From Psychroflexus salarius (GTDB lineage Bacteria > Bacteroidota > Bacteroidia > Flavobacteriales > Flavobacteriaceae): a stretch of DNA of 64,000 bases. The position numbers and the translations under genes were made by a program. The DNA lies in NCBI RefSeq assembly GCF_900129035.1, contig NZ_FQTW01000001.1, forward strand, positions 62,001-126,000. The letters run 5' to 3'. Each line of letters opens with the position of its first letter. Positions within the stretch are counted from its first letter, which is position 1. Of this stretch, positions 1-64,000 are shown in pieces. Under the pieces are notes generated by a model that was given only the letters and a program-made list of their open reading frames with translations, ran no database searches and was not told the origin of the DNA.

Positions 1-384
1 GTAAGGATCATCATTATCATCCTCAAGTTCAGCTTTACAAAAAGCATCATTTGGATAATTTGTTGTTAAATAATTTTGAATTTCAATAGGTAATTCCTCA
101 AAACTTAAATTAATATCATCGTCACTTTTAGCAACACCCATCACTGGCTTTCCACTTGTAGCGTATTCAAACTCGATGTTGCTAATGTTAATTAAAAAAC
201 TGTTGACTTCAACATTATCATTAGCTTTAGCTAATCGACCACTCGTTGAATTTAAACTTGCTTTGGCTTTAATGCTTAAATTTGTAGTAGCTACTGGAGT
301 AGAGCTTGTGTTGTCATCATCACTACAACTTGCCAGTAAAAACATGGCACCTAATACACTTAAAATTGATGTTTTAATCCTCAT
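1..384 (-). CDS. Lipoprotein with PepSY-like segment (partial, 5' part only)
   Basis: Reading the minus strand from an ATG at 384 gives 128 codons with no stop before the window edge, so only the N-terminal part is present. It opens with a lipoprotein signal peptide ending in the lipobox LASC, followed by an acidic SDDDN stretch and a Ser/Thr-rich spacer typical of surface or periplasmic lipoproteins in Bacteroidota. Around residues 95-125 the pattern LPIEIQNYL..NYPN followed by an acidic K/E-rich tail resembles the PepSY-like repeats of small periplasmic proteins in this phylum. That family assignment is my inference from the pattern. The gene is divergent from the polyketide operon across a 99-bp gap. 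The plus-strand frame at 176-433 is its shadow. Confidence 0.75.
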   Translation of the reverse strand, partial: MRIKTSILSVLGAMFLLASCSDDDNTSSTPVATTNLSIKAKASLNSTSGRLAKANDNVEVNSFLINISNIEFEYATSGKPVMGVAKSDDDINLSFEELPIEIQNYLTTNYPNDAFCKAELEDDNDDPY

Positions 385-483
385 AATTCTATTTTTTATT
401 TGGTTTCTGTTAATAAAACACTATAAAACTTAATTACCCTACCAAATATCAATAAAAAAAATGATTTTTATAAAAAATTTTAT

Positions 484-1608
484 TTGAATTCAAAAGTATG
501 CATTATTGGTGGTGGTTTAGCAGGTCTTACAGCTGCAATACATTTAAGACTTGACGGTTTTGAAGTTGTTGTAATTGAAAAAAATGAGTATCCACAACAT
601 AAAGTCTGTGGAGAATACGTTTCTAATGAAGTTAAAGCTTACTTATCAAGTTTAGGCTTGTCAAAATTTTTAAAGCAGACACAAGCTATTAATAAACTTC
701 AATTATCTAATGTAGACGGTCAACTTTTTTCAGCTGAATTACCACTCGGAGGATTTGGTGTGAGTCGTTTTGCACTGGATCATGCTTTATTTAAACATGC
801 CAAGCGGCTTGGGATTGAAGTCATCAAAGCTAAAGTAACACATTTTGAATCTACTCACACAGGCTTTAAAACGTACTTTAAGGATTCTTGTTTAAACTCA
901 AAATTTTTATTGTTAGCTCATGGAAAACGCTCAAATCTTGATAAAAAGCTTAATCGCGCATTTATCCAAAAAAAAAGCCGATGGATTGGTGTGAAAGCGC
1001 ATTATAACTTAGATGAATTTCCTGCTAATGAAGTCCATCTTCATAATTTTAATGGTGGCTATTGTGGCTTGTCGAAAACTGAATCTAAGGCTGTTAATTG
1101 CTGCTATTTAATTTCAGCTGAAGTGTTTAAGCAATATAAATCGATAGAAGATTTTAATAAAAAGGTACTCAGAAATAATAAACATCTTAATCACTTTTTA
1201 CAAGAAGCTAATTCTATATTTGAGTCACCATTAGCTATTGCACAAGTTTCTTTTGCAAAGAAATCAACTTCAAATTTTAATGCTTTAATGTTAGGTGATG
1301 CTGCTGGGTTAATTCACCCTTTATGTGGCAACGGCATGGCAATGGCGATACATTCTGCTAAAATAGCAGCTGAATCTGTTAAATTAGTCGACCAAAATTC
1401 TCTTCAGATGGATCAATTATCAACCTATTACAATCAACAGTGGCAATCATCGTTTAAGAAGCGTTTATATTATGGGCGTATTTTTCAGAAGATTTTACTA
1501 AATCAAAGATTAACAACTATTGGGTTAAATTTACTTCAACCATTACCATTTTTATTACCAAAACTTGTTCGTTTAACACATGGCCAACCCATTCCAGCTT
1601 ATGATTAG
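484..1608 (+). CDS. FAD-dependent oxidoreductase (geranylgeranyl-reductase/monooxygenase-like) of the type III PKS operon
   Basis: A 374-residue flavoprotein. An N-terminal Rossmann fold carries GGGLAG at residues 9-14 with the ADP-ribose-binding Glu of VIEKN about 20 residues later. A C-terminal GDAAGLIHPLCGNG motif closes the FAD site as in the geranylgeranyl-reductase and PHBH-type families. The only start placing the dinucleotide fold correctly is TTG at 484; the nearest ATG (461) is out of frame. It is the first gene of a tight operon with a methyltransferase and a type III polyketide synthase. Flavoprotein plus methyltransferase plus type III PKS is the composition of known phenolic-lipid pathways such as srsABC of Streptomyces, where the flavoprotein hydroxylates the resorcinol ring. 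Oxidation of the polyketide product is therefore the likely role, by inference. The substrate is unknown. Confidence 0.8.
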   Translation: MNSKVCIIGGGLAGLTAAIHLRLDGFEVVVIEKNEYPQHKVCGEYVSNEVKAYLSSLGLSKFLKQTQAINKLQLSNVDGQLFSAELPLGGFGVSRFALDHALFKHAKRLGIEVIKAKVTHFESTHTGFKTYFKDSCLNSKFLLLAHGKRSNLDKKLNRAFIQKKSRWIGVKAHYNLDEFPANEVHLHNFNGGYCGLSKTESKAVNCCYLISAEVFKQYKSIEDFNKKVLRNNKHLNHFLQEANSIFESPLAIAQVSFAKKSTSNFNALMLGDAAGLIHPLCGNGMAMAIHSAKIAAESVKLVDQNSLQMDQLSTYYNQQWQSSFKKRLYYGRIFQKILLNQRLTTIGLNLLQPLPFLLPKLVRLTHGQPIPAYD

Positions 1609-2308
1609 TACAAATCAACGTTCATCTCAAGCAGAAATTATGGATGCATTTGATTTTAAAGGAGAAGATTTAGTCAATGTACTTCAACATATCGATCAAA
1701 TAAATTCGAGTTTAGGTGGTCATCGCGTCACGATAAATGGTGTCAAGCAATTACTGAAAAATTCTAAAAAAGAAGTAATCACGATTGCTGACATTGGTTG
1801 TGGAAGTGGCGCAAGTTTAAGAGCCATTAGAAAATGGGCTAATAAGCAAGATTTTCAATTAAAATTGATTGGTATTGATGCCAATCCGCATATTATTGAA
1901 GTAGCCAAATCACTAACTTCAGCTAAGTTAAATATCTCTTATCAGTGTTTAGATGTGTTTTCGGCAGAATTTAAGGCTTTAAGCGTTGATATTGTATGTT
2001 CAAGTCTCACCTTTCATCATTTTAAAAATGAGTCAATTATACAATTACTTCAGCAATTAGAAAAGCAAGTAAAACTAGGAATCATTATTAACGATTTACA
2101 TCGTCATAAATTAGCTTATCGCTTATTTCAATTGTATAGTTTATGCTTTGTTAATTCTCAAATAGCAAAAAAAGATGGATTAATTTCGATCTTAAGAGGG
2201 TTTAAATCAAAGGATTTTAAGTATTTTTCAAAACAATTGAATAATGCAACTCAATTGAAATGGTTCTGGGCATTTCGTTATCAATTTTTAATACAAATTC
2301 ATGGTTAA
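1601..2308 (+). CDS. SAM-dependent class I methyltransferase of the type III PKS operon
   Basis: About 235 residues. The SAM-binding motif I is IADIGCGSGASL, with the acidic residue ending strand 2 in LIGIDANP and a SSLTFHHF segment in the motif IV position. An upstream ATG at 1580 exists, but ATG 1601 overlaps the stop of the flavoprotein gene by only 8 bases and fits the coupling style of this operon. The 3' end overlaps the start of the polyketide synthase gene (ATG 2301) by 8 bases, so translation is probably coupled. By position it should methylate a hydroxyl or carbon of the polyketide product, as methyltransferases beside type III PKS genes do elsewhere. O- versus C-methylation cannot be decided from sequence. 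Confidence 0.8.
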   Translation: MISTNQRSSQAEIMDAFDFKGEDLVNVLQHIDQINSSLGGHRVTINGVKQLLKNSKKEVITIADIGCGSGASLRAIRKWANKQDFQLKLIGIDANPHIIEVAKSLTSAKLNISYQCLDVFSAEFKALSVDIVCSSLTFHHFKNESIIQLLQQLEKQVKLGIIINDLHRHKLAYRLFQLYSLCFVNSQIAKKDGLISILRGFKSKDFKYFSKQLNNATQLKWFWAFRYQFLIQIHG

Positions 2309-3350
2309 AATTACGCAAGTTTCTACTCAACTCCCAAAATATACTAGTTCTACTGCTGAAGTAATTCCGTATATAGAAGATTGGTTAGAGCATCAAGATG
2401 AACGATTTAAACGTAAAGTTATCAAGATCTTTGAAGGTGCTGCTGTAGATCGTCGTTATGCTATTATGCCACCAAATCAGGTATTTACATCAACGAGCTT
2501 TGAAGAAAAAAATAAAATTTATCAAACTGAAGCTAAACAACTTGGTCACCAAGTTTTAGAAAAAGCACTCTTAAAATCGAATTGGGATCCTAAAAGTTTA
2601 GATTATATTATTACGGTAAGCTGTACAGGAATTATGATTCCTTCATTAGACGCTTACCTTATTAATAGCCTTGGTTTAAAACAAGATATTGTCCGTTTAC
2701 CTGTTACTGAAATGGGTTGTGTTGCAGGAGTTTCCGGTATTATTTATGCTAAACAATTTTTAGAGAATCAGCCCAATAAAAGAGCTGCGGTTATTGCTGT
2801 TGAAGCACCCACAGCAACTTTGCAACATTCAGATTTTAGTATGGCAAATATGGTAAGTGCCGCCATTTTCGGTGATGGTGCAGCTTGTGTACTCATGAGC
2901 TCAGAAGAGCAGGCAAGTGGTGCTCAAATTTGCGATGAGCAGATGTATCATTTTTACGACCAAACCCACATGATGGGTTTCGATTTAACGAACAATGGCT
3001 TAAAAATGATTCTTGATATTGCCGTTCCTGATACTATTGCAACGCATTTTCCAGAAATTATTCATCCTTTTTTAAAGCGTAATAATTTATCAATTGAAAC
3101 AATTGAGCACCTCATTTTTCATCCTGGCGGAAAGAAAATTATTCTAACTGTCGAAGATTTATTTAAAGATTTGGGCAAAAATATTAATGCAACAAAATCA
3201 GTGCTTAAAAATTACGGTAACATGAGCAGTGCTACTGTTTTGTTTGTTTTAGCGCAAATCATGCAAGATTCGCCAAAAAAAGATGATTATGGTTTAATGT
3301 TAAGCTTTGGACCAGGATTTACAGCACAACGACTTTTATTAAAATTTTAA
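2301..3350 (+). CDS. Type III polyketide synthase (chalcone/alkylresorcinol synthase family)
   Basis: 349 residues, usual length for the family. The catalytic triad is complete: Cys140 in TEMGCVAGVSG, His274 in FHPGGKK and Asn307 in NYGNMSSAT. The region VSCTGIMIPSLDAYL and the C-terminal LSFGPGF are hallmark motifs. Such homodimeric enzymes condense a starter acyl group with malonyl units and cyclise the chain to resorcinols, pyrones or related rings without an ACP of their own. Here the gene is embedded among its own fatty-acid-type enzymes and an ACP, suggesting an ACP-borne or CoA-borne long acyl starter made in situ (inference). It is followed after one base by the reductase gene. The enzyme class is certain; the product is not. 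Confidence 0.93.
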   Translation: MVKITQVSTQLPKYTSSTAEVIPYIEDWLEHQDERFKRKVIKIFEGAAVDRRYAIMPPNQVFTSTSFEEKNKIYQTEAKQLGHQVLEKALLKSNWDPKSLDYIITVSCTGIMIPSLDAYLINSLGLKQDIVRLPVTEMGCVAGVSGIIYAKQFLENQPNKRAAVIAVEAPTATLQHSDFSMANMVSAAIFGDGAACVLMSSEEQASGAQICDEQMYHFYDQTHMMGFDLTNNGLKMILDIAVPDTIATHFPEIIHPFLKRNNLSIETIEHLIFHPGGKKIILTVEDLFKDLGKNINATKSVLKNYGNMSSATVLFVLAQIMQDSPKKDDYGLMLSFGPGFTAQRLLLKF

Positions 3351-3351
3351 T

Positions 3352-4110
3352 ATGAAACCAACAGCGTTAATTATTGGCGGTAGCCAAGGTTTGGGGTATG
3401 CAAGTGCTAAAGAATTAGCTCTACGTGGATTTAATTTGATGATTATACATCGAGATTCTAGAGCTTCAAATGAAGAAATCACTCAAAAATTTGATGAATT
3501 ACGTTCATTTTCAGTTGAAGTGACTAGCCATAATTTTGATGCTACACGCAACGATAAAATAGAAACATTTATAACTCAACTTCAGCCAGATTTGCAATTC
3601 GATTTGGTCTTACATTCAATTGCAAAAGGTAATTTAAAAAATGTTGTTGGTGAAAATGCCTTAACCCCAAACGATTTCCAAACAACCATACAGGCTATGG
3701 CGATTAGCTTTTATACTTGGGCTAATCAACTTGTGCATCATCAAAAAATGAAAAATCCAAGTCAACTTTTAGCCTTCACTAGTGAAGGAAACTCAAAAGT
3801 TATACCTCAATATGGCGCTGTTTCAGCAGCCAAAACGGCTTTAGAAAGTATTATGAAACAGCTTGCGGTAGAGCTTGCACCTTACGGCATCAGAGCCAAT
3901 TGTATTCAAGCTGGTTTAGTTGATACAAAAGCTTTACAGCATTTCCCAGCATACAAGCAACTTAAGTCTTACACCATAAAACGTAACCCTTATAAACGCT
4001 TAACAATAGCAGAAGATGTCGCAAAAGTGGTTGGTTTGTTAAGTGATTCAGCTGCACGCTGGATAAACGGTAGCATTATAAAAGTTGATGGTGGCGAAAG
4101 TTTAGTTTAA
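3352..4110 (+). CDS. Short-chain dehydrogenase resembling enoyl-ACP reductase III (FabL/FabI type)
   Basis: 252 residues with the cofactor motif GGSQGLG at 9-15. The catalytic Tyr154 and Lys161 are separated by six residues (YGAVSAAK), the spacing of enoyl-ACP reductases FabI and FabL rather than the YxxxK of ordinary ketoreductases. The C-terminal part (GLVDTKALQHFP and VDGGESLV) follows the pattern I remember for Bacillus FabL. It also has an LHSIA segment as in FabI. I therefore favour reduction of an enoyl thioester with NADPH in the operon's chain-building cycle. No classical ketoreductase gene is present, so the housekeeping FabG may supply that step, or this enzyme has a different substrate. 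Confidence 0.8.
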   Translation: MKPTALIIGGSQGLGYASAKELALRGFNLMIIHRDSRASNEEITQKFDELRSFSVEVTSHNFDATRNDKIETFITQLQPDLQFDLVLHSIAKGNLKNVVGENALTPNDFQTTIQAMAISFYTWANQLVHHQKMKNPSQLLAFTSEGNSKVIPQYGAVSAAKTALESIMKQLAVELAPYGIRANCIQAGLVDTKALQHFPAYKQLKSYTIKRNPYKRLTIAEDVAKVVGLLSDSAARWINGSIIKVDGGESLV

Positions 4111-4120
4111 ATTAAAATGT

Positions 4121-4573
4121 ATGCAGAAGTATCAATCTATTTTAGACCAATTACCCTACCAACATCCCTTTTTGTTTGTTGATGAAATTACTGAGATTGA
4201 TTTAAACTCAATAAAAGGTTCTTACTTTTTTCATAATCAACACGATTTTTACAAAGGCCATTTTAAAGGTTTTCCTATTACACCAGGCGTTATTTTAACT
4301 GAATGTGCAGCTCAAATAGGTTTAGTTAGTTTTGGGATTTATCTATTAAAAATGGAAGGTAAATCGACTAAAAATTTAAACTGCGTGATGACTTCAACTG
4401 AAATTGAATTTTTAAAACCTGTTTTTCCGAATGAAACCATAAAAGTTGAAGCTGAAAAGCAATACTTTAGATTCAACAAATTAAAATCTTCCGTAAAATT
4501 ATATAATTCGGTTGGTGAGCTGGTTTTAAAAGGTCAAATTAGTGGAATGATTTCAACTGAAAAACATGAGTAA
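4121..4573 (+). CDS. FabZ-like 3-hydroxyacyl-ACP dehydratase
   Basis: 150 residues with a hot-dog fold signature. LPYQHPFLFVD near the N-terminus matches the FabZ opening, and GHFKGFPITPGVILTECAAQ carries the catalytic dyad His47 and Glu61. It should dehydrate 3-hydroxyacyl thioesters in the elongation cycle that feeds the polyketide synthase. It lies between the FabL-like reductase and the ketosynthase and overlaps the ketosynthase start by 8 bases. Family certain, substrate inferred. Confidence 0.88.
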   Translation: MQKYQSILDQLPYQHPFLFVDEITEIDLNSIKGSYFFHNQHDFYKGHFKGFPITPGVILTECAAQIGLVSFGIYLLKMEGKSTKNLNCVMTSTEIEFLKPVFPNETIKVEAEKQYFRFNKLKSSVKLYNSVGELVLKGQISGMISTEKHE

Positions 4574-5834
4574 TCGCGTAGTTATAACAGGTCTAGGTGT
4601 TGTAGCGCCAAATGCCATTGGTAAAACTAATTTTTTGCATGCGCTTAAAAATAAAACTAACGGTATTAAATTTCATCAAGACTTAGCTGAAAAAGGTTTT
4701 AGCTGTCAAGTTGCTGGAACACCAGAAGTTAATAACAACCTCTTAAACCAGTACTTTACAGCATTAGAACAAAAAGGCTTATTGGCAAGCGGACTTATTT
4801 ATGGTGGAATTGCAGGGCAAGAAGCTTGGTTTGACGCTGGTTTAAAGATTAATAAATCGACTGATTATGATGCAGGCATTATTTTTGGTACAGGAATTTT
4901 AGGCGTTGAAAAGTTAAAAGAAGCTTTTCATTTAATTGATAATCATAGAGTTAGGCGGCTTGGTAGCACAAGTGTTTTACAAACCATGGCAAGTGGTGTT
5001 TCTGCATTTTTAGGCGGAAAACTAGGTTGTGGAAATTGGGTAACATCTAACTCATCTGCATGTACAACAGGCACTGAAGCCTTTCTAATGGCTTATAATC
5101 ATCTTAAACTTAATAGAGCTAAACGAATGTTAGTTGGTAGTTGTAGCGATTCAGGCGCTTATGTTTGGGGTGGATTTGAAGCTTTACGAATTTTACCTTA
5201 TCAATACAATCAACATCCTGAAGAAGCCTCAAGACCAATGAGTAAAAACGCACAAGGTTTTGTGCCAAGTAGCGGTGCTGGCGCGCTGGTTTTAGAAACT
5301 TTAGACTCAGCTCTAGAAAGACAAGCGCCAATTTATGCAGAAGTTTGTGGAGGTGCTATTAATTCTGGTGGTCAGCGTCATGGTGGTAGCATGACGGCAC
5401 CTAATTCAAAAGCTGTTCAACAATGCATTTTGCAATCACTTAACAACGCTCAGGTTGATGCTGCTGAAATAGATACTATTAATGGCCATTTAACAGGCAC
5501 AATAATGGATGCTGTTGAAATCAATAATTGGCGTTCCGCTTTAAATTTAAGTGGCGAAAAATTTCCTTTAATCAATTCTTTAAAAAGTCATATTGGCCAC
5601 GCCTTAGCTGCTGCTGGAAGTGTAGAGTTAGTCGCTTCAGTTTTGCAAATCAAGCATCAATTTGTGTTTGGAAACCGAAATTTACAACCCATTCATCCAG
5701 ACATATTAAATCAAATTTCGAAAGATACCATACCCGATCAAACACAATCAACTGCTATCAAATACCTTATTAAGGCCAGTTTTGGCTTTGGTGATGTTAA
5801 TGCTAGTACTGTTTTAAAACAATTTGAAAAATGA
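4566..5834 (+). CDS. Beta-ketoacyl-ACP synthase (KAS I/II, FabF-like)
   Basis: 422 residues. The thiolase-fold catalytic set is complete: Cys166 in SSACTTG, His308 in NGHLTGT (the usual form is NAHGTGT, so the neighbours of this His are altered) and His345 in KSHIGHALAAAG. It should extend an acyl-ACP by two carbons. Within this operon it probably builds or extends the acyl starter handed to the type III PKS. The altered NGHLTGT motif suggests a specialised, non-housekeeping ketosynthase. The gene overlaps the dehydratase upstream and the membrane-protein gene downstream (ATGA), so it is translationally coupled on both sides. Confidence 0.9.
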   Translation: MSNRVVITGLGVVAPNAIGKTNFLHALKNKTNGIKFHQDLAEKGFSCQVAGTPEVNNNLLNQYFTALEQKGLLASGLIYGGIAGQEAWFDAGLKINKSTDYDAGIIFGTGILGVEKLKEAFHLIDNHRVRRLGSTSVLQTMASGVSAFLGGKLGCGNWVTSNSSACTTGTEAFLMAYNHLKLNRAKRMLVGSCSDSGAYVWGGFEALRILPYQYNQHPEEASRPMSKNAQGFVPSSGAGALVLETLDSALERQAPIYAEVCGGAINSGGQRHGGSMTAPNSKAVQQCILQSLNNAQVDAAEIDTINGHLTGTIMDAVEINNWRSALNLSGEKFPLINSLKSHIGHALAAAGSVELVASVLQIKHQFVFGNRNLQPIHPDILNQISKDTIPDQTQSTAIKYLIKASFGFGDVNASTVLKQFEK

Positions 5835-6058
5835 ATAAAATAAAGCGTAATTACTGGTTATTCGGTGCTTTAGGCACATTACTATTAGGTTTTGGTTTAT
5901 GTGCGTTGTTAGAAAGTGCCTTTTTAAAACACAATCCAGACATACCAACTTGGCAATGGATTGGTGCAGGGACTTTGTCATTAATCATCATTATGGCGGG
6001 CATCAATTTTTTATTTGCTAGTTTCGAAAATAAATTAAAACTGAACAGAAATGACTAA
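5831..6058 (+). CDS. Small two-helix membrane protein of the PKS operon
   Basis: 75 residues with two predicted transmembrane segments (about 9-28 and 42-63) joined by a short polar loop containing PDIPTWQW, and a charged C-terminus. I recognise no family. It starts inside the ketosynthase stop (ATGA overlap) and its end overlaps the ACP gene by 8 bases, so it is an integral part of the operon and not a chance frame. It might anchor the biosynthetic enzymes at the membrane where a lipid product would accumulate, but nothing in the sequence proves this. Confidence 0.8.
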   Translation: MNKIKRNYWLFGALGTLLLGFGLCALLESAFLKHNPDIPTWQWIGAGTLSLIIIMAGINFLFASFENKLKLNRND

Positions 6059-6299
6059 AGAAGACATTATTCAAAAATTAAAACGTATTGTTGAACCTTA
6101 TGTTAATCATACAGAAAATTTTAATAACTTAACTGAAACATCAGATTTTATAAAAGATTTAGAAATTAATTCGGCTAATTTAGTTGATGTAATTTTAGAT
6201 ATTGAAGATGAGTTTAACATCAGAATTGAGAATGATGATATGGAACAAATGCTAAATGTTAAAAAAAGCGTTGAAGTGATTCAGCAAAAGTTGAAGTAA
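6051..6299 (+). CDS. Dedicated acyl carrier protein
   Basis: 82 residues, acidic, four-helix ACP pattern. The phosphopantetheine attachment Ser is Ser41 in EINSANLVDV, followed by the helix II pattern VILDIEDEFNIRI. The usual DSL is replaced by NSA, a divergence common in ACPs of specialised pathways. It should carry the growing acyl chain between the ketosynthase, dehydratase and reductase of this operon. The next gene, two bases downstream, encodes a phosphopantetheinyl transferase that could activate it. Confidence 0.88.
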   Translation: MTKEDIIQKLKRIVEPYVNHTENFNNLTETSDFIKDLEINSANLVDVILDIEDEFNIRIENDDMEQMLNVKKSVEVIQQKLK

Positions 6300-6301
6300 T
6301 T

Positions 6302-6826
6302 ATGCTCGGTAATGATATTGTAGATTTAACAGAAGCTAAAAAACAATCGAATATCTTTAGACCGCGTTATTTTGATAAAACACTAACAGCTTCAGAACAA
6401 TATATCGTTCAACAGTCGGTCAATCCTGAATTATGTTTTTGGAAAATTTGGACTTGTAAAGAAGCAGTTTATAAGTCAGCCCAACGTGAATTCGGTTTTA
6501 AATCTTTTTACAATCCACTTCAATTTAATATAGAATGTTTAAAAGAGTTTCAAGCTAAGGTTTGCTACAATTATAATATTTATAATGTTGATATAGAGAT
6601 AAATAATAATTTTATTTATAGTTTCACTTCAAATGATTTTAAAACTGATTATTGTATTCTATCATCACAATTTTCAGTGCTTCAACAAATTTCAACCAAG
6701 TTTAATCAACCGATTTCATTAAATAAAAATGAAAATGGTTTGCCATATTTAAAATTACTTTCACATGATAAAATTTGTTCAATAACACATCATGGTGCTT
6801 ATTTTGCAATTCAATATTTATGTTAA
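6302..6826 (+). CDS. 4'-phosphopantetheinyl transferase superfamily protein
   Basis: 174 residues. The N-terminal GNDIVDL and central WTCKEAVYK (Lys53, Glu54, Lys58) are the two metal and CoA binding motifs of the AcpS/Sfp superfamily. It should transfer phosphopantetheine from CoA to Ser41 of the adjacent ACP. The size lies between AcpS (about 125) and Sfp (about 220). It is the last gene of the operon; the next gene follows after 50 bases and has its own promoter-like box. Confidence 0.85.
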   Translation: MLGNDIVDLTEAKKQSNIFRPRYFDKTLTASEQYIVQQSVNPELCFWKIWTCKEAVYKSAQREFGFKSFYNPLQFNIECLKEFQAKVCYNYNIYNVDIEINNNFIYSFTSNDFKTDYCILSSQFSVLQQISTKFNQPISLNKNENGLPYLKLLSHDKICSITHHGAYFAIQYLC

Positions 6827-6864
6827 AGTTAAATTTATAAGACTCATAAAAAGCTGAAAACAAA

Positions 6865-6872
6865 TACATTTG
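6865..6872 (+). promoter_or_regulatory. Bacteroidota -7 promoter element
   Basis: TACATTTG fits the TAnnTTTG consensus and lies four bases before the ATG at 6877, implying a nearly leaderless transcript. I see no clear -33 TTG at the usual spacing, so this is tentative. Confidence 0.35.
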
Positions 6873-6876
6873 TTAT

Positions 6877-7506
6877 ATGGACAAGTTTTTTTACATCTTA
6901 TTATTTATTGGTTTTTTTGGTTACGCACAAGATAAAGATTTACCTCAATCGAGTACAAAATCTAAAGGCGCTATTTTAAGTAAAGGAAAGGTTTCTAGTG
7001 GGAATAATTTATTAGGTATACCTAACCGTCCAAAAGTTAAGAATTTATTTGCCAAACCTGAAAAAGGTATCAATTTTAAACCAAAAGAACAATTTACTAA
7101 CCCGAGTGATTTATACACTAAAAAACTTAATGCCAAGCCTGAAGATGAAAATAACCGGATGAAAGAAGAGTTTGGTAACGACATGTATTTAGGTGATTTT
7201 GTGACCACTTCAGATAAAATGGTTTTTTTATGTCGAGATCACATGATGTTTGATGGCGATCGCGTACAAGTTCGCTTAAACGGTGAAATTTTAATTCAAA
7301 ATTTATTACTCGAAAACGCCTACAAAGAAATTACCATACCACTTGAAGTTGGGTTTAATAAAATTGAGTTTGTTGCTTTAAATCAAGGAGAATCTGGGCC
7401 TAATACAGCTGAGTTGAAGGCTATTGATAATGGTAACTTAATTACTAGAAATATATGGAATTTATTAACTGGCATAAAAGCATCTGCTGTTATCGTTAGA
7501 AATTAA
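6877..7506 (+). CDS. Secreted protein of unknown function
   Basis: 209 residues beginning with a short hydrophobic signal peptide ending near YAQD. The middle is Lys/Pro/Asn rich, and the last 100 residues (VQVRLNGEILIQNLLLE, then a GFNKIEFVALNQG segment) look like an immunoglobulin-like beta-sandwich. I do not recognise a named family and find no catalytic motif. It sits downstream of the PKS operon but has its own promoter-like box, and converges on recQ with only 6 bases between the stop codons. A cell-envelope location is likely. Confidence 0.7.
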   Translation: MDKFFYILLFIGFFGYAQDKDLPQSSTKSKGAILSKGKVSSGNNLLGIPNRPKVKNLFAKPEKGINFKPKEQFTNPSDLYTKKLNAKPEDENNRMKEEFGNDMYLGDFVTTSDKMVFLCRDHMMFDGDRVQVRLNGEILIQNLLLENAYKEITIPLEVGFNKIEFVALNQGESGPNTAELKAIDNGNLITRNIWNLLTGIKASAVIVRN

Positions 7507-7512
7507 TTGTTT

Positions 7513-9612
7513 TTATTGTCTATTTAAAAAGGCGAGTGCTATTCTAATCTTGCCATATTCAATTTTTTCATTTAAGGCTTCATGTATTGGTTTTAGTTTA
7601 CTGTCATCATCCAATTTTTTTAAAACTTGACTAATTTCTTCAATTTCAGTTTTAGTTACATAATCTTCTATAGAAGTTAGCTTTCCTTCACTAAAGAGTT
7701 TTGCGATGTGTGAATAAATTGTTGTTGTTTTGAGTTTGCGCTCACCAGCAATTTCTTCAACAGTTTTACCTTGATTAAGTAGATTTAAGGTAAGTTTATA
7801 AGTTTCGGACTTGGTTTTAGAAGATTTTCGTTTTTTCTTTGAAAAATTAAGAATCACTTCTAAAAACTCATCTGCAAAACGTTCTGCTTTACGTTGAGTA
7901 ACTCCGCTAATAGCCATGAAATCTGGTAATGTTGTTGGTCTATGAATTTCCATTTCTTTCAAACTAGCATCATTAAAAACCAAATAAGGCGGAATATCTT
8001 CTTCAGAAGCAATTTCAAGTCGAAGTTGTTTTAACTGTTCAAATAGGGTAGAAGCTTTTGGTTTAGATTTTACATTTACAGTTGAAGGAATTTTTTTAGA
8101 TTTTACTTCGGGTTTGGTTAGTTTAACTTCAAAATCTTCAAAGAGTACTTTTTTAGATACTGGATTTAATTTTAAGCGATTATGGTCATGAAATGCTAAA
8201 TCTATTAGTCCTAAGTTTAACATTTCTAAAATATAATGTTGCCAATCTCTCCAAGAAATAGCTTTACCAACACCGTAAGTTTTAAGATTATGGTAATTGT
8301 TTTGAAGAATATTTTGATTTTGTGCGCCACGTAAAATATCTATAATTGTACCAATAGGTTCTTGTTCTTTAACACGAGCAATAGCCGAAATTGCTTTTTT
8401 AGCATGTACACGACCATCAAAAAAGCGAGGCGGATTTAAACAAACATCACACTTGCCACAATCTTCAGTTAAGTGTTCGCCAAAATAAGCCAATAAAATT
8501 TTTCGGCGACAAGATTTGGCTTCTGCAAATTGCTTTATTCGCTCAAGCTTTGCTAATTGCACTTCTTGATTAGCTGCGCCATCAATAAAATTTCGATATT
8601 GAATAACATCGGCATACGAATGAAACATTAAAGCATGTGCTGGTAAGCCATCGCGGCCAGAACGACCAATTTCTTGGTAATAACCTTCAACATTTTTAGG
8701 CATGTTATAATGGATCACCCAGCGCACATTTGATTTGTCGATGCCCATACCAAATGCAATAGTGGCGCATATAATTTGGGTTTTATCAAACACAAAATCT
8801 TCTTGAATTTTTATACGATCTTCGTGAGACAAACCAGCATGATATGCTTTAGCATTGATGTTGTTTAATTGTAATTTTTGTGCTAATTTTTCAGTGCTTT
8901 TTCGACTTAGGCAATAAATAATACCACAACTTTCGGGTTGTTTCTCGATAAAATCAATAATTTGTTCAACCCGTTTGTTAGCTGATTTAACTTCTAAAAA
9001 TATATTTTCACGATTAAATGAGCTCACAAATTTTTGAGCCTGAGAAATATTGAGCTGATTTAAAATATCTTGTTGCGTGGCTTTATCGGCCGTGGCTGTT
9101 AAAGCTATAACAGGAACTTCAGGAAGCGAACGCTTTAAGAAACCTAATTTTTTGTAGGATGGTCTAAAATCATGTCCCCAAGAAGAAATACAATGCGCTT
9201 CATCAACTGCAATACAGCTTATAAATTCTGGTTGAAGCACTTGCTGTAGATATGATAAACTTTCTGGCGCAGTATAAACTAAATCGAGTTCTTTTCTATA
9301 AATTTTATTGATGACATCATCTTGATGCGCTGTGGTTTGAGAGCTGTTATAAACTTCAGCTTTTATGCCATTAGCTTTTAAGCCATCAACTTGGTCTTTC
9401 ATCAATGCAATTAAGGGCGAAATAACTAAAGTTACACCTTCAAACTCTAATGCAGGTAATTGAAAACAAAGTGATTTTCCGCCGCCTGTAGGCATGATCA
9501 CCAAACAATCTTTTCCTGACAAAACAGTTTTGATAATCGCTTCTTGCTGTGCTCTAAAACTGTCATACCCAAAATAATGTTTAAGATGATTTTCAAGAGA
9601 ATTAGTAGACAT
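7513..9612 (-). CDS. recQ: ATP-dependent DNA helicase RecQ
   Basis: 699 residues from ATG 9612; an upstream in-frame ATG (9720) would add a hydrophobic extension across the divergent promoter region and overlap the Rrf2 gene, so I rejected it. Domains in order: superfamily 2 helicase core with Walker A TGGGKS near residue 43 and [15 protein letters not shown]; a RecQ zinc-binding region with [12 protein letters not shown] and CGKCDVC; winged helix; HRDC domain; and a C-terminal helix-turn-helix ([20 protein letters not shown]), as in the long RecQ type. It unwinds DNA 3' to 5' in recombination repair. It is divergent from the Rrf2 regulator. Confidence 0.95.
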
Positions 9613-9675
9613 AAATAAAATCTTAGTGATTGCAAAATACGGTATCATAATTAAAAAAATCGCTATTAAAAGTGA

Positions 9676-9683
9676 TATATTTG
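9676..9683 (+). promoter_or_regulatory. Bacteroidota -7 promoter element for the Rrf2 gene
   Basis: TATATTTG matches TAnnTTTG and ends 8 bases before ATG 9692, supporting that start over the upstream in-frame ATG at 9626. No convincing -33 element is visible. Confidence 0.45.
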
Positions 9684-9691
9684 TGACGCTT

Positions 9692-10129
9692 ATGATTTCT
9701 AAGAAAACCAAATACGCCATAAACGCTCTAGTTTACCTTGCAAAGCAAGATGAGCGCCAACCAACTCGGATTAGTGATGTTTCAAAGGCTCAAAACATTC
9801 CACAAAAATTTTTAGAAGCAATTTTACTCGACTTAAAAAAATCTGGCATATTAGCTAGTAAAAAAGGAAAAGGCGGCGGTTACTATTTGCTTCAATCTCC
9901 AGAAGAAGTCAATTTGGCTGATGTTATGCGTTTATTTGATGGTCCCATAGCTTTTTTGCCATGTGTGACCTATAAATATTACGAGCGTTGCGAAGAATGC
10001 AAGGACGAAGAAACTTGTGGCATTAGAGATGTATTTTTACAAGTTAGAAATAAAACAGTCGAACTTTTAAAAGATGCTAATTTAGCTGAAATTATGCATC
10101 GCGAAAGTCGCCTAAAAAAAATACTTTAA
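9692..10129 (+). CDS. Rrf2-family transcriptional regulator with a four-Cys cluster
   Basis: 145 residues from ATG 9692. The N-terminal winged helix-turn-helix ([13 protein letters not shown], then [20 protein letters not shown] and KGKGGGYYL) is typical of Rrf2/IscR/CymR proteins. The effector region has Cys91, Cys100, Cys103 and Cys109 in a pattern able to hold an Fe-S cluster or metal, so it may sense iron-sulfur status, sulfur or redox. It is followed by an anion transporter whose promoter holds a perfect inverted repeat, the probable operator. Sulfate or sulfur uptake control is my inference; iron-sulfur homeostasis is the main alternative. Confidence 0.9.
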
Positions 10130-10143
10130 TTTTTTGTACATAA

Positions 10144-10164
10144 AGTCTATAAATTTAATAGACT
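10144..10164. promoter_or_regulatory. Perfect inverted repeat, candidate Rrf2 operator
   Basis: AGTCTAT, a 7-base A/T spacer, then ATAGACT form a perfect 7-bp dyad ending 3 bases upstream of a TATATTTG -7 box. A bound dimer would cover the -33 region and block RNA polymerase. The position just after the Rrf2 gene makes that protein the obvious candidate ligand; this is inference. Confidence 0.55.
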
Positions 10165-10167
10165 AAT

Positions 10168-10175
10168 TATATTTG
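10168..10175 (+). promoter_or_regulatory. Bacteroidota -7 promoter element for the SLC13 transporter
   Basis: TATATTTG matches TAnnTTTG, 19 bases before the ATG at 10195 and directly after the 10144-10164 dyad. Confidence 0.5.
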
Positions 10176-10194
10176 TGGTCAATTTAAATTAAAT

Positions 10195-11991
10195 ATGACT
10201 ACTGCAGCAATTATTACCTTGGTTATTATAGGCTTGGCCGTTGTTTTATTTATAACTGAAATTATTTCGGTTGATTTAATTGCGATTTTAATCATGCTTG
10301 CTTTAGTTTTTAGTGGCGTTTTAACTCCAGAAGAAGGCATTTTAGGCTTTAGCAATAAAGCCACAATTACAGTAGCATTTATGTTTGTAATTAGTGCTGC
10401 ATTATTAAAAACAGGTGCTTTACAATATTTAGCGCATCGTTTATCTAAAATATTTAGATACCAATTTGATGTTGGTATGTTATTAATGATGTTACTCATT
10501 GCTATTATTTCTGCCTTTGTTAATAACACACCAGTAGTTGCTGTTTTTATACCGGTGGTAATTCAAATTGCACACGAATCAGGTCAAAGTCCTTCTAAAA
10601 TGCTAATTCCACTTTCATTCGCATCAATTTTTGGAGGTATGTGTACTTTAATTGGTACATCAACCAATATTCTAGTTAGTGGTATTTCAAAACAAGAAAT
10701 TAGCTTAGAAATAGGAATTTTTGAAATGACACCTGTAGCTTTAGGTTTAGTCGTTGTTGGAATTATTTATATGCGATTTGTAGGAATAAAATTATTACCC
10801 AACAGAAGAAGCGATAAAAATTTAAGTGAAAAATTCAATTTAAATAAATATCTAACTGATGTAGAATTGCTTCAAGATTCAACTTCAGTAGGTCAACGTA
10901 TCATGGATTCTGATTTAGTAAAGGATTTTGATATGGATATAATTGAAGTCAGTCGTGGTGAAACAAAATTCAATCTTCCACAAGGTGATTTCATTTTAAA
11001 GGCCAATGACATTTTGAAAGTTCGCTGCAATGTTGATAAAATCAAGTCTTTAAAAGATAAAACTAAATCAATTAAATTATCGCCCATCAAGATAGGTGAT
11101 GATACTTTAAAAGAAACTGAATCGGCTTTAATTGAAATGGTAATAACTTCAGCAAGTAATATTCACGGTAAGACTTTAAAAGAAATAGATTTTAGACGTA
11201 AATATCGGGCAACGCCATTAGGTATTAAACATCGTGAAAATATAAAACATGACAATTTATATGATACTAAATTGTTGTCAGGCGATGTGATTTTAGCTGA
11301 AGTTAAAACGCACTACATTAAAGAATTAAAACGTATTGAAACTGAAGATGATACGCCATTTGTGCTTTTATCTGAAGACCATATAACTGATTTTAATCAA
11401 ACTAAATTTTACACTGTTAGTGGTCTTGTATTATTGATGGTTATTCTTGCAAGTATTGGCCTTGTGGATATTATGATTGGTGCCATAAGTGTTGTAACAC
11501 TATTAGTCATACTGAAGTTTTTAAGTATGAAAGAACTTTATAAGGCTATTAACTGGAAAATTGTATTCTTGCTTGCTGGAGCCATTAGTTTAGGCACAGC
11601 TATGCATAAAACAGGTTTAGACTTAAATATTGCAAATTTATTAACCGACAATTTAGGTCATTTAGGCCCAATAGCTTTAATTTCAGGTCTTTACTTAAGC
11701 ACATCATTATTAACCGAATTAATGTCTAACAACGCCTCAGCAGCATTAATGGCTCCAATTGCCATAGCCACAGCTAATATTGGCGATTATCAAGTTATGC
11801 CTTTTCTCGTTGCTATTATGCTAGCGGCTTCTGGCACTTTTATGACGCCTATTGGTTACCAAACTAACACTATGGTTTACAGTGCTGGACAGTATAAGTT
11901 TATCGATTTTTTTAAAGTAGGTATTGGTCTAAATTTATTATTTTGGCTTGCAGCAAGCTTTTTAATTCCTTTGTTTTACGGCATGATTTGA
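10195..11991 (+). CDS. SLC13/DASS-family anion permease with two TrkA-C domains
   Basis: 598 residues. Two membrane halves (about 1-205 and 405-598) carry the paired transporter motifs [12 protein letters not shown] and, in the second half, [15 protein letters not shown], each followed by a Gly/Thr-rich segment ([23 protein letters not shown]). Between them are two soluble RCK_C (TrkA-C) domains, about 225-290 and 310-385. This is the architecture of sulfate and divalent-anion transporters of the SAC1/SLC13 type in bacteria and algae. Sodium- or proton-coupled sulfate uptake is the best guess. The adjacent Rrf2 regulator and palindrome suggest sulfur- or Fe-S-responsive control. Confidence 0.88.
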
Positions 11992-11992
11992 A

Positions 11993-12796
11993 TTAAAACA
12001 TTAAATCACCTTTGATGACAGTTGTACAAGTTCCAAAAATTGAAATATTATTAGCATTAACCTGAGCAGTTATTGTGTTTGTCCTGCCAGAAAGTTGTTG
12101 AGAGATGAGTTCTTTTTTGTTTAAAACAGAGCTCCAGTAAGGTGCTAAAGTACATTGAGCTGAGCCTGTCACCGGATCTTCAAGTATACCTAAATCAGGA
12201 ACAAAGCAACGATAAACAAAGTCATTTTGTGAATCTGACTTAGCTGTTAGGATTATCTGTCCATAGCCATTTGAAGTTAAAGTGTTAGCATTAACTTGTA
12301 AATTTTGTAAAGCAATTTCACTTTTACAAATAGCCATTTTCCAGTTGTTGTCACATGCGTAAAGTTCGGTTATAGGTAAATTTAAAATTTGAGATATTTC
12401 AGTATTGTTTGGAAGTTGTTGCAAGCTGTAGAGAGGAAAGTTTAATTTAACCAACTTGTTTTTAGGATTGTAATCAACGTGAAGTTGCAAATCAATAGTA
12501 TTAAAAATAAGTTGATTTGTTTTTAAATTCAATTCATTAAACAAAACAAAGGCTGCTGAAAGTGTAGCATGACCACAAAGTGGCACTTCACAAGTAGGAG
12601 TGAAGAATCTGATTTTATATTTGTGAACACCCAATATTTGAACAAAAGCTGTTTCAGACAAGTTGATTTCACGGGCTATTTTTTGTAATAGATCATCACT
12701 TGGCCAATTATTATCAATCAAAATAACACCAGCTGGATTACCTTCAAATGCAGAATTTGTAAAGGCATCAATTTGATAAAATTTATAATTTGTCAT
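11993..12796 (-). CDS. PhzF-family isomerase/epimerase
   Basis: 267 residues. The N-terminal QIDAFTNSAFEGNPAGV and NLSETAFV (with the catalytic Glu of this family), RFFTPTCEVPLCGHATLSA in the middle and DPVTGSAQC near the C-terminus are the signature motifs of the phenazine biosynthesis PhzF/diaminopimelate-epimerase fold. Most relatives outside phenazine clusters have unknown substrates. There are no phenazine genes nearby, so the name should not be read as a pathway. It converges on the SLC13 gene with one base between stops. Confidence 0.9.
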   Translation of the reverse strand: MTNYKFYQIDAFTNSAFEGNPAGVILIDNNWPSDDLLQKIAREINLSETAFVQILGVHKYKIRFFTPTCEVPLCGHATLSAAFVLFNELNLKTNQLIFNTIDLQLHVDYNPKNKLVKLNFPLYSLQQLPNNTEISQILNLPITELYACDNNWKMAICKSEIALQNLQVNANTLTSNGYGQIILTAKSDSQNDFVYRCFVPDLGILEDPVTGSAQCTLAPYWSSVLNKKELISQQLSGRTNTITAQVNANNISIFGTCTTVIKGDLMF

Positions 12797-12886
12797 TTGT
12801 GTTTTACTATTTATTAAATTTGACCTATTCTTTAACTAAGAATGAATTATTTTTAAAAACGATATTTTTAATATTTTAACAAAATT

Positions 12887-13276
12887 ATGACTATGGGATT
12901 TTTTGATAAAATTTTTAAAACTGAAAAGAATCAAACGCTTAATAATCGTTTTGAAATTTTAAATCAAGAAAAAACTGTTTCAGATTTAATTGACGAATCT
13001 AAAAAGACATTTGTCCTTATATTTAAGCATTCGCCTCGATGTGGCATTAGCAGTATGGTTTTGAATCAATTTAAAAACCAAATTCCTAGTGATACGAAAG
13101 CTAAATTTTATTTATTAAATGTTATTCAAAATAGGGATTTCTCATCTCAACTGGCTAAAGATTTAAATGTTGTTCACGAATCACCACAGCTTATTGTACT
13201 TAAAGACGCCCAAGTTATAAATGAAAGCTCACATAGTGCCATAAATCGCCTAAATTTTGGTGATTTTGAATTATAA
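12887..13276 (+). CDS. ytxJ: Bacillithiol-system redox-active protein YtxJ
   Basis: 129 residues (an alternative ATG at 12893 removes two residues). Thioredoxin-fold protein with the single redox Cys in FKHSPRCGISSMVL, the signature of the monothiol YtxJ/DUF2847 family associated with bacillithiol, the low-molecular-weight thiol of Firmicutes and many Bacteroidota. It probably reduces or exchanges bacillithiol mixed disulfides in the cytoplasm. No bacillithiol synthesis genes lie in the window. It ends in front of a strong bidirectional terminator. Confidence 0.87.
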   Translation: MTMGFFDKIFKTEKNQTLNNRFEILNQEKTVSDLIDESKKTFVLIFKHSPRCGISSMVLNQFKNQIPSDTKAKFYLLNVIQNRDFSSQLAKDLNVVHESPQLIVLKDAQVINESSHSAINRLNFGDFEL

Positions 13277-13304
13277 AAAAACCATCTTGATTAAGATGGT
13301 TTTT
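13277..13304. terminator. Bidirectional intrinsic terminator
   Basis: Twelve-bp perfect stem AAAAACCATCTT / AAGATGGTTTTT with a GATT loop. A/T runs on both sides let it serve ytxJ and the convergent T9SS-protein gene. Confidence 0.9.
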
Positions 13305-13321
13305 AAATATTATAAATTCAT

Positions 13322-16300
13322 TTATTTCACGATTAATTTTGTTTTGTAGGTATAACCATTTGCTGAAACTTCAACAAAATAAATACCTGATTCTAAATTT
13401 TTAGAAGAAATTTTATTGTTGGTACCTATATTTTCTGAAATTAACTTTTGCCCTAAATTGTTATAAACTATAATGTTTGCTTCATCAACAAAACTTGGTA
13501 ATGAAACCTTAAAAAATTCATTAACCACTGGATTAGGATATAGTTTTACGTTGTTAGAATTCAAAACTTCATTATTACTCAATGTAGTTTGTTCAAATCT
13601 AATATTAAATCGTGTACTTGATGTTGATGCGGAGACATTTGTATCAACTTCAAAATTAATTTGATTTACAGTGTTATTTTGTAGTTGATATTCTATTCCA
13701 GTATAATTATCAATCAAAAAGGCATGATGAGAGTTTAATTGTGATACTTCAATATTAAATTTATACTCTCCAGTTGTATAATTACCAATCCAAAAACCAA
13801 GAAGTTCATCTTCAGTTGGGTAATTACGTTTATCTATAGATAAGTAATTTTGATTATTATTGATTCCAATTGTTGTTCCAGAATTCCAGAATTTAAGCGC
13901 ATCTTCATCGGTTACAGAAGAGCTGTAATTACTGTTAAATTCAAATTTAACGCCATCAACAATCTTGTTCAATGCTACACTATGTAAATTCATGCTAATT
14001 TTAGCAGTTTCGGAAGTAACTTCAGTGGTACTGAAAACTTCATTAGTTAGCGTATTTAAGTCTTTGTAAGATTCTTTAAAAACTAAAGTTGGGGCAGAAG
14101 TCGCATCACTACTTGTTTTCACAAAAACGGCTTGATTGGGCTGTAAATATCTGTAATTGTCTCCATTAGAATTATTATTTAAATTGCTCGGTGTAATTTC
14201 AACAGGAGACTCATTTAAATCGACAGTAACATAACCACCACGACTTCCTAAGTTTGGATTATACGCATAATAAAAATTCTTATCAAGGTTTGATGCTTCT
14301 TGCTTTAAAAGTGATTTAAAATCTACTTGAGCTTGATAAGGATTACCAATTAAACTATAAGAACCTGCTGATGCGTTAATCTTATCTGACACATCTACAT
14401 CTCCAGAAACCAACTCTCCTGTCATTCTTAAAGTTGTTGGGTTACCCAAAGCGTTATTTGAAGAATAAATATTTGTACTTCGATCACCTCTAATTAATAA
14501 GCTATAAGCTTTACCAGCACTTAAGTTTGTTTGATTTGTATTGGGGATTTGAACCCAATTACTAGTATTAATATCCCAGCTAAACATAGAAGGATTACCA
14601 GTTAAAGTCGCATCAAAACCATTATTGCCATTTACACTACCTGTAATGTGAGTACCAAATCCAGGATTATTATTGATATTATTTTGATAATTATTTGAAG
14701 TGTTGTTTTGACCTTCTTGCCAGTTATCTCGTATTGAAGTAGTTGTGTTTACTGATGATGTAATATATCTAAAAGCTCTCTTTTGAGCGGGAATATATCG
14801 TTCAATTTTAACTTCACCTATAACTTGAAAAGTTGAAGGTGCAACTATAGCAGTATTAGCTTCATTAGATTTGAAAGTTAGTAAGTTTGTTTGAGGGTTT
14901 GAAGAATCATAATTAGTCATCAAGTTACCTTGATTCAAATCTAAAATTCCAAATAATTCAATCGATGAATTATTTAATGATATAGAATTTGGGTTATTTA
15001 CAGATAAGTTATTTAATTTAATTTCTCCAGATAAAGCTACTGATTGCAATCTTTCACCTCCAACAAAATTTAAATTACCATCATTAAGTATTAAATCTCC
15101 CGAACCTAAAATATCACCACTAAGGCTTAAAGTATAATTCCCATTCGAATTAAAAGCAGCATTTTGGTGTATATTTAGATTAAATGCTTGTAAGTTACTA
15201 GATAAAGTTGGGTTGTTAGGTGTTTCAGGAATAATGGCATTAACTGTTAAAGATGGTAAACCATTAGACCAATTATTTGGATCGTTAGCATCACTTGAAA
15301 CTGTGCCTTCCCAAATAGTCTTAGGCGTGCTACATTCATTGGCAATATTAACATTGCCAGATAAAATCCATTCATTATTAGGTTGGTCGTAAACCTGATT
15401 TAATGTTAAAGTGGCATTATTGTAAGCATTAACTTGCCCACCAGAACCAGCAGTATTTTCTATATTAATGTATTTGCAACCATCTGTGTAAGCTGCAATT
15501 TCGCCACTATTATAAATGGTTAGTTTATTGAAATTTGAATTGCCTTCTACTATTAATGAGCTTCCACCATTAATTTGAGTATTACCCAAAACAGAAACAC
15601 CACCATTAAAAATTGCTTCTCCAGAAAACAAGTTTAGTTTACCATCGATATTCGTAAACAAGTCAAAAGTAATGTTAGAATTGTTTTGATTACTCACAAA
15701 ATTATTACCAATGTAAGTTTGTCCAGAAATAATATTATTTGACGATATATTGGTGAATTTTTTTTCGAATTTGTTATTACCATTAAGAATGATATCTGTG
15801 GAACTTAAAACAAAATTTCCATTTACAATTACATTACCATCAGAATTTAAGAAGAATTGCTGATCAAATTCTGTATACTGATTAGCAATTTCAACTGATG
15901 CATCTACATTGTTGTTTAGTGTACCTTTATTAAATGAACTCCAAGAATTAATATTTAATTCAGCGCCTGAATAATTATTCAAGGTACCACCATTAAATGA
16001 AACCTTAATATTCATTAAACCATAGTTATTAATCAAAGTTTGATTTTTCAGTTCGATACTCTGACCAAAATTAAAAACACCATAATTAGAGATGGTAAAA
16101 TTTTTAGAATTTGGCCAATTTAAACCGGCTGAATTAAAGGTTACATTTTCACCTATACATAATTCTGTTTTATTGTCAATATTCTCCCAATTCAAGTTGT
16201 ATGTAAAATTGCCTTGAAAGCATACCGTTTTATTATTAGTATTGTTAGGGAATGATTGATTTGCACTTGTAATTACAAAATCACAATCACAGTTATTTTG

Positions 16301-16360
16301 TGCATTGACGGAAATTGATATAATTGTTAGAACTAAAAAAAAGAAGTAATTGAATCTCAT
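13322..16360 (-). CDS. Large T9SS-exported Asn-rich surface protein
   Basis: About 1012 residues from ATG 16360. A further in-frame ATG at 16375 lies inside a likely -7 box, so I prefer the shorter form. Signal peptide ends near SVNAQ. Residues about 30-350 are a repetitive Asn/Gly-rich region (NNYGLMN, LNNYSGAELN) suggestive of a parallel beta-helix. The middle has the FRYITSSVNTTTSIRDNWQEG pattern common in flavobacterial exported proteins. The last 80 residues are a type A T9SS sorting domain (LYPNPVVNEFF, GIYFVEV, KTKLIVK). It should be exported across the outer membrane by PorSS and anchored or released. No enzymatic domain seen; an adhesin or matrix role is a guess. Confidence 0.88.
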   Translation of the reverse strand: MRFNYFFFLVLTIISISVNAQNNCDCDFVITSANQSFPNNTNNKTVCFQGNFTYNLNWENIDNKTELCIGENVTFNSAGLNWPNSKNFTISNYGVFNFGQSIELKNQTLINNYGLMNIKVSFNGGTLNNYSGAELNINSWSSFNKGTLNNNVDASVEIANQYTEFDQQFFLNSDGNVIVNGNFVLSSTDIILNGNNKFEKKFTNISSNNIISGQTYIGNNFVSNQNNSNITFDLFTNIDGKLNLFSGEAIFNGGVSVLGNTQINGGSSLIVEGNSNFNKLTIYNSGEIAAYTDGCKYINIENTAGSGGQVNAYNNATLTLNQVYDQPNNEWILSGNVNIANECSTPKTIWEGTVSSDANDPNNWSNGLPSLTVNAIIPETPNNPTLSSNLQAFNLNIHQNAAFNSNGNYTLSLSGDILGSGDLILNDGNLNFVGGERLQSVALSGEIKLNNLSVNNPNSISLNNSSIELFGILDLNQGNLMTNYDSSNPQTNLLTFKSNEANTAIVAPSTFQVIGEVKIERYIPAQKRAFRYITSSVNTTTSIRDNWQEGQNNTSNNYQNNINNNPGFGTHITGSVNGNNGFDATLTGNPSMFSWDINTSNWVQIPNTNQTNLSAGKAYSLLIRGDRSTNIYSSNNALGNPTTLRMTGELVSGDVDVSDKINASAGSYSLIGNPYQAQVDFKSLLKQEASNLDKNFYYAYNPNLGSRGGYVTVDLNESPVEITPSNLNNNSNGDNYRYLQPNQAVFVKTSSDATSAPTLVFKESYKDLNTLTNEVFSTTEVTSETAKISMNLHSVALNKIVDGVKFEFNSNYSSSVTDEDALKFWNSGTTIGINNNQNYLSIDKRNYPTEDELLGFWIGNYTTGEYKFNIEVSQLNSHHAFLIDNYTGIEYQLQNNTVNQINFEVDTNVSASTSSTRFNIRFEQTTLSNNEVLNSNNVKLYPNPVVNEFFKVSLPSFVDEANIIVYNNLGQKLISENIGTNNKISSKNLESGIYFVEVSANGYTYKTKLIVK

Positions 16361-16372
16361 TATTTTTTTTTG

Positions 16373-16380
16373 CAAAAATA
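16373..16380 (-). promoter_or_regulatory. Bacteroidota -7 promoter element for the T9SS-exported protein
   Basis: On the minus strand TATTTTTG matches TAnnTTTG, 12 bases before ATG 16360. It overlaps the codon at 16375, which argues against that longer start. Confidence 0.45.
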
Positions 16381-16475
16381 ACGCTCGACTCTAGTCTTTA
16401 ATTCATATAATTGCTAATAGTTAACATTAATTGCCTTAAAAACAAGTTAAAACAGGCATTTACAGTTAAAGTTTG

Positions 16476-17219
16476 TTAATCAGAAAAGTTTAAAATTGAT
16501 AGACTAATATTTTGGGAATCAAATTTTTGATCAGTTGATATAAATCTAATTTCTTTAACTTTTTCTAAACAGCAAATTATGGCAAGTGTATCAAGAATAT
16601 CATTTTGTTTTAAAATTTTTCTAGGATAATTAGATTTTAGACTTTGAAATATTTCAAAGTATTCATGATTAATTTGAGAAATTAAACTTAAGCGTTCTTC
16701 AGCACCTTCAACCGTAGATTTTTTACTCAAAACAGTATTGCCGTTATTTAAATATTTGAAACATAATTCAGGATGTACTTCATAGTATTCACAGTTAAAT
16801 TTATTCGATAAAATTAATTGATCAACCTCTTTTATTTTGGGACCAATATTATAAGCTTGAATTGATAATCCTTTACCTGTAATTTCCTTATTAGATTGAT
16901 TTGCTTCACGATAAGTAATCTTTTTTAAAGCTTCACGACAAGGTGGTGTAAAAACACTTGATGTCTTACCTTTTAGCTTTTGCCGTAACTTTTGGTCTAA
17001 TGTTCTCTTAAAATTAGCCGAACTTAATCCTATAGGAATATCAATAAAAACAAATTCTATTTCAGGATGTTTTTTCAAGAAATTTTCTAGCTTATCAATA
17101 ACTTCATAAATAAGTTGACCATTAATTTTACCGATAATGCACCAACCACCTTTACAACCATCAACTGTTATAAAATTTATTTTATCGGTCTGAAAATTCT
17201 GTCTATCTTTTAATTTCAA
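16476..17219 (-). CDS. DUF429 family protein (predicted RNase H-like nuclease)
   Basis: 247 residues starting with TTG at 17219; no in-frame ATG precedes the first strand, so TTG is the probable start. The N-terminal GCKGGWCI and FIDIPIGL provide Asp residues typical of the DUF429 RNase H-like fold. A conserved block SSVFTPPCREAL and ILDTLAIICCLEK further match the family. Its biochemical role is not established. It lies alone between the T9SS gene and parE. Confidence 0.82.
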   Translation of the reverse strand: MKLKDRQNFQTDKINFITVDGCKGGWCIIGKINGQLIYEVIDKLENFLKKHPEIEFVFIDIPIGLSSANFKRTLDQKLRQKLKGKTSSVFTPPCREALKKITYREANQSNKEITGKGLSIQAYNIGPKIKEVDQLILSNKFNCEYYEVHPELCFKYLNNGNTVLSKKSTVEGAEERLSLISQINHEYFEIFQSLKSNYPRKILKQNDILDTLAIICCLEKVKEIRFISTDQKFDSQNISLSILNFSD

Positions 17220-17323
17220 GGCTTATTGTATTAAATTCGTTTAAAAATTTTATTTTAGCGGTAATTAATTTATTTTCCTCATAAGATTGATGAATTAAAA
17301 TTCAATTTACCACGATTTTAACA

Positions 17324-19195
17324 ATGGCTAAAGAAACAAAATATACCGAAGATAATATTAAGTCTTTAGACTGGAAAGCACATATTAGAATGCGTCCAGG
17401 AATGTATATTGGTAAACTTGGTGATGGTTCTAGCGCAGATGATGGTATTTATATTTTGCTAAAGGAAGTCCTTGACAACTCTATCGATGAATTTGTAATG
17501 GGCTCAGGCAAAACTATTGAAGTTTCCATTCAAGGTTCACGTGTCATTGTTCGTGATTATGGTCGAGGCATTCCGTTAGGTAAAGTGGTAGATGTTGTTT
17601 CAAAAATGAATACTGGCGGAAAATATGATACAAATGCTTTTAAAAAGTCAGTTGGACTTAATGGCGTTGGTACTAAAGCCGTTAACGCCTTGTCATCATT
17701 TTTTAGGGTCGAATCTACTCGAGATGGTAATTCAGTCTCTGCGGAATTTGAACAAGGTGAATTAATTAATACCGAAGAACTTACCGAAACTTCTAGAAGG
17801 CGCGGAACAAAAGTTAGCTTTATTCCAGATGAAGCCATTTTCAAAAGCTTCAATTACAGAAAAGAATATATTGAAAAGATGCTTAAAAACTATGTGTATT
17901 TAAACCCTGGTTTAAGCATTATTTTTAATGGTGAGAAATTTTATTCAGAAGAAGGTTTAAAAGATTTACTAGGCGATCGCATTGCTGAAAAAGACCGCTT
18001 ATTTGATATTATTCACCTTAAAGGAAACGATATTGAAGTAGCCTTAACTTTTAGTAAAGCTCAGTACAGCGAAGAATATCATTCCTTTGTAAATGGTCAG
18101 CATACCACACAAGGTGGTACACATCAGTCGGCTTTTAGAGAAGCAATAGTTAAAACAGTTCGTGAATTTTACGGTAAAAATTTTGACCCAAGTGATGTAA
18201 GAAAATCTATTGTTTCAGCAATTAGTATAAAGGTCATGGAACCAGTGTTTGAAAGTCAAACCAAAACAAAGCTGGGTTCTACCGATATGGGAGGAAATTT
18301 GCCAACGGTAAGAACTTATATCGTAGATTTTGTAAAAACTAAACTCGATAATTATCTGCATAAACACACAGATACTGCAGATAAATTACATCGGAAAATC
18401 CTTCAAGCCGAAAAAGAGCGCAAAGACTTATCTGGTATCAGGAAATTAGCAAAAGAACGCGCAAAAAAAGCAAGCCTTCATAATAAAAAATTACGCGACT
18501 GCAGAATTCACCTTACTGATACTAAAAAAGAAAACTACTTAGACACTACTTTATTTATAACTGAAGGCGACTCGGCTAGTGGAAGCATCACTAAATCAAG
18601 AAACGTAAACACACAAGCCGTTTTTAGTTTAAAAGGAAAGCCTTTAAATTCGTACGGTTTAAGTAAAAAAATTGTTTACGAGAATGAAGAATTTAATTTA
18701 CTTCAAGCCGCTTTAAATATTGAAGATTCTCTAGAAGATTTACGATACAATAACATTGTAATTGCAACCGATGCCGATGTAGATGGTATGCATATTCGGC
18801 TTCTAATTATCACGTTTTTCCTTCAATTTTTCCCTGAATTAATTAAAGAAGGCCATTTATATATTTTACAAACGCCTTTATTTAGGGTTAGAAACAAAAA
18901 AGAAACCATTTATTGTTACTCTGAAAATGAACGTAAAGAAGCCATCAAAAAATTAAGTGGTAGTCCTGAAATTACACGTTTTAAGGGTTTAGGTGAAATC
19001 TCTCCAGATGAGTTTGTCCATTTTATTGGTGATGATATTCGCTTAGATCCAGTTATGCTTGAAAAAGATCAGAGTATAGACGACTTATTAAAATTTTATA
19101 TGGGTAAAAACACACCTGATCGTCAAAATTTTATTATCGACAACCTCAGAGTTGAAATCGATTTACTTGAAGAAATCGCCTATGAGACTAACTAA
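17324..19195 (+). CDS. parE: DNA topoisomerase IV subunit B
   Basis: 623 residues. GHKL ATPase motifs: [24 protein letters not shown] and [14 protein letters not shown]. The TOPRIM region has the EGDSASGSI motif and [12 protein letters not shown] metal-binding Asp pair, and the end carries [13 protein letters not shown]. It supplies the ATPase half of topoisomerase IV, which decatenates daughter chromosomes. Gene order parE, small membrane protein, parC on one strand with small gaps indicates an operon. The length and the lack of the insert seen in many GyrB proteins fit ParE of Bacteroidota. Confidence 0.96.
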
Positions 19196-19658
19196 TTACC
19201 GTGCTACTAAATTTTTACCCGGAATTTATTTTTTTACAATTGTTATCGGCATTGTTGCCTTTTTCTTGTATCAACTCATGGGAAAACAGTTTTTACCATC
19301 CATTAAGTACCTTTATGCTTTAGAATTTCTTGTTTTTATGGCATTAATTTATACTTATATTAATGGCAAATATCTTGAGTTTGATAGTGAAGGTGCTCTA
19401 ATCGGAATATATACTAGAGGCGTCATATTTTCTGAAGTTGTTAATTACCGAGATAAGCGCTTCGATTTAAAGCGTGAGCACGTAGTTAAATATTCTATTT
19501 TAAATTTATTCTTTTACAAAAGACTAACAATCTATTACAAGTCATCAACAAGAAAGCAAAAAATAAAAATAAATATTACCTTATTAAGTCCGCGTAAAAC
19601 AAGATATTTAAGAAAATCATTATCTAAACTTGTCAGACAAAATTCAAAATCAAAATAA
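19182..19658 (+). CDS. Membrane protein between parE and parC, unknown function
   Basis: 158 residues from ATG 19182, overlapping the end of parE by 14 bases; an upstream start at 19152 would extend the overlap and I consider it less likely. Two transmembrane segments (about 12-34 and 40-60) precede a basic soluble part with beta-rich pattern [20 protein letters not shown] and a Lys/Arg-rich C-terminus, similar in outline to membrane PH-like proteins. I recognise no named family. It is co-transcribed with both topoisomerase IV subunits, but no functional link can be read from its sequence. Confidence 0.8.
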
Positions 19659-19672
19659 ATCTAATTTAAATC

Positions 19673-22237
19673 ATGAGTGATATTCCTGAAATAACCAATA
19701 ATAATGATTCTATTAAGATTAATGGGATGTACCAAGATTGGTTTTTAGATTATGCCTCTTATGTTATTTTAGAACGTGCAGTCCCATCAGTTGTTGACGG
19801 TTTTAAACCAGTTCATCGACGCATTTTACATGCGATGAAAGATCTTGATGATGGTCGCTACAATAAAGTAGCTAATATTGTCGGGCATACTATGCAGTAT
19901 CATCCGCATGGCGATGCTAGTATTTCAGATGCGATTGTACAAATTGGCCAAAAAGATTTATTAATTGATACCCAAGGAAACTGGGGAAATATCTTGACAG
20001 GTGATAGCGCAGCAGCTTCTCGATATATAGAAGCACGTTTAACCAAATTTGCGCTTGAAGTTGTTTTTAACCCAAAAACAACCGAATGGCAACTATCTTA
20101 TGATGGTCGAAAAAAAGAACCCGTTAATTTACCCGTTAAATTTCCGATGGTACTTGCGCAAGGTGCTGAAGGTATTGCCGTTGGTTTAAGTACAAAAATT
20201 TTACCTCATAATTTTAATGAACTCATAGAGGCTTCAATTAAGCATTTAGAAGGTAAAAAGTTTAAACTCTTTCCCGATTTTCCAACCGCTGGCATCATTG
20301 ATGTAAGTGCCTATAATGATGGTTTACGTGGTGGAAAGGTAAGAATAAGAGCTAAAATTTCAGCAAGAGATAAAAATACGCTTGTCATTTCTGAAATTCC
20401 ATATAGTACCAATACCACCAGTTTAATAGAGTCAATTTTAAAGGCAAACGACAAAGGAAAAATTAAAATAAAAAAAATTGAAGATAACACCTCGTCTTCA
20501 GTTGAAATACTTGTGCATATTCCATCTTCAATTTCACCAGATAAAACCATAGATGCACTTTATGCGTTTACCAATTGTGAAGTGTCAATTTCACCATTAA
20601 GTTGTGTAATTACAGATGATAAGCCTCATTTTTTAGGCGTTAGTGAATTATTAAAAATTAGCACTAATCACACCGTTGATTTGTTGAAAGCCGAACTAGA
20701 AATTAAACTTTCTGAGCTTGAAAATCAATGGCATTTTTTATCATTAGAAAAAATCTTTATAGAAAATCGTATTTATAGAGATATAGAAGAAGAAGAGACT
20801 TGGGAAGGCGTTATTCAGGCAATCGACCGAGGACTGAAGCCTTTCATAAAACATTTGAAGCGACAAGTCACAGAAGACGATATTACGCGATTAACTGAAA
20901 TTAAAATCAAGCGTATTTCTAAATTCGATTTAGATAAAGCTCAACAAAAAATTGAAGCACTTGAAGGTGAAATAGAACAAGTTAAATATAACTTAGCAAA
21001 CCTAATAACATTTGCTATTGATTATTTTAAAAACCTAAAATCTAAATACGGCAAAGGTCGCGAACGTCAATCTGAAATTAGATTGTTTGAAGATATAGAA
21101 GCCTCTAAAGTTGTTATTAGAAATACCAAACTTTACGTTAATCGCAAAGAAGGTTTTATCGGGACATCGCTCAAAAAAGAAGAATATGTAACCGATTGTA
21201 GCGACATTGATGACATCATTTGCTTTACTGAAAGTGGTTTAATGATGGTAACAAAAGTTGATACAAAAACCTTTATCGGTAAAAATATCATCTATACCAA
21301 TATTTTTAAGCGTAAAGACAAACGTACCATTTATAATATCATTTATCGTGATGGAAAAACAGGACATAATTTTATGAAGCGTTTCTCAGTCACTTCAATT
21401 ACACGTGATCGCGCCTATGATATTACACAAGGAAAAGCAGGATCTAAAGTGCTTTATTTTAGTGCTAATCCTAATGGAGAAGCTGAAGTTGTTAATATTC
21501 AATTAAGACAAAAAAAAGGACTCAAAAAATTAAAATTTGATCTCGATTTTAAAGATTTAGCTATTAAAGGTCGAGGCGTAAAAGGTAATATAGTTACTAA
21601 ACTTCCTATCAAACGTGCTGAGCTTAAAGAAGAAGGTGTATCCACTTTAAAACCTCGTAAAATATGGTTTGACGATACAGTTAGGCGTTTAAATACAGAT
21701 GAACGTGGCGAACTTCTAGGTGCATTTAAAGGTAATGACCGCCTTTTAATTGTTCGTCAAAACGGAATTGTGAAAACAATCATACCAGAAATAACAACAC
21801 ATTTTGAAAATGATGTTATTGTCCTTGAAAAATGGCAACCCAAAAAACCGATAAGCGTTATTTATTGGGAAGGCGAAAAGCAACGTTACTATCTCAAGCG
21901 CTTTTTGATTGAACAAACCGATAAAGAAGAACAGGTGATTACAGATCATCCCGATTCTCAATTAGAATTAATCAGCACCGACTATCGGCCACAAATAGAA
22001 ATTGAGTTTATAAAACAGAAAGGCAAAGATCGTAAACCTAATCAAATAATTAATGCTGAAGAGTTTATAGCTATCAAAGGGATAAAGGCTCAAGGTAATC
22101 AATTAACAGCAGATAAAGTCAAACAAATCAATGCATTAGAGCCACTAAAGCACGAATTAGATGATATGGAGAGCAAAGATTTTAATGATGAATCAGAAAA
22201 CAATTCTTCTCATGAGTCACAAGTTAGCTTATTTTAA
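19673..22237 (+). CDS. parC: DNA topoisomerase IV subunit A
   Basis: 854 residues. Catalytic Tyr118 in AAASRYIEARL, the winged helix around KPVHRRILHAM and YHPHGD, a long coiled coil (about 420-450) and a C-terminal beta-propeller-like region followed by an acidic Ser/Asn tail ending in SLF. It cleaves and rejoins DNA in the ParE/ParC heterotetramer. At the position equivalent to E. coli ParC Ser80, the residue after HPHGD is Ala. The 3' end overlaps the convergent lipoprotein gene by 9 bases. Confidence 0.96.
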   Translation: MSDIPEITNNNDSIKINGMYQDWFLDYASYVILERAVPSVVDGFKPVHRRILHAMKDLDDGRYNKVANIVGHTMQYHPHGDASISDAIVQIGQKDLLIDTQGNWGNILTGDSAAASRYIEARLTKFALEVVFNPKTTEWQLSYDGRKKEPVNLPVKFPMVLAQGAEGIAVGLSTKILPHNFNELIEASIKHLEGKKFKLFPDFPTAGIIDVSAYNDGLRGGKVRIRAKISARDKNTLVISEIPYSTNTTSLIESILKANDKGKIKIKKIEDNTSSSVEILVHIPSSISPDKTIDALYAFTNCEVSISPLSCVITDDKPHFLGVSELLKISTNHTVDLLKAELEIKLSELENQWHFLSLEKIFIENRIYRDIEEEETWEGVIQAIDRGLKPFIKHLKRQVTEDDITRLTEIKIKRISKFDLDKAQQKIEALEGEIEQVKYNLANLITFAIDYFKNLKSKYGKGRERQSEIRLFEDIEASKVVIRNTKLYVNRKEGFIGTSLKKEEYVTDCSDIDDIICFTESGLMMVTKVDTKTFIGKNIIYTNIFKRKDKRTIYNIIYRDGKTGHNFMKRFSVTSITRDRAYDITQGKAGSKVLYFSANPNGEAEVVNIQLRQKKGLKKLKFDLDFKDLAIKGRGVKGNIVTKLPIKRAELKEEGVSTLKPRKIWFDDTVRRLNTDERGELLGAFKGNDRLLIVRQNGIVKTIIPEITTHFENDVIVLEKWQPKKPISVIYWEGEKQRYYLKRFLIEQTDKEEQVITDHPDSQLELISTDYRPQIEIEFIKQKGKDRKPNQIINAEEFIAIKGIKAQGNQLTADKVKQINALEPLKHELDDMESKDFNDESENNSSHESQVSLF

Positions 22238-22612
22238 CTCACTTATTTTAGTGACTTGTCCTTCCTGGGTCTTAGTTTCTCCAACTATATTATAAGAAAA
22301 TTTATAAGTGTTCTCTTTTGTGGTTAAAATTCGCATTTGTATGGGCTTTTTTTCAGACCTGTTTTTAGGGTTTTTGGAAGTCAAAATATATTGACAATCA
22401 TTAACCCACCGAATATATGCCGTATCACGCTTATTTTTATAGAGCTCTATTTCGATGCTATCATTCCTAATAAATTGGGTCGTTTCTAACTCGCCATTGA
22501 CAAGTGTTTTAAATTCAAATACGCCCGTTTTAAATTTATGACAATTACGTTCAGATTGGTAACACGAGCTTAAAGTTACACTCAGTAATACTAAACAAAT
22601 AAAGTTTTTCAT
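22229..22612 (-). CDS. Small lipoprotein, convergent with parC
   Basis: 127 residues. Lipoprotein signal peptide with lipobox LSSC at about residues 14-17, then a compact beta-rich domain with FKTGVFEF, IRNDSIEIE, IRWVNDCQYIL and PIQMRIL. Relatives beside parC in flavobacteria have, as I recall, been mislabelled as DNA topoisomerase IV in databases; nothing in this sequence supports such a function. It is probably a periplasmic or outer-membrane-associated lipoprotein. Confidence 0.78.
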   Translation of the reverse strand: MKNFICLVLLSVTLSSCYQSERNCHKFKTGVFEFKTLVNGELETTQFIRNDSIEIELYKNKRDTAYIRWVNDCQYILTSKNPKNRSEKKPIQMRILTTKENTYKFSYNIVGETKTQEGQVTKISELK

Positions 22613-22635
22613 CGAATTAATTTTCTACAAAAATA

Positions 22636-23052
22636 TTAATTGCTCTGTTCAAAAGAATCAAACGTACCATCATTATAACAAATTATTACCGTTTTAATTA
22701 TTTTATCGGGTTTAGTAGCAAGTTTTGAGTATGTAGAAGGAATATTTTGACTAATATTTTCAGATTGTTTTTGAGATGGAGTAGTAGCTGTTTTCTTGCT
22801 TTCTTCAGATTCATTTTGAGTTGAAGTTGATGGAAATTCACCTTTACCATTTAGTAACCAATATAATTCTACATCAGTAAATTCATTAACAACCTTCATC
22901 ACAAAATCTAAACTAGGTTTGTTTCTACCAGAGAGAATATGTGAAATTGAAGCACGACCTACATCAATTCTATCAGCAAAACTTGACGCGTTGAGATCAT
23001 AAACTTCCATAATACGTTGTATACGTTTGGAAAAATCAGCGCTGTTTACCAT
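22636..23052 (-). CDS. XRE-family transcriptional regulator
   Basis: 138 residues. An N-terminal lambda-repressor-like helix-turn-helix spans about 5-68 (SSFADRIDVGRASISHILSG, then KPSLDFVMKVV and the WLLNGKGEF ending common in Bacteroidota XRE proteins). A low-complexity Ser/Thr/Gln/Glu linker and a short hydrophobic/acidic tail with VIICYNDGTFDSF follow. It is probably autoregulated: TGTAAA heptamers lie in its own promoter and again at the promoter of the divergent peptidase gene. Confidence 0.87.
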   Translation of the reverse strand: MVNSADFSKRIQRIMEVYDLNASSFADRIDVGRASISHILSGRNKPSLDFVMKVVNEFTDVELYWLLNGKGEFPSTSTQNESEESKKTATTPSQKQSENISQNIPSTYSKLATKPDKIIKTVIICYNDGTFDSFEQSN

Positions 23053-23084
23053 TGTATAAAAGTTTGTTTAATATTGTAAATATG

Positions 23085-23092
23085 CAAATGTA
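23085..23092 (-). promoter_or_regulatory. Bacteroidota -7 promoter element for the XRE regulator
   Basis: Minus-strand TACATTTG matches TAnnTTTG, 32 bases before ATG 23052. Two TGTAAA-type heptamers (23075-23081 and 23089-23095) overlap or flank it. Confidence 0.5.
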
Positions 23093-23325
23093 AACAATAA
23101 ATCTAAATTAGAAAAAAGTCTTAAATCAATTAATTTATAATTAAACAAAAGCTTCATTAAAATATTTTAAATAACTGGAAATAAATAATTTATCTAAAAA
23201 TAGATCGCTGTTAACATTTAGTAAACATTAATCTAAGTTAAACTCAATTCAGTAAGTCTTAAAAATTTACAATTGTGAAAAAATCAAAACTTGTTATGGT
23301 TTACTTGTGTAAACTTTTCTTTTTT

Positions 23326-23333
23326 TACTTTTG
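23326..23333 (+). promoter_or_regulatory. Promoter of the M14 peptidase gene (-33 TTG and -7 TACTTTTG)
   Basis: TACTTTTG (23326-23333) with TTG at 23305-23307, an 18-base spacer, is the best complete Bacteroidota promoter I found in the window. It ends 5 bases before ATG 23339. Two copies of TGTAAAC (23308-23314, 23332-23338) bracket it. Confidence 0.6.
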
Positions 23334-23338
23334 TAAAC

Positions 23339-24520
23339 ATGACATTACCTTTATACTTTTACAAGACCTTATTTCGTAATTATAATCAGTTTAAATGTGA
23401 TCAGCTTTATGGTCGATTGTTACTTGAGGATAAAGTTCATACGCTAAATCATAAATTATCTCACCATTTATCAATTAAGAATGAAGGCAATTCTGTTGAG
23501 TCAAGAATTATAACATCTTTCAATTTAGGAAATGGACCTATCAAGATATTGGTTTGGTCGCAAATGCATGGTAACGAATCTACTTCAACCAAAGCGATTT
23601 ATGATTTTTTGAATTGGGTTACATTAAACTCGAATGTTTCAAATCAAAACCTTACCGATTTACTTCAAAAAGTTACGCTTAAAATAATTCCTATTTTAAA
23701 TCCAGATGCTGCGTTTAAATACACGCGATTTAACGCCAATAATGTCGACTTAAATAGAGATGCTAAACTGCAATCACAACCTGAGACTAAAGTTTTGTTC
23801 TCTATTGTTGAGTCATTTCAACCAGATTTATGTTTAAATATGCATGGGCAGCGTACTATTTTTAGTGCTGGTCAAAAACCTGTTCCGGCTACATTATCAT
23901 TTTTATCGGCTTCTTCTACCAAAGATCGCCGCATTAGTGAGGTTAGGTTAAAATCAATGGCTATCATTAATCAAATGAATGCTATGCTACAAAATTTTAT
24001 TCCGCAGCATGTTGGTCGTTACAATGATGGATTTAATATCAATTGTACAGGAGACTATTTACATTCGGTCGGTATTCCGACGGTCTTATTTGAATCAGGC
24101 CATTATACCAACGATTATGAAAGAGAGGTTGTCAGAAAATATACTTTTTTAAGCCTATTTAAGGCTATAGAGTTTGCCACTAATTTTGGGGAAATAAATA
24201 TTGATGAGTCTGTTGAAAGAAATTATAATGAAATTCCAGAAAACCAAGAATTGTTTGTAGATGTAATTGTTGAAAATTTACAAATTAATCAAGAAGTAAA
24301 GCGTGTTGGCATTAAATATGAAGAATCTCCTGAAGGCAGTTACGTCGTTTTTAAACCTTTAGTGGTTGAAATAGCAGATAAGTCTTCGTTTTACGGTCAT
24401 ACTATAATTGATGCAAGTAGGACTTTAAATCATTTTAAATTTAAAGATTTAAAAGTTGGTGATGAGTTTCCTGAGCTTAAGATTAACGAAAACGTTTTCG
24501 TGAAAAAATTTAAAATTTAA
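23339..24520 (+). CDS. M14-family zinc carboxypeptidase-like protein
   Basis: 393 residues from ATG 23339; the longer frame from 23291 begins inside the promoter and encodes an implausible N-terminus. Zinc ligands: His77 and Glu80 in QMHGNEST and His169 in LNMHGQRT. Substrate-binding NVDLNRD lies around 135-141, and FESGHYTND later may hold the catalytic Glu. A C-terminal beta domain follows. There is no signal peptide, so it acts in the cytoplasm on a peptide or amidated amino acid; the substrate cannot be named. The divergent XRE gene and shared heptamers suggest joint regulation. Confidence 0.87.
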   Translation: MTLPLYFYKTLFRNYNQFKCDQLYGRLLLEDKVHTLNHKLSHHLSIKNEGNSVESRIITSFNLGNGPIKILVWSQMHGNESTSTKAIYDFLNWVTLNSNVSNQNLTDLLQKVTLKIIPILNPDAAFKYTRFNANNVDLNRDAKLQSQPETKVLFSIVESFQPDLCLNMHGQRTIFSAGQKPVPATLSFLSASSTKDRRISEVRLKSMAIINQMNAMLQNFIPQHVGRYNDGFNINCTGDYLHSVGIPTVLFESGHYTNDYEREVVRKYTFLSLFKAIEFATNFGEINIDESVERNYNEIPENQELFVDVIVENLQINQEVKRVGIKYEESPEGSYVVFKPLVVEIADKSSFYGHTIIDASRTLNHFKFKDLKVGDEFPELKINENVFVKKFKI

Positions 24521-24554
24521 TTCAAAATCTCAATTTTTATTACATTTTATTCAT

Positions 24555-24562
24555 TAATTTTG
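24555..24562 (+). promoter_or_regulatory. Possible -7 promoter element for the Lrp/AsnC gene
   Basis: TAATTTTG matches TAnnTTTG, 35 bases before ATG 24598. No clear -33 element; tentative. Confidence 0.3.
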
Positions 24563-24597
24563 CTTTTTAATTCATTAATGTTTAAAAAATACTCAAA

Positions 24598-25077
24598 ATG
24601 GCTCGATTTAAATTAGACGATACAGATCATCAAATTTTAAATATGTTAATTGAAAATACTAGAACACCATTTACTGATATAGCTAAAAAGTTAGATATAT
24701 CAGCTGGTACTGTTCATGTACGTGTGAGAAAAATGGAAGAGGCTCAAATTATTCAAGGGTCTTCTTTAACCTTAAACTACAAGTCTTTAGGTTATACATT
24801 TATAGCTTATGTTGGTATTTTTTTAGAAAAGACCTCACAAACACAATTTGTTTTAAACCGTCTTGAGGATATTCCTAATATTACCGTTGCTCACGTTACT
24901 ACTGGGAAATTTAATTTATTTTGCAAAATAAGAGCTAGAAATACAGAGCATGCTAAAAATATTATTTTCAAAATTGATGATATTGATGGTGTAAGCCGAA
25001 CCGAAACTATGATTTCATTAGAAGAAAGTTTAAACGATAAAACACGTTTGATGCGTTCTATTTTTCAAGAAATATAG
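24598..25077 (+). CDS. Lrp/AsnC-family transcriptional regulator
   Basis: 159 residues. N-terminal winged helix (LDDTDHQILNMLIENTRTPF, then DIAKKLDISAGTVHVRVRKMEE) and C-terminal RAM ligand-binding domain (FIAYVGIFLEK, VAHVTTGKFNLFCKIRARN, then GVSRTETMISLEES). Such proteins form octamers and respond to amino acids; the regulon cannot be read here. A strong terminator follows. Confidence 0.92.
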   Translation: MARFKLDDTDHQILNMLIENTRTPFTDIAKKLDISAGTVHVRVRKMEEAQIIQGSSLTLNYKSLGYTFIAYVGIFLEKTSQTQFVLNRLEDIPNITVAHVTTGKFNLFCKIRARNTEHAKNIIFKIDDIDGVSRTETMISLEESLNDKTRLMRSIFQEI

Positions 25078-25100
25078 TTTTTGTAATTGTGAAAAAAAAG

Positions 25101-25126
25101 AAAGCCTCGATTGATCGAGGCTTTTT
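25101..25126. terminator. Bidirectional intrinsic terminator
   Basis: Stem AAAGCCTCGAT / ATCGAGGCTTT with a two-base loop and a T run, between the convergent Lrp and HPF genes. Confidence 0.9.
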
Positions 25127-25151
25127 GCTATATTAAAAATGATAATCACTA

Positions 25152-25454
25152 TTAGCGGGTAGTCATTTTTTCTTTCTTCTTTTGAAGTTGTCTTCTAAGT
25201 TCGGAGCTGGTTTCGCTAATTGCTGCTTCAAAATTTTTAGCACTTGTTGAAGCAAATAAGTTTTGACCTGGTGCACTTAGCTTAATTTCGCAAATCATAC
25301 CTGAATCTGGTTCAGATGTATTTTCTTTTTTAAAGAAAACTTCAGCTCTAACTATCCAGTCATATCGATCTTTTAATTTATTTAAGTGGTTGTTGGTAAA
25401 CGCTTCTAGTCGTTCGCTTGCAGTAACATGCACATAATTAAAATTTACGTCCAT
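25152..25454 (-). CDS. hpf: Ribosome hibernation-promoting factor, short form
   Basis: 100 residues matching the HPF/RaiA fold throughout (VHVTASERLEAF, HLNKLKDRYDWIVRAEVFF, then CEIKLSAPGQNLFA and a basic tail RRQLQKKKEK). It binds the 30S subunit and stabilises inactive ribosomes in stationary phase or stress. No C-terminal dimerisation domain, so it is the short form. Confidence 0.92.
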   Translation of the reverse strand: MDVNFNYVHVTASERLEAFTNNHLNKLKDRYDWIVRAEVFFKKENTSEPDSGMICEIKLSAPGQNLFASTSAKNFEAAISETSSELRRQLQKKKEKMTTR

Positions 25455-25599
25455 AGGTTTGTTTTTTAAAGATTAACATTCATTCAAATTTCTTGAAAAT
25501 TACCTCAATTATCTATGATATTCATCAGTTCAAATCAAAGTAATTTCAATTTATTTATAATATAAATATAAGCTTTTAGACTAAATTAAACCTCTAAAT

Positions 25600-28548
25600 T
25601 TGAATATATTTGATAAAATTATAAGCTTGTTTGAATCTTATTCATTTTCAGAACTTAAGCTCAAAGGACAACTCTTTACAGATCGTTTGCATAAACATTT
25701 ATATGCTACTGATGCGTCAGTTTATCGTGAAATTCCTCAAGCGATTGCCTATCCTAAAGACTCAAGCGATGTAATTAAGCTTATTAACTTTGCAAAAACT
25801 AAGCATACAAATTTAATATTTAGGACTGCAGGAACATCGTTGGCAGGACAATGTGTAGGAAATGGTATTATAGTTGATGTAAGTAAGTATTTTACTAAAA
25901 TAATCGATTTTAATGAAAAGAAGAAGACAATTACGGTTCAGCCTGGCGTTATTCGAGATGACTTAAATGCTTTTTTAAGACCTTACAATTTACAATTTGG
26001 ACCAAATACTTCAACCTCTAACCGTTGTATGATTGGTGGAATGGTAGGAAATAATTCTAGTGGAACCACTTCAATTAAGTATGGTGTAACAAGAGATAAA
26101 GTTGAAGCTTTAAGTTGTATTCTTGATGATGGTAGTCGTATTGAATTGAAATCACTAACTAAGCATCAGTTTCAAGAAAAGCTGAAGTTAAACTCACGAG
26201 AAGGTGACTTGTATCGCCGCATTCATCAACTTTTGAGCAATGAAAGCCTTCAAAAAGCAGTTAAGGATAATTTTCCAAAACCTGAAATTCATAGGCGAAA
26301 CACGGGTTATGCATTAGATGCATTACTAGAAACCGAACTTTATTCAGAATCTAGTCAACAATTTAATTTAGCTAAGCTCATTTGTGGTAGCGAAGGAACT
26401 CTAGCTTTTATTGAATCAATTACACTAAATTTAGATCAGCTTCCGCCAAAACATTCGGTCATGATTGTTGCGCATTTTAATACAATTACAGATTGTTTAA
26501 ATTCGGTAAAACCTGTCATGGAGCTACCTTTATATACTTGCGAAATGATGGATAAAACCATTCTTGATTGTACAAAATCTAGCTTAAAATATAAAGACTA
26601 TCGCTTTTTCTTGAAAGGTGATCCTAAAGCTATATTAATGTTGGAACTTCGCTCAGACACTTTAGAAAGGCTGAAGCAATTAGAGTTAGAGCTATTTGAA
26701 ATTTTAAAAACTAAAACTAACTCTTATTATAATAGTCTTATCAATGAAGCGTCTATTTTTAAAGTACTTGAATTAAGAAAGGCTGGTTTAGGTTTATTGG
26801 CTAATATCTCAAAGGATACAAAAGCAGTAGCTTGCATTGAAGATACAGCGGTTAGCTTAGAGGATTTTGCTCAATATATGGCTGATTTTGAATCGATTAT
26901 GAAAAGATTTAAACAATCTGCTGTTTATTATGCTCATGCAGGTGCTGGCGAGCTACATTTACGTCCAAGGCTTAATTTAAAAACAAGTCAAGGCGTGGCT
27001 GACTTTAAAGCAATTACTCATGAAGTAGCACATTTAGTTAAAGCTTATAAAGGTTCATTTAGCGGTGAGCACGGCGATGGTATTGTAAGGTCTAATTTTA
27101 CTGAGTTATTAGTTGGCGATGTTTGTTATCTGGCTTTTAACAGTCTGAAGACAATTTTTGATTCTGATCAAGTTTTTAATCCTGGAAAAATTGTCAACCC
27201 AAAACCTATTGATAAAAACTTAAGGTATAAAACAGAACGAACGGAACCAGATTTTGATACTATTTTAGATTTTTCTCCTGAAGGCGGCATTTTAAAAGCA
27301 GCTGAAAATTGTAACGGTAGTGGCGATTGTCGTGTAAGCACACAGGCTAATCAAGCCATGTGTCCCAGCTATCAAGCAACCACAAATGAGAAAGATACAA
27401 CAAGAGCTCGCGCCAATGCTTTGCGAGAATTTTTAACGCATCCAACACCATCAAAAAACGCTTTTAATCAAACAGAACTTAAACAAGTGTTTGATTTGTG
27501 TGTGTCTTGCAAAGCTTGTAAGAAAGAATGTCCGAGTAATGTTGATGTGGCAAGTTTTAAGGCTGAATTTTTACAGCATTATTATAAGAGCAATTCTAGA
27601 CCATTAGCCGATTATTTGTTGGCAAACCTATCCTTGGTTTATAAATATCTACCACCAACATTTTACAATGCTATAGTTAAAAATAAATACTTGTCATTAG
27701 GTTTAAAGTCTATATCTAAAATACATGTTAAAAGGAATTTACCAGAGTTATCTAAACAATCGCTTCATACAATAATTAAAAATAAATCTAATACATTTTC
27801 ATCAAAAAAGACAACACAAAAAACGGTTTACTTGTTTATAGATGAGTTCACTAATTTTATAGATGCTTCAATTGGTGAAGATGCTATAAATTTACTACGT
27901 AAATTAAATTACGATGTAAAGTTTGTACAACAACTTGAAAGTGGTCGCGCTTTAATTTCAAAAGGATTTTTAAATCGTGCTCAAAAGATAGCCAAATCTA
28001 ATGTTAAGTTGTTAAGCGAGATAATTTCAGCTGAAACGCCATTAATAGGAATCGAACCATCAGCCATACTTAGCTTTAGAGACGAATATCTAAGATTAAA
28101 TCATCATAATCAAGCTTCAACTGAGTTAGCTAAACATACTTATTTGATTGAAGAGTTTATAGCAAACGAATTTAAACTTGGTCATATTAAGTCGTCTCAA
28201 TTTACTTCAAATTCTTTAAGACTTAAAATCCACACGCATTGCCATCAAAAAGCGCTTTCAAACTCAAAATTTACTTTTGATGTGCTTAATATCCCTAAGA
28301 ATTATCAACCAACACTTATCACATCAGGTTGTTGCGGTATGGCTGGAAGTTTCGGATACGAAAAAGAACATTTCCAGGTTAGTCAAGCAATGGGCGAATT
28401 ATTTTTGTTTCCAAGCATTCGAAAAACATCAACAAACACTATAATTGTTGCTAATGGTACAAGTTGTCGCCACCAAATTAAAGATGCTTTACAGCGAACT
28501 GCAAAGCATCCTGTAAGTGTTTTATATGAAGCTTTAATCGATTGTTAA
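25600..28548 (+). CDS. Large FAD-binding and 4Fe-4S oxidoreductase (GlcD-GlcF/DLD-like fusion)
   Basis: About 982 residues. N-terminal FAD-binding type 4 domain (RTAGTSLAGQ, IGGMVGNNSSGT, then CGSEGTLAFIESITL), FAD-oxidase C-terminal domain ending in HGDGIVRSNF and DQVFNPGKIVNP, two ferredoxin-like Cys clusters (NCNGSGDCR...MCPSY and CVSCKACKKECPSN), and a heterodisulfide-reductase-type CCG domain (THCHQKAL, TSGCCGMAGSFGYE). It probably oxidises a 2-hydroxy acid such as D-lactate and passes electrons to quinone. The start is uncertain: TTG at 25600 lies inside a TAAATTTG sequence and another TATATTTG (25605-25612) lies just inside the frame, so TTG 25627 is possible. It overlaps the convergent lipoprotein gene by 15 bases. 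Confidence 0.9.
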   Translation: MNIFDKIISLFESYSFSELKLKGQLFTDRLHKHLYATDASVYREIPQAIAYPKDSSDVIKLINFAKTKHTNLIFRTAGTSLAGQCVGNGIIVDVSKYFTKIIDFNEKKKTITVQPGVIRDDLNAFLRPYNLQFGPNTSTSNRCMIGGMVGNNSSGTTSIKYGVTRDKVEALSCILDDGSRIELKSLTKHQFQEKLKLNSREGDLYRRIHQLLSNESLQKAVKDNFPKPEIHRRNTGYALDALLETELYSESSQQFNLAKLICGSEGTLAFIESITLNLDQLPPKHSVMIVAHFNTITDCLNSVKPVMELPLYTCEMMDKTILDCTKSSLKYKDYRFFLKGDPKAILMLELRSDTLERLKQLELELFEILKTKTNSYYNSLINEASIFKVLELRKAGLGLLANISKDTKAVACIEDTAVSLEDFAQYMADFESIMKRFKQSAVYYAHAGAGELHLRPRLNLKTSQGVADFKAITHEVAHLVKAYKGSFSGEHGDGIVRSNFTELLVGDVCYLAFNSLKTIFDSDQVFNPGKIVNPKPIDKNLRYKTERTEPDFDTILDFSPEGGILKAAENCNGSGDCRVSTQANQAMCPSYQATTNEKDTTRARANALREFLTHPTPSKNAFNQTELKQVFDLCVSCKACKKECPSNVDVASFKAEFLQHYYKSNSRPLADYLLANLSLVYKYLPPTFYNAIVKNKYLSLGLKSISKIHVKRNLPELSKQSLHTIIKNKSNTFSSKKTTQKTVYLFIDEFTNFIDASIGEDAINLLRKLNYDVKFVQQLESGRALISKGFLNRAQKIAKSNVKLLSEIISAETPLIGIEPSAILSFRDEYLRLNHHNQASTELAKHTYLIEEFIANEFKLGHIKSSQFTSNSLRLKIHTHCHQKALSNSKFTFDVLNIPKNYQPTLITSGCCGMAGSFGYEKEHFQVSQAMGELFLFPSIRKTSTNTIIVANGTSCRHQIKDALQRTAKHPVSVLYEALIDC

Positions 28549-29322
28549 GCTAAAATCAATTAATTCTTGAGAAGATGTGCTAGAAACATCTGGTAAATTA
28601 ATTTGTGGCAAATCTTCAAATAATAATTCTGTTGCCACATCACTTCTAATTAAACCAATGTTGGGTGCAAAATAATTGGTTGCCGTAACAACATCTTGTT
28701 GCTGTAAAACAGTGACATTAATTAAACCTAAATCGGCTTGAATATCAGCATTAATAATAATTTCACTTTGATAGACGTTTTGGTAAGTTTCGTTATTAAC
28801 CGTAAGTTCTCCTATATTGCCACCGTTGATAATGTTTATGCTGTAATTTATATTAAGTGGAACACCTTGAATTTCTTGAGTAATCGTGTTAGACTGATTG
28901 TAAACTGTAGCGCCAGCTTGAGCAGATTGATCGTATATTGTAGCGTTGTTGAGTTCAAAATTTAAAGAAGGTAGTTCTGGCGTGGCTTCAAAATTATAAT
29001 CGCCTGTAAAAACAAGTTGCGCATTATCATTGGTTTTGTAAAGTTCACCTGAAGTTAAAATTGAAGTTACCAAACCAGGTTGCTCAACATTAGTTTGTGT
29101 AAATGAAAAATGGTCTTCATTGTTAATTGTTTCAATGCCGCTAACTTCTAAGGTTTCAGAACCGGAGTTTGTATTGCCTCCTTGAGTTATAGTATTGTTG
29201 TAAGTCCATGAATTTCCTACACTTAGGTCGAAATAATTATCGGCTTGAAGTGTGTTGTCATCTTCAGACTCACATGAAAAGAATAGAGTAGTTGTTAGTA
29301 ATAAAAGAATGTACTGTCGCAT
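28534..29322 (-). CDS. Hypothetical lipoprotein
   Basis: 262 residues. Lipoprotein signal peptide with lipobox FFSC near residue 17 followed by an acidic ESEDDN export-type stretch. The rest is beta-rich and poor in charged residues (DLSVGNSWTYNN, EDHFSFTQTN, NYFAPNIGLIRSD). The FAPNIGLIRS segment resembles a motif seen in lipoproteins of this class, but I cannot name a family. Likely outer-membrane-attached. Its 3' end overlaps the FAD/Fe-S oxidoreductase gene by 15 bases. Confidence 0.75.
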   Translation of the reverse strand: MRQYILLLLTTTLFFSCESEDDNTLQADNYFDLSVGNSWTYNNTITQGGNTNSGSETLEVSGIETINNEDHFSFTQTNVEQPGLVTSILTSGELYKTNDNAQLVFTGDYNFEATPELPSLNFELNNATIYDQSAQAGATVYNQSNTITQEIQGVPLNINYSINIINGGNIGELTVNNETYQNVYQSEIIINADIQADLGLINVTVLQQQDVVTATNYFAPNIGLIRSDVATELLFEDLPQINLPDVSSTSSQELIDFSLTID

Positions 29323-29355
29323 ATTTTAACTATTTTAATACTAAATTAGTTAAAA

Positions 29356-30168
29356 TTATTTGCTTGTAAAAGTTATAGCAGCCAAAACATCAATTTTAGC
29401 ATCTTTGACTTCAACTGATTCTAGATTTAAGTTTTGGTAATAGACTAAATGCCAACGATTATGATTGTATTCTAAGGCTGTTAAGTTTTCAACCCAATCA
29501 CCTGAATTTAGATATAGACAAGTACCTTTTTCATTGACTTTTCGCTTGATTCTAGGTTGATGAATATGACCACAAACTACATAACTAAAGCCTTTATCAA
29601 TTGCTAACTCTGTGGTTACTTTTTCAAAATCATTAATATATTTAATTGCTTTTTTAACGCTGTTTTTTATCTTTTTTGATAGTGAATATTTTTCTCGCCC
29701 CATCATTTTTAAGATGTAATTCAGCAAACGATTTAATAATATGAGTAAATCGTAGCCATAACCACCAAGTTTAGCTAAAAATTTTGCATTTTGTATTGAG
29801 ACATCAAAGACGTCTCCATGAAAAAACCAGGCCTTTTTACCATTGAGATTTAAAACAAGTTTATCGACAAGTTTTAAATTACCCATTGTAAAGTCAGAGA
29901 ACTTTCTTAATAACTCGTCATGATTTCCTGTAATATAATAGACTTCAGTACCATTTGCAGATAAATCAATTATTTTTTTAATGACATTTAAATGAGACTT
30001 CGGAAAATATTGTTTTCTAAATTGCCAAATATCAATAATGTCACCATTTAGAATTAAGGTTTTTGGTTTTATAGATTCTAGATAATTTAGCAACTCTTTA
30101 GCATGACAACCATAAGTTCCTAAATGAATATCTGATAGAACAACTAAATCAAGTTCACGTTTAGACAA
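29356..30168 (-). CDS. Calcineurin-like phosphoesterase, probable UDP-2,3-diacylglucosamine diphosphatase (LpxH-like)
   Basis: 270 residues. The binuclear metal motifs appear in order: SDIHLGTYG (about 12-20), NGDIIDIW, TGNHDELLRK, FHGDVFD and VCGHIHQPR. This matches the LpxH-related phosphoesterases that cleave UDP-diacylglucosamine in lipid A synthesis at the inner membrane. The start is TTG at 30168; in-frame upstream codons reach a TGA without an ATG. It is divergent from aroC. Confidence 0.85.
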   Translation of the reverse strand: MSKRELDLVVLSDIHLGTYGCHAKELLNYLESIKPKTLILNGDIIDIWQFRKQYFPKSHLNVIKKIIDLSANGTEVYYITGNHDELLRKFSDFTMGNLKLVDKLVLNLNGKKAWFFHGDVFDVSIQNAKFLAKLGGYGYDLLILLNRLLNYILKMMGREKYSLSKKIKNSVKKAIKYINDFEKVTTELAIDKGFSYVVCGHIHQPRIKRKVNEKGTCLYLNSGDWVENLTALEYNHNRWHLVYYQNLNLESVEVKDAKIDVLAAITFTSK

Positions 30169-30332
30169 ATTATTTGTTTTTAGTATTACTCAAATGAAAT
30201 GATTTTAGTGTTGAAAAACTTAATTTGTAAGTTATAAATAGTCTAATTAGCTGTTATCAAATTGTTTAGTTTAGTGAATAAATGTTAAGCTAGGATTACC
30301 AGCTTAAACTTTAGTAATTTGTTGAAATCAAT

Positions 30333-30340
30333 TACATTTG
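30333..30340 (+). promoter_or_regulatory. Bacteroidota -7 promoter element for aroC
   Basis: TACATTTG matches TAnnTTTG, 13 bases before ATG 30354. No -33 at optimal spacing. Confidence 0.4.
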
Positions 30341-30353
30341 CTGAAAAGAGTAT

Positions 30354-31412
30354 ATGGCGAGTAATACATTTGGCAGACAATTACAGCTTACAACTTATGG
30401 TGAATCCCACGGTATAGCTATTGGTGGAATTATTGATGGCGTTCCCGCAGGAATTCAACTAGATTTAGAAGCCATTCAACTTGAACTTGACCGCCGAAAA
30501 CCAGGACAATCAGCTATTGTAACACAACGAAAAGAATCTGATATTGTTCAATTTAAATCTGGAATTTTTGAAGGTAAAACCACAGGAATGCCCATTGGTT
30601 TTGAAATACAAAATGCAGATCAAAAGTCAAAAGATTACGGTCATATTAAAGAAGTTTTTCGACCAAGTCATGCCGATTTCACTTATTCAAAAAAGTATGG
30701 TGAACGCGATTATCGTGGTGGTGGTCGTTCTAGTGCTCGTGAAACAGCCAATTGGGTAGTTGCAGGTGCTTTGGCTAAGCAAATAATTCCCGAAATTTCT
30801 ATTGCTGCCTATACATTTTCAGTTGGCGAACTATCGATAACTGATCGCCATAAAGTTGATATGAACCAAATCGAAAAAAACCCAGTCCGTTGCCCAAATG
30901 CTGAACTTGCTCAGGAAATGGAAACCTACATTAAACAGATAAGAAAAGAAGGAGATACAATTGGTGGTCAAGTAAAATGCATTATTAATAATGTACCGAT
31001 TGGATTAGGCGACCCCATTTTTGAAAAATTGCATGCTAACTTAGCTAAAGCAATGATGACTATTAATGCCGTAAAAGGCTTTGAATATGGTTCAGGTTTT
31101 TCAGGAACAACTTTAAAAGGTTCTCAACATAATGACGAAATCTTGACTAATGAAACAACAAAAACCAACTATAGCGGTGGTATTCAAGGTGGAATTAGTA
31201 ATGGAATGCCTATCGAGTTTACGGTAGCATTTAAACCTGTAGCGACTTTAATGAAAGCTCAGTCTAGCATTGATGAATCTAATAAACAAGTAACTGTTGA
31301 AGGTAAAGGTCGGCACGACCCATGCGTAGTTCCTAGAGCAATACCAATTGTTGAAGCAATGGCTGCTCTTGTTCTTGCTGACGCTTTTCTAATCAATAAA
31401 ACAAATAGATAA
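30354..31412 (+). CDS. aroC: Chorismate synthase
   Basis: 352 residues, full length. Signature motifs: GESHG near the N-terminus, [24 protein letters not shown], and at the C-terminus [18 protein letters not shown]. It converts 5-enolpyruvylshikimate 3-phosphate to chorismate with reduced FMN, the last common step of aromatic amino-acid synthesis. Followed after 5 bases by a symporter gene on the same strand, so the two may share a transcript. Confidence 0.97.
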
Positions 31413-31417
31413 TTATT

Positions 31418-32731
31418 ATGAAAAAATTAGCGCTTCATTGGCAAATCTTACTCGGTATGGTTTTCGGGGTAATTTTTGCACTTATTTTTACAAATTTTGA
31501 TTGGGGAAGCCAATTTATAACCGATTGGATAAAACCTTTTGGAAGCATATTTATTAATGCTCTAAAATTAATAGCAGTTCCTTTAATTCTAGCTTCACTT
31601 ATAAAAGGTGTTTCAGATTTAAAAGATATTTCAAGCTTATCAAAAATGGGGTTAAGGACAATTTTAACATATATTGCTACAACTATTATCGCGGTTTCTA
31701 TAGGTTTAGCTATTGTAAATATCTTTCAACCTGGTAAAAGCATTGATCAAGATACTAGAGAAGAATTAATTGAAAGCTATGGTGGTGATGCAGAACTTAG
31801 GCAAAAAGACGCTGAAAAGCAAAAAGAAGCTGGACCGCTTCAAGCTTTAGAAAATTTAGTACCCGATAATATTTTTGGTGCTGCTTCAAATAACGGGAAT
31901 ATGTTACAAGTTATATTCTTTGCCGTATTTTTTGGTATTGGTATGATATTGATACCAGAAAAACAAGCACAACCCGTCAAAGATTTTTTTGATGCACTCA
32001 ATGAAGTTATTTTGAAAATGATTGATTTAATTATGCTTTTTGCACCTTATGGCGTATTTGCGTTATTAGCAGCTCTAGTGGTTGAAGCACCAAGTGCCGA
32101 TCTGTTTATGGCTTTGTTATACTATGCGCTTTGTGTGGTTTTAGGCTTAGTCTTAATGATTGCTGCTTATACCTTAATTGTTTGGCTATTCACCAAAAAA
32201 ACACCTCGATTTTTTATCAATGGAATTTCACCAGCTCAACTATTAGCCTTATCTACAAGTTCAAGTGCTGCTACTTTACCCGTTACTATGGAGCGTGTTG
32301 AAGAACATTTAGGTGTAGACCGACAAGTTTCAAGTTTTGTACTTCCAATAGGTGCTACTATTAATATGGATGGCACAAGTTTATATCAAGCTGTGGCTGC
32401 TGTCTTTATTGCTCAAGCTTTTGGTATGAACTTAGATTTTGCCACTCAACTTGGTATTATTGTTACAGCAACATTAGCCTCAATTGGTTCAGCAGCAGTT
32501 CCTGGCGCAGGAATGGTTATGTTGGTTATTGTTCTTGGTCAAGCTGGTATTCCAGAAGCTGGACTAGCTTTAATTTTTGCTGTAGACAGACCGCTTGACA
32601 TGGTAAGAACTTCAGTTAATGTTACAGGAGATGCTGCGGTATCTATGATGGTTGCTAAATCTCAAGATAAACTACACGATCCAAAAATTAAAAACTGGGA
32701 TGATAATTATTCTCCACAAAAAAACCAGTAA
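31418..32731 (+). CDS. Dicarboxylate/amino acid:cation symporter (DAACS family)
   Basis: 437 residues with the DAACS fold: eight membrane helices, the serine-rich hairpin motif STSSSAATLPVTM, the GATINMDGTSLYQAVAA motif and a C-terminal RPLDMVRTSVNVTGDAA region that binds substrate and cation. It imports glutamate, aspartate or C4-dicarboxylates with sodium or protons. The hydrophilic loop between helices 3 and 4 (about 105-145) is longer than in GltP. Probably in one transcript with aroC, ending at the terminator behind it. Confidence 0.92.
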   Translation: MKKLALHWQILLGMVFGVIFALIFTNFDWGSQFITDWIKPFGSIFINALKLIAVPLILASLIKGVSDLKDISSLSKMGLRTILTYIATTIIAVSIGLAIVNIFQPGKSIDQDTREELIESYGGDAELRQKDAEKQKEAGPLQALENLVPDNIFGAASNNGNMLQVIFFAVFFGIGMILIPEKQAQPVKDFFDALNEVILKMIDLIMLFAPYGVFALLAALVVEAPSADLFMALLYYALCVVLGLVLMIAAYTLIVWLFTKKTPRFFINGISPAQLLALSTSSSAATLPVTMERVEEHLGVDRQVSSFVLPIGATINMDGTSLYQAVAAVFIAQAFGMNLDFATQLGIIVTATLASIGSAAVPGAGMVMLVIVLGQAGIPEAGLALIFAVDRPLDMVRTSVNVTGDAAVSMMVAKSQDKLHDPKIKNWDDNYSPQKNQ

Positions 32732-32767
32732 ATAAAAAAGCCCGTTTTTAATCGGGCTTTTTTATTT
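32730..32767. terminator. Bidirectional intrinsic terminator
   Basis: Stem AAATAAAAAAGCCCG / CGGGCTTTTTTATTT with an 8-base loop, between the convergent symporter and clpB genes. Confidence 0.9.
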
Positions 32768-32777
32768 AATAGAAGAT

Positions 32778-35384
32778 TTATGCTTTCGTGTTGACTTCAG
32801 TTTGATTTCTAAATACTAGCTCGTTATTAAACTCATCTAACAAAATAATACTATCTGTTGTTACATTTTGAGCTAATATCTCTTTTGATAATTTATTAAG
32901 AACTTCTTTTTGAATTGTCCGTTTTACTGGTCTTGCGCCATATTGAGGGTCAAATCCAGCCTTTGATAGATATATGATTGCTTCTTCAGTTGCATCGATT
33001 GTTATGTTTTGTTTATTGAGCATTTTCTTCATTAAGTTGAGTTGAAGACTTACAATCGCTTTTATATCAGCTTGAGAAAGCGGTGTAAACATCACAATAT
33101 CATCTATACGGTTTAAAAATTCAGGTCTAACGCTTTGTTTTAATAAGCCTAAAACATCTACTTTAGCGGCTTCCATAGCTGAATTGACATCCGGATTGCC
33201 TTCAAATTTTTCTTGAATAATATGGCTACCTATATTTGAAGTCATTACAATAATAGTGTTTTTAAAATCTGCTACACGACCTTTATTGTCAGTCAGTCGT
33301 CCTTCATCAAGCACTTGAAGTAAAATATTAAAGGTATCAGGATGAGCTTTTTCAATTTCATCAAGTAAAACTACAGAATAAGGTTTGCGTCTCACAGCTT
33401 CAGTTAATTGGCCACCTTCATCATAACCTACATATCCTGGAGGTGCACCAACTAAGCGAGAAACAGAGTGACGTTCTTGGTACTCGCTCATGTCAATTCT
33501 AGTGATTGCTTGCTCATCATCAAATAAATATTCGGCTAGAGCTTTGGCTAATTCAGTTTTACCGACTCCAGTTGTTCCTAAAAATAAAAACGATCCTATG
33601 GGTTTATTTTGGTCTTGTAATCCTGCACGACTTCTTCTAACAGCATCTGATACTGCCTGAATTGCTTCATCTTGGCCAATGACACGTTTATGAAGTTCAT
33701 CTTCAAGTTTTAACAGTTTTTCTCGTTCTGTTTGAAGCATCTTCGTCACAGGAATTCCTGTCCATTTGGCTACAACTTCAGCGATATCTTCATAATCTAC
33801 TTCTTCTTTAATTAATGACTGCTCAGACTTTTGGTCTTCAACTTGTGCTTGTAATTTTTCAAGTTTACCTTGAGCATCTTTAATTTTTCCATATCTTAAT
33901 TCAGCCACTTTTCCGTAGTCGCCTTCACGTTCGGCACGTTCTGCTTCAAGTTTAAAATTTTCTAAATCTGTTTTGCATTGTTGAATTTGATCAACAATAT
34001 CTTTTTCATTTTTCCATTTGGCATTTAATGTGTTGCGTTCATCTTTTAAATCAGCTAAATCAGCTCTTAATAATTTCAATTTAGACTCATCTTTTTCACG
34101 CTTAATGGCTTCAATTTCAATTTCTAACTGCATGATTTTACGGTCAAGGACATCTAATTCTTCAGGTTTAGAATTAATTTCCATACGTAATTTTGAGGCC
34201 GATTCGTCCATTAAATCAATGGCTTTATCCGGCAAAAAACGGTTAGTAATATAACGCTGCGATAATTCAACCGCGGCAATAATAGCTTCATCTTTTATGC
34301 GAACTTTGTGATGTGTTTCATATTTTTCTTTAATTCCACGTAAAATTGAAATGGCACTTTCTGTATCAGGCTCATCTACCGCTACTTTTTGAAAACGACG
34401 CTCAAGGGCTTTATCTTTTTCGAAATATTTTTGAAATTCGTCAAGTGTAGTTGCACCTATGGCACGCAATTCACCTCTCGCTAAAGCTGGTTTCAAAATA
34501 TTTGCGGCATCCATAGCACCTTCGCCGCCGCCAGCGCCTACTAGAGTGTGAATTTCGTCGATAAATAAAACAATGTCGCCATCGCTTGAAGTTACTTCTT
34601 TAATTACTGATTTTAAGCGTTCTTCAAACTCACCTTTGTATTTTGCACCAGCGATTAAAGCACCCATATCTAAGCTGTAAATTTTTTTTGACTTTAGGTT
34701 TTCAGGCACATCGCCCGCAATGATACGATGGGCAAGACCTTCAGCAATAGCGGTTTTGCCTGTTCCTGGTTCACCAACTAGCATAGGGTTATTCTTGGTT
34801 CTACGCGATAGGATTTGTAAAATACGTCTAATTTCTTCGTCACGACCAATAACAGGGTCAAGCTTGCCATCTTCAGCAAGTTGATTTAAATTTCGGGCAT
34901 ATTTATCTAGCGAGTTATAATTATCTTCTGCGCTTTTTGAAGAAACTTTTTCTCCTTTTCTTAATTCGTTAATCGCTGCTTCTAAGTCTTTTTCGCTTAC
35001 ACCTTGATCTTTTAAAATTTGACTTACTTTTGATTTAGTTCTGAAAATTGCTAAAATAAGATGCTCAATAGATACATAATCATCTTGGCGTTTTTTGGCT
35101 ATAATTGTTGCCTCATTAACCGCTTTTCCAGCATCTCGGGAAAGCACTAAATCACCACCTTCAACTCTTGCGAAACTGCTAATGGTTTTATCCAAGATTT
35201 GTGTGAACAAGTTGGTGTTGACATTTAATTTCTTTAAAATAAATGGTGTTACGTTTTCATCAATCAGCATAATTGCTTTGAACAAGTGTTCATTTTCAAT
35301 TTGCTGATGTTTATGCTCCTGAGCAATTAACTGAGCTTGTTGAATTGCTTCTTGAGACTTTATTGTAAAATTATTGAAATTCAT
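32778..35384 (-). CDS. clpB: ATP-dependent disaggregase ClpB
   Basis: 868 residues. Two N-terminal Clp repeats, first AAA+ domain with Walker [14 protein letters not shown] and [13 protein letters not shown], a long coiled-coil M-domain (about 400-530), and a second AAA+ domain with [21 protein letters not shown] and [13 protein letters not shown]. No ClpP-binding tripeptide loop as in ClpC/ClpA is evident, and the long M-domain defines ClpB. It works with DnaK to rescue aggregated proteins. Its upstream region holds repeated GTCAAAA boxes. Confidence 0.96.
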
Positions 35385-35491
35385 AGTTTTATATATTCTT
35401 GTTTATTTCTTATTTGTCAAAAGTTATACCTAACACTAAACACGTCAAAATGACATATTCACTAATGAAAAACAAGACAAAACGACATAAA

Positions 35492-35523
35492 AAAAGTCAG
35501 ATGCTTTAAAACATCTGACTTTT
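35492..35523 (-). terminator. Intrinsic terminator of the OmpW-like gene
   Basis: Stem AAAGTCAGATG / CATCTGACTTT with a short A/T loop and A/T runs on both sides, 20 bases past the OmpW-like stop codon. Confidence 0.8.
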
Positions 35524-35542
35524 AAAAAGAATTAAAAATATT

Positions 35543-36220
35543 TTAGAATTTCATACCAATACCAAAACCAGCGATTGCAGGATTTATATCAACTTCAGCA
35601 GGAATTGATAAGCCAGACATTAAGTTATCGGCATCTACAGTAACGTCCGTACTTAAGAATATGTATTTAAAATCGGCGTTTAAGAAAAACTTTTCATTAA
35701 TCATATAATCAAAACCAATTTGTGTTGCAATACCAAAGCTATTATCGTAGCTAATTCCTTGTGCAACATCACCAGCATCTTCATTATAGAAAATCGTGTA
35801 ATTTACACCAGCACCAACATATGGTTTAAAGTTTTTAAATAATTCGTGGTGATATTGAAAGGTTAAAGTAGGTGGTAGCAGCCAAACATCACCTAAGTCA
35901 ACATTAGCATTGGTGCTACCGCCAACAGCTGAAATATCTGAGCTTACTGTGTTAACATCATGTTTTGCAGTTGCTAGAATTAACTCTAAAGCAAACTTTT
36001 TATTGATAAAGTAAGTAAAATCAAGCTCAGGTACAAATGCATTTGAAATATCAACATCGCCACCAATTACACCAATATCAGCGCTTTCGTTTGGCATAAT
36101 ATTGATTGCACGTAAACGGACTTGCCATTTTGAAAATTCATCAGAGTTGTTTTCTTGTGCTGAGGCAAAGAATGGACTAATTAACAATGCAGTAAAAACC
36201 GCAACTACTACTTTTTTCAT
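35543..36220 (-). CDS. OmpW-family outer-membrane beta-barrel protein
   Basis: 225 residues from ATG 36220, which begins the signal peptide (MKKVVVAVFTALL, cleavage near FASAQ); the longer start at 36247 adds a polar extension before it. The mature part alternates hydrophobic and polar residues in eight-strand barrel fashion (VRLRAINIMP, PELDFTYFINKKFALEL, LPPTLTFQYHHE, YVGAGVNYT, IGFDYMINEKFFL) and ends in aromatic MKF, the outer-membrane insertion signal. The RAINIMPNESAD and PPTLTFQYH pattern is characteristic of OmpW. Role: small hydrophobic solute passage or envelope stress, not determinable here. Confidence 0.87.
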   Translation of the reverse strand: MKKVVVAVFTALLISPFFASAQENNSDEFSKWQVRLRAINIMPNESADIGVIGGDVDISNAFVPELDFTYFINKKFALELILATAKHDVNTVSSDISAVGGSTNANVDLGDVWLLPPTLTFQYHHELFKNFKPYVGAGVNYTIFYNEDAGDVAQGISYDNSFGIATQIGFDYMINEKFFLNADFKYIFLSTDVTVDADNLMSGLSIPAEVDINPAIAGFGIGMKF

Positions 36221-36244
36221 GAGTTTATATTTTGAATTATAGAG

Positions 36245-36252
36245 CAAAAATA
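36245..36252 (-). promoter_or_regulatory. Possible -7 promoter element for the OmpW-like gene
   Basis: Minus-strand TATTTTTG matches TAnnTTTG, 25 bases before ATG 36220 and overlapping the alternative start at 36247, which favours the shorter protein. Confidence 0.35.
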
Positions 36253-36301
36253 AATTCAGTCAAAAGAAGAAAAAATGATAAATGTCACAAACTAACACTT
36301 G

Positions 36302-37372
36302 TTAGTTGTTTTCAAGTCCAATCATTATATCAAAGCACAATTTATCAATCTTTTGCATGTCTTTATGATATGCCGATACATTAGACAGCACAACAACCGC
36401 TTTATTTGTTTCAGGATTTACAACAATTGTAGATGTAAAACCGCCAACAGCACCATTATGCCAATACCATGTAAATCCTGCATTAGTTTCTAAAATATGC
36501 CATCCAAGTCCAATAGCTTGGCGATTATTGATTTGATGCGTTTGTTTTAAAGATAAATTTATGGCTGGGTCTGACTTTTCTATGATTTTTTTTGAAAATA
36601 CCAAGAGGTCTTCAGCGGTTGAGAAAATATCACCAACACCTTTTAAAGCATCAAAAGTCCAGTAGGAGGTAAGCTCACCTTTAGCATCAAGACCTTTAAT
36701 TACATTGGTCATACTTTTTGGTTTGCTCGTGGTGTTAGGCATACTTAAAGGTTTAACCACATAATTTTGCAATAAATCTTCGTAAGACTGTTTAGTCAAA
36801 TACTCAAGTGTGAATCCTAATAATCCTGTTCCTAAATTTGAATATTGATAAGAAGAATCTTTTAATTTCAGGTCTGTTTTTAAATACGTAAACAATTCTT
36901 TATCTCTGTAATTAAGATACGGATTGCTTTGGTTTTTAAACGCACTTTCTGCAAAATTGCTTGGTAACCTTGGTAATCCAGATGTGTGATTAGCCAGTGA
37001 CTTCAAGGTAATTGGTTGATTAAATAAAGTATCAAAAATAGCTAGCTTACTTATATCTTGATTGAGCTTAACTTTATTGTTAAGCTGTAAATTAGCTAAA
37101 ATAATAGATGTAAAAACTTTAGAAATTGAACCAATTTGAAATAATTGGGTTGAATTTTCTTCTGAAACAATGCTTTGCTGAGTTTTCTTAAAGCCTTTAA
37201 AAACATCTTCACCATTTGAAGTATATGCAACTGAGATTTGGGTTTCAGCTGGAAATTGCTCTAAAGTTGATTTAATTTGCTGGGATGGCGATTGTGCTAA
37301 AACTGAAGTTATCGCACAAATTAAAATTGCTAGCGACTTATAAAACGTACTGCGCCAATACTTTTTGAACAT
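36302..37372 (-). CDS. Serine hydrolase, beta-lactamase/D-alanyl-D-alanine carboxypeptidase (S12) family
   Basis: 356 residues from ATG 37372, which gives a compact signal peptide ending near SVLAQ; the longer frame to 37426 lies inside the upstream gene. Catalytic SxxK is Ser82 to Lys85 (GSISK), the second motif is YSN (QYSNLG), and the third is HNG (WHNGAVGG), the order of class C beta-lactamase-like and S12 esterases. It acts in the periplasm on peptidoglycan fragments, peptides or esters. It overlaps the PH-domain gene by about 35 bases, so they are coupled. Antibiotic resistance is not implied. Confidence 0.85.
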   Translation of the reverse strand: MFKKYWRSTFYKSLAILICAITSVLAQSPSQQIKSTLEQFPAETQISVAYTSNGEDVFKGFKKTQQSIVSEENSTQLFQIGSISKVFTSIILANLQLNNKVKLNQDISKLAIFDTLFNQPITLKSLANHTSGLPRLPSNFAESAFKNQSNPYLNYRDKELFTYLKTDLKLKDSSYQYSNLGTGLLGFTLEYLTKQSYEDLLQNYVVKPLSMPNTTSKPKSMTNVIKGLDAKGELTSYWTFDALKGVGDIFSTAEDLLVFSKKIIEKSDPAINLSLKQTHQINNRQAIGLGWHILETNAGFTWYWHNGAVGGFTSTIVVNPETNKAVVVLSNVSAYHKDMQKIDKLCFDIMIGLENN

Positions 37373-37715
37373 CATAAACATTAACTTTTTTATTGAAATT
37401 TTGAGTAATACTAGGCGTTGATTCACTTGAAATGTAAATTTTTAATTCGGCTTCGAGGTCAAAAGTGCCAGCAGTTTCTATCGAGAAACGTGAAATACTT
37501 CGGTAAGCAATAGACAGATATTCTCTTTTTTTACCTGTTAATCCTTGGATATTTACAAAAATCAAACGTTTATTTGTAAATATTAAAGTGTCTCGCACTA
37601 ATTTAAAACCAATATCTACTTCTTCATTTTCGATTAATAAATCGGCATAATCATTTGCCAATTGCTCTGGATTTACGGTGCCAGCGTTTCCTAATAGCGA
37701 TGAAAATAGTCCCAT
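37338..37715 (-). CDS. Bacterial PH-domain protein (DUF1696-like)
   Basis: 125 residues. After a short helix the pattern VDIGFKLVRDTLIFTNKRLIF, GKKREYLSIAYRSISRFSIETAG and ELKIYISS reproduces the bacterial PH-like fold of PF08000. Cytoplasmic, probably a ring-forming oligomer; function unknown in all members I know. It shares its 3' end with the start of the serine hydrolase gene. Confidence 0.85.
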   Translation of the reverse strand: MGLFSSLLGNAGTVNPEQLANDYADLLIENEEVDIGFKLVRDTLIFTNKRLIFVNIQGLTGKKREYLSIAYRSISRFSIETAGTFDLEAELKIYISSESTPSITQNFNKKVNVYDVQKVLAQYVL

Positions 37716-37788
37716 TATGTTTTAAAATTGTTATAATTAAACCTTTAAAGTTAAAGATTTTTCTTGCTAACTTAGCAAAAATTATTTG

Positions 37789-38832
37789 ATGAAATCAAAA
37801 TTTGTAGGTTACGCGTTTATTGGTGCAATTGTTATAGTTATTGCAGTTGTGATATTTCGAATGGCTTCAAATGAAAATGAAGTTAATACAAATACTTCAA
37901 CCGAAGATTTTCTAGTTTATGAAGGCCAAGTTTATGGCACTTATTTTTCAATTATTTACAAGTCACCAGAATCTTACAAATCCCAAATCGACTCTATTTT
38001 CAATAGCATCGATGAAGCTGCTAGTGCTTATATTTCTCATTCAGAAATTAATCAACTTAACAAAAAACGAATTATCACAAATTCTTCAAAAATTTTAAAA
38101 GCTCACTTTAAAAAAGCTCAAGATTTATATGATGCTACAAACGCTTATTTCGATCCAACAATTTCTCCGGTTATTGAGTTGTGGGGCTTTGGGAAAAACA
38201 CCACTCCAAAAGCGGATTCCCTTAAGATTGAACGCGCTATGCAACGTGTTGGGTTTTCGAAAAGTTACAAAATATCAAACGACACCATTAATTTGAATGA
38301 AAATGCCATCATTAATTTTACAGCGATGGGAGAAGGCTTTGCAATTGATGAAATTTCAAACTTTTTAGATTCTAAAAATATCACTGATTTTAAGGTTGAA
38401 ATTGGTGGAGAATTGAGATCTAAAGGTGAAAGTAGTAAACAGAAACCTTGGCTGATTGGAATAGAAAATCCGCTTTACGATGAAAATCCTGACCTAAATC
38501 GTTTTTTGGCTACTATTGAAGTGTCTAACCGTGCATTAAGTACTTCTGGTAGTTATCGTAAATACTTTATTGATGATGCTGGCGTCAAGAGAAGTCATAT
38601 TATTAATCCTAAAACAGGTTATCCCGTCAATCACACTTTGATTTCGGTAAGTGTTTTAGCTGAAAATTCAACCGAAGCTGATGCCTATGCTACAGCTATT
38701 ATGGCAATGGGTCTTGAGCAAGGAAAAATTTTTATTGAAAATAAACCAAATTTAGAGGCTTTTTTAATTTTCGAAACAGCAGATGGAATTGATTTTTGGA
38801 GGAGTAGTCAAGAATTTAAACTGAAGTCTTAA
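37789..38832 (+). CDS. apbE: FAD:protein FMN transferase (ApbE family)
   Basis: 347 residues from ATG 37789, preceded directly by an in-frame TTG that I do not choose. One N-terminal membrane anchor (about 7-25) faces the domain to the periplasm. Family motifs: GTYFSI, FDPTISPVIELWGFG, NFTAMGEGFAID, EIGGELRSKG, TSGSYRKYF, HIINPKTGYPV and TEADAYATAIMAMG with the Mg-binding Asp. It attaches FMN covalently to Thr of proteins such as NqrB, NqrC or RnfG. In Bacteroidota it usually sits with the nqr operon; no nqr gene is in this window. Confidence 0.93.
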   Translation: MKSKFVGYAFIGAIVIVIAVVIFRMASNENEVNTNTSTEDFLVYEGQVYGTYFSIIYKSPESYKSQIDSIFNSIDEAASAYISHSEINQLNKKRIITNSSKILKAHFKKAQDLYDATNAYFDPTISPVIELWGFGKNTTPKADSLKIERAMQRVGFSKSYKISNDTINLNENAIINFTAMGEGFAIDEISNFLDSKNITDFKVEIGGELRSKGESSKQKPWLIGIENPLYDENPDLNRFLATIEVSNRALSTSGSYRKYFIDDAGVKRSHIINPKTGYPVNHTLISVSVLAENSTEADAYATAIMAMGLEQGKIFIENKPNLEAFLIFETADGIDFWRSSQEFKLKS

Positions 38833-39070
38833 ACAATACTTTATAAATCTTCTTAAAAGCATCTTCACCAAAATGCCATTTCACTAGAAAGTCATTTGGG
38901 GACTGACTGTCTATTTTTTGAATTTTCGGTGCGGCAATAAAGCCTGCAACTGCTGCTATACTTGCAATTATACCAGTAACATCAGTAAACTGACTGACAA
39001 CAACCCATGCTAAAACATAAGTCAGTAAGAAAATTATCAAGCCTAATATTTTTGCTTTTTTGTAAATCAT
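38816..39070 (-). CDS. Small membrane protein convergent with apbE
   Basis: 84 residues with two transmembrane segments (about 8-28 and 32-50) and a polar C-terminus with NDFLVKWHFGED. Proteins of this kind near apbE/nqr genes have, as I recall, been labelled after the sodium-translocating NADH:quinone reductase, but it has no flavin or Fe-S motif. Function unknown. Overlaps the end of apbE by 17 bases. Confidence 0.65.
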   Translation of the reverse strand: MIYKKAKILGLIIFLLTYVLAWVVVSQFTDVTGIIASIAAVAGFIAAPKIQKIDSQSPNDFLVKWHFGEDAFKKIYKVLFKTSV

Positions 39071-39312
39071 AATTGTAATTCTAAAGGTCTTGTTTATAAA
39101 AAGTAGCGGATTTTATATACCAGTTTTTAGTTTAAAAAATGACCTCTAATTTATTTATTTTCTTTCGATTAAGCGACTAAACCACTATTTTTTTATACGT
39201 AGTTGTGTTTTTGTACTTTATGTTGTGTTCTGTTCTTAGCCTTGGCAAAGACATACTTTTTAGCAATTTTTAGCTTGTGCTTTGGCTGGTGCGAATTGCA
39301 AATGTGTATGGC
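39071..39312. other. Gene-free gap downstream of the restriction-modification gene
   Basis: 242 bases without a credible frame or terminator. It contains T-rich, GTGTTTTTGTACTTTATG-like sequence and a more GC-rich end (GGCTGGTGCGAATTGC) unlike the surrounding spacers. Possibly a remnant boundary of the inserted restriction-modification gene. Confidence 0.35.
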
Positions 39313-42300
39313 TTATGCGATGGCTTCTTCTATAATTTTTATTTCATTTTCATTCAAATCATAGATATTATAAACAAGCTTATCAATATCTTTCTCAAAC
39401 TTAACTTTCATTTTTTCAGAATCCTCTTTTAGAATTAACTCAACTATTTCGGTCAATTTTTCAACTTTCGAAATATCATTAGGTATCAGAAACTTTTCAA
39501 TTGTCGTTTTTTTGAAAACATAAGCTCCACCAGCTGTCTTTTCTCCTACAATTGAAAAATAAAACTTATAAAGCTTTGAGTTCAATAAAGCTAAAATGAA
39601 TTTTAAGGAAATAGTATCGGAAGTAAGAAATAATGATGAACTAGTCAATAAATTACCTTTATTATCAAATGCAAAATCCCAACCACCAGAAATTAATCCC
39701 CAGACTATTTTTTCTTCATCAAATAAAGGGTAATAGCTTGCAGCACAACGTTGCAGAGCATACCATTCATAACGTTTGCCAGTTTCAGATTTATTCCTGT
39801 TACTTAACTCGGTTTTAAATGACTTTAAATGTTCATATTCATTATTATAATTACTTTTAAAAGTGTTTTCAGCTAATTCACTTGCTCCACTTACGCTTTC
39901 GTCTTCGTGAAGTGGATAATGCCAAGGAACAAAAAGAAGTTTTAAGTCGTTTTCTTCAATTTTATAACGATGAATGTCTTTACCTCGCAAAAAGTTTTTG
40001 GCCAAATGTGAATTGAATAATTCACTTTCTTTATTTATAATAAAGGCCGCATCAAAGCCGGTTGTTATACCTCTTTTAATTTGAATTGAATCAAAGGAAC
40101 TTATTTCACTTCCTTGTTTCTTCATTTTGGAAATTATAGCTTGTTCTTCAATTTTACTGAATAGCCAAAAATCGTTCGATAACAAAGAATTATCAATAAC
40201 CGTTAATTTATCTTCTTTGTACGAATCAAATTTATCTTGTGTTATTTCTTCATTGTTGAATTCTAAATATTCAAACGAAATATTTGGTGTGCTTTTTTCC
40301 ATTGTAAGAATTACACTTGAAACCAATGCTTCGTCAAAAATTGGTACAAGTTCAAAGTTCACGACTTTGTTCATTCTAAATTTGCTTAAAAAAGCTCTTA
40401 AAAGTTTACCATATTCTGTATTAAAGAACTTATTGGTGTTTATAAATGCAAACTGACCGTTTTCTTTTAATAAATCAAATGCTCTTTCAAAGAAAAATAC
40501 ACTTAAATCAGCAGTTCCTGAATAGACAGAGTACCATCTGCTAAATAAGGCTGTATTCCCTTTCGATTTCCTTTGCTGTACATATGGTGGATTACCAATA
40601 ACTATATCAAATCCAACAAAATCTCCGTTATCATCTAAAACTTCTGGAAATTCAAATCGCCATTCAAAAGCTTCTTCATAGATTTTATTGTTTTTAATTT
40701 CTTCTATCGTGGTTTCTAATTTTTTTGATTCATCTGTAAGTTTTTTGAGCTTTTTATTCCAAGCCGTTTTTTCTTTTTTAGATAACTCAAACATCTTAGG
40801 ATGTTCTGTCATTAAAAAGATTTCACTTTTAAGTTTAGTTAAACGTTTTACTTTTTTATCGTTTAATGAAATTTCACTTCTAAAATCCTTCTTAATGTCA
40901 TCTATCAGTTTTTCCATTTCACGCTTTTGCGCTTTGTTTTGAGCTTTACGATATGTGTCAACAGCAATCTTATAACTTTCAATAGTCCATTTACTACTTT
41001 TTAGTGCTTTTTTAAGGTCAGCATCAAGTTCAAAACGACTAATGAGTGAGTTTCCGCATTTGATATTAATATCAATATTTGGAAGGGTTTCTAATTCACT
41101 TTCGTTTTTGTAATAGGCGTTTTTTAGTAACTCAATCCAAAGACGTAATCGACAGATTTTCACAGAATTTGGATTAATGTCAACCCCAAATAAACAGTTT
41201 TCTATAATGGTTTGCTTTTCGTGGAATAAAGCTTCTTGTATTCGTTGACTTTCTTTGTTGTTAGGATTGTACTCAAAAAGTTCTCCATCTTCATCAGTAA
41301 CAATTAATTCGTCATTTACAACTTCAAATTGGTATTCTTTTAGCCTTTTACCATCTCTATCTTGTAAAACTTTCAAATCATTTTTAACAGCAATCATTTC
41401 ATTTAGTGCAGAAACTAAAAAGTGTCCTGAACCAACTGCAGGGTCACAAACTTTAAGACTGTTTATGATGTTATTTGCTTCTTGTCTGTCTTCAATTTTA
41501 TCGTAAAGTGAATCTAAATCTTTACAATTCCAATCTTTGGTTTCGTTGAATTTTTGAATAACTGATTTTCTAATGGTTTCACGACACATATACATCGTGA
41601 TAAAACCTGGCGTGAAAAACGAGCCATCTTTGTAACCATTAATTTTTTCGAAAATTAAACCGAGAACAGAAGCGTTAATTAAGGTTTTATTATCTTCTTG
41701 AATTTCTTCTTTTCCTTCGCTACTAAAGTCGTAAGCATTTAAAAATTCAAATAGATATTCAAGGGCATTTAAATTACCTGTTCGTTTTTTTCCACTATCG
41801 TTTTTTAAAACGGTTGAAGAATAAATCGGAATTGTTTTTTCGTCACGTAAATTGCTAATAAATATTGTTTCGTGTTCAATTCCTGTAGGTTCAAAAAGCG
41901 AACTATTTAAGTAAGGAACTTTTGTGAAAAGTTCTGTTACGTCTACATTTCTTTCAGATTGTTTTTTGGCTAAAACTTGAAAGAAAAGGCTATTTAAATC
42001 ATCATAATTTTGAATTTTATCAATACTCAAAAATTCATAGGATTGGTCTCCTTTATGATAAGTTTTCAGTTGAGCTTCTAAAAGTTTTAGAAACAGAATA
42101 CGGTTAATCCAAGTTATACTTAATTCAAGACCAACATTAAATAAACGTTCCTCTTGAGTTGTTCCAAAATGACTAGGATTATCAAGTCTGTTTATTTTAT
42201 CTAAACTATCAAGTTGTATTATGGCGTTTTCAAGAAACGAACCTGTGTTTCTTTCTCTTTTTTTGTTTCTTTCAATTATTTTTTTGCTTCCTTTTTTCGT

Positions 42301-43122
42301 TTCCGAAAGTCCTATAATATGTAGTAATTCGCCATAAAATCTTTTATCAAGACTATTGCTGTCATTGGTAAAAGGTAATTTTAATAAATGCTCTGGTGAG
42401 AGTAATTTAAAGAGCGATATGAGTTTATTGTCGTCTTTTAGATTGTCATTACGAAGTGGTTTTTCGTATTCTCGAATATCGAAAAATGTAAATTCAATAT
42501 CGTTTTTTAATCCATTAACAAAAGGCTCTGCAATTTCTTTGTAGAAAAAATCGGTTGTTTTTCCTGCTAATCTTCCATTTTCAAAATCGTTGAATTGTTT
42601 AACCAATCCTTTGTTTTGAGCAAATTGCTTTTCAAATACGTTGGAATCAAAAATGAACCATTCGTTAATGTTTGTAGCAACTAAATATTTTATTTCGAGG
42701 TTTTTATGAGTAATTCGTTCTCTTAAATAGTAGAGAATCAATTCTTGAAATGCTTTGACATTGATTTTAGAAAGCATTTGTTCGGGAGTATCTCCCTTCA
42801 CGAATGCTTTTAGCATTTCGGCTTTGTTGGTAGGCTTTTTTGCTTCAATGATTACTCCAACTGAACTTTTTGCTTTGTTTCCGTTGTGGATTACAAGGTC
42901 ATTTCTTCCTTTTGTGTTTATAAAATGGTTGTTCTTGTAATAGGTGTCTTTTAGAAAGTCAGAAACTAGGTTTTTGTGAAATTCTTCTGATTCAGTATCA
43001 TTGGTGCGGTCGAGTAGTTCAATCAAATTCGTCTTGAAACTTTCGATTTCCGTTCTGTTCGGTTTAATTTTTAAGAAGGCTTTATTGATTGCCTTTCGTG
43101 GTTTCAAGATTTTTAATTCCAT
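39313..43122 (-). CDS. Single-chain Eco57I/type IIG restriction-modification protein
   Basis: 1269 residues. The N-terminal nuclease domain has a PD-(D/E)xK signature: Asp75 in GRNDLVI and Glu93-Ala-Lys95 in VIIEAKKP. A helical connector leads to the adenine methyltransferase: SFFTPGFI (about 501-508), motif I CDPAVGSGHFL (559-569), FGVDINP, and catalytic motif IV NPPY at 844-847 preceded by a charged coiled-coil insert (about 715-815). The C-terminal third is a TaqI-like target-recognition region (RGITTGFD, FLRGKDIHRY, KIVWGLISGGW). One polypeptide should cleave unmethylated DNA and methylate host DNA at N6-adenine; no separate methylase or specificity gene is nearby. Recognition sequence unknown. 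The gene stands alone between house-keeping loci, consistent with horizontal gain. Confidence 0.9.
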   Translation of the reverse strand: MELKILKPRKAINKAFLKIKPNRTEIESFKTNLIELLDRTNDTESEEFHKNLVSDFLKDTYYKNNHFINTKGRNDLVIHNGNKAKSSVGVIIEAKKPTNKAEMLKAFVKGDTPEQMLSKINVKAFQELILYYLRERITHKNLEIKYLVATNINEWFIFDSNVFEKQFAQNKGLVKQFNDFENGRLAGKTTDFFYKEIAEPFVNGLKNDIEFTFFDIREYEKPLRNDNLKDDNKLISLFKLLSPEHLLKLPFTNDSNSLDKRFYGELLHIIGLSETKKGSKKIIERNKKRERNTGSFLENAIIQLDSLDKINRLDNPSHFGTTQEERLFNVGLELSITWINRILFLKLLEAQLKTYHKGDQSYEFLSIDKIQNYDDLNSLFFQVLAKKQSERNVDVTELFTKVPYLNSSLFEPTGIEHETIFISNLRDEKTIPIYSSTVLKNDSGKKRTGNLNALEYLFEFLNAYDFSSEGKEEIQEDNKTLINASVLGLIFEKINGYKDGSFFTPGFITMYMCRETIRKSVIQKFNETKDWNCKDLDSLYDKIEDRQEANNIINSLKVCDPAVGSGHFLVSALNEMIAVKNDLKVLQDRDGKRLKEYQFEVVNDELIVTDEDGELFEYNPNNKESQRIQEALFHEKQTIIENCLFGVDINPNSVKICRLRLWIELLKNAYYKNESELETLPNIDINIKCGNSLISRFELDADLKKALKSSKWTIESYKIAVDTYRKAQNKAQKREMEKLIDDIKKDFRSEISLNDKKVKRLTKLKSEIFLMTEHPKMFELSKKEKTAWNKKLKKLTDESKKLETTIEEIKNNKIYEEAFEWRFEFPEVLDDNGDFVGFDIVIGNPPYVQQRKSKGNTALFSRWYSVYSGTADLSVFFFERAFDLLKENGQFAFINTNKFFNTEYGKLLRAFLSKFRMNKVVNFELVPIFDEALVSSVILTMEKSTPNISFEYLEFNNEEITQDKFDSYKEDKLTVIDNSLLSNDFWLFSKIEEQAIISKMKKQGSEISSFDSIQIKRGITTGFDAAFIINKESELFNSHLAKNFLRGKDIHRYKIEENDLKLLFVPWHYPLHEDESVSGASELAENTFKSNYNNEYEHLKSFKTELSNRNKSETGKRYEWYALQRCAASYYPLFDEEKIVWGLISGGWDFAFDNKGNLLTSSSLFLTSDTISLKFILALLNSKLYKFYFSIVGEKTAGGAYVFKKTTIEKFLIPNDISKVEKLTEIVELILKEDSEKMKVKFEKDIDKLVYNIYDLNENEIKIIEEAIA

Positions 43123-43354
43123 ATAATTGATTCTCTCTATCAGGTTTTAAATTTAATTTTTTATTAAAGCGTTAGCAAGAAACAGCTCTTTTTTTTATTA
43201 ATGGCTTTCGTGTTGGTAAAAAAATAAATGTACTTTTTGTGCGGTTGGCTTTTTTCAGTATGAAACACAACAAATTATAGATTTTACAAAAGTATTGATT
43301 TGTACATCATTAAAGTTGACAATAATCATCTCGTAAAAAGATTAGTGATTTTGA
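43123..43354. other. Gene-free gap upstream of the restriction-modification gene
   Basis: About 230 bases with no frame I can support. It includes a TGTACTTTTTGTG segment weakly like TGTACTTTATGTTGTG on the other side of the restriction-modification gene (around 39200-39230). Confidence 0.3.
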
Positions 43355-43398
43355 TTTTAAAAAAGCTGTCTCGAAATAACAAGACAGCTTTTTTAAAA
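43355..43398 (-). terminator. Strong intrinsic terminator of the acetate/propionate operon
   Basis: A 17-bp perfect stem (TTTTAAAAAAGCTGTCT and its complement) with a 10-base loop, 24 bases past the stop of the synthetase fusion. Confidence 0.9.
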
Positions 43399-43421
43399 TG
43401 AGTTATACGATTAGACGGTTT

Positions 43422-46400
43422 TTAGGTCGTTTCATTTTTAACCACTTCAATCACTTCATCTACAATTGAAGGATCTAGCAGAGTAGACGTATCTCCTAAA
43501 TTATCCATTTCATGTGATGATACCTTTCTTAAAATTCGACGCATAATTTTTCCACTTCGTGTTTTCGGTAATCCAGAAACAAAGTGAATGCGATCTAATT
43601 TAGCAATAGGCCCAATTTTACTCGTAATAATTTGGTTAATTTCTTTACGAACATTATCATGATCTCGCGATTCACCTTCTTCTTTTAAAATAATAAAACC
43701 AGAAAGTGCATTTCCTTTAACATCATGCGGAAAGCCAATAATAGCCGACTCTGCTACAGCTGGATGTTCATTAATAGCATCTTCTATTGGCGCTGTTCCT
43801 AAGTTATGTCCAGAAACAATCACAACATCATCTACACGACCCGTAATTCTATAATAACCAACTTCATCACGAACTGCACCATCACCTGTAAAGTACATGT
43901 TTTTGTAAGCCGAAAAATAAGTGTCTTTGTAACGCTGATGGTCTCCGTAAACCGTACGCGCTATACTTGGCCAAGGTCGTTTAATGCATAATCGCCCAGA
44001 AACCGAATTATCTTTGATTTCTTGACTGTTTTCATCCATTAAACAAGGCTGAATTCCTGGAAGTGGTAAGGTTGCGTAAGTCGGTTTAGTAGGTGTCACA
44101 AAAGGAATAGGAGAGATCATGATACCACCTGTTTCAGTTTGCCACCAAGTATCAACAATAGGTGATTTTTTCTTACCGATATTATCGTTATACCAGTTCC
44201 AAGCTTCTTCATTAATAGGTTCGCCAACACTACCTAAAACTTTAATCGAACTTAAATCATATTTATTTACATAATCGATAGATTGTTTAGCTAAAGCACG
44301 AATTGCCGTTGGTGCAGTATAAAATTGGTTGACTTTTAATTTTTCGACCACTTCCCAGAATCGTCCAAAATCTGGGTAGGAAGGAACACCTTCAAACATT
44401 ACTGAAGTAGCACCGTTTAATAAAGGTCCGTAAACAATATAACTGTGACCAGTAATCCAACCAATATCTGCCGTACACCAGTAAACATCGCCAGGTTGAT
44501 ATTGAAACACATTTTTAAATGTAAAGGCTGTATAGACCATATAACCAGCAGTTGTATGAACCATACCTTTAGGTTTTCCTGTTGAACCAGATGTGTACAA
44601 AATAAATAAAGGATCTTCAGCATCCATTATTTCGGCTGGACAAACATCATCAACTTGTTTTAAAGCCTCATGAAGCCATAAATCACGACCTTCTTTCATT
44701 GTAACTTTTTCATGTGTACGTTTAACCACAAGTGAATGCTCAATTGAAGGACAAGATTGTAAAGCTTCGTCACAAATTCCCTTAAGATCTATGGTTTTAT
44801 TTCCACGGTAAGAACCATCTGAAGTCACCAATAATTTACAATTAGAATCATTTATTCTAGAGGCAAGCGCTGAAGCCGAAAACCCAGCAAATACTACTGA
44901 ATGAATAGCACCAATACGCGCACAAGCTAAAACGGTTACTGTTAACTCTGGTATCATAGGCAAATACACACAAACACGATCGCCTTTTTTAACTCCCAAG
45001 TCTTTAAGAACATTAGCCATTTTTGAAACCCGTTGATGCAAATCTTTATAAGTAATAAATTGTGTTTCTTCTTTGGGGTTATTAGGTTCCCAAATTATGG
45101 CATTGCTAGATGCGTTATGCTGTAAATGGCGGTCTAGGCAGTTTTCTGTAATGTTAAGTTTAGCGTTTTCAAACCATTTGATGTCAACATTTTCTTTATC
45201 CCAAGACATCACTTTATCCCATTTTTTATGCCATTTGAAATTTCGTTCTGCTATGGTGTTCCAGAAATTATCAGGATCATTTTGAGAAATTCGATAGACA
45301 TCAATATATTTCGCTAATGAATCTATATTGTAATAAGAATCAGTTAAAGCGCGAAGCGATTTAGTGATGATGTCTTTATCTGTAGCAAAGGCACCTATTT
45401 TTTCTTGTTGAAAGGTTTCAATAATTTCATTAATTACCATAGGATCTTCAATAGTTGAAGGCATTTTATAGCTTTCACCATCTATAATTCTACGCAAGGT
45501 TCTACGCAAAATTTTACCACTTCTAGTCTTCGGTAATCGCTTCACAACAACTACTTTTTTAAGTGAAGCTACTGCGCCAACTTGTTGGCGAACTTTTTGA
45601 ACAATTTCAGATTCAAGTTTAAAATGTTCATAATTTTCTTCACCAATTTTCGGAACAACAACAGCCATAGGTACTTGACCTTTTAATTTGTCTGATATAC
45701 CAACAACTGCACATTCAGCTACTATATTATGGCTAGCCACAACTTCTTCTAGAGCTGCTGTAGAAAGTCGATGACCAGAAACATTAATCACATCATCAAT
45801 TCGGCCGGTAATAAAAATATTGTTATTGTTATCTTTAAAACCACCATCACCAGAAAAATAATAACCTGGAAATTTATTTAAATAGCCTGCTCGATAACGC
45901 TCTTTTGAACCCCAAAGGCCTGTCATAAATCCTGGAGGAAGCGGAAGCTTTATGCTTACATAACCTTCTTCATTCGGTTGAAGTTGTTCTCCATTTTTAT
46001 TTAGAATTTCAAGATTGTAGCCAGGAACGGCTTTACCAACCGACCCAACAGGTTGATTCTGTTTTTCATAGCCCATAAAATTAGCGACAATAGGCCATCC
46101 AGATTCAGTTTGCCACCAATGGTCAATCACTGGAATTTTTAAATGCTTTTCAGCCCATTTCAATGTGTTTTCATCACATCGTTCACCTGCTAGAAATTGG
46201 TAATGTAGAGATGAAATGTCATACTTTTTAATGAGTTCGCCATTTGGATCTTCGCGTTTAATCGCTCTGAATGCCGTTGGAGCTGTAAACATTACATTGA
46301 CTTTATGCTCTTCAATAACACGCCAAAAAGAACCAGCATCTGGTGTTCTAACTGGTTTACCCTCAAACAAAACGGTTGTATTGCGATTAATTAAAGGTGC

Positions 46401-47282
46401 ATAAACAATGTAACTATGACCAACTACCCAGCCGACATCAGAAGCAGCCCAAAAAGTTTCACCTGGCTTTATGCCGTAAATAGTTTGCATTGAATATTTT
46501 AAAGCTGTGGCATAGCCACCAGTATCACGAATAACTCCTTTTGGAGATCCTGTAGTACCTGAAGTGTATAAAACATATAAGGGATGATCTGAAGAAACAG
46601 GCTGATAACTTACAGGTTCAGATTTTTCGACTAAATCATCATAATCAAGATCAATAGGTTGTTTTGGGTTTTCAGCACCGAGTTTTCTATTATGTATAAT
46701 GACATGCTCAGGTTGATGCTTAGAAAGCTTTAAAGCTTCATCAACCATAGGCTTATACGGTATAATTCGGTCAACTTCTATACCTGATGTTGCTGTTAAT
46801 AGGACTTTTGGTTGAGCATCATCAATCCTTAAAGCTAATTCATTTGGTGCAAAGCCTCCAAATACAACCGAATGTATCGCACCAATTCTTGCACAGGCTA
46901 ACATACTGAAAACCGCATGTGGAATCATGGGCATATATACTACTACAGTATCACCTTTTTGAACCCCTAAAGACTTTAAAGCGCCTGCTAATTTTTCGAC
47001 TTCAATTTTTAAATCGTTGTAAGTGTATTTGATTATATTTTGTCGAACTGCGGAGTCGTAAATTAAAGCTACATCGTTGCCATGTCCATTTTCAATATGT
47101 TGGTCTATACACAAATAACTCATGTTTGTTTTTCCGTCTGGGAACCAGTGAAAAAGTCCATCATCGGTTTGTTTTACAGCCTGTTTAGGAGCGGTTAACC
47201 AATTGAGTTGTTGTGATTGCTTTAACCAAAATTCATTTGGGCTTTGTTTACTTTTATGGTATTCTTCTTCGTAAGTCATCAT
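43422..47282 (-). CDS. Fused propionyl-CoA-synthetase-like and acetyl-CoA synthetase (two complete modules)
   Basis: 1286 residues in one uninterrupted frame, twice the normal size. Residues 1 to about 630 form a complete PrpE-type synthetase: P-loop YTSGTTGSPKG at 239-249, HWWQTESGW at 388-396, GRIDDVINVSGHR at 493-505, PKTRSGK with Lys590. Residues about 653-1286 form a complete Acs: WFENAKLNITENCLDRHL, YTSGSTGKPKG at 896-906, TWWQTETGG at 1045-1053, PKTRSGK with Lys1245. A 20-residue linker joins them. Both lysines are the residues acetylated by Pat-type enzymes in relatives. Each module should make an acyl-AMP then acyl-CoA from acetate or propionate. It ends an operon with porin, symporter and two-component genes. 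A sequencing frameshift is unlikely because both termini and linker read cleanly. Confidence 0.93.
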   Translation of the reverse strand: MMTYEEEYHKSKQSPNEFWLKQSQQLNWLTAPKQAVKQTDDGLFHWFPDGKTNMSYLCIDQHIENGHGNDVALIYDSAVRQNIIKYTYNDLKIEVEKLAGALKSLGVQKGDTVVVYMPMIPHAVFSMLACARIGAIHSVVFGGFAPNELALRIDDAQPKVLLTATSGIEVDRIIPYKPMVDEALKLSKHQPEHVIIHNRKLGAENPKQPIDLDYDDLVEKSEPVSYQPVSSDHPLYVLYTSGTTGSPKGVIRDTGGYATALKYSMQTIYGIKPGETFWAASDVGWVVGHSYIVYAPLINRNTTVLFEGKPVRTPDAGSFWRVIEEHKVNVMFTAPTAFRAIKREDPNGELIKKYDISSLHYQFLAGERCDENTLKWAEKHLKIPVIDHWWQTESGWPIVANFMGYEKQNQPVGSVGKAVPGYNLEILNKNGEQLQPNEEGYVSIKLPLPPGFMTGLWGSKERYRAGYLNKFPGYYFSGDGGFKDNNNNIFITGRIDDVINVSGHRLSTAALEEVVASHNIVAECAVVGISDKLKGQVPMAVVVPKIGEENYEHFKLESEIVQKVRQQVGAVASLKKVVVVKRLPKTRSGKILRRTLRRIIDGESYKMPSTIEDPMVINEIIETFQQEKIGAFATDKDIITKSLRALTDSYYNIDSLAKYIDVYRISQNDPDNFWNTIAERNFKWHKKWDKVMSWDKENVDIKWFENAKLNITENCLDRHLQHNASSNAIIWEPNNPKEETQFITYKDLHQRVSKMANVLKDLGVKKGDRVCVYLPMIPELTVTVLACARIGAIHSVVFAGFSASALASRINDSNCKLLVTSDGSYRGNKTIDLKGICDEALQSCPSIEHSLVVKRTHEKVTMKEGRDLWLHEALKQVDDVCPAEIMDAEDPLFILYTSGSTGKPKGMVHTTAGYMVYTAFTFKNVFQYQPGDVYWCTADIGWITGHSYIVYGPLLNGATSVMFEGVPSYPDFGRFWEVVEKLKVNQFYTAPTAIRALAKQSIDYVNKYDLSSIKVLGSVGEPINEEAWNWYNDNIGKKKSPIVDTWWQTETGGIMISPIPFVTPTKPTYATLPLPGIQPCLMDENSQEIKDNSVSGRLCIKRPWPSIARTVYGDHQRYKDTYFSAYKNMYFTGDGAVRDEVGYYRITGRVDDVVIVSGHNLGTAPIEDAINEHPAVAESAIIGFPHDVKGNALSGFIILKEEGESRDHDNVRKEINQIITSKIGPIAKLDRIHFVSGLPKTRSGKIMRRILRKVSSHEMDNLGDTSTLLDPSIVDEVIEVVKNETT

Positions 47283-47292
47283 ATCAATAATT

Positions 47293-47652
47293 TTAACAGT
47301 AAGATTTAATTTTTTCGATTAATTTTTTTGTAGAAAATGGTTTAGCGAGATATTCGTTGGCACCAGCTTTTAAACCATTTTCAATATCTTTGGCTTTATT
47401 TTTAGCACTTAGTATAAGTACAGCTATATCTTTAGTTTTAGGGTTAGATTTAAGTTGATTTAAAACTTCAAAACCATCAACTTTTGGCATCATTATGTCT
47501 AGGATAATAACTTTAGGAATATCTTTTTTAACAATATCTAAAGCTTCCTGTCCATCTCGAGCAATTAGAACTGTAAATCCTTGTTTTTGCAAGGCATAAT
47601 CTAAAGCCATAACAATATTTGGTTCGTCATCAACGATTAAAATTTTACTCAT
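47293..47652 (-). CDS. Receiver-only response regulator
   Basis: 119 residues, a complete CheY-like receiver and nothing else: Asp8/Asp9 in VDDE, phospho-acceptor Asp52 in ILDIMMP, the Ser of ILSAK and Lys of AKPFS. It should be phosphorylated by the symporter-kinase encoded just upstream (4-base overlap). With no DNA-binding output domain it must act through a partner, possibly the zinc-ribbon HTH protein at 53981-54394, or by protein-protein contact. The gene precedes the synthetase fusion by 10 bases. Confidence 0.93.
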   Translation of the reverse strand: MSKILIVDDEPNIVMALDYALQKQGFTVLIARDGQEALDIVKKDIPKVIILDIMMPKVDGFEVLNQLKSNPKTKDIAVLILSAKNKAKDIENGLKAGANEYLAKPFSTKKLIEKIKSYC

Positions 47653-50354
47653 ACGCTTTGTTTTTTTGGTAGTTTAATTATAAAACTAGCTCCTTTAGTA
47701 TATGCTTTATTGACTTCAATTACACCTTTATGTAAGCTAATAATTTGTTTACAAATAGCTAAGCCAAAGCCGCTGCCTTCTGGCTTTTTAAGTGTTTGAT
47801 TATTAGATTGATAAAATTTATCAAAAATATAAGGGATATCAGCTTCGACAAGTCCTTTACCGTTATCTAAAACTTCAATAGCAAGTATATCTTTAGTAGA
47901 ATTGACTTTAATTTCAATTTTTCCGTGCTTAGGTTCTACAAATTTGAGTGAATTTGATATTAAATTAGTAAATACCTGTATCAATTTAGCAGAATCAACT
48001 TCAGCTGAAACTTCATTCGGTTTCGAATCAATTGAAATAGAGATTTTCTTTTTCTGAACTATTCCCTCAAAGCTTTTAACTGCTTTATGAATAATTTCAG
48101 TCACATTTTCAGTATTTAGCTGAAGTGATTCTCGTCCAGAGGCTAATTTTTCAAGATTTAAAATATCATTTATTAAATTAGTAATTCGTTGCGTATCAAA
48201 CAATATATTGCTTAAAAACTGCTGTTTTAAATCATCAGGTATATCGGCATCATCTTTAAGGATTTCACTACTGGCTTGAATTGAGGTAATTGGTGTTTTT
48301 AACTCGTGAGCCACAGTGTCAAGAAAATCATCTTTTAATTTATCTTGTTGAGTTAAAGATTTGTTGGCTTGTTTTAATTCTTCAGTGAGTTTAAATAACT
48401 GCTCTTTTTGTGTTTTTAAAGACTTATTAATAGAAATGGCTTCTTTATTTTCTTCTAGAATTTTTAAGACTTCTACGAGAGATACAGGTTTTTCTTTAAC
48501 CACATTTGAAATTAATATTTTAGCCGAAGCACTTCCAACAGCTCCTGTAAGTAACTTTTCTGAAAAGTTAATAAATCTGGCGTCTGCAATTTTAGTTTTT
48601 TCAGAAAGTTTATAGCGGCGCTTAAAAATATTAAGCGCCCGATTAGCACGGTGTGTCCCTAAAAATCTAACCCAAATTTTATGAATATCAGCTATGTAGG
48701 CCTCACCTTTCCAGACGTAAGCATCTTCTTGCAAGTCTATTATTTTAGATGTGTTTGTAAAAACTTCACCGTAATTTCGTTCGCGGTAATTGCCTTTAAA
48801 AACTAGAGAAAAATAAGCATACAAAAATAAATTGACGGCTAAACTCCAGAATAATGAATGGTTAGACGGAGTTAAAAAATCAACCCCAAATAAGTTGTAT
48901 GGTCGAAGCATTTCTATACCAAAAAGTCCGTTTTCTATAAAATTATTGTTGGCTAATATGGCTGATGTAAAAAAGGGTAGAAGGTAAGTATAAATTACAA
49001 TTAAGCTCCCAGAAATCATTCCTATTTTAGCACCTAGAGCAGAACCACGATTCCAAAACATACCCACAAAAAATGATGGCGCTAATTGAACAATTAGTAA
49101 GAATGACACTAAACCAATTGAAAATAAAGAAACTGATGGATTTACAAATGCGTAAAGGAAATAAGCAATTGCTATTAGCATAAAAATACTCATTCGACGA
49201 ATATTTTTAATGGTCTTTTGATTGTTATTTGATGTGTTTCTTTGAAACTTTTTCAAGTAAGCATAAGGAATAATCAAGTTATTACTTAACATGGTTGACA
49301 ACGCTAAAGTAGATACTACTACCATAGAAATTACAGCTGATAAACCACCAAGAAACACTAGTATAGCTAACCAATAATCACCATAGGTAAGTGGAATTAA
49401 CAATGTAAAATAATCGGCATTTTCTGTAGAAGAAAATAAAGCTAATCCGGCCCATGCAATAAAAATAACAAAGATATTAAACAACAATAAATACAATGGA
49501 AATAACCAAATAGCCACTTTAAGCTGTTTCTTATGGCTATATTCAACTACAGAAGCTTGAAATTGACGCGGTAAAAGAAATATTGCCAAAAATGATAATG
49601 CTATGGTAAAATACCAGTTAATACCACCGGTAACACCTTCAACTGTACTAAGCTTATTGATGTTAAAATTTTTAGAAACTTCTGTAATTATTGAATTTCC
49701 ACCATCGAAAACATAAAAGGTGGTATAAATTCCGATAATTATAAATATGATGAGTTTAACTAAAGATTCAAAAGCTATTGAAAAGAAAATTCCCTTTTTT
49801 TGTTTTGAAGCATCAAATGTAATCGTTCCATAAAATACACAAAATACCGCTAATAATAAAGCGATATAAAATGTAGAATCCGTTAATAAATATTGACCCA
49901 TAATACTATGAGTAGAACCTTGAGATATAATTTGAAAACTTTCAGATAAAGCCTTCAGCTGTAAGGCGATGTAAGGAATAATACTCAACGCACAGATGAT
50001 TGCAACCACAGCTCCCAACGAGCGATTATTACCATATCGAAGTGAAATAAAATCTGCTATACTAGAAACATTATAAATTTTTGAGAGTTGAATGATTTTT
50101 TTTAATACGACAATCCATAATGGCGCTGCAATAATAGGACCTAAGTAGATGGTTAAAAATTCAACTCCTGTTCGAGCAGCCATACCAACGCTACCATAAT
50201 ATGTCCAAGCTGAACAATACACTGCTAGGGATAAGGCATAAACATAAGGACTATTAACTAATTTAGACCGTTTATTTTTTTCTGCCCAAAAAGCAATAAA
50301 AAACAAGAGGCCTAAATAGCCTAATACGATTAGTATAATACTTAAACTACCCAT
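47649..50354 (-). CDS. Sodium:solute symporter-histidine kinase fusion (CbrA-like)
   Basis: 901 residues. Residues 1 to about 530 are an SSS-family transporter with some 13 membrane helices (AWTYYGSVGMAARTG at about 50-65, SIADFISLRYG). A STAC-like linker (about 560-630) and a coiled coil precede the kinase: H-box VAHELKTPI, N-box NLISNSLKF, G boxes DNGKGL, FDKFYQS and GSGFGLAICKQI. This is the CbrA architecture, in which transport or ligand occupancy drives phosphorylation. It overlaps the 64-residue gene upstream by 8 bases and the receiver gene downstream by 4. Acetate or propionate sensing is inferred from the operon. Confidence 0.93.
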   Translation of the reverse strand: MGSLSIILIVLGYLGLLFFIAFWAEKNKRSKLVNSPYVYALSLAVYCSAWTYYGSVGMAARTGVEFLTIYLGPIIAAPLWIVVLKKIIQLSKIYNVSSIADFISLRYGNNRSLGAVVAIICALSIIPYIALQLKALSESFQIISQGSTHSIMGQYLLTDSTFYIALLLAVFCVFYGTITFDASKQKKGIFFSIAFESLVKLIIFIIIGIYTTFYVFDGGNSIITEVSKNFNINKLSTVEGVTGGINWYFTIALSFLAIFLLPRQFQASVVEYSHKKQLKVAIWLFPLYLLLFNIFVIFIAWAGLALFSSTENADYFTLLIPLTYGDYWLAILVFLGGLSAVISMVVVSTLALSTMLSNNLIIPYAYLKKFQRNTSNNNQKTIKNIRRMSIFMLIAIAYFLYAFVNPSVSLFSIGLVSFLLIVQLAPSFFVGMFWNRGSALGAKIGMISGSLIVIYTYLLPFFTSAILANNNFIENGLFGIEMLRPYNLFGVDFLTPSNHSLFWSLAVNLFLYAYFSLVFKGNYRERNYGEVFTNTSKIIDLQEDAYVWKGEAYIADIHKIWVRFLGTHRANRALNIFKRRYKLSEKTKIADARFINFSEKLLTGAVGSASAKILISNVVKEKPVSLVEVLKILEENKEAISINKSLKTQKEQLFKLTEELKQANKSLTQQDKLKDDFLDTVAHELKTPITSIQASSEILKDDADIPDDLKQQFLSNILFDTQRITNLINDILNLEKLASGRESLQLNTENVTEIIHKAVKSFEGIVQKKKISISIDSKPNEVSAEVDSAKLIQVFTNLISNSLKFVEPKHGKIEIKVNSTKDILAIEVLDNGKGLVEADIPYIFDKFYQSNNQTLKKPEGSGFGLAICKQIISLHKGVIEVNKAYTKGASFIIKLPKKQSV

Positions 50355-50541
50355 GGAAACGCCTTAGTATGATATATGAAATACAACTACTTACCAACCA
50401 AATAAAAAAAATTGAAATATAAAATAAAGGTATGCCGAAGATGATTACCGCTTTGTTATAAATAAACAAAAGCGGTAAATTTAAAAGTACAACCAAAGTA
50501 ATAGAAAGCAAAATTAACTTTTGTTGGTGTCTTTTTTTCAT
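50347..50541 (-). CDS. Small membrane protein between symporter and kinase genes
   Basis: 64 residues from ATG 50541; an upstream start at 50688 lies wholly within the symporter gene and encodes no sensible protein. Two transmembrane segments (about 9-29 and 34-57) with basic ends MKKRHQQK and LRRFHG. It resembles in size the small partner subunits of SSS symporters, but I cannot assign a family. Overlaps the kinase gene by 8 bases, so it is expressed with it. Confidence 0.75.
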   Translation of the reverse strand: MKKRHQQKLILLSITLVVLLNLPLLFIYNKAVIIFGIPLFYISIFFIWLVSSCISYIILRRFHG

Positions 50542-50566
50542 CTTAGAGGCTTTTATATAAAAAACA

Positions 50567-52354
50567 TTAATGTCCAGTTGCTTCTCCAGCACCACTTGGA
50601 ATTCTAACATTTTCAACCATATCTTGAACATTTTGAGGTGGTGCAGGAGTAAATTTACTAATACTAATAGAGACCACAAAGTTGACAACCATAGCTACCG
50701 ACCCAAAGCCTTCTGGAGAAATACCAAACCACCAGTCTTCTGAAGTACCACCACCAAAGAAATCAAACTTAAATTTTAGCATATAAAACAGCATCAATGA
50801 AATACCAACAACCATTCCAGCTATAGCGCCTTCTTTATTCATTCTTTTATAAAAGATACCTAAGATAATAGCAGGAAAAAATGAAGCGGCTGCGAGACCA
50901 AAAGCTAATGCCACAACTGCTGCCACAAAACCAGGCGGATTAATCCCAAAATAGCCAGCAACAACAACTGCAGCTACAGATGAAAGTCTAGCAGCTATTA
51001 ACTCTCCTTTATCTGTAATTTTTGGATAAACCATTTTTTTAATCAAATCGTGAGATACTGAAGATGAAATTACCAATAATAAACCTGCAGCAGTAGATAA
51101 AGCGGCAGCCAAACAACCAGCGGCTACCAGGGCAATAACCCAATTAGGTAATTTAGCAATTTCAGGATTAGCTAAAACCATAATATCTTGATCGACATAA
51201 AGTTCATTTTTATTATTTGATGGGTTCTTAACAATTCGCTCACCATTGTTTCCTCTTGCTTTCTCTTCGAAAGCAGGAATACCAGTTAACGCATCGCCGC
51301 CTTCTTTAGCTTCACCTAAATATTGTATTTTACCATCTGCATTTTTATCTGTCCAAGCTAATAGGCCTAAGTCTTCCCAAGTTGTAAACCATTCAGGCAT
51401 ATCTGTGTACTTCTTCTTGTTTACTGTTTCTAGCATATTCAATTTACCAAAAGATGCTACGGCTGGCGCAGTTATGTAAAGAATACCTATGAATAATAGT
51501 GCAAATCCAGCAGATTTTCTTGCATCTCTAACTCTTTTTACTGTAAAAAATCTTACAATCACGTGTGGAAGCCCAGCAGTACCAACCATTAGCGCAAGCG
51601 TAATCGCAAATACATCAACAATATTTTTAGAGCCTTCTGTATAAGCATTAAATCCAAGTTCCTGGCTTAATCCATCTAATTTATCTAACATATATGTATC
51701 AGGCTGGTTAACAAGTGTATCACCCATACCAAACATTGGTATCGGGTTACCTGTAACTTGAAAAGAAATGAAAATTGCAGGGACAAGAAAAGCAAAAATT
51801 AAAACGCAATATTGCGCAACTTGAGTATAAGTAATACCTTTCATACCACCTAAAACAGCATAAAAAAGAACAATAATCATCCCTATAATTACACCAGTCT
51901 CAATTTCGACTTCTAAAAATCGCGAAAATACGACGCCTACACCTCTCATTTGACCTGCTATATAAGTAAATGAAACTAACAGGGCACATATTACAGCAAC
52001 AGAACGAGCTACTTTAGAGTAATAACGATCTCCTATAAAATCTGGAACCGTAAACTTTCCAAATTTTCTAAGATATGGAGCGAGTAGAAGCGCTAGTAGA
52101 ACAAATCCACCTGTCCAACCCATTAAAAAAACTGAACCATCATATCCCATAAATGAAATGATGCCAGCCATAGAAATAAAAGAGGCTGCAGACATCCAGT
52201 CAGCTGCTGTTGCCATTCCATTAGCTAAAGGAGAAACGCCTCCACCAGCAACATAAAATTCTTTAGTTGAACCTGCTCGGCTCCAAATGGCTATTCCTAT
52301 ATAAATAGCAAATGAAATACCGACAAAAATATAAGTAAGTGTTTGAGAATCCAT
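50567..52354 (-). CDS. Sodium:solute symporter (SSS family, acetate-permease-like large subunit)
   Basis: 595 residues. SSS motifs: AGGGVSPLANGMATAADWMSA near residue 37, LLAPYLRKFGKFTVPDFIGDRYYS, YIAGQMRGVG, GTAGLPHVIVRFFTV and, further on, ALSTAAGLLLVISSSVSHDL. A soluble insertion of about 90 residues (about 315-405) is Lys/Asp/Asn rich. The small DUF4212 subunit gene lies 7 bases upstream, a pairing typical for VC_2705-type symporters. Substrate: acetate or a short carboxylate, judged from the CoA-synthetase in the operon. ActP is the nearest named relative. Confidence 0.92.
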   Translation of the reverse strand: MDSQTLTYIFVGISFAIYIGIAIWSRAGSTKEFYVAGGGVSPLANGMATAADWMSAASFISMAGIISFMGYDGSVFLMGWTGGFVLLALLLAPYLRKFGKFTVPDFIGDRYYSKVARSVAVICALLVSFTYIAGQMRGVGVVFSRFLEVEIETGVIIGMIIVLFYAVLGGMKGITYTQVAQYCVLIFAFLVPAIFISFQVTGNPIPMFGMGDTLVNQPDTYMLDKLDGLSQELGFNAYTEGSKNIVDVFAITLALMVGTAGLPHVIVRFFTVKRVRDARKSAGFALLFIGILYITAPAVASFGKLNMLETVNKKKYTDMPEWFTTWEDLGLLAWTDKNADGKIQYLGEAKEGGDALTGIPAFEEKARGNNGERIVKNPSNNKNELYVDQDIMVLANPEIAKLPNWVIALVAAGCLAAALSTAAGLLLVISSSVSHDLIKKMVYPKITDKGELIAARLSSVAAVVVAGYFGINPPGFVAAVVALAFGLAAASFFPAIILGIFYKRMNKEGAIAGMVVGISLMLFYMLKFKFDFFGGGTSEDWWFGISPEGFGSVAMVVNFVVSISISKFTPAPPQNVQDMVENVRIPSGAGEATGH

Positions 52355-52361
52355 AGTTTAT

Positions 52362-52634
52362 TTATTTATCGTATCCGTATTTTTTATCTAGTTTATTCAT
52401 GAGTCTTACATAGACAAATATTAGAATAATGAATATGTAAATTGATCCTTGTTGGGCAAACCAAAATCCTAGTTTAAAACCACCAAGTTTGATTTCATTT
52501 AAAACATCTTTAAATAAAATACCAGCTCCATAAGACACTATAAACCAAACACTAAGTAGTATGATTAGATATCTTAAATTTTCTTTCCAATAGGCAGTTG
52601 CGTGTGCCTGTTTTTTTTGTTTTGAATTTTTCAT
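52362..52634 (-). CDS. DUF4212 sodium:solute symporter small subunit
   Basis: 90 residues with two transmembrane helices (about 25-47 and 60-80). AYWKENLRYLIILLSVWFIVS and the centre around FKLGFWFAQQGS are the DUF4212 signature. It is the obligate partner of the SSS subunit that starts 7 bases downstream. Confidence 0.9.
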   Translation of the reverse strand: MKNSKQKKQAHATAYWKENLRYLIILLSVWFIVSYGAGILFKDVLNEIKLGGFKLGFWFAQQGSIYIFIILIFVYVRLMNKLDKKYGYDK

Positions 52635-52643
52635 TTTTTGTGT

Positions 52644-53867
52644 TTATAAATATATCATGGCTTGTAAGCCCACAATAGTTTGTTGTACATTACCAAATTT
52701 TTCATTTTTATATTCTAAAGTTAATTTTGAATTATGACCACTGAAATAAGCATTAATACCTAGGCCTATAATAGATTTATCATGTTCTGATGCATCAAGA
52801 TTTTGATGGGAAATAGAGGCATAGGGCTGAAATTTCAAGTCAGTTTTATTTGTAGCTAACAAATAGCCAACATGACTGTATAACATAGAACCTGTTGCAT
52901 AAGGTCCTAATAAGTAATTTGTTCCATAATCATTACTTTGAAAAACAGCATACGCTGTTAAGGCAGCTCCTGAATTCCCTAAGGGTTGATCTAAAAATGC
53001 ATCTAAAGCAAAAATGTTAACATCTTCACCTTTTGGAACAGAATTCTCTGAAATAACAGAGCCATTGGGGTGCATAAAAAAGCCAGCTCCTAAATTAAAA
53101 ACTGATTTTGTACCTAAATATGAGCCAACTTTATAAGGCAAATAATTAGATTCTTGATCTAAGAAGTTGTAGGAAAAATAACCTGCGTATGTTTTTCCGG
53201 CAGTTTTAGAACCGATAATAGATCTACCACTATAGATACTATAATTAGGACTAACTTGTCTCGTGTCAAGCGAAGAAGTAGTAGCATCATTAATGGCTAA
53301 CTGATATTCTAATTTACCAAGTTTTCCTTTTGCAAATACTCCTATGTGACGGGCAAATTGATCGCTTAAACCAAGTGTAGCCCAAGAGGCTCTATTATTG
53401 TCAAGTGTGAGCATATTTAAGGTACTTTGGTTATTAAGCCTTGAAATACCATTAAAATAATGTAAACCACCACCAATACTCAACTTTTCACTAAAATTAT
53501 ATTGAGCCCAGGCATCATGCATGAATAACTGAGAACCATTACCAAGACCAGTTGGACTCATTGTATTGGCATTCAAATTATTTAAACCGAGATGTGTTAC
53601 TATTGTAAAATCCTTGGTGATTTGTCCAATTAATAAAAGCCTTGCACGTCTTAACTGAAAATTATAATTGGATGCATTTTCAGGAACATCTTCTAAATAG
53701 TTATACTGGGCTTGCGCCCAAGAAATAATCCTTAAAAACTTATCTTGATTTTCACCAAACTTAATTTTGAAGCCACCATCATAGTATAAGGAGCCCTGAC
53801 TACGTGATGTTGCTACTATGCAAAATAAAAAGAAAAATATTAAAAAATAGTTAGTTTTTGAATTCAT
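52644..53867 (-). CDS. Outer-membrane porin, first gene of the acetate/propionate operon
   Basis: 407 residues with a signal peptide ending near SRSQG. The mature part is an alternating beta-barrel (FLRIISWAQAQYNYLE, QLRRARLLLIGQITKDFT, LFMHDAWAQYNFSEKL) ending in the aliphatic/aromatic strand VGLQAMIYL. The RRARLLLIGQI pattern is that of phosphate-selective-porin O/P-like proteins of Bacteroidota. It should let short carboxylates across the outer membrane. It precedes the symporter genes by 9 bases. A 113-base gap with no clean promoter box separates it from the zinc-ribbon regulator gene on the same strand. Confidence 0.85.
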   Translation of the reverse strand: MNSKTNYFLIFFFLFCIVATSRSQGSLYYDGGFKIKFGENQDKFLRIISWAQAQYNYLEDVPENASNYNFQLRRARLLLIGQITKDFTIVTHLGLNNLNANTMSPTGLGNGSQLFMHDAWAQYNFSEKLSIGGGLHYFNGISRLNNQSTLNMLTLDNNRASWATLGLSDQFARHIGVFAKGKLGKLEYQLAINDATTSSLDTRQVSPNYSIYSGRSIIGSKTAGKTYAGYFSYNFLDQESNYLPYKVGSYLGTKSVFNLGAGFFMHPNGSVISENSVPKGEDVNIFALDAFLDQPLGNSGAALTAYAVFQSNDYGTNYLLGPYATGSMLYSHVGYLLATNKTDLKFQPYASISHQNLDASEHDKSIIGLGINAYFSGHNSKLTLEYKNEKFGNVQQTIVGLQAMIYL

Positions 53868-53980
53868 TTGTTATCATATTTTAGTTATTAAAGTTTATTT
53901 TTTGACGTAAACTCAAAACCAAATATGTATTAAAATGAATATTAAATAAAAATCAATATAGTTTTTTGTTAACTTTATAG

Positions 53981-54394
53981 TTATTCTTTAAATCTTTCCC
54001 ATTTTATAAGCATAAATTTGTCACCTAGCTCCGTAATAATGACTCCTGCACCACTTAATTGTTCTCTATCGTTGAAGTAGTTAGCTAACTCTGAATGGCT
54101 AAGTATTTTATAGGTTGGGTGGTAGTCCGTCTGCTTGATTCGATTGACTTTATATTTTTTCACCCAATTCATGATGCTAACGTGTGAGACACCGAGAATT
54201 CGCTCTATTTCTCTATATGATAAACCTTCCAAATATAATTGCATTGCTTTAATTACATAGTAATTATCAATTTGCTTCCCTAATTTATTTACGGTAAAGT
54301 AATAATTACAATTTTTACAATGATAGCGCTGCCTATTATTAATAATACCACTTTTAATGATTTTTATAGAACGACATTGAGGGCAATTTTTCAT
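53981..54394 (-). CDS. IS1-transposase-like zinc-ribbon/HTH protein, probable regulator
   Basis: 137 residues. An N-terminal zinc ribbon has Cys4, Cys7, Cys26 and Cys29 (CPQCRS and CKNCN), followed by a helix-turn-helix SYREIERILGVSHVSIMNWVKKY (about 58-80 region), both as in the InsA part of IS1-type transposases. The DDE catalytic part is absent; instead there are 50 unrelated residues (KILSHSELANYF, ITELGDKFMLIKWERF). Terminal inverted repeats of an element are not seen. I infer a domesticated DNA-binding regulator of the operon that follows. It is alternatively a decayed transposase remnant, but the frame is intact and compact. Confidence 0.75.
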   Translation of the reverse strand: MKNCPQCRSIKIIKSGIINNRQRYHCKNCNYYFTVNKLGKQIDNYYVIKAMQLYLEGLSYREIERILGVSHVSIMNWVKKYKVNRIKQTDYHPTYKILSHSELANYFNDREQLSGAGVIITELGDKFMLIKWERFKE

Positions 54395-54396
54395 AA

Positions 54397-54440
54397 CTAT
54401 ATTTATTTAGTATATGTATATTAATTTAGCATAAATATAG
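54397..54440. promoter_or_regulatory. Inverted repeat at the start of the zinc-ribbon regulator gene
   Basis: CTATATTTAT (54397-54406) and its exact complement ATAAATATAG (54431-54440) flank a smaller dyad TATATGTATA (54411-54420). It starts 3 bases from ATG 54394, so it could be an autoregulatory operator. Confidence 0.4.
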
Positions 54441-54448
54441 ATAAAATT

Positions 54449-54456
54449 TATATTTG
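54449..54456 (+). promoter_or_regulatory. Bacteroidota -7 promoter element for yaaA
   Basis: TATATTTG matches TAnnTTTG; the yaaA ATG is 71 bases downstream. Confidence 0.4.
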
Positions 54457-54527
54457 TATTACTTAAAAAATTAAAAAAGTAGTTTTTATAAACCTATCAT
54501 CTTCCTAACTTTACTAAAAAAGAAACA

Positions 54528-55292
54528 ATGAAAATTTTACTTTCGCCAGCAAAATCACTCGATTTAGAATCTAGTTATTCTAATAAGTATTCAACTGAAT
54601 TATTATTTAGAGAAGAGTCAGATTTACTAAATGACAAATTAGCAGAATTTAATAGATCTCAACTTTGTGACTTAATGTCAATTAGTGAAAAACTTGCAAC
54701 ATTGAATTTAAATCGCTACAGTGCTAAAAAAGCTAATGACAACACTCAAGACCGACCAGCTATTTTTATGTTTAACGGGGATGTTTATGATGGCCTTAAC
54801 ATTAATTCTATTTCTGAAAAGCACTACGAGTCTCTACAAAATTCTATTCGTATTTTATCGGGTATGTACGGAGTTTTAAGACCTTTTGATGTGATGTCTC
54901 CATACCGCTTAGAAATGGGAACAAAACTTAAAGTTAATGATTCAAATAACTTGTATGAGTTTTGGCAGTCGAAACTAACTGATCATCTTAATTCTGAATT
55001 GTCAAATAATGAACTTATTGTTAACCTAGCTAGTCAAGAATATTTTAAGGCAATCAACCGAAAACAACTTAAGTCTGAAGTCATTTCACCAGTATTTAAG
55101 GATTTTAAAAATGGTAAGTATAAAGTTATCAGTTTTTATGCGAAGAAGGCTAGAGGTGCAATGGCTAAATTTCTTATAGAGTCCGATGTTGAGAGCCTTG
55201 ATGGTATTAAAGGCTTCAACCTAGAAGGTTATCAATTTAACCCTAATGAAACCAAAAAAGTAAACGAACCTGTATTCACGAGATCTTCTTAA
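54528..55292 (+). CDS. yaaA: Peroxide stress protein YaaA (UPF0246)
   Basis: 254 residues matching YaaA end to end: KILLSPAKSLD at the N-terminus, PAIFMFNGDVYDGL, RILSGMYGVLRPFD, SPYRLEMGTKL, VNLASQEYFKA, ISFYAKKARGAMAKF. In E. coli YaaA lowers intracellular free iron during peroxide stress. Preceded by a TATATTTG promoter box and followed by a terminator, so it is monocistronic. Confidence 0.93.
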   Translation: MKILLSPAKSLDLESSYSNKYSTELLFREESDLLNDKLAEFNRSQLCDLMSISEKLATLNLNRYSAKKANDNTQDRPAIFMFNGDVYDGLNINSISEKHYESLQNSIRILSGMYGVLRPFDVMSPYRLEMGTKLKVNDSNNLYEFWQSKLTDHLNSELSNNELIVNLASQEYFKAINRKQLKSEVISPVFKDFKNGKYKVISFYAKKARGAMAKFLIESDVESLDGIKGFNLEGYQFNPNETKKVNEPVFTRSS

Positions 55293-55339
55293 AATTTATT
55301 GCTTTAACTTTTAAGAGTTTTATTATTAGGAACAACGCG

Positions 55340-55386
55340 GCTGAAATCTCATTTATGACTATTTAAGTGTAGATTTCAGCTTTTTT
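55340..55386 (+). terminator. Intrinsic terminator of yaaA
   Basis: Stem GCTGAAATCT / AGATTTCAGC with a 21-base loop and a T6 run. The loop is long, so strength is uncertain. Confidence 0.65.
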
Positions 55387-55504
55387 ATATGTAGAAACTG
55401 ATATTTATCATATTTCGAGGTATTAATCCTAACTATGTGACTTTTATTACACTTCAAAATTAGCTTCAATTTTAAATTAGCTGAAAATTTAAAATTTTAG
55501 AATT

Positions 55505-56917
55505 ATGAAAGTAGAACAAATTTATACAGGATGCATAGCTCACGCGGCTTATTATTTAGAAGATCAAGGTGAGGCTGCCATTTTCGACCCATTAAGAGAA
55601 GTTCAGCCTTATATTGATAAAGCTAATGAAGATAATGCCAATATTAAATATGTATTCGAAACCCATTTCCACGCTGATTTTGTAAGTGGGCACCTAGACT
55701 TAGCAAAAAAAACAGGCGCTAAAATAATTTATGGTCCTACCGCAAAACCTGGTTTTGATGCTTTAATTGCTGAAGACAATCAAGAATTTAAGGTGGGTAG
55801 ATATACGATAAAAGTGATTCATACACCAGGACATACTATGGAGTCAACCACCTACTTATTAGTTGATGAAAATAGTAAAGAACATGGTATTATTACTGGT
55901 GATACATTATTTATTGGTGATGTAGGACGCCCAGATTTAGCTCAACATGTAATTGAAGATTTAACGGAAGAAAAACTTGCAGGGCATTTGTTTGATTCGT
56001 TAAGAAACAAAATTATGCCATTATCTGATGATTTAATAGTTTATCCAAATCATGGAGCCGGAAGCGCCTGTGGTAAAATGATGAGCCAAGAAACCACAGA
56101 TACGCTTGGGCATCAAAAAGAAACCAATTATGCTTTAAGAGCTGACATGTCTAAGGATGAATTTATCAAAGAGTTACTTGATGGACTAACAGCGCCTCCA
56201 GGATATTTCCCTAAAAATGTATTGATGAATATCCAAGGTTATGATAGTATTGATCAAGTTATTGAGCGTGGTCAACAACCACTTAATGCTGATGCTTTTG
56301 AAGCAGCCGCAAACGAAACTAAAGCTTTAATTCTTGATACTAGAGAAGCTGAAGTTTTTAAAGATGGTTTTATCCCAAATAGTATTAATATTGGTTTAGA
56401 CAATAACTTTGCACAGTGGGTTGGCGAACTTATTCCAGACATTAAACAGCCTATATTATTAGTGACTGATCCTGGTAAAGAAGAAGAAAGCATTATAAGG
56501 TTAGCTCGCGTTGGTTATGATCATTCTATTGGTTATTTAAAAGATGGAATAGACACCTGGAAAAATGCTCAAAAAGAGTTAGACCAAGTTAAACGAATAG
56601 ATGTTAATGGTTTAGAAGATTTCTTAGCCGATGATGGTGCTAAAATTATAGATGTTCGTAAAAGAAGTGAATATGAATCGCAACACGTTGTTGGTGCAGA
56701 AAATATTCCATTAAATGAAATTAATAAACATTTAGCTGAATTGCCAGATACTAAGTTTGCGATTCATTGTCAAGGTGGTTACAGAAGTATGATTGCGGCT
56801 TCTATATTGAAGCAACGAGGATTTGACAACTTTGTTGATGTCCGTGGTGGGTTTGACAAAATTCTAGAAGATGATATTAAAGTCACCGATTACGTTTGCC
56901 CATCAACTTTATTATAA
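55505..56917 (+). CDS. CstB-like persulfide dioxygenase with two rhodanese domains
   Basis: 470 residues. Metallo-beta-lactamase-fold dioxygenase (1-about 240) with iron-binding THFHAD (His54, His56), HTPGH (His110), GDTLFIGD (Asp133) and YPNHG (His183). The first rhodanese-like domain (about 250-355) has no Cys in its active-site loop (LLVTDPGKEEE), a pseudo-domain. The second (about 363-470) has Cys422 in IHCQGGYRS. The order dioxygenase, dead rhodanese, live rhodanese is that of CstB in Staphylococcus, which oxidises persulfide and releases thiosulfate. Role: detoxification of sulfide-derived persulfides in the cytoplasm. Terminator follows. Confidence 0.9.
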   Translation: MKVEQIYTGCIAHAAYYLEDQGEAAIFDPLREVQPYIDKANEDNANIKYVFETHFHADFVSGHLDLAKKTGAKIIYGPTAKPGFDALIAEDNQEFKVGRYTIKVIHTPGHTMESTTYLLVDENSKEHGIITGDTLFIGDVGRPDLAQHVIEDLTEEKLAGHLFDSLRNKIMPLSDDLIVYPNHGAGSACGKMMSQETTDTLGHQKETNYALRADMSKDEFIKELLDGLTAPPGYFPKNVLMNIQGYDSIDQVIERGQQPLNADAFEAAANETKALILDTREAEVFKDGFIPNSINIGLDNNFAQWVGELIPDIKQPILLVTDPGKEEESIIRLARVGYDHSIGYLKDGIDTWKNAQKELDQVKRIDVNGLEDFLADDGAKIIDVRKRSEYESQHVVGAENIPLNEINKHLAELPDTKFAIHCQGGYRSMIAASILKQRGFDNFVDVRGGFDKILEDDIKVTDYVCPSTLL

Positions 56918-56929
56918 TATAAATTAATT

Positions 56930-56956
56930 AAGCAGTTGATTAAAAATCAACTGCTT
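56930..56956 (+). terminator. Intrinsic terminator of the persulfide dioxygenase gene
   Basis: Stem AAGCAGTTGATT / AATCAACTGCTT with a three-base loop, 13 bases after the stop. Confidence 0.85.
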
Positions 56957-56970
56957 TAAATGCATGAAAA

Positions 56971-57987
56971 ATGAAATCAATATTAAGTATATTAATTATA
57001 GCTGTTTTTATAAGCTGTAATTCTTCATCTACTGAAGATACTTATGCTGTTAAAAAAGTACCTGAAAAATCTGAACTCAACAAACAGGCTAATACTTTTT
57101 TCGCATCAGTTACACAATTAGAAAAAAAAGATTTAAAAGAGGAAAAAGTAAACTTAGGTAAACGCTTATATTTTGATAAACGCTTATCTAAAAACAATAC
57201 AATTAGCTGTAATTCATGCCATAATCTTTCAACATATGGCGTAGATAACCTTCCAACTTCACCTGGTGATACAAAAGAATTTGGAACAAGAAATTCACCA
57301 AGCGTCTTATACGCACATTTACATAGTTCACAGTTTTGGGATGGAAGAGCAAAGGACGTAGAAGAGCAAGCTGGAATGCCCATTTTAAATCCAGTTGAGC
57401 ACTCAATTCCAGATTCGCTTTACATTGTTAAAAAGTTAAAAAAAATAGACAACTACGTTAAAAGTTTTAATGAAGTGTATCCTGAAAGCGGTTTAACCTT
57501 TGAAAATCTTACAAATGCTATTGGTGCATTTGAAAGAAAAATGACACCTGTAAGTCAATTTGATCGTTATTTAGATGGTGATGAAGATGCTTTAACAGCA
57601 AAGCAAAAAGATGGTTTAAAAGCTTTTATAAATAATGCCTGTATAACCTGTCATAGCGGTGTAGCTCTTGGCGGTAGTATGATGCAAAAATTCGGACTAT
57701 TTGGTAATTATTGGGAATATACTAAAAGTAAAAAAATTGATAAAGGCTTAGCTGAAGTTACCGTTAAATCTAGTGACGAATATATTTTTAAAGTGCCTAG
57801 TTTACGAAATATAACCAAAACAAGTCCCTATTTTCACGATGGTTCTGTTGAGAGTTTAGAGAAAAGTATTAAAATTATGGCTAAGCTTCAAAGCAATAAA
57901 GACATTACCGAAGATGAAGTAGCCGACATAATCTCATTTTTAGAAAGTCTTGAAGCTGATCTTGATCCTGAAATGAAAACCCTATAA
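56971..57987 (+). CDS. Dihaem cytochrome c peroxidase (MauG/CcpA family), lipoprotein
   Basis: 338 residues. Lipobox FISC (Cys16) anchors it to the membrane. Two c-haem sites: CNSCH at 80-84 and CITCH at 224-228. Also RNSPSVLYA, FWDGRAKDVEEQA, YFHDGS near the C-terminus, all as in bacterial cytochrome c peroxidases. It reduces hydrogen peroxide in the periplasm with electrons from a cytochrome. Monocistronic, with terminators on both sides. Confidence 0.94.
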   Translation: MKSILSILIIAVFISCNSSSTEDTYAVKKVPEKSELNKQANTFFASVTQLEKKDLKEEKVNLGKRLYFDKRLSKNNTISCNSCHNLSTYGVDNLPTSPGDTKEFGTRNSPSVLYAHLHSSQFWDGRAKDVEEQAGMPILNPVEHSIPDSLYIVKKLKKIDNYVKSFNEVYPESGLTFENLTNAIGAFERKMTPVSQFDRYLDGDEDALTAKQKDGLKAFINNACITCHSGVALGGSMMQKFGLFGNYWEYTKSKKIDKGLAEVTVKSSDEYIFKVPSLRNITKTSPYFHDGSVESLEKSIKIMAKLQSNKDITEDEVADIISFLESLEADLDPEMKTL

Positions 57988-57988
57988 T

Positions 57989-58024
57989 AATTATAAAAGC
58001 GCTCTTTCGAGCGCTTTTATAATT
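57989..58024. terminator. Strong bidirectional terminator
   Basis: A 16-bp perfect stem around GCGCTC-TTTC-GAGCGC with flanking A/T runs, directly after the peroxidase gene; it may also stop the minus-strand small gene. Confidence 0.9.
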
Positions 58025-58143
58025 CAAAAACGACGTTTACTATTCCAATAAATTAAACGTGTTTTCTTAAATTCTAATTTTTCAGCTCTAGAAATAGATT
58101 GTCTACTAGAGTTAAATCCTGATTCAGCAAATGTAGCGTCCAT
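58024..58143 (-). CDS. Probable small protein of 39 residues
   Basis: ATG at 58143, stop TGA ending at 58024. The product is basic (MDATFAESGFNSSRQSIS, then a Lys/Arg-rich part ending SKRRF). It is too short for automatic calling. It lies 91 bases downstream of the sulfonucleotide reductase gene on the same strand, and its stop abuts the 57989-58024 terminator, which suits a real gene end. No family is known to me. Conservation among relatives is untested, hence moderate confidence. Confidence 0.5.
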   Translation of the reverse strand: MDATFAESGFNSSRQSISRAEKLEFKKTRLIYWNSKRRF

Positions 58144-58168
58144 AATTATTCGTTTTTAATGATTGATA

Positions 58169-58181
58169 TCTATTAAATAGA
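58169..58181. promoter_or_regulatory. Short palindrome upstream of the 39-residue gene
   Basis: TCTATTAAATAGA is a perfect 13-base palindrome with a one-base centre, 26 bases before the small gene's start. It shares TCTAT/ATAGA half-sites with the Rrf2-linked dyad at 10144-10164, so a common regulator is conceivable. Confidence 0.35.
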
Positions 58182-58234
58182 CGACTATGTATTTGTTTTG
58201 TTACAGTACTATGCTAAACAAAGTAATAAAATAG

Positions 58235-58921
58235 TTATAAATGAAGGCCACATTCTGTTTTTGGGTTATTATTCCATCTACCACTTCGGTCTTTTCCTGG
58301 CACAGTGCAATGTTTACATCCAATAGAGTGGTAACCTTGACTAACTAACGGGTGAAATGGCAAATTGTGTTTTTTAATAAATTCATCCCTTTCTTTTTTG
58401 GTAACATCCAACAAAGGATAAAATTTAAGTATTTCACCACGTTGTTCAAAAAAATTTAATGTAGAACGGTGATCGCTTTGCCATTCCATTAATCCTGAAA
58501 CCCAAACATTATAGTTTTTTTTAATAACTTCTAATGGCTTAACCTTATTGATAGAGCAACAAAAATCAGGATTTTTTGTCCATGTTTTGTCTTTAGTAGT
58601 AAATTCATGCTCATGTTTTAAGGCGCTAACTGACTTAACATTTAATCCATAAGTTTTCGTCAATTGTTCTTTATAGGCTATGGTTTCATCAAAATGATAG
58701 CCTGTATCAATAAAATAAATTACTTGTGACTTATTAACTTCAGAAAATAGTTTTAGTAAAAATGCTGATGTTGCAGCGAAGGAACTTGTGACCATGACGT
58801 CTTCAATTTCAAAATCCTTGTAAAGTTCTTTAATACGTTGGTGTAGAGTTAATGTTTTATATTTTTTGTTAAGTGAATCGACTTCAGTTGAAGTTAATTT
58901 TTTGGTTTCGTTTACAAGCAT
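58235..58921 (-). CDS. cysH: Sulfonucleotide (APS/PAPS) reductase, Fe-S type
   Basis: 228 residues from ATG 58921; a TTG at 58930 is an alternative. PP-loop segment VTSSFAATSAF, then FIDTGYHFDET. Two Cys pairs, Cys121-Cys122 (DFCCSINKVKPL) and Cys202/Cys205 (GCKHCT), are the ligands of the 4Fe-4S cluster found in APS-type reductases. The catalytic Cys224 lies at the C-terminus in ECGLHL. It reduces adenylyl sulfate to sulfite with thioredoxin for cysteine synthesis. No cysDN or cysI genes are adjacent, so the pathway is split across the genome. Confidence 0.93.
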   Translation of the reverse strand: MLVNETKKLTSTEVDSLNKKYKTLTLHQRIKELYKDFEIEDVMVTSSFAATSAFLLKLFSEVNKSQVIYFIDTGYHFDETIAYKEQLTKTYGLNVKSVSALKHEHEFTTKDKTWTKNPDFCCSINKVKPLEVIKKNYNVWVSGLMEWQSDHRSTLNFFEQRGEILKFYPLLDVTKKERDEFIKKHNLPFHPLVSQGYHSIGCKHCTVPGKDRSGRWNNNPKTECGLHL

Positions 58922-59009
58922 AGATTTCAAAATGTAATTTGCGAAAATAAGAATGAAATTTTAAAATCATTTATTATTCTAAAGAAATCAATTTTACTAG
59001 GTACAAAAA

Positions 59010-59035
59010 AAAGACCGAAAATAATTTCGGTCTTT
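59010..59035 (-). terminator. Intrinsic terminator of the proteorhodopsin gene
   Basis: Stem AAAGACCGAAA / TTTCGGTCTTT with a four-base loop, 27 bases past the stop. Confidence 0.85.
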
Positions 59036-59062
59036 AAGATTTTTAGTTGGTTGTTTACAAAT

Positions 59063-59794
59063 TTATTTTGAGGATTTTACAGCTAAGCTATAAATTACTA
59101 AACCAAATCCTATTTTATTAACAGCATCACCAATGTTATAAACAACATCCATAAATGAAGCGTCAACTCCAAAATCGATTCCGAATAAACCACCAGGTGT
59201 ACCTAATATGTAACCTACTGGGTAAATAGCCCATCCAACTAATACAAACCAACACAAGATTTTGTGCGCTTTCAAGACTTCGCCACCGGCACTTTCGGCT
59301 AATTTTCTTGCTTTACCTAACCAAATGTCATAAACAATAACAAAATAAGCAATACCTGAAATTAGACCCCATTGCCATGAAGCATCTCTCCATACGGCTT
59401 CTCCAAAATAACCTGTTACTAGCATAATGACAGAGAAGAAGATTAAACGCCACATTAATGAGCGTTTAGCACCAGCAGCTCTTAAAATTAAAAAGAATTC
59501 AACACACATTAATGGAACTGTTAGAACCCAGTCAACATATCTAAAGAATGTTGGAGATTCTTGAAATGCATCCCAATAATCACGCATGTAGAAATAGTGA
59601 ACGGCTGCAATAAATGTAATTAAACCAGACACTAAAACTGAAGTTCGCCACTTTTTATCAAACTGATTTAGCGATAAAAAGAAAAAAGCAGATGCGGCCA
59701 TCATAGCCATACTGCCTACAAAAAAAGTAAATCCGACATAATCATCAGTTGCCATCTTGGTCATGTCAGACAATAAATACATAAAAGTTCTCAT
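59063..59794 (-). CDS. Proteorhodopsin, light-driven proton pump
   Basis: 243 residues, seven helices. Helix C reads RYVDWVLTVPLMCVEF: Arg85, proton acceptor Asp88, Thr92 and proton donor Glu99 form the DTE set of proton-pumping proteorhodopsins. The tuning residue equal to position 105 of the classic protein is Met96, as in green-absorbing flavobacterial forms. His66 in helix B pairs with Asp88. Helix G has Asp223 and the retinal-binding Lys227 (DAVNKIGFG). Not an NQ sodium pump, since the D-T-E motif is present. The gene has its own TATATTTG promoter and is divergent from blh, which makes its retinal. Confidence 0.97.
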   Translation of the reverse strand: MRTFMYLLSDMTKMATDDYVGFTFFVGSMAMMAASAFFFLSLNQFDKKWRTSVLVSGLITFIAAVHYFYMRDYWDAFQESPTFFRYVDWVLTVPLMCVEFFLILRAAGAKRSLMWRLIFFSVIMLVTGYFGEAVWRDASWQWGLISGIAYFVIVYDIWLGKARKLAESAGGEVLKAHKILCWFVLVGWAIYPVGYILGTPGGLFGIDFGVDASFMDVVYNIGDAVNKIGFGLVIYSLAVKSSK

Positions 59795-59820
59795 AGCTTT
59801 TAATTTAAAATTTGTTTAAT

Positions 59821-59828
59821 CAAATATA
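59821..59828 (-). promoter_or_regulatory. -7 promoter element of the proteorhodopsin gene
   Basis: Minus-strand TATATTTG, 26 bases before ATG 59794, giving a leader of about 20 bases. Confidence 0.55.
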
Positions 59829-59875
59829 CCTAAAAATTAAACAAAGTAATTTCATTTTAAGAAAACTTTTTAAAT

Positions 59876-59883
59876 TATATTTG
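59876..59883 (+). promoter_or_regulatory. -7 promoter element of blh
   Basis: TATATTTG seven bases before ATG 59890; the transcript would start at or near the ATG (leaderless). The two divergent boxes are 47 bases apart. Confidence 0.5.
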
Positions 59884-59889
59884 TTGTTC

Positions 59890-60786
59890 ATGTTTAAGAT
59901 AATGTCTAAACTTTATAATTACATAATTGTATTAAATTTCTTTCTTGTCTGGATTGGGTTTTATTTACCCGAACAAATAAAAACTTCTATTGGTCTTTTA
60001 GGGATTTTAAGTATTGGTTTAATTCACGGATCTAATGATATTTTTTTAATAAAAAATATTCAAAGGCAACAATCGATTTTAAAATACATTTTTTATTACT
60101 CACTCTTTATTATTTCTTTTGCTGTTGCTTTTTATTTGATTCCTATTGTTAGTTTACCTGTCTTTATTCTTGCTAGTGCTTATCATTTTGGTGAGCAACA
60201 TTGGCAAAAGGCGTTTTTAAAAGCACCTAATTATATAAAGCAACTTTTTTTTATATGTTACGGTAATTTAGTCATTGGTATGATTTTATATTTCAACCAA
60301 GTTGAGTCTACCACTATTATTGAAAATTTGAGTGGGTTTGTGGTGAATGAATCTATTTACTTGTTTAATATTTTAGTAAGTCTTATCATTACTTCAATTA
60401 GTTTTATTTTATGTGCAAAAAAAATAAATAGTAAAGCATCAACTATTGTTTTAAATATATTTTATTTATTGTTGTTTACAGCCACATTTTATGTGTCGGA
60501 TTTAATATGGAGTTTTGCTTTATATTTTGTTTTGTGGCATAGTTTACCATCTTTAAAAGACCAAATAGATTTCAGCTTCGGAAGTATTAATTTTCAAAAT
60601 CTTTTGATGTATCTTAAACAATCATTTGTGTATTGGTTAATTTCAATTATTGGTTTAATTGTCTTTTATTTCTTACTAAAAGACACTAAATATATTTTAT
60701 CAATTTTGTTCGCATTTATTGCGTCTGTAACTATTCCGCATGTGTTTGTTGTAAAAAAAATGTTTGAGAAAAAGGCTTCAACTTAA
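59890..60786 (+). CDS. blh: Brp/Blh-type beta-carotene 15,15'-dioxygenase
   Basis: 298 residues from ATG 59890; a longer frame from 59812 would run through the promoter, and ATG 59902 is a second option. A membrane protein of about eight helices with the family's iron-binding His residues: His46 in LIHGSND, His99 and His104 in AYHFGEQHW, and later LWHSLPS and IPHVFVV. It cleaves beta-carotene into two molecules of retinal, the chromophore of the divergent proteorhodopsin. The carotenoid genes (crtE, crtB, crtI, crtY) are not in the window. A terminator shared with clpC follows. Confidence 0.92.
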   Translation: MFKIMSKLYNYIIVLNFFLVWIGFYLPEQIKTSIGLLGILSIGLIHGSNDIFLIKNIQRQQSILKYIFYYSLFIISFAVAFYLIPIVSLPVFILASAYHFGEQHWQKAFLKAPNYIKQLFFICYGNLVIGMILYFNQVESTTIIENLSGFVVNESIYLFNILVSLIITSISFILCAKKINSKASTIVLNIFYLLLFTATFYVSDLIWSFALYFVLWHSLPSLKDQIDFSFGSINFQNLLMYLKQSFVYWLISIIGLIVFYFLLKDTKYILSILFAFIASVTIPHVFVVKKMFEKKAST

Positions 60787-60790
60787 AATA

Positions 60791-60819
60791 AAAAAACCAC
60801 TCCAAAAGCTGAAGTGGTT
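60791..60819. terminator. Terminator between blh and clpC
   Basis: Stem AACCACT / AGTGGTT with an 11-base loop. The T run is best on the minus strand, so clpC is its main user. Confidence 0.7.
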
Positions 60820-60842
60820 ATTAGTTTAGTTGAATTAGTATA

Positions 60843-63395
60843 TTAAGCTTCTTCTGTAGACGATAATTTGGTAATTGAAATACTTAATTCTTCATCACCT
60901 TCATTGTAGTCCATCATAATAGAGTCGCCTTCTTCAATATCTGAATTAACAATTTTTTCAGCCAAGGCATCTTCAATATACTTTTGTATCGCTCTATTTA
61001 GAGGCCTTGCACCATATTGCTTATCATAACCTTTTTCAGCAATAAAACTTTTGGCTGAATCAGATAATTTAAATTTATAGCCAATTTCTTCTATTCTGCT
61101 ATATAATTGTTGTAATTCAATATTGATAATTTTTTCTATATCTTCTTTTTCAAGTGCATTGAAGATAATAACATCATCGACTCGGTTTAAGAATTCTGGT
61201 GAAAATGCTTTTTTAAGTGCACCTTCAATAACTTTACGACTATTATCTTGCTCTTGAGATTTTTGAGCTTGTGTACCAAATCCTACACCAGTACCAAAGT
61301 CTTTTAATTTTCTAGCACCAACATTAGAGGTCATGATAATAATAGTATTTCTGAAATCTACTTTTCTTCCTAAACTATCTGTTAAGTGACCATCATCTAA
61401 TACTTGTAGTAGCATATTAAACACATCTGGATGTGCTTTTTCGACTTCATCAAGTAAAATTACAGCATAGGGTTTACGTCTTACTTTTTCAGTTAATTGG
61501 CCGCCTTCTTCATAACCAATATAACCTGGAGGAGCACCGATTAATCGTGATACAGCAAATTTCTCCATGTATTCACTCATGTCTAATCTAACCAAAGCCT
61601 CTTCATTATCAAACAATTCTCGAGCTAAAACCTTAGCTAATTGTGTTTTACCAACACCTGTTTGACCTAAGAAGAAGAATGAACCAATTGGTCGGTTAGG
61701 ATCTTTTAAGCCAGCTCGATTTCTTTGAATTGCTTTTACAACTTTAGTAACAGCTTGGTTTTGGCCAATCACTTTTCCCTTAATAGTTTGAGGTAATTCA
61801 GCCAGTTTATTGCTTTCAGTCTTAGCAATTCTGTTAACAGGAATACCAGTCATCATAGAAACTACATCTGCAATATGTTCTTCATTTACAGCAACTCTGT
61901 TTTCTTTAGATTCTTTTTCCCATTCTTCTTGGGCTTCAGCTAATTTATTTTCAAGCGTTTTTTCGTCATCTCTTAATTTAGCTGCTTCTTCATACTTTTG
62001 CTTTTTAACAACCGAATTTTTTAACTCCTTGATTTCTTCGAGTTCTTTTTCAATTTCAATAATGCGTTGAGGAACATTTATGTTGGTCATATGAACTCGA
62101 CTACCAGCTTCATCAAGAGCATCAATAGCTTTGTCTGGTAAAAATCGTTCTGTCATATAGCGATTAGTTAACTTTACACAGGCATCAATAGCCTCATCAG
62201 TAAAAGTAACGCTGTGATGATCTTCGTATTTACTTTTGATATTGTTTAATATTTCTACCGTTTCATCGATTGAAGTTGGTTGAACAATAATTTTTTGAAA
62301 ACGTCTTTCTAAAGCGCCATCTTTTTCAATGTGTTGTCTATATTCATCTAGGGTAGTGGCGCCAATGCATTGAATTTCGCCTCTAGCCAAAGCTGGCTTA
62401 AACATATTACTAGCATCTAAACTACCAGTGGCTCCACCAGCACCAACAATGGTGTGAATTTCATCTATAAATAAAATGATGTCCTCATTTTTTTCAAGTT
62501 CATTCATCACAGCTTTCATGCGTTCTTCAAACTGACCGCGGTATTTTGTTCCGGCTACTAGACTAGCAAGATCTAGTGTAACTAATCGTTTATCATATAA
62601 TATTCTTGAAACCTTGCGATTAACAATACGAAGCGCTAAACCTTCAGCTATAGCAGATTTACCAACACCAGGTTCACCTATTAGTAAAGGGTTATTCTTT
62701 TTTCTTCGACTTAGTATTTGTGAAACACGTTCAATTTCTGTTTCGCGACCAACTACAGGGTCAAGTTTACCTTCTTCAGCCATAGCTGTTAAATCTCGAC
62801 CAAAGTTATCTAGAACAGGTGTTTTAGACTTCTTCGTTGATTTCGATTTACTAGAAGCGCTTCCAGAAAATGGATTTTTATCAGATTCACCTTCAGGAGA
62901 AGATTCGCCTTGATAATTATCTGTTGGTAAATCTTGGTAATCTCCGTCTTGTGTCATCATTGATTTAAATTCTTCCTTAACATTATCATAATCAATATCG
63001 TACTTGTTTAGCAGTTTTGTTGTTGGGTCATTTTCATTTCTTAAAATGCACAATAATAAATGAGCTGTATTGATTAATGAACTTTGAAATAATTTTGCCT
63101 CTAAAAAAGTAGTTTTGAGTGCGCGCTCAGCTTGTCGCGTTAAATGAAGGTTCTTTTTATCTTTATTGAAATTAGTGTTTTCATGGTCTGAAGGATTTAA
63201 AATTTCAACTTTTCTACGAATTAATTCTAAATCTATACTTAAAGCGCCAAGAATATTTACAGCTTTACTAGAGCCATCACGTAATAAGCCTAGCATTAAA
63301 TGCTCGGTTCCAATAAAATCATGGCCTAATCTTAAGGCTTCTTCTTTACTCGAAGCGATTACGTCTTTTACTTTTGGTGAAAAGTTATCATCCAT
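60843..63395 (-). CDS. clpC: ATP-dependent Clp protease ATPase subunit ClpC
   Basis: 850 residues from ATG 63395 (MDDNFSPKVKDVIA is the conserved start; TTG 63410 adds five residues). Two Clp-N repeats (LGHDFIGTEHLMLGLLRDG), first AAA+ domain with GEPGVGKSAIAEG and FIDEIHTIVGAGG, a short UVR-containing middle region (KYEEAAKLRDDEKTL), and the second AAA+ domain with GQTGVGKTQLAKVL and GAPPGYIGYEEGG. The VGFG loop (GTGVGFGTQA) fits ClpP docking. It unfolds substrates for ClpP. Divergent from gyrA, a common arrangement in this class. Confidence 0.95.
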   Translation of the reverse strand: MDDNFSPKVKDVIASSKEEALRLGHDFIGTEHLMLGLLRDGSSKAVNILGALSIDLELIRRKVEILNPSDHENTNFNKDKKNLHLTRQAERALKTTFLEAKLFQSSLINTAHLLLCILRNENDPTTKLLNKYDIDYDNVKEEFKSMMTQDGDYQDLPTDNYQGESSPEGESDKNPFSGSASSKSKSTKKSKTPVLDNFGRDLTAMAEEGKLDPVVGRETEIERVSQILSRRKKNNPLLIGEPGVGKSAIAEGLALRIVNRKVSRILYDKRLVTLDLASLVAGTKYRGQFEERMKAVMNELEKNEDIILFIDEIHTIVGAGGATGSLDASNMFKPALARGEIQCIGATTLDEYRQHIEKDGALERRFQKIIVQPTSIDETVEILNNIKSKYEDHHSVTFTDEAIDACVKLTNRYMTERFLPDKAIDALDEAGSRVHMTNINVPQRIIEIEKELEEIKELKNSVVKKQKYEEAAKLRDDEKTLENKLAEAQEEWEKESKENRVAVNEEHIADVVSMMTGIPVNRIAKTESNKLAELPQTIKGKVIGQNQAVTKVVKAIQRNRAGLKDPNRPIGSFFFLGQTGVGKTQLAKVLARELFDNEEALVRLDMSEYMEKFAVSRLIGAPPGYIGYEEGGQLTEKVRRKPYAVILLDEVEKAHPDVFNMLLQVLDDGHLTDSLGRKVDFRNTIIIMTSNVGARKLKDFGTGVGFGTQAQKSQEQDNSRKVIEGALKKAFSPEFLNRVDDVIIFNALEKEDIEKIINIELQQLYSRIEEIGYKFKLSDSAKSFIAEKGYDKQYGARPLNRAIQKYIEDALAEKIVNSDIEEGDSIMMDYNEGDEELSISITKLSSTEEA

Positions 63396-63599
63396 AATAT
63401 CATTTTTCAATTAATCATCAATTATAGTACCAATAAAAAAGTAGTGCTAATTAATAAGACTCTAATTAACTTAAACTGAAAAAATGACAGTTGTTAATAA
63501 CTTAGCGCCTTTGATTGATGATTAGGTTTGTTATATTGCTAAATTAGTTATTATTTTATGTAAATTAGCAACTTTCAAATTTAATTTAATAAATTTTAA

Positions 63600-64000
<401 letters not shown>

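Follow-up and report, generated by a model that had tools for sequence, protein, structure and literature searches.

The 64,000-nucleotide stretch of Psychroflexus salarius DNA analysed here (the window) carries an operon in which a type III polyketide synthase (T3PKS), a methyltransferase (MT) and a flavoprotein (FMO) are accompanied by a dedicated set of genes for making an acyl chain. Operons of the first three genes are known, and the added cassette sets this one apart from them. On balance, we consider the product of the operon likely to be an aromatic lipid, most probably a methylated and hydroxylated alkylresorcinol leading to an alkyl hydroquinone or quinone, built from a starter bound to acyl carrier protein (ACP); every chemical step of this scheme is one that we infer. 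Judged by sequence comparison, the operon is a mosaic: its FMO–MT pair also accompanies PKSs of another clade, its type III PKS belongs to a distinct clade, and its acyl-making cassette is portable.

Architecture of the operon

Nine consecutive open reading frames on the + strand, all with frames present, occupy positions 484-6826 of the window in the order FMO, MT, T3PKS, enoyl reductase (SDR), dehydratase (DH), ketosynthase (KS), a small membrane protein (MEM), ACP and phosphopantetheinyl transferase (PPT). The first-pass annotation had described a gene train with gaps under 15 bases or short overlaps, and the successive spacings of -29, -8, +1, +10, -8, -4, -8 and +2 bases bear this out. 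The operon opens with a TTG start codon at 484, in the FMO gene, and upstream of it lies a lipoprotein gene in the opposite direction. Scanning returned little excess of promoter-like sites (31 vs 32.2 expected by chance) or of terminator-like sites (7 vs 4.0 expected, sd 2.3). Apart from that of MEM, which has no match, the Pfam matches of the operon genes all exceed the family cut-offs, and all the operon enzymes are discrete proteins, with no multidomain type I protein among them. In the ars system of Azotobacter, type I enzymes supply the acyl chain. These large enzymes are clustered there with type III PKSs (excerpted in PMC5916927), in contrast to the discrete type II proteins of the window.

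The polyketide synthase and its tailoring pair

The T3PKS (2301..3350, +) matches the two chalcone-synthase-family domains (Chal_sti_synt_N/C) with 70.8 and 70.3 bits against a curated cut-off of 27. Type III PKSs rely on a Cys-His-Asn catalytic triad, and C140, H274 and N307 are invariant in an alignment of 12 sequences. Two more specific identities were rejected: DpgA (3,5-dihydroxyphenylacetyl-CoA synthase), a malonyl-only enzyme, is the best NCBIfam match at 164 bits vs a cut-off of 425, and the DarB-type resorcinol former reaches 16 bits vs a cut-off of 550.

The structure model of the T3PKS (pLDDT 85.8) has as its best PDB matches Pks11 of M. tuberculosis and CylI, both at TM 0.92. By sequence and fold, the closest solved enzyme is Pks11, whose name, alpha-pyrone synthase, favours a reading in which the PKS closes lactones to give long-chain alpha-pyrones that MT and FMO decorate, with no resorcinol or quinone formed. 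We think this unlikely, since CylI, for which a structure with a resorcinol product exists, matches the fold just as well, and since the FMO–MT pair has the make-up found with alkylresorcinol synthases; Pks11 itself has also been implicated in quinone precursors (excerpt of PMC5916927). The PDB titles of CylI, which shares 26% identity with the window enzyme, name structures with acyl-SNAC, beta-ketoacyl-SNAC and resorcinol. This enzyme of the cylindrocyclophane pathway is reported to take both CoA- and ACP-bound substrates (PMC8086630, in part), although its partners, unlike those in the window, are type I PKSs. A residue rule separating resorcinol from pyrone formation has been formulated for Trp281 of ArsB (PMC9927152, in part); in alignments made without ArsB or ArsC, F227 of the window T3PKS stands opposite Trp in Pks11 and Leu in CylI, a difference that favours neither product.

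The flavoprotein (484..1608, +) is an FAD-dependent oxidoreductase of the geranylgeranyl-reductase/flavin-monooxygenase superfamily, with matches to FAD_binding_3 in Pfam (57 bits) and, both under their cut-offs, to GG-red-SF (107 bits) and QhpG (98 bits). Among solved chains, those closest to it belong to FADH2 halogenases and to monooxygenases. A halogenase identity, suggested by some of these chains, was set aside: W-x-W-x-I, part of the halogenase motif, is absent from the FMO sequence, and for this reason a monooxygenase is preferred, if not proven. FMO is probably a ring hydroxylase. Its partner MT (1580..2308, +) is a class I SAM methyltransferase (Methyltransf_25, 53 bits).

The likeness to phenolic lipid pathways that had been drawn for this trio holds, as a PKS, a methyltransferase and an FAD oxidoreductase in one operon correspond to the make-up described for phenolic lipid, polyketide quinone and hierridin operons (excerpts of PMC9927152, PMC8086630 and PMC10896814). 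Such operons yield alkylresorcinols in Planctomycetota, as demonstrated by expression (PMC10896814, in part), and have been tied to the hierridins of cyanobacteria (PMC8086630, in part) and to polyketide quinones of Actinobacteria (PMC9927152, in part). In the actinobacterial pkqABC and srs operons, a resorcinol is turned into a quinone (excerpts of PMC9927152 and PMC5916927); these are three-gene operons, to which the window adds a dedicated ACP, KS, DH and PPT and, at times in the family, an enoyl reductase. The cyanobacterial hidABC and the three-gene operon of Planctomycetota share with the window a methyltransferase, an FAD oxidoreductase and a type III PKS but, in a comparison by description rather than by sequence, take their starter from outside the operon genes and differ in gene order (PMC8086630 and PMC10896814, each in part). 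Homologs of MT occur in triad operons of other Bacteroidota. The PKSs of these triad-only operons show 27-28% identity to the operon PKS and belong to a separate clade, six of them grouping with two others apart from it (split 100/98), and analogy to them is consequently a weak guide to the product.

The acyl-chain cassette

The SDR gene (3352..4110, +; adh_short_C2, 142 bits) encodes a FabL-like enoyl-ACP reductase that is optional in the family. SDR ketoreductases carry the motif Y-x3-K, and that identity was ruled out by Y154-x6-K161, invariant in an alignment of 12 sequences. This motif and the nearest solved chain, FabL 3oic, are those of the enoyl reductase of a fatty acid synthase (FAS) elongation set, at a score of 148 bits that lies below the cut-off of 328 for the FabL equivalog model of NCBIfam. 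DH (4121..4573, +; FabA-like Pfam family, 48 bits) is a FabZ-like dehydratase: FabZ-type enzymes use a catalytic His and Glu, H47 and E61 are invariant among 18 aligned sequences, and the solved chains matched are FabZ-type dehydratases, with 65 bits to the FabZ model, below its cut-off of 113. Likewise, the FabF-like KS (4566..5834, +; ketoacyl-synt N/C, 82/86 bits) scores 253 bits with the FabF model, below the cut-off of 494, and has C166, H308, K340 and H345, the Cys-His-His-Lys set of ketosynthases, invariant across 12 aligned sequences. The dedicated ACP (6051..6299, +) matches PP-binding with 22.4 bits (cut-off 20.8), and S41 within E-I-N-S-A-N is its likely attachment site; the 4'-phosphopantetheinyl transferase PPT (6302..6826, +) matches ACPS with 42 bits.

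A ketoreductase is absent from the operon genes, whose sole SDR motif is the one given above. The description of the operon as having its own miniature FAS is therefore too generous as worded, the set being incomplete. What can be upheld is that the operon brings an additional KS, DH and ACP dedicated to it: elsewhere the genome has a separate FabF, an LpxC-FabZ, a second PPTase and, beside FabF, a second ACP. The KS tree left out two of the genome's own KS-like proteins (L163 and L165, below the search threshold), and the own sequences that it kept are on very long branches.

We propose that PPT would arm the dedicated ACP, on which KS, a ketoreductase borrowed from the housekeeping FAS and DH, with or without the FabL-type SDR, would lengthen the acyl chain. 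The T3PKS would then take the finished chain from the ACP, add malonyl units and close the ring by aldol condensation, after which MT would methylate and FMO would hydroxylate the ring. A plainer version, overlapping with this one, treats the operon as an ordinary type III PKS operon with DH, KS and ACP as a chain-length add-on without special mechanism and a PKS that draws its starters from the shared acyl pool. T3PKS clusters are indeed frequent antiSMASH calls in Flavobacteriaceae (excerpts of PMC7440613 and PMC9323603), and the PKSs of Planctomycetota are thought to draw on general acyl-CoA (PMC10896814, in part). We nevertheless regard this version as somewhat unlikely, because a dedicated ACP and PPT would then be superfluous and an ACP ortholog is kept in 26/26 PKS-bearing genomes searched.

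Alternatively, the product of the cassette could be a further acyl chain, or a branched or unsaturated acyl group, attached afterwards to a ring that the PKS builds on acyl-CoA or solely from malonyl-CoA. Flexirubin, a chain from a proposed FAS-like set joined to a separately made resorcinol (PMC3992019, in part), offers a precedent, and the match to DpgA, far below its cut-off, points the same way. Neither the operon genes nor the core of its relatives includes an acyltransferase or ligase, however, and the folds closest to that of the PKS belong to enzymes that carry alkylpyrone names or whose structures were solved with acyl substrates, which makes this alternative distinctly unlikely.

Co-retention of the cassette with the PKS

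The expectation that the gene order would recur in relatives proved right for a core and wrong for the full set of nine. Among the best 80 of at least 585 loci, 68 carry FMO-MT-T3PKS-DH-KS-ACP-PPT collinearly and on a single strand, within 8 kb, some with SDR inserted; SDR is present in 18 and absent from 62, PPT was found in 69 and MEM in none. Since these are the best 80 of at least 585 loci, the counts lean to close relatives. The 12 non-core loci among these 80 include eight with SDR but no PPT detected, two cut by a contig end (L069 and L099), one at a contig end with MT not detected (L094) and one with a broken KS in which ACP and PPT were not detected (L085).

Across 395 Bacteroidota genomes, a T3PKS ortholog (at least 598 bits; next match 241) is present in 33, and a KS ortholog of at least 704 bits is found in exactly those 33. 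The search with all five genes (T3PKS, SDR, DH, KS and ACP) covered 31 genomes, namely 27 of the genus, the window's own included, and four other family members with the PKS; ACP and DH were searched for in these 31, family members without the PKS (G028-G032 and G034) lying outside. T3PKS, SDR and DH occur in the same 26 of the 31, KS in those 26 plus G006 and G007, and ACP in those 26 plus G007. Completeness is 80% for the G006 assembly and 52% for that of G007. All five genes are absent from three members of the genus (G003, G010 and G017).

Neighbouring genes can be lost together without a common function, and only genomes in which the genes are split bear on function. In 9 of the 26 PKS-bearing genomes the genes are scattered over 2-4 places, and T3PKS, SDR, DH, KS and ACP are all kept in 9/9. 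One piece is FMO-MT-T3PKS, to which SDR may or may not be attached; another is DH-KS, unless this pair has stayed beside the PKS; and a third is ACP-PPT, in some genomes accompanied by MEM and X10. An LpxC-FabZ tree, built without G017 (no match) and G010 (broken frame), places these nine genomes in three clades; as two of the clades are sisters (97/96), the independent split events may be only two. In two further genomes, G018 and G024, the genes are divided between two contigs, interrupted at the contig ends; these were counted as unsplit. For G018, the PKS is represented by a fragment of 69 residues at the end of a contig.

Given the 33-for-33 match and the retention of all five genes in split genomes, we conclude from these comparisons that the elongation genes belong to the PKS. 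That they serve another pathway and merely share the operon, which would have undone the original proposal, might be argued from the cassette KS without this PKS in 5/395 genomes and from the SDR missing in most of the 80 loci. We consider it very improbable: as far as tested, the genes track the PKS in relatives, whether in the one-to-one match with KS, in the nine genomes with unlinked genes or in the three genus members that lack the PKS together with SDR, DH, KS and ACP.

We read the operon as one of the hierridin/polyketide-quinone type (PKS, methyltransferase, flavoprotein) that may have taken up a portable acyl-ACP starter cassette. A related SDR-DH-KS-ACP-PPT set lies divergently beside DarB and DarG in two loci (L196 and L197), as in DarB-type dialkylresorcinol/flexirubin clusters, in which the ring former is DarB rather than a type III PKS. 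It is conceivable, and we advance it only tentatively, that a Bacteroidota cassette of enoyl reductase, DH, KS, ACP and PPTase has been joined to at least two unrelated ring formers, type III PKS and DarB, giving chain-defined aromatic lipids by two independent chemistries. This T3PKS clade would then depend strictly on its own acyl-ACP, and the enoyl reductase, an optional part, would decide whether the chains are saturated or unsaturated. In 18 hand-picked, non-random genomes of the 128 with only a distant T3PKS, FMO and MT are missing at 13 of 19 T3PKS loci.

In one survey of Flavobacteriaceae, T3PKS clusters made up 9% of predicted clusters, among the commonest, and the excerpted text assigns them no product (PMC7440613). 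In the surveys of the family that were consulted, such clusters appear only as orphan T3PKS, and an account of the cassette was not found in the literature searched. If our reading is correct, a large group of environmental bacteria makes an undescribed family of aromatic lipids of the membrane, or of quinones, and the existence of a self-contained cassette would explain how a type III PKS obtains a chosen chain. The cassette would moreover connect the route through type III PKS with that through DarB, and we anticipate that it may constitute a clean gene set for reconstitution.

Two genes appear to be particular to the genus. MEM (5831..6058, +) encodes a 75-residue protein with two hydrophobic stretches, and its orthologs were found in no loci outside the window's genus; within it they adjoin ACP or follow KS. 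X10 (6877..7506, +), a tentative member of the operon, encodes a secreted protein with a C-terminal beta-sandwich whose model (pLDDT 68) has no PDB match at E<=0.001. It was likewise found only in loci of the genus, where it adjoins PPT, and it stays beside PPT in some relatives in which ACP-PPT lie apart from the PKS.

Make-up and conservation of the operon

The operon is a new form of type III PKS phenolic-lipid operon, set apart by a cassette of acyl-chain genes. The nine-gene run that the first-pass annotation had placed at 484-6826 was confirmed, with all genes on the + strand and intergene spacings of -29 to +10 bases. Eight of the products scored above their Pfam cut-offs, namely as FAD oxidoreductase (the flavoprotein FMO), methyltransferase (MT), type III PKS (T3PKS), SDR (the FabL-like reductase), FabA/Z-like dehydratase (DH), ketosynthase (KS), PP-binding acyl carrier protein (ACP) and ACPS-type transferase (the PPTase, PPT); the ninth, the 75-aa membrane protein MEM, had no Pfam matches. 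Among the NCBIfam matches listed for the operon proteins none reaches its cut-off, and hence the proteins are diverged members of their families. As the lipoprotein gene upstream of 484 runs in the opposite direction, FMO is the first gene of the operon. A tenth gene, X10 (6877-7506), encodes a secreted protein and starts 50 bases past the PPTase gene. In the source genome (2.53 Mb, 99.99% complete), where the window corresponds to C18:62001-126000, the housekeeping set lies elsewhere: FabF with an adjacent ACP on C4, LpxC-FabZ on C18 outside the window and a second PPTase on C21.

Gene order and content were counted in the best 80 of at least 585 confirmed PKS relatives in named genomes. The order FMO-MT-T3PKS-DH-KS-ACP-PPT without SDR was found in 57 of the 80 and FMO-MT-T3PKS-SDR-DH-KS-ACP-PPT, with SDR after the PKS, in eight; three (L063, L082 and L087) hold all seven core genes plus other or additional SDRs, eight have SDR with PPT undetected, and four are truncated or broken (L069, L085, L094 and L099). 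The earlier interpretation, a PKS operon with its own miniature fatty acid synthase, stands for the core genes (FMO, T3PKS and DH in 80 of these loci, MT and KS in 79, ACP in 77, PPT in 69) and falls short in extent, fewer genes being general than claimed: SDR was present in 18 and MEM, like X10, in none of the 80, both having been seen in loci of the window's genus. The operon is interrupted in L066 (9823-13173), L088 (9826-14425) and L136 (5075-6506) by SDR-DH gaps of at least 1.3 kb, with additional gaps in L088. A flavobacterial-type copy (PKS identity 69%) also sits on the 5.3-kb contig L099, which is assigned to a Nitrotoga MAG and is probably mis-binned.

In published work, T3PKS-MT-oxidoreductase operons are described as yielding alkylbenzoquinones that act as electron carriers in Actinobacteria (PMC9927152), hierridins in cyanobacteria (PMC8086630) and, with an acyl-CoA start proposed, alkylresorcinols in Planctomycetota (PMC10896814). 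The consulted parts of surveys list T3PKS clusters without a named product in Flavobacteriaceae (PMC7440613), Aquimarina (PMC9323603), Reichenbachiella (PMC10752948) and Fulvivirga (PMC12565237). No account of the cassette or of the operon's product was found in the open-licence papers searched, and one may exist elsewhere.

Retention of the elongation genes with the PKS

T3PKS orthologs (598-699 bits; next match 241 bits) occur in 33 of 395 Bacteroidota genomes, and KS orthologs of at least 704 bits occupy the identical set; in another five genomes, which lack such a T3PKS, a KS scores 535-603 bits. Sixty relatives, the own genome counted, were searched for T3PKS, KS and SDR, and 31 of them also for ACP and DH (27 genomes of the window's genus and four other family members having the PKS). 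T3PKS, SDR and DH co-occur in the same 26 of these 31; KS was found in those 26 as well as in G006 and G007 (80% and 52% complete), and ACP in the 26 and G007. None of the five genes was found in G003, G010 or G017, and the remaining 29 relatives had no orthologs of T3PKS, KS or SDR.

Co-loss alone says little, because linked genes get lost together, but two of the results reach beyond it. One is the identical set of 33 genomes for T3PKS and KS. The other comes from nine of the 26 PKS genomes, in which the genes are scattered over two to four places, yet all five searched genes are retained. The scattered blocks comprise FMO-MT-T3PKS, to which SDR may or may not be joined, DH-KS, and ACP-PPT, accompanied in some genomes by MEM and X10; DH-KS still lies beside the PKS in four of the nine, and the three split patterns correspond to three clades of the LpxC-FabZ tree, two of them sisters. 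That the genes are kept even when unlinked is our strongest evidence that the PKS and the elongation genes share a function.

The KS frame is interrupted by stops in two incomplete genomes (L190 6415-7692 in G023, and G007:C136:414-1682), through either decay or assembly error. X10 is conserved behind PPT in the window's genus and also adjoins MEM-ACP-PPT where these sit away from the PKS (L231, L233, L234 and L239); its fold weakly resembles that of a carbohydrate-binding module (E 0.007).

Partners of the tailoring pair and of the cassette

Distant PKSs were sampled at 19 loci from 18 genomes, L159 being excluded as an ortholog locus. Six (L151, L152, L153, L156, L158 and L160) combine the PKS with MT and FMO but hold no part of the cassette; at 36 bits and 18% identity, the FMO match of L151 is a poor one. 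Both MT and FMO are absent from the other 13 loci. Compared with the window, L152, L153, L158 and L160 show identities of 36-41% for FMO, 32-36% for MT and 28% for the PKS. The cassette-linked PKSs fall into a single clade of the PKS tree (support 100/100), from which the six triad PKSs and two triad-less ones are split (100/98), and the FMO-MT pair therefore accompanies two PKS clades.

The cassette likewise seems to be portable, having more than one partner. In L196 (8779-15107) and L197 (8158-14332) a related SDR-DH-KS-ACP-PPT set is divergent from DarB and DarG, genes of the dialkylresorcinol/flexirubin route, whose resorcinol-forming enzyme DarB (635 and 615 bits, cut-off 550) is unrelated to the PKS. 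A third use, putative in role, is seen near family-2 glycosyltransferases, with related sets of SDR-DH-KS-ACP in L198 (8600-13794) and DH-KS-ACP in L199 (9047-12186) and L200 (8609-11733). The KSs of the L196-L200 cassettes separate from the genome's FabF with middling support (87/89).

Proposed chemistry and the reductases

The structure model of the PKS (pLDDT 85.8) matches Pks11 and CylI (TM 0.92), and solved CylI structures hold, by their PDB titles, acyl-SNAC, beta-ketoacyl-SNAC and resorcinol. Some type III PKSs are described as using acyl-ACP (PMC8086630). For the window operon we propose that the ACP would be armed by PPT and the chain lengthened by KS, a borrowed ketoreductase and DH, plus SDR where present; the PKS would then accept the chain from the ACP, add malonyl units and close the ring, which MT and FMO would finish.

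The operon genes include no ketoreductase, and the general-pathway FabG would be the natural candidate for this step. The Y-x6-K motif of SDR, and FabL as its nearest solved relative, speak for an enoyl reductase rather than a ketoreductase. SDR orthologs of at least 387 bits occur in 13 of the 395 Bacteroidota genomes. All 13 belong to the 33 that have the PKS, whereas the 16 of these 33 from genus g31 lack one; SDR is an optional part. A distant SDR relative, perhaps a housekeeping enoyl reductase in those Bacteroidota, is found in 90 of the 395 genomes (best match per genome 229-296 bits), as a single copy in 89 of them, and the DarB-linked genomes G155 and G445 belong to these 90.
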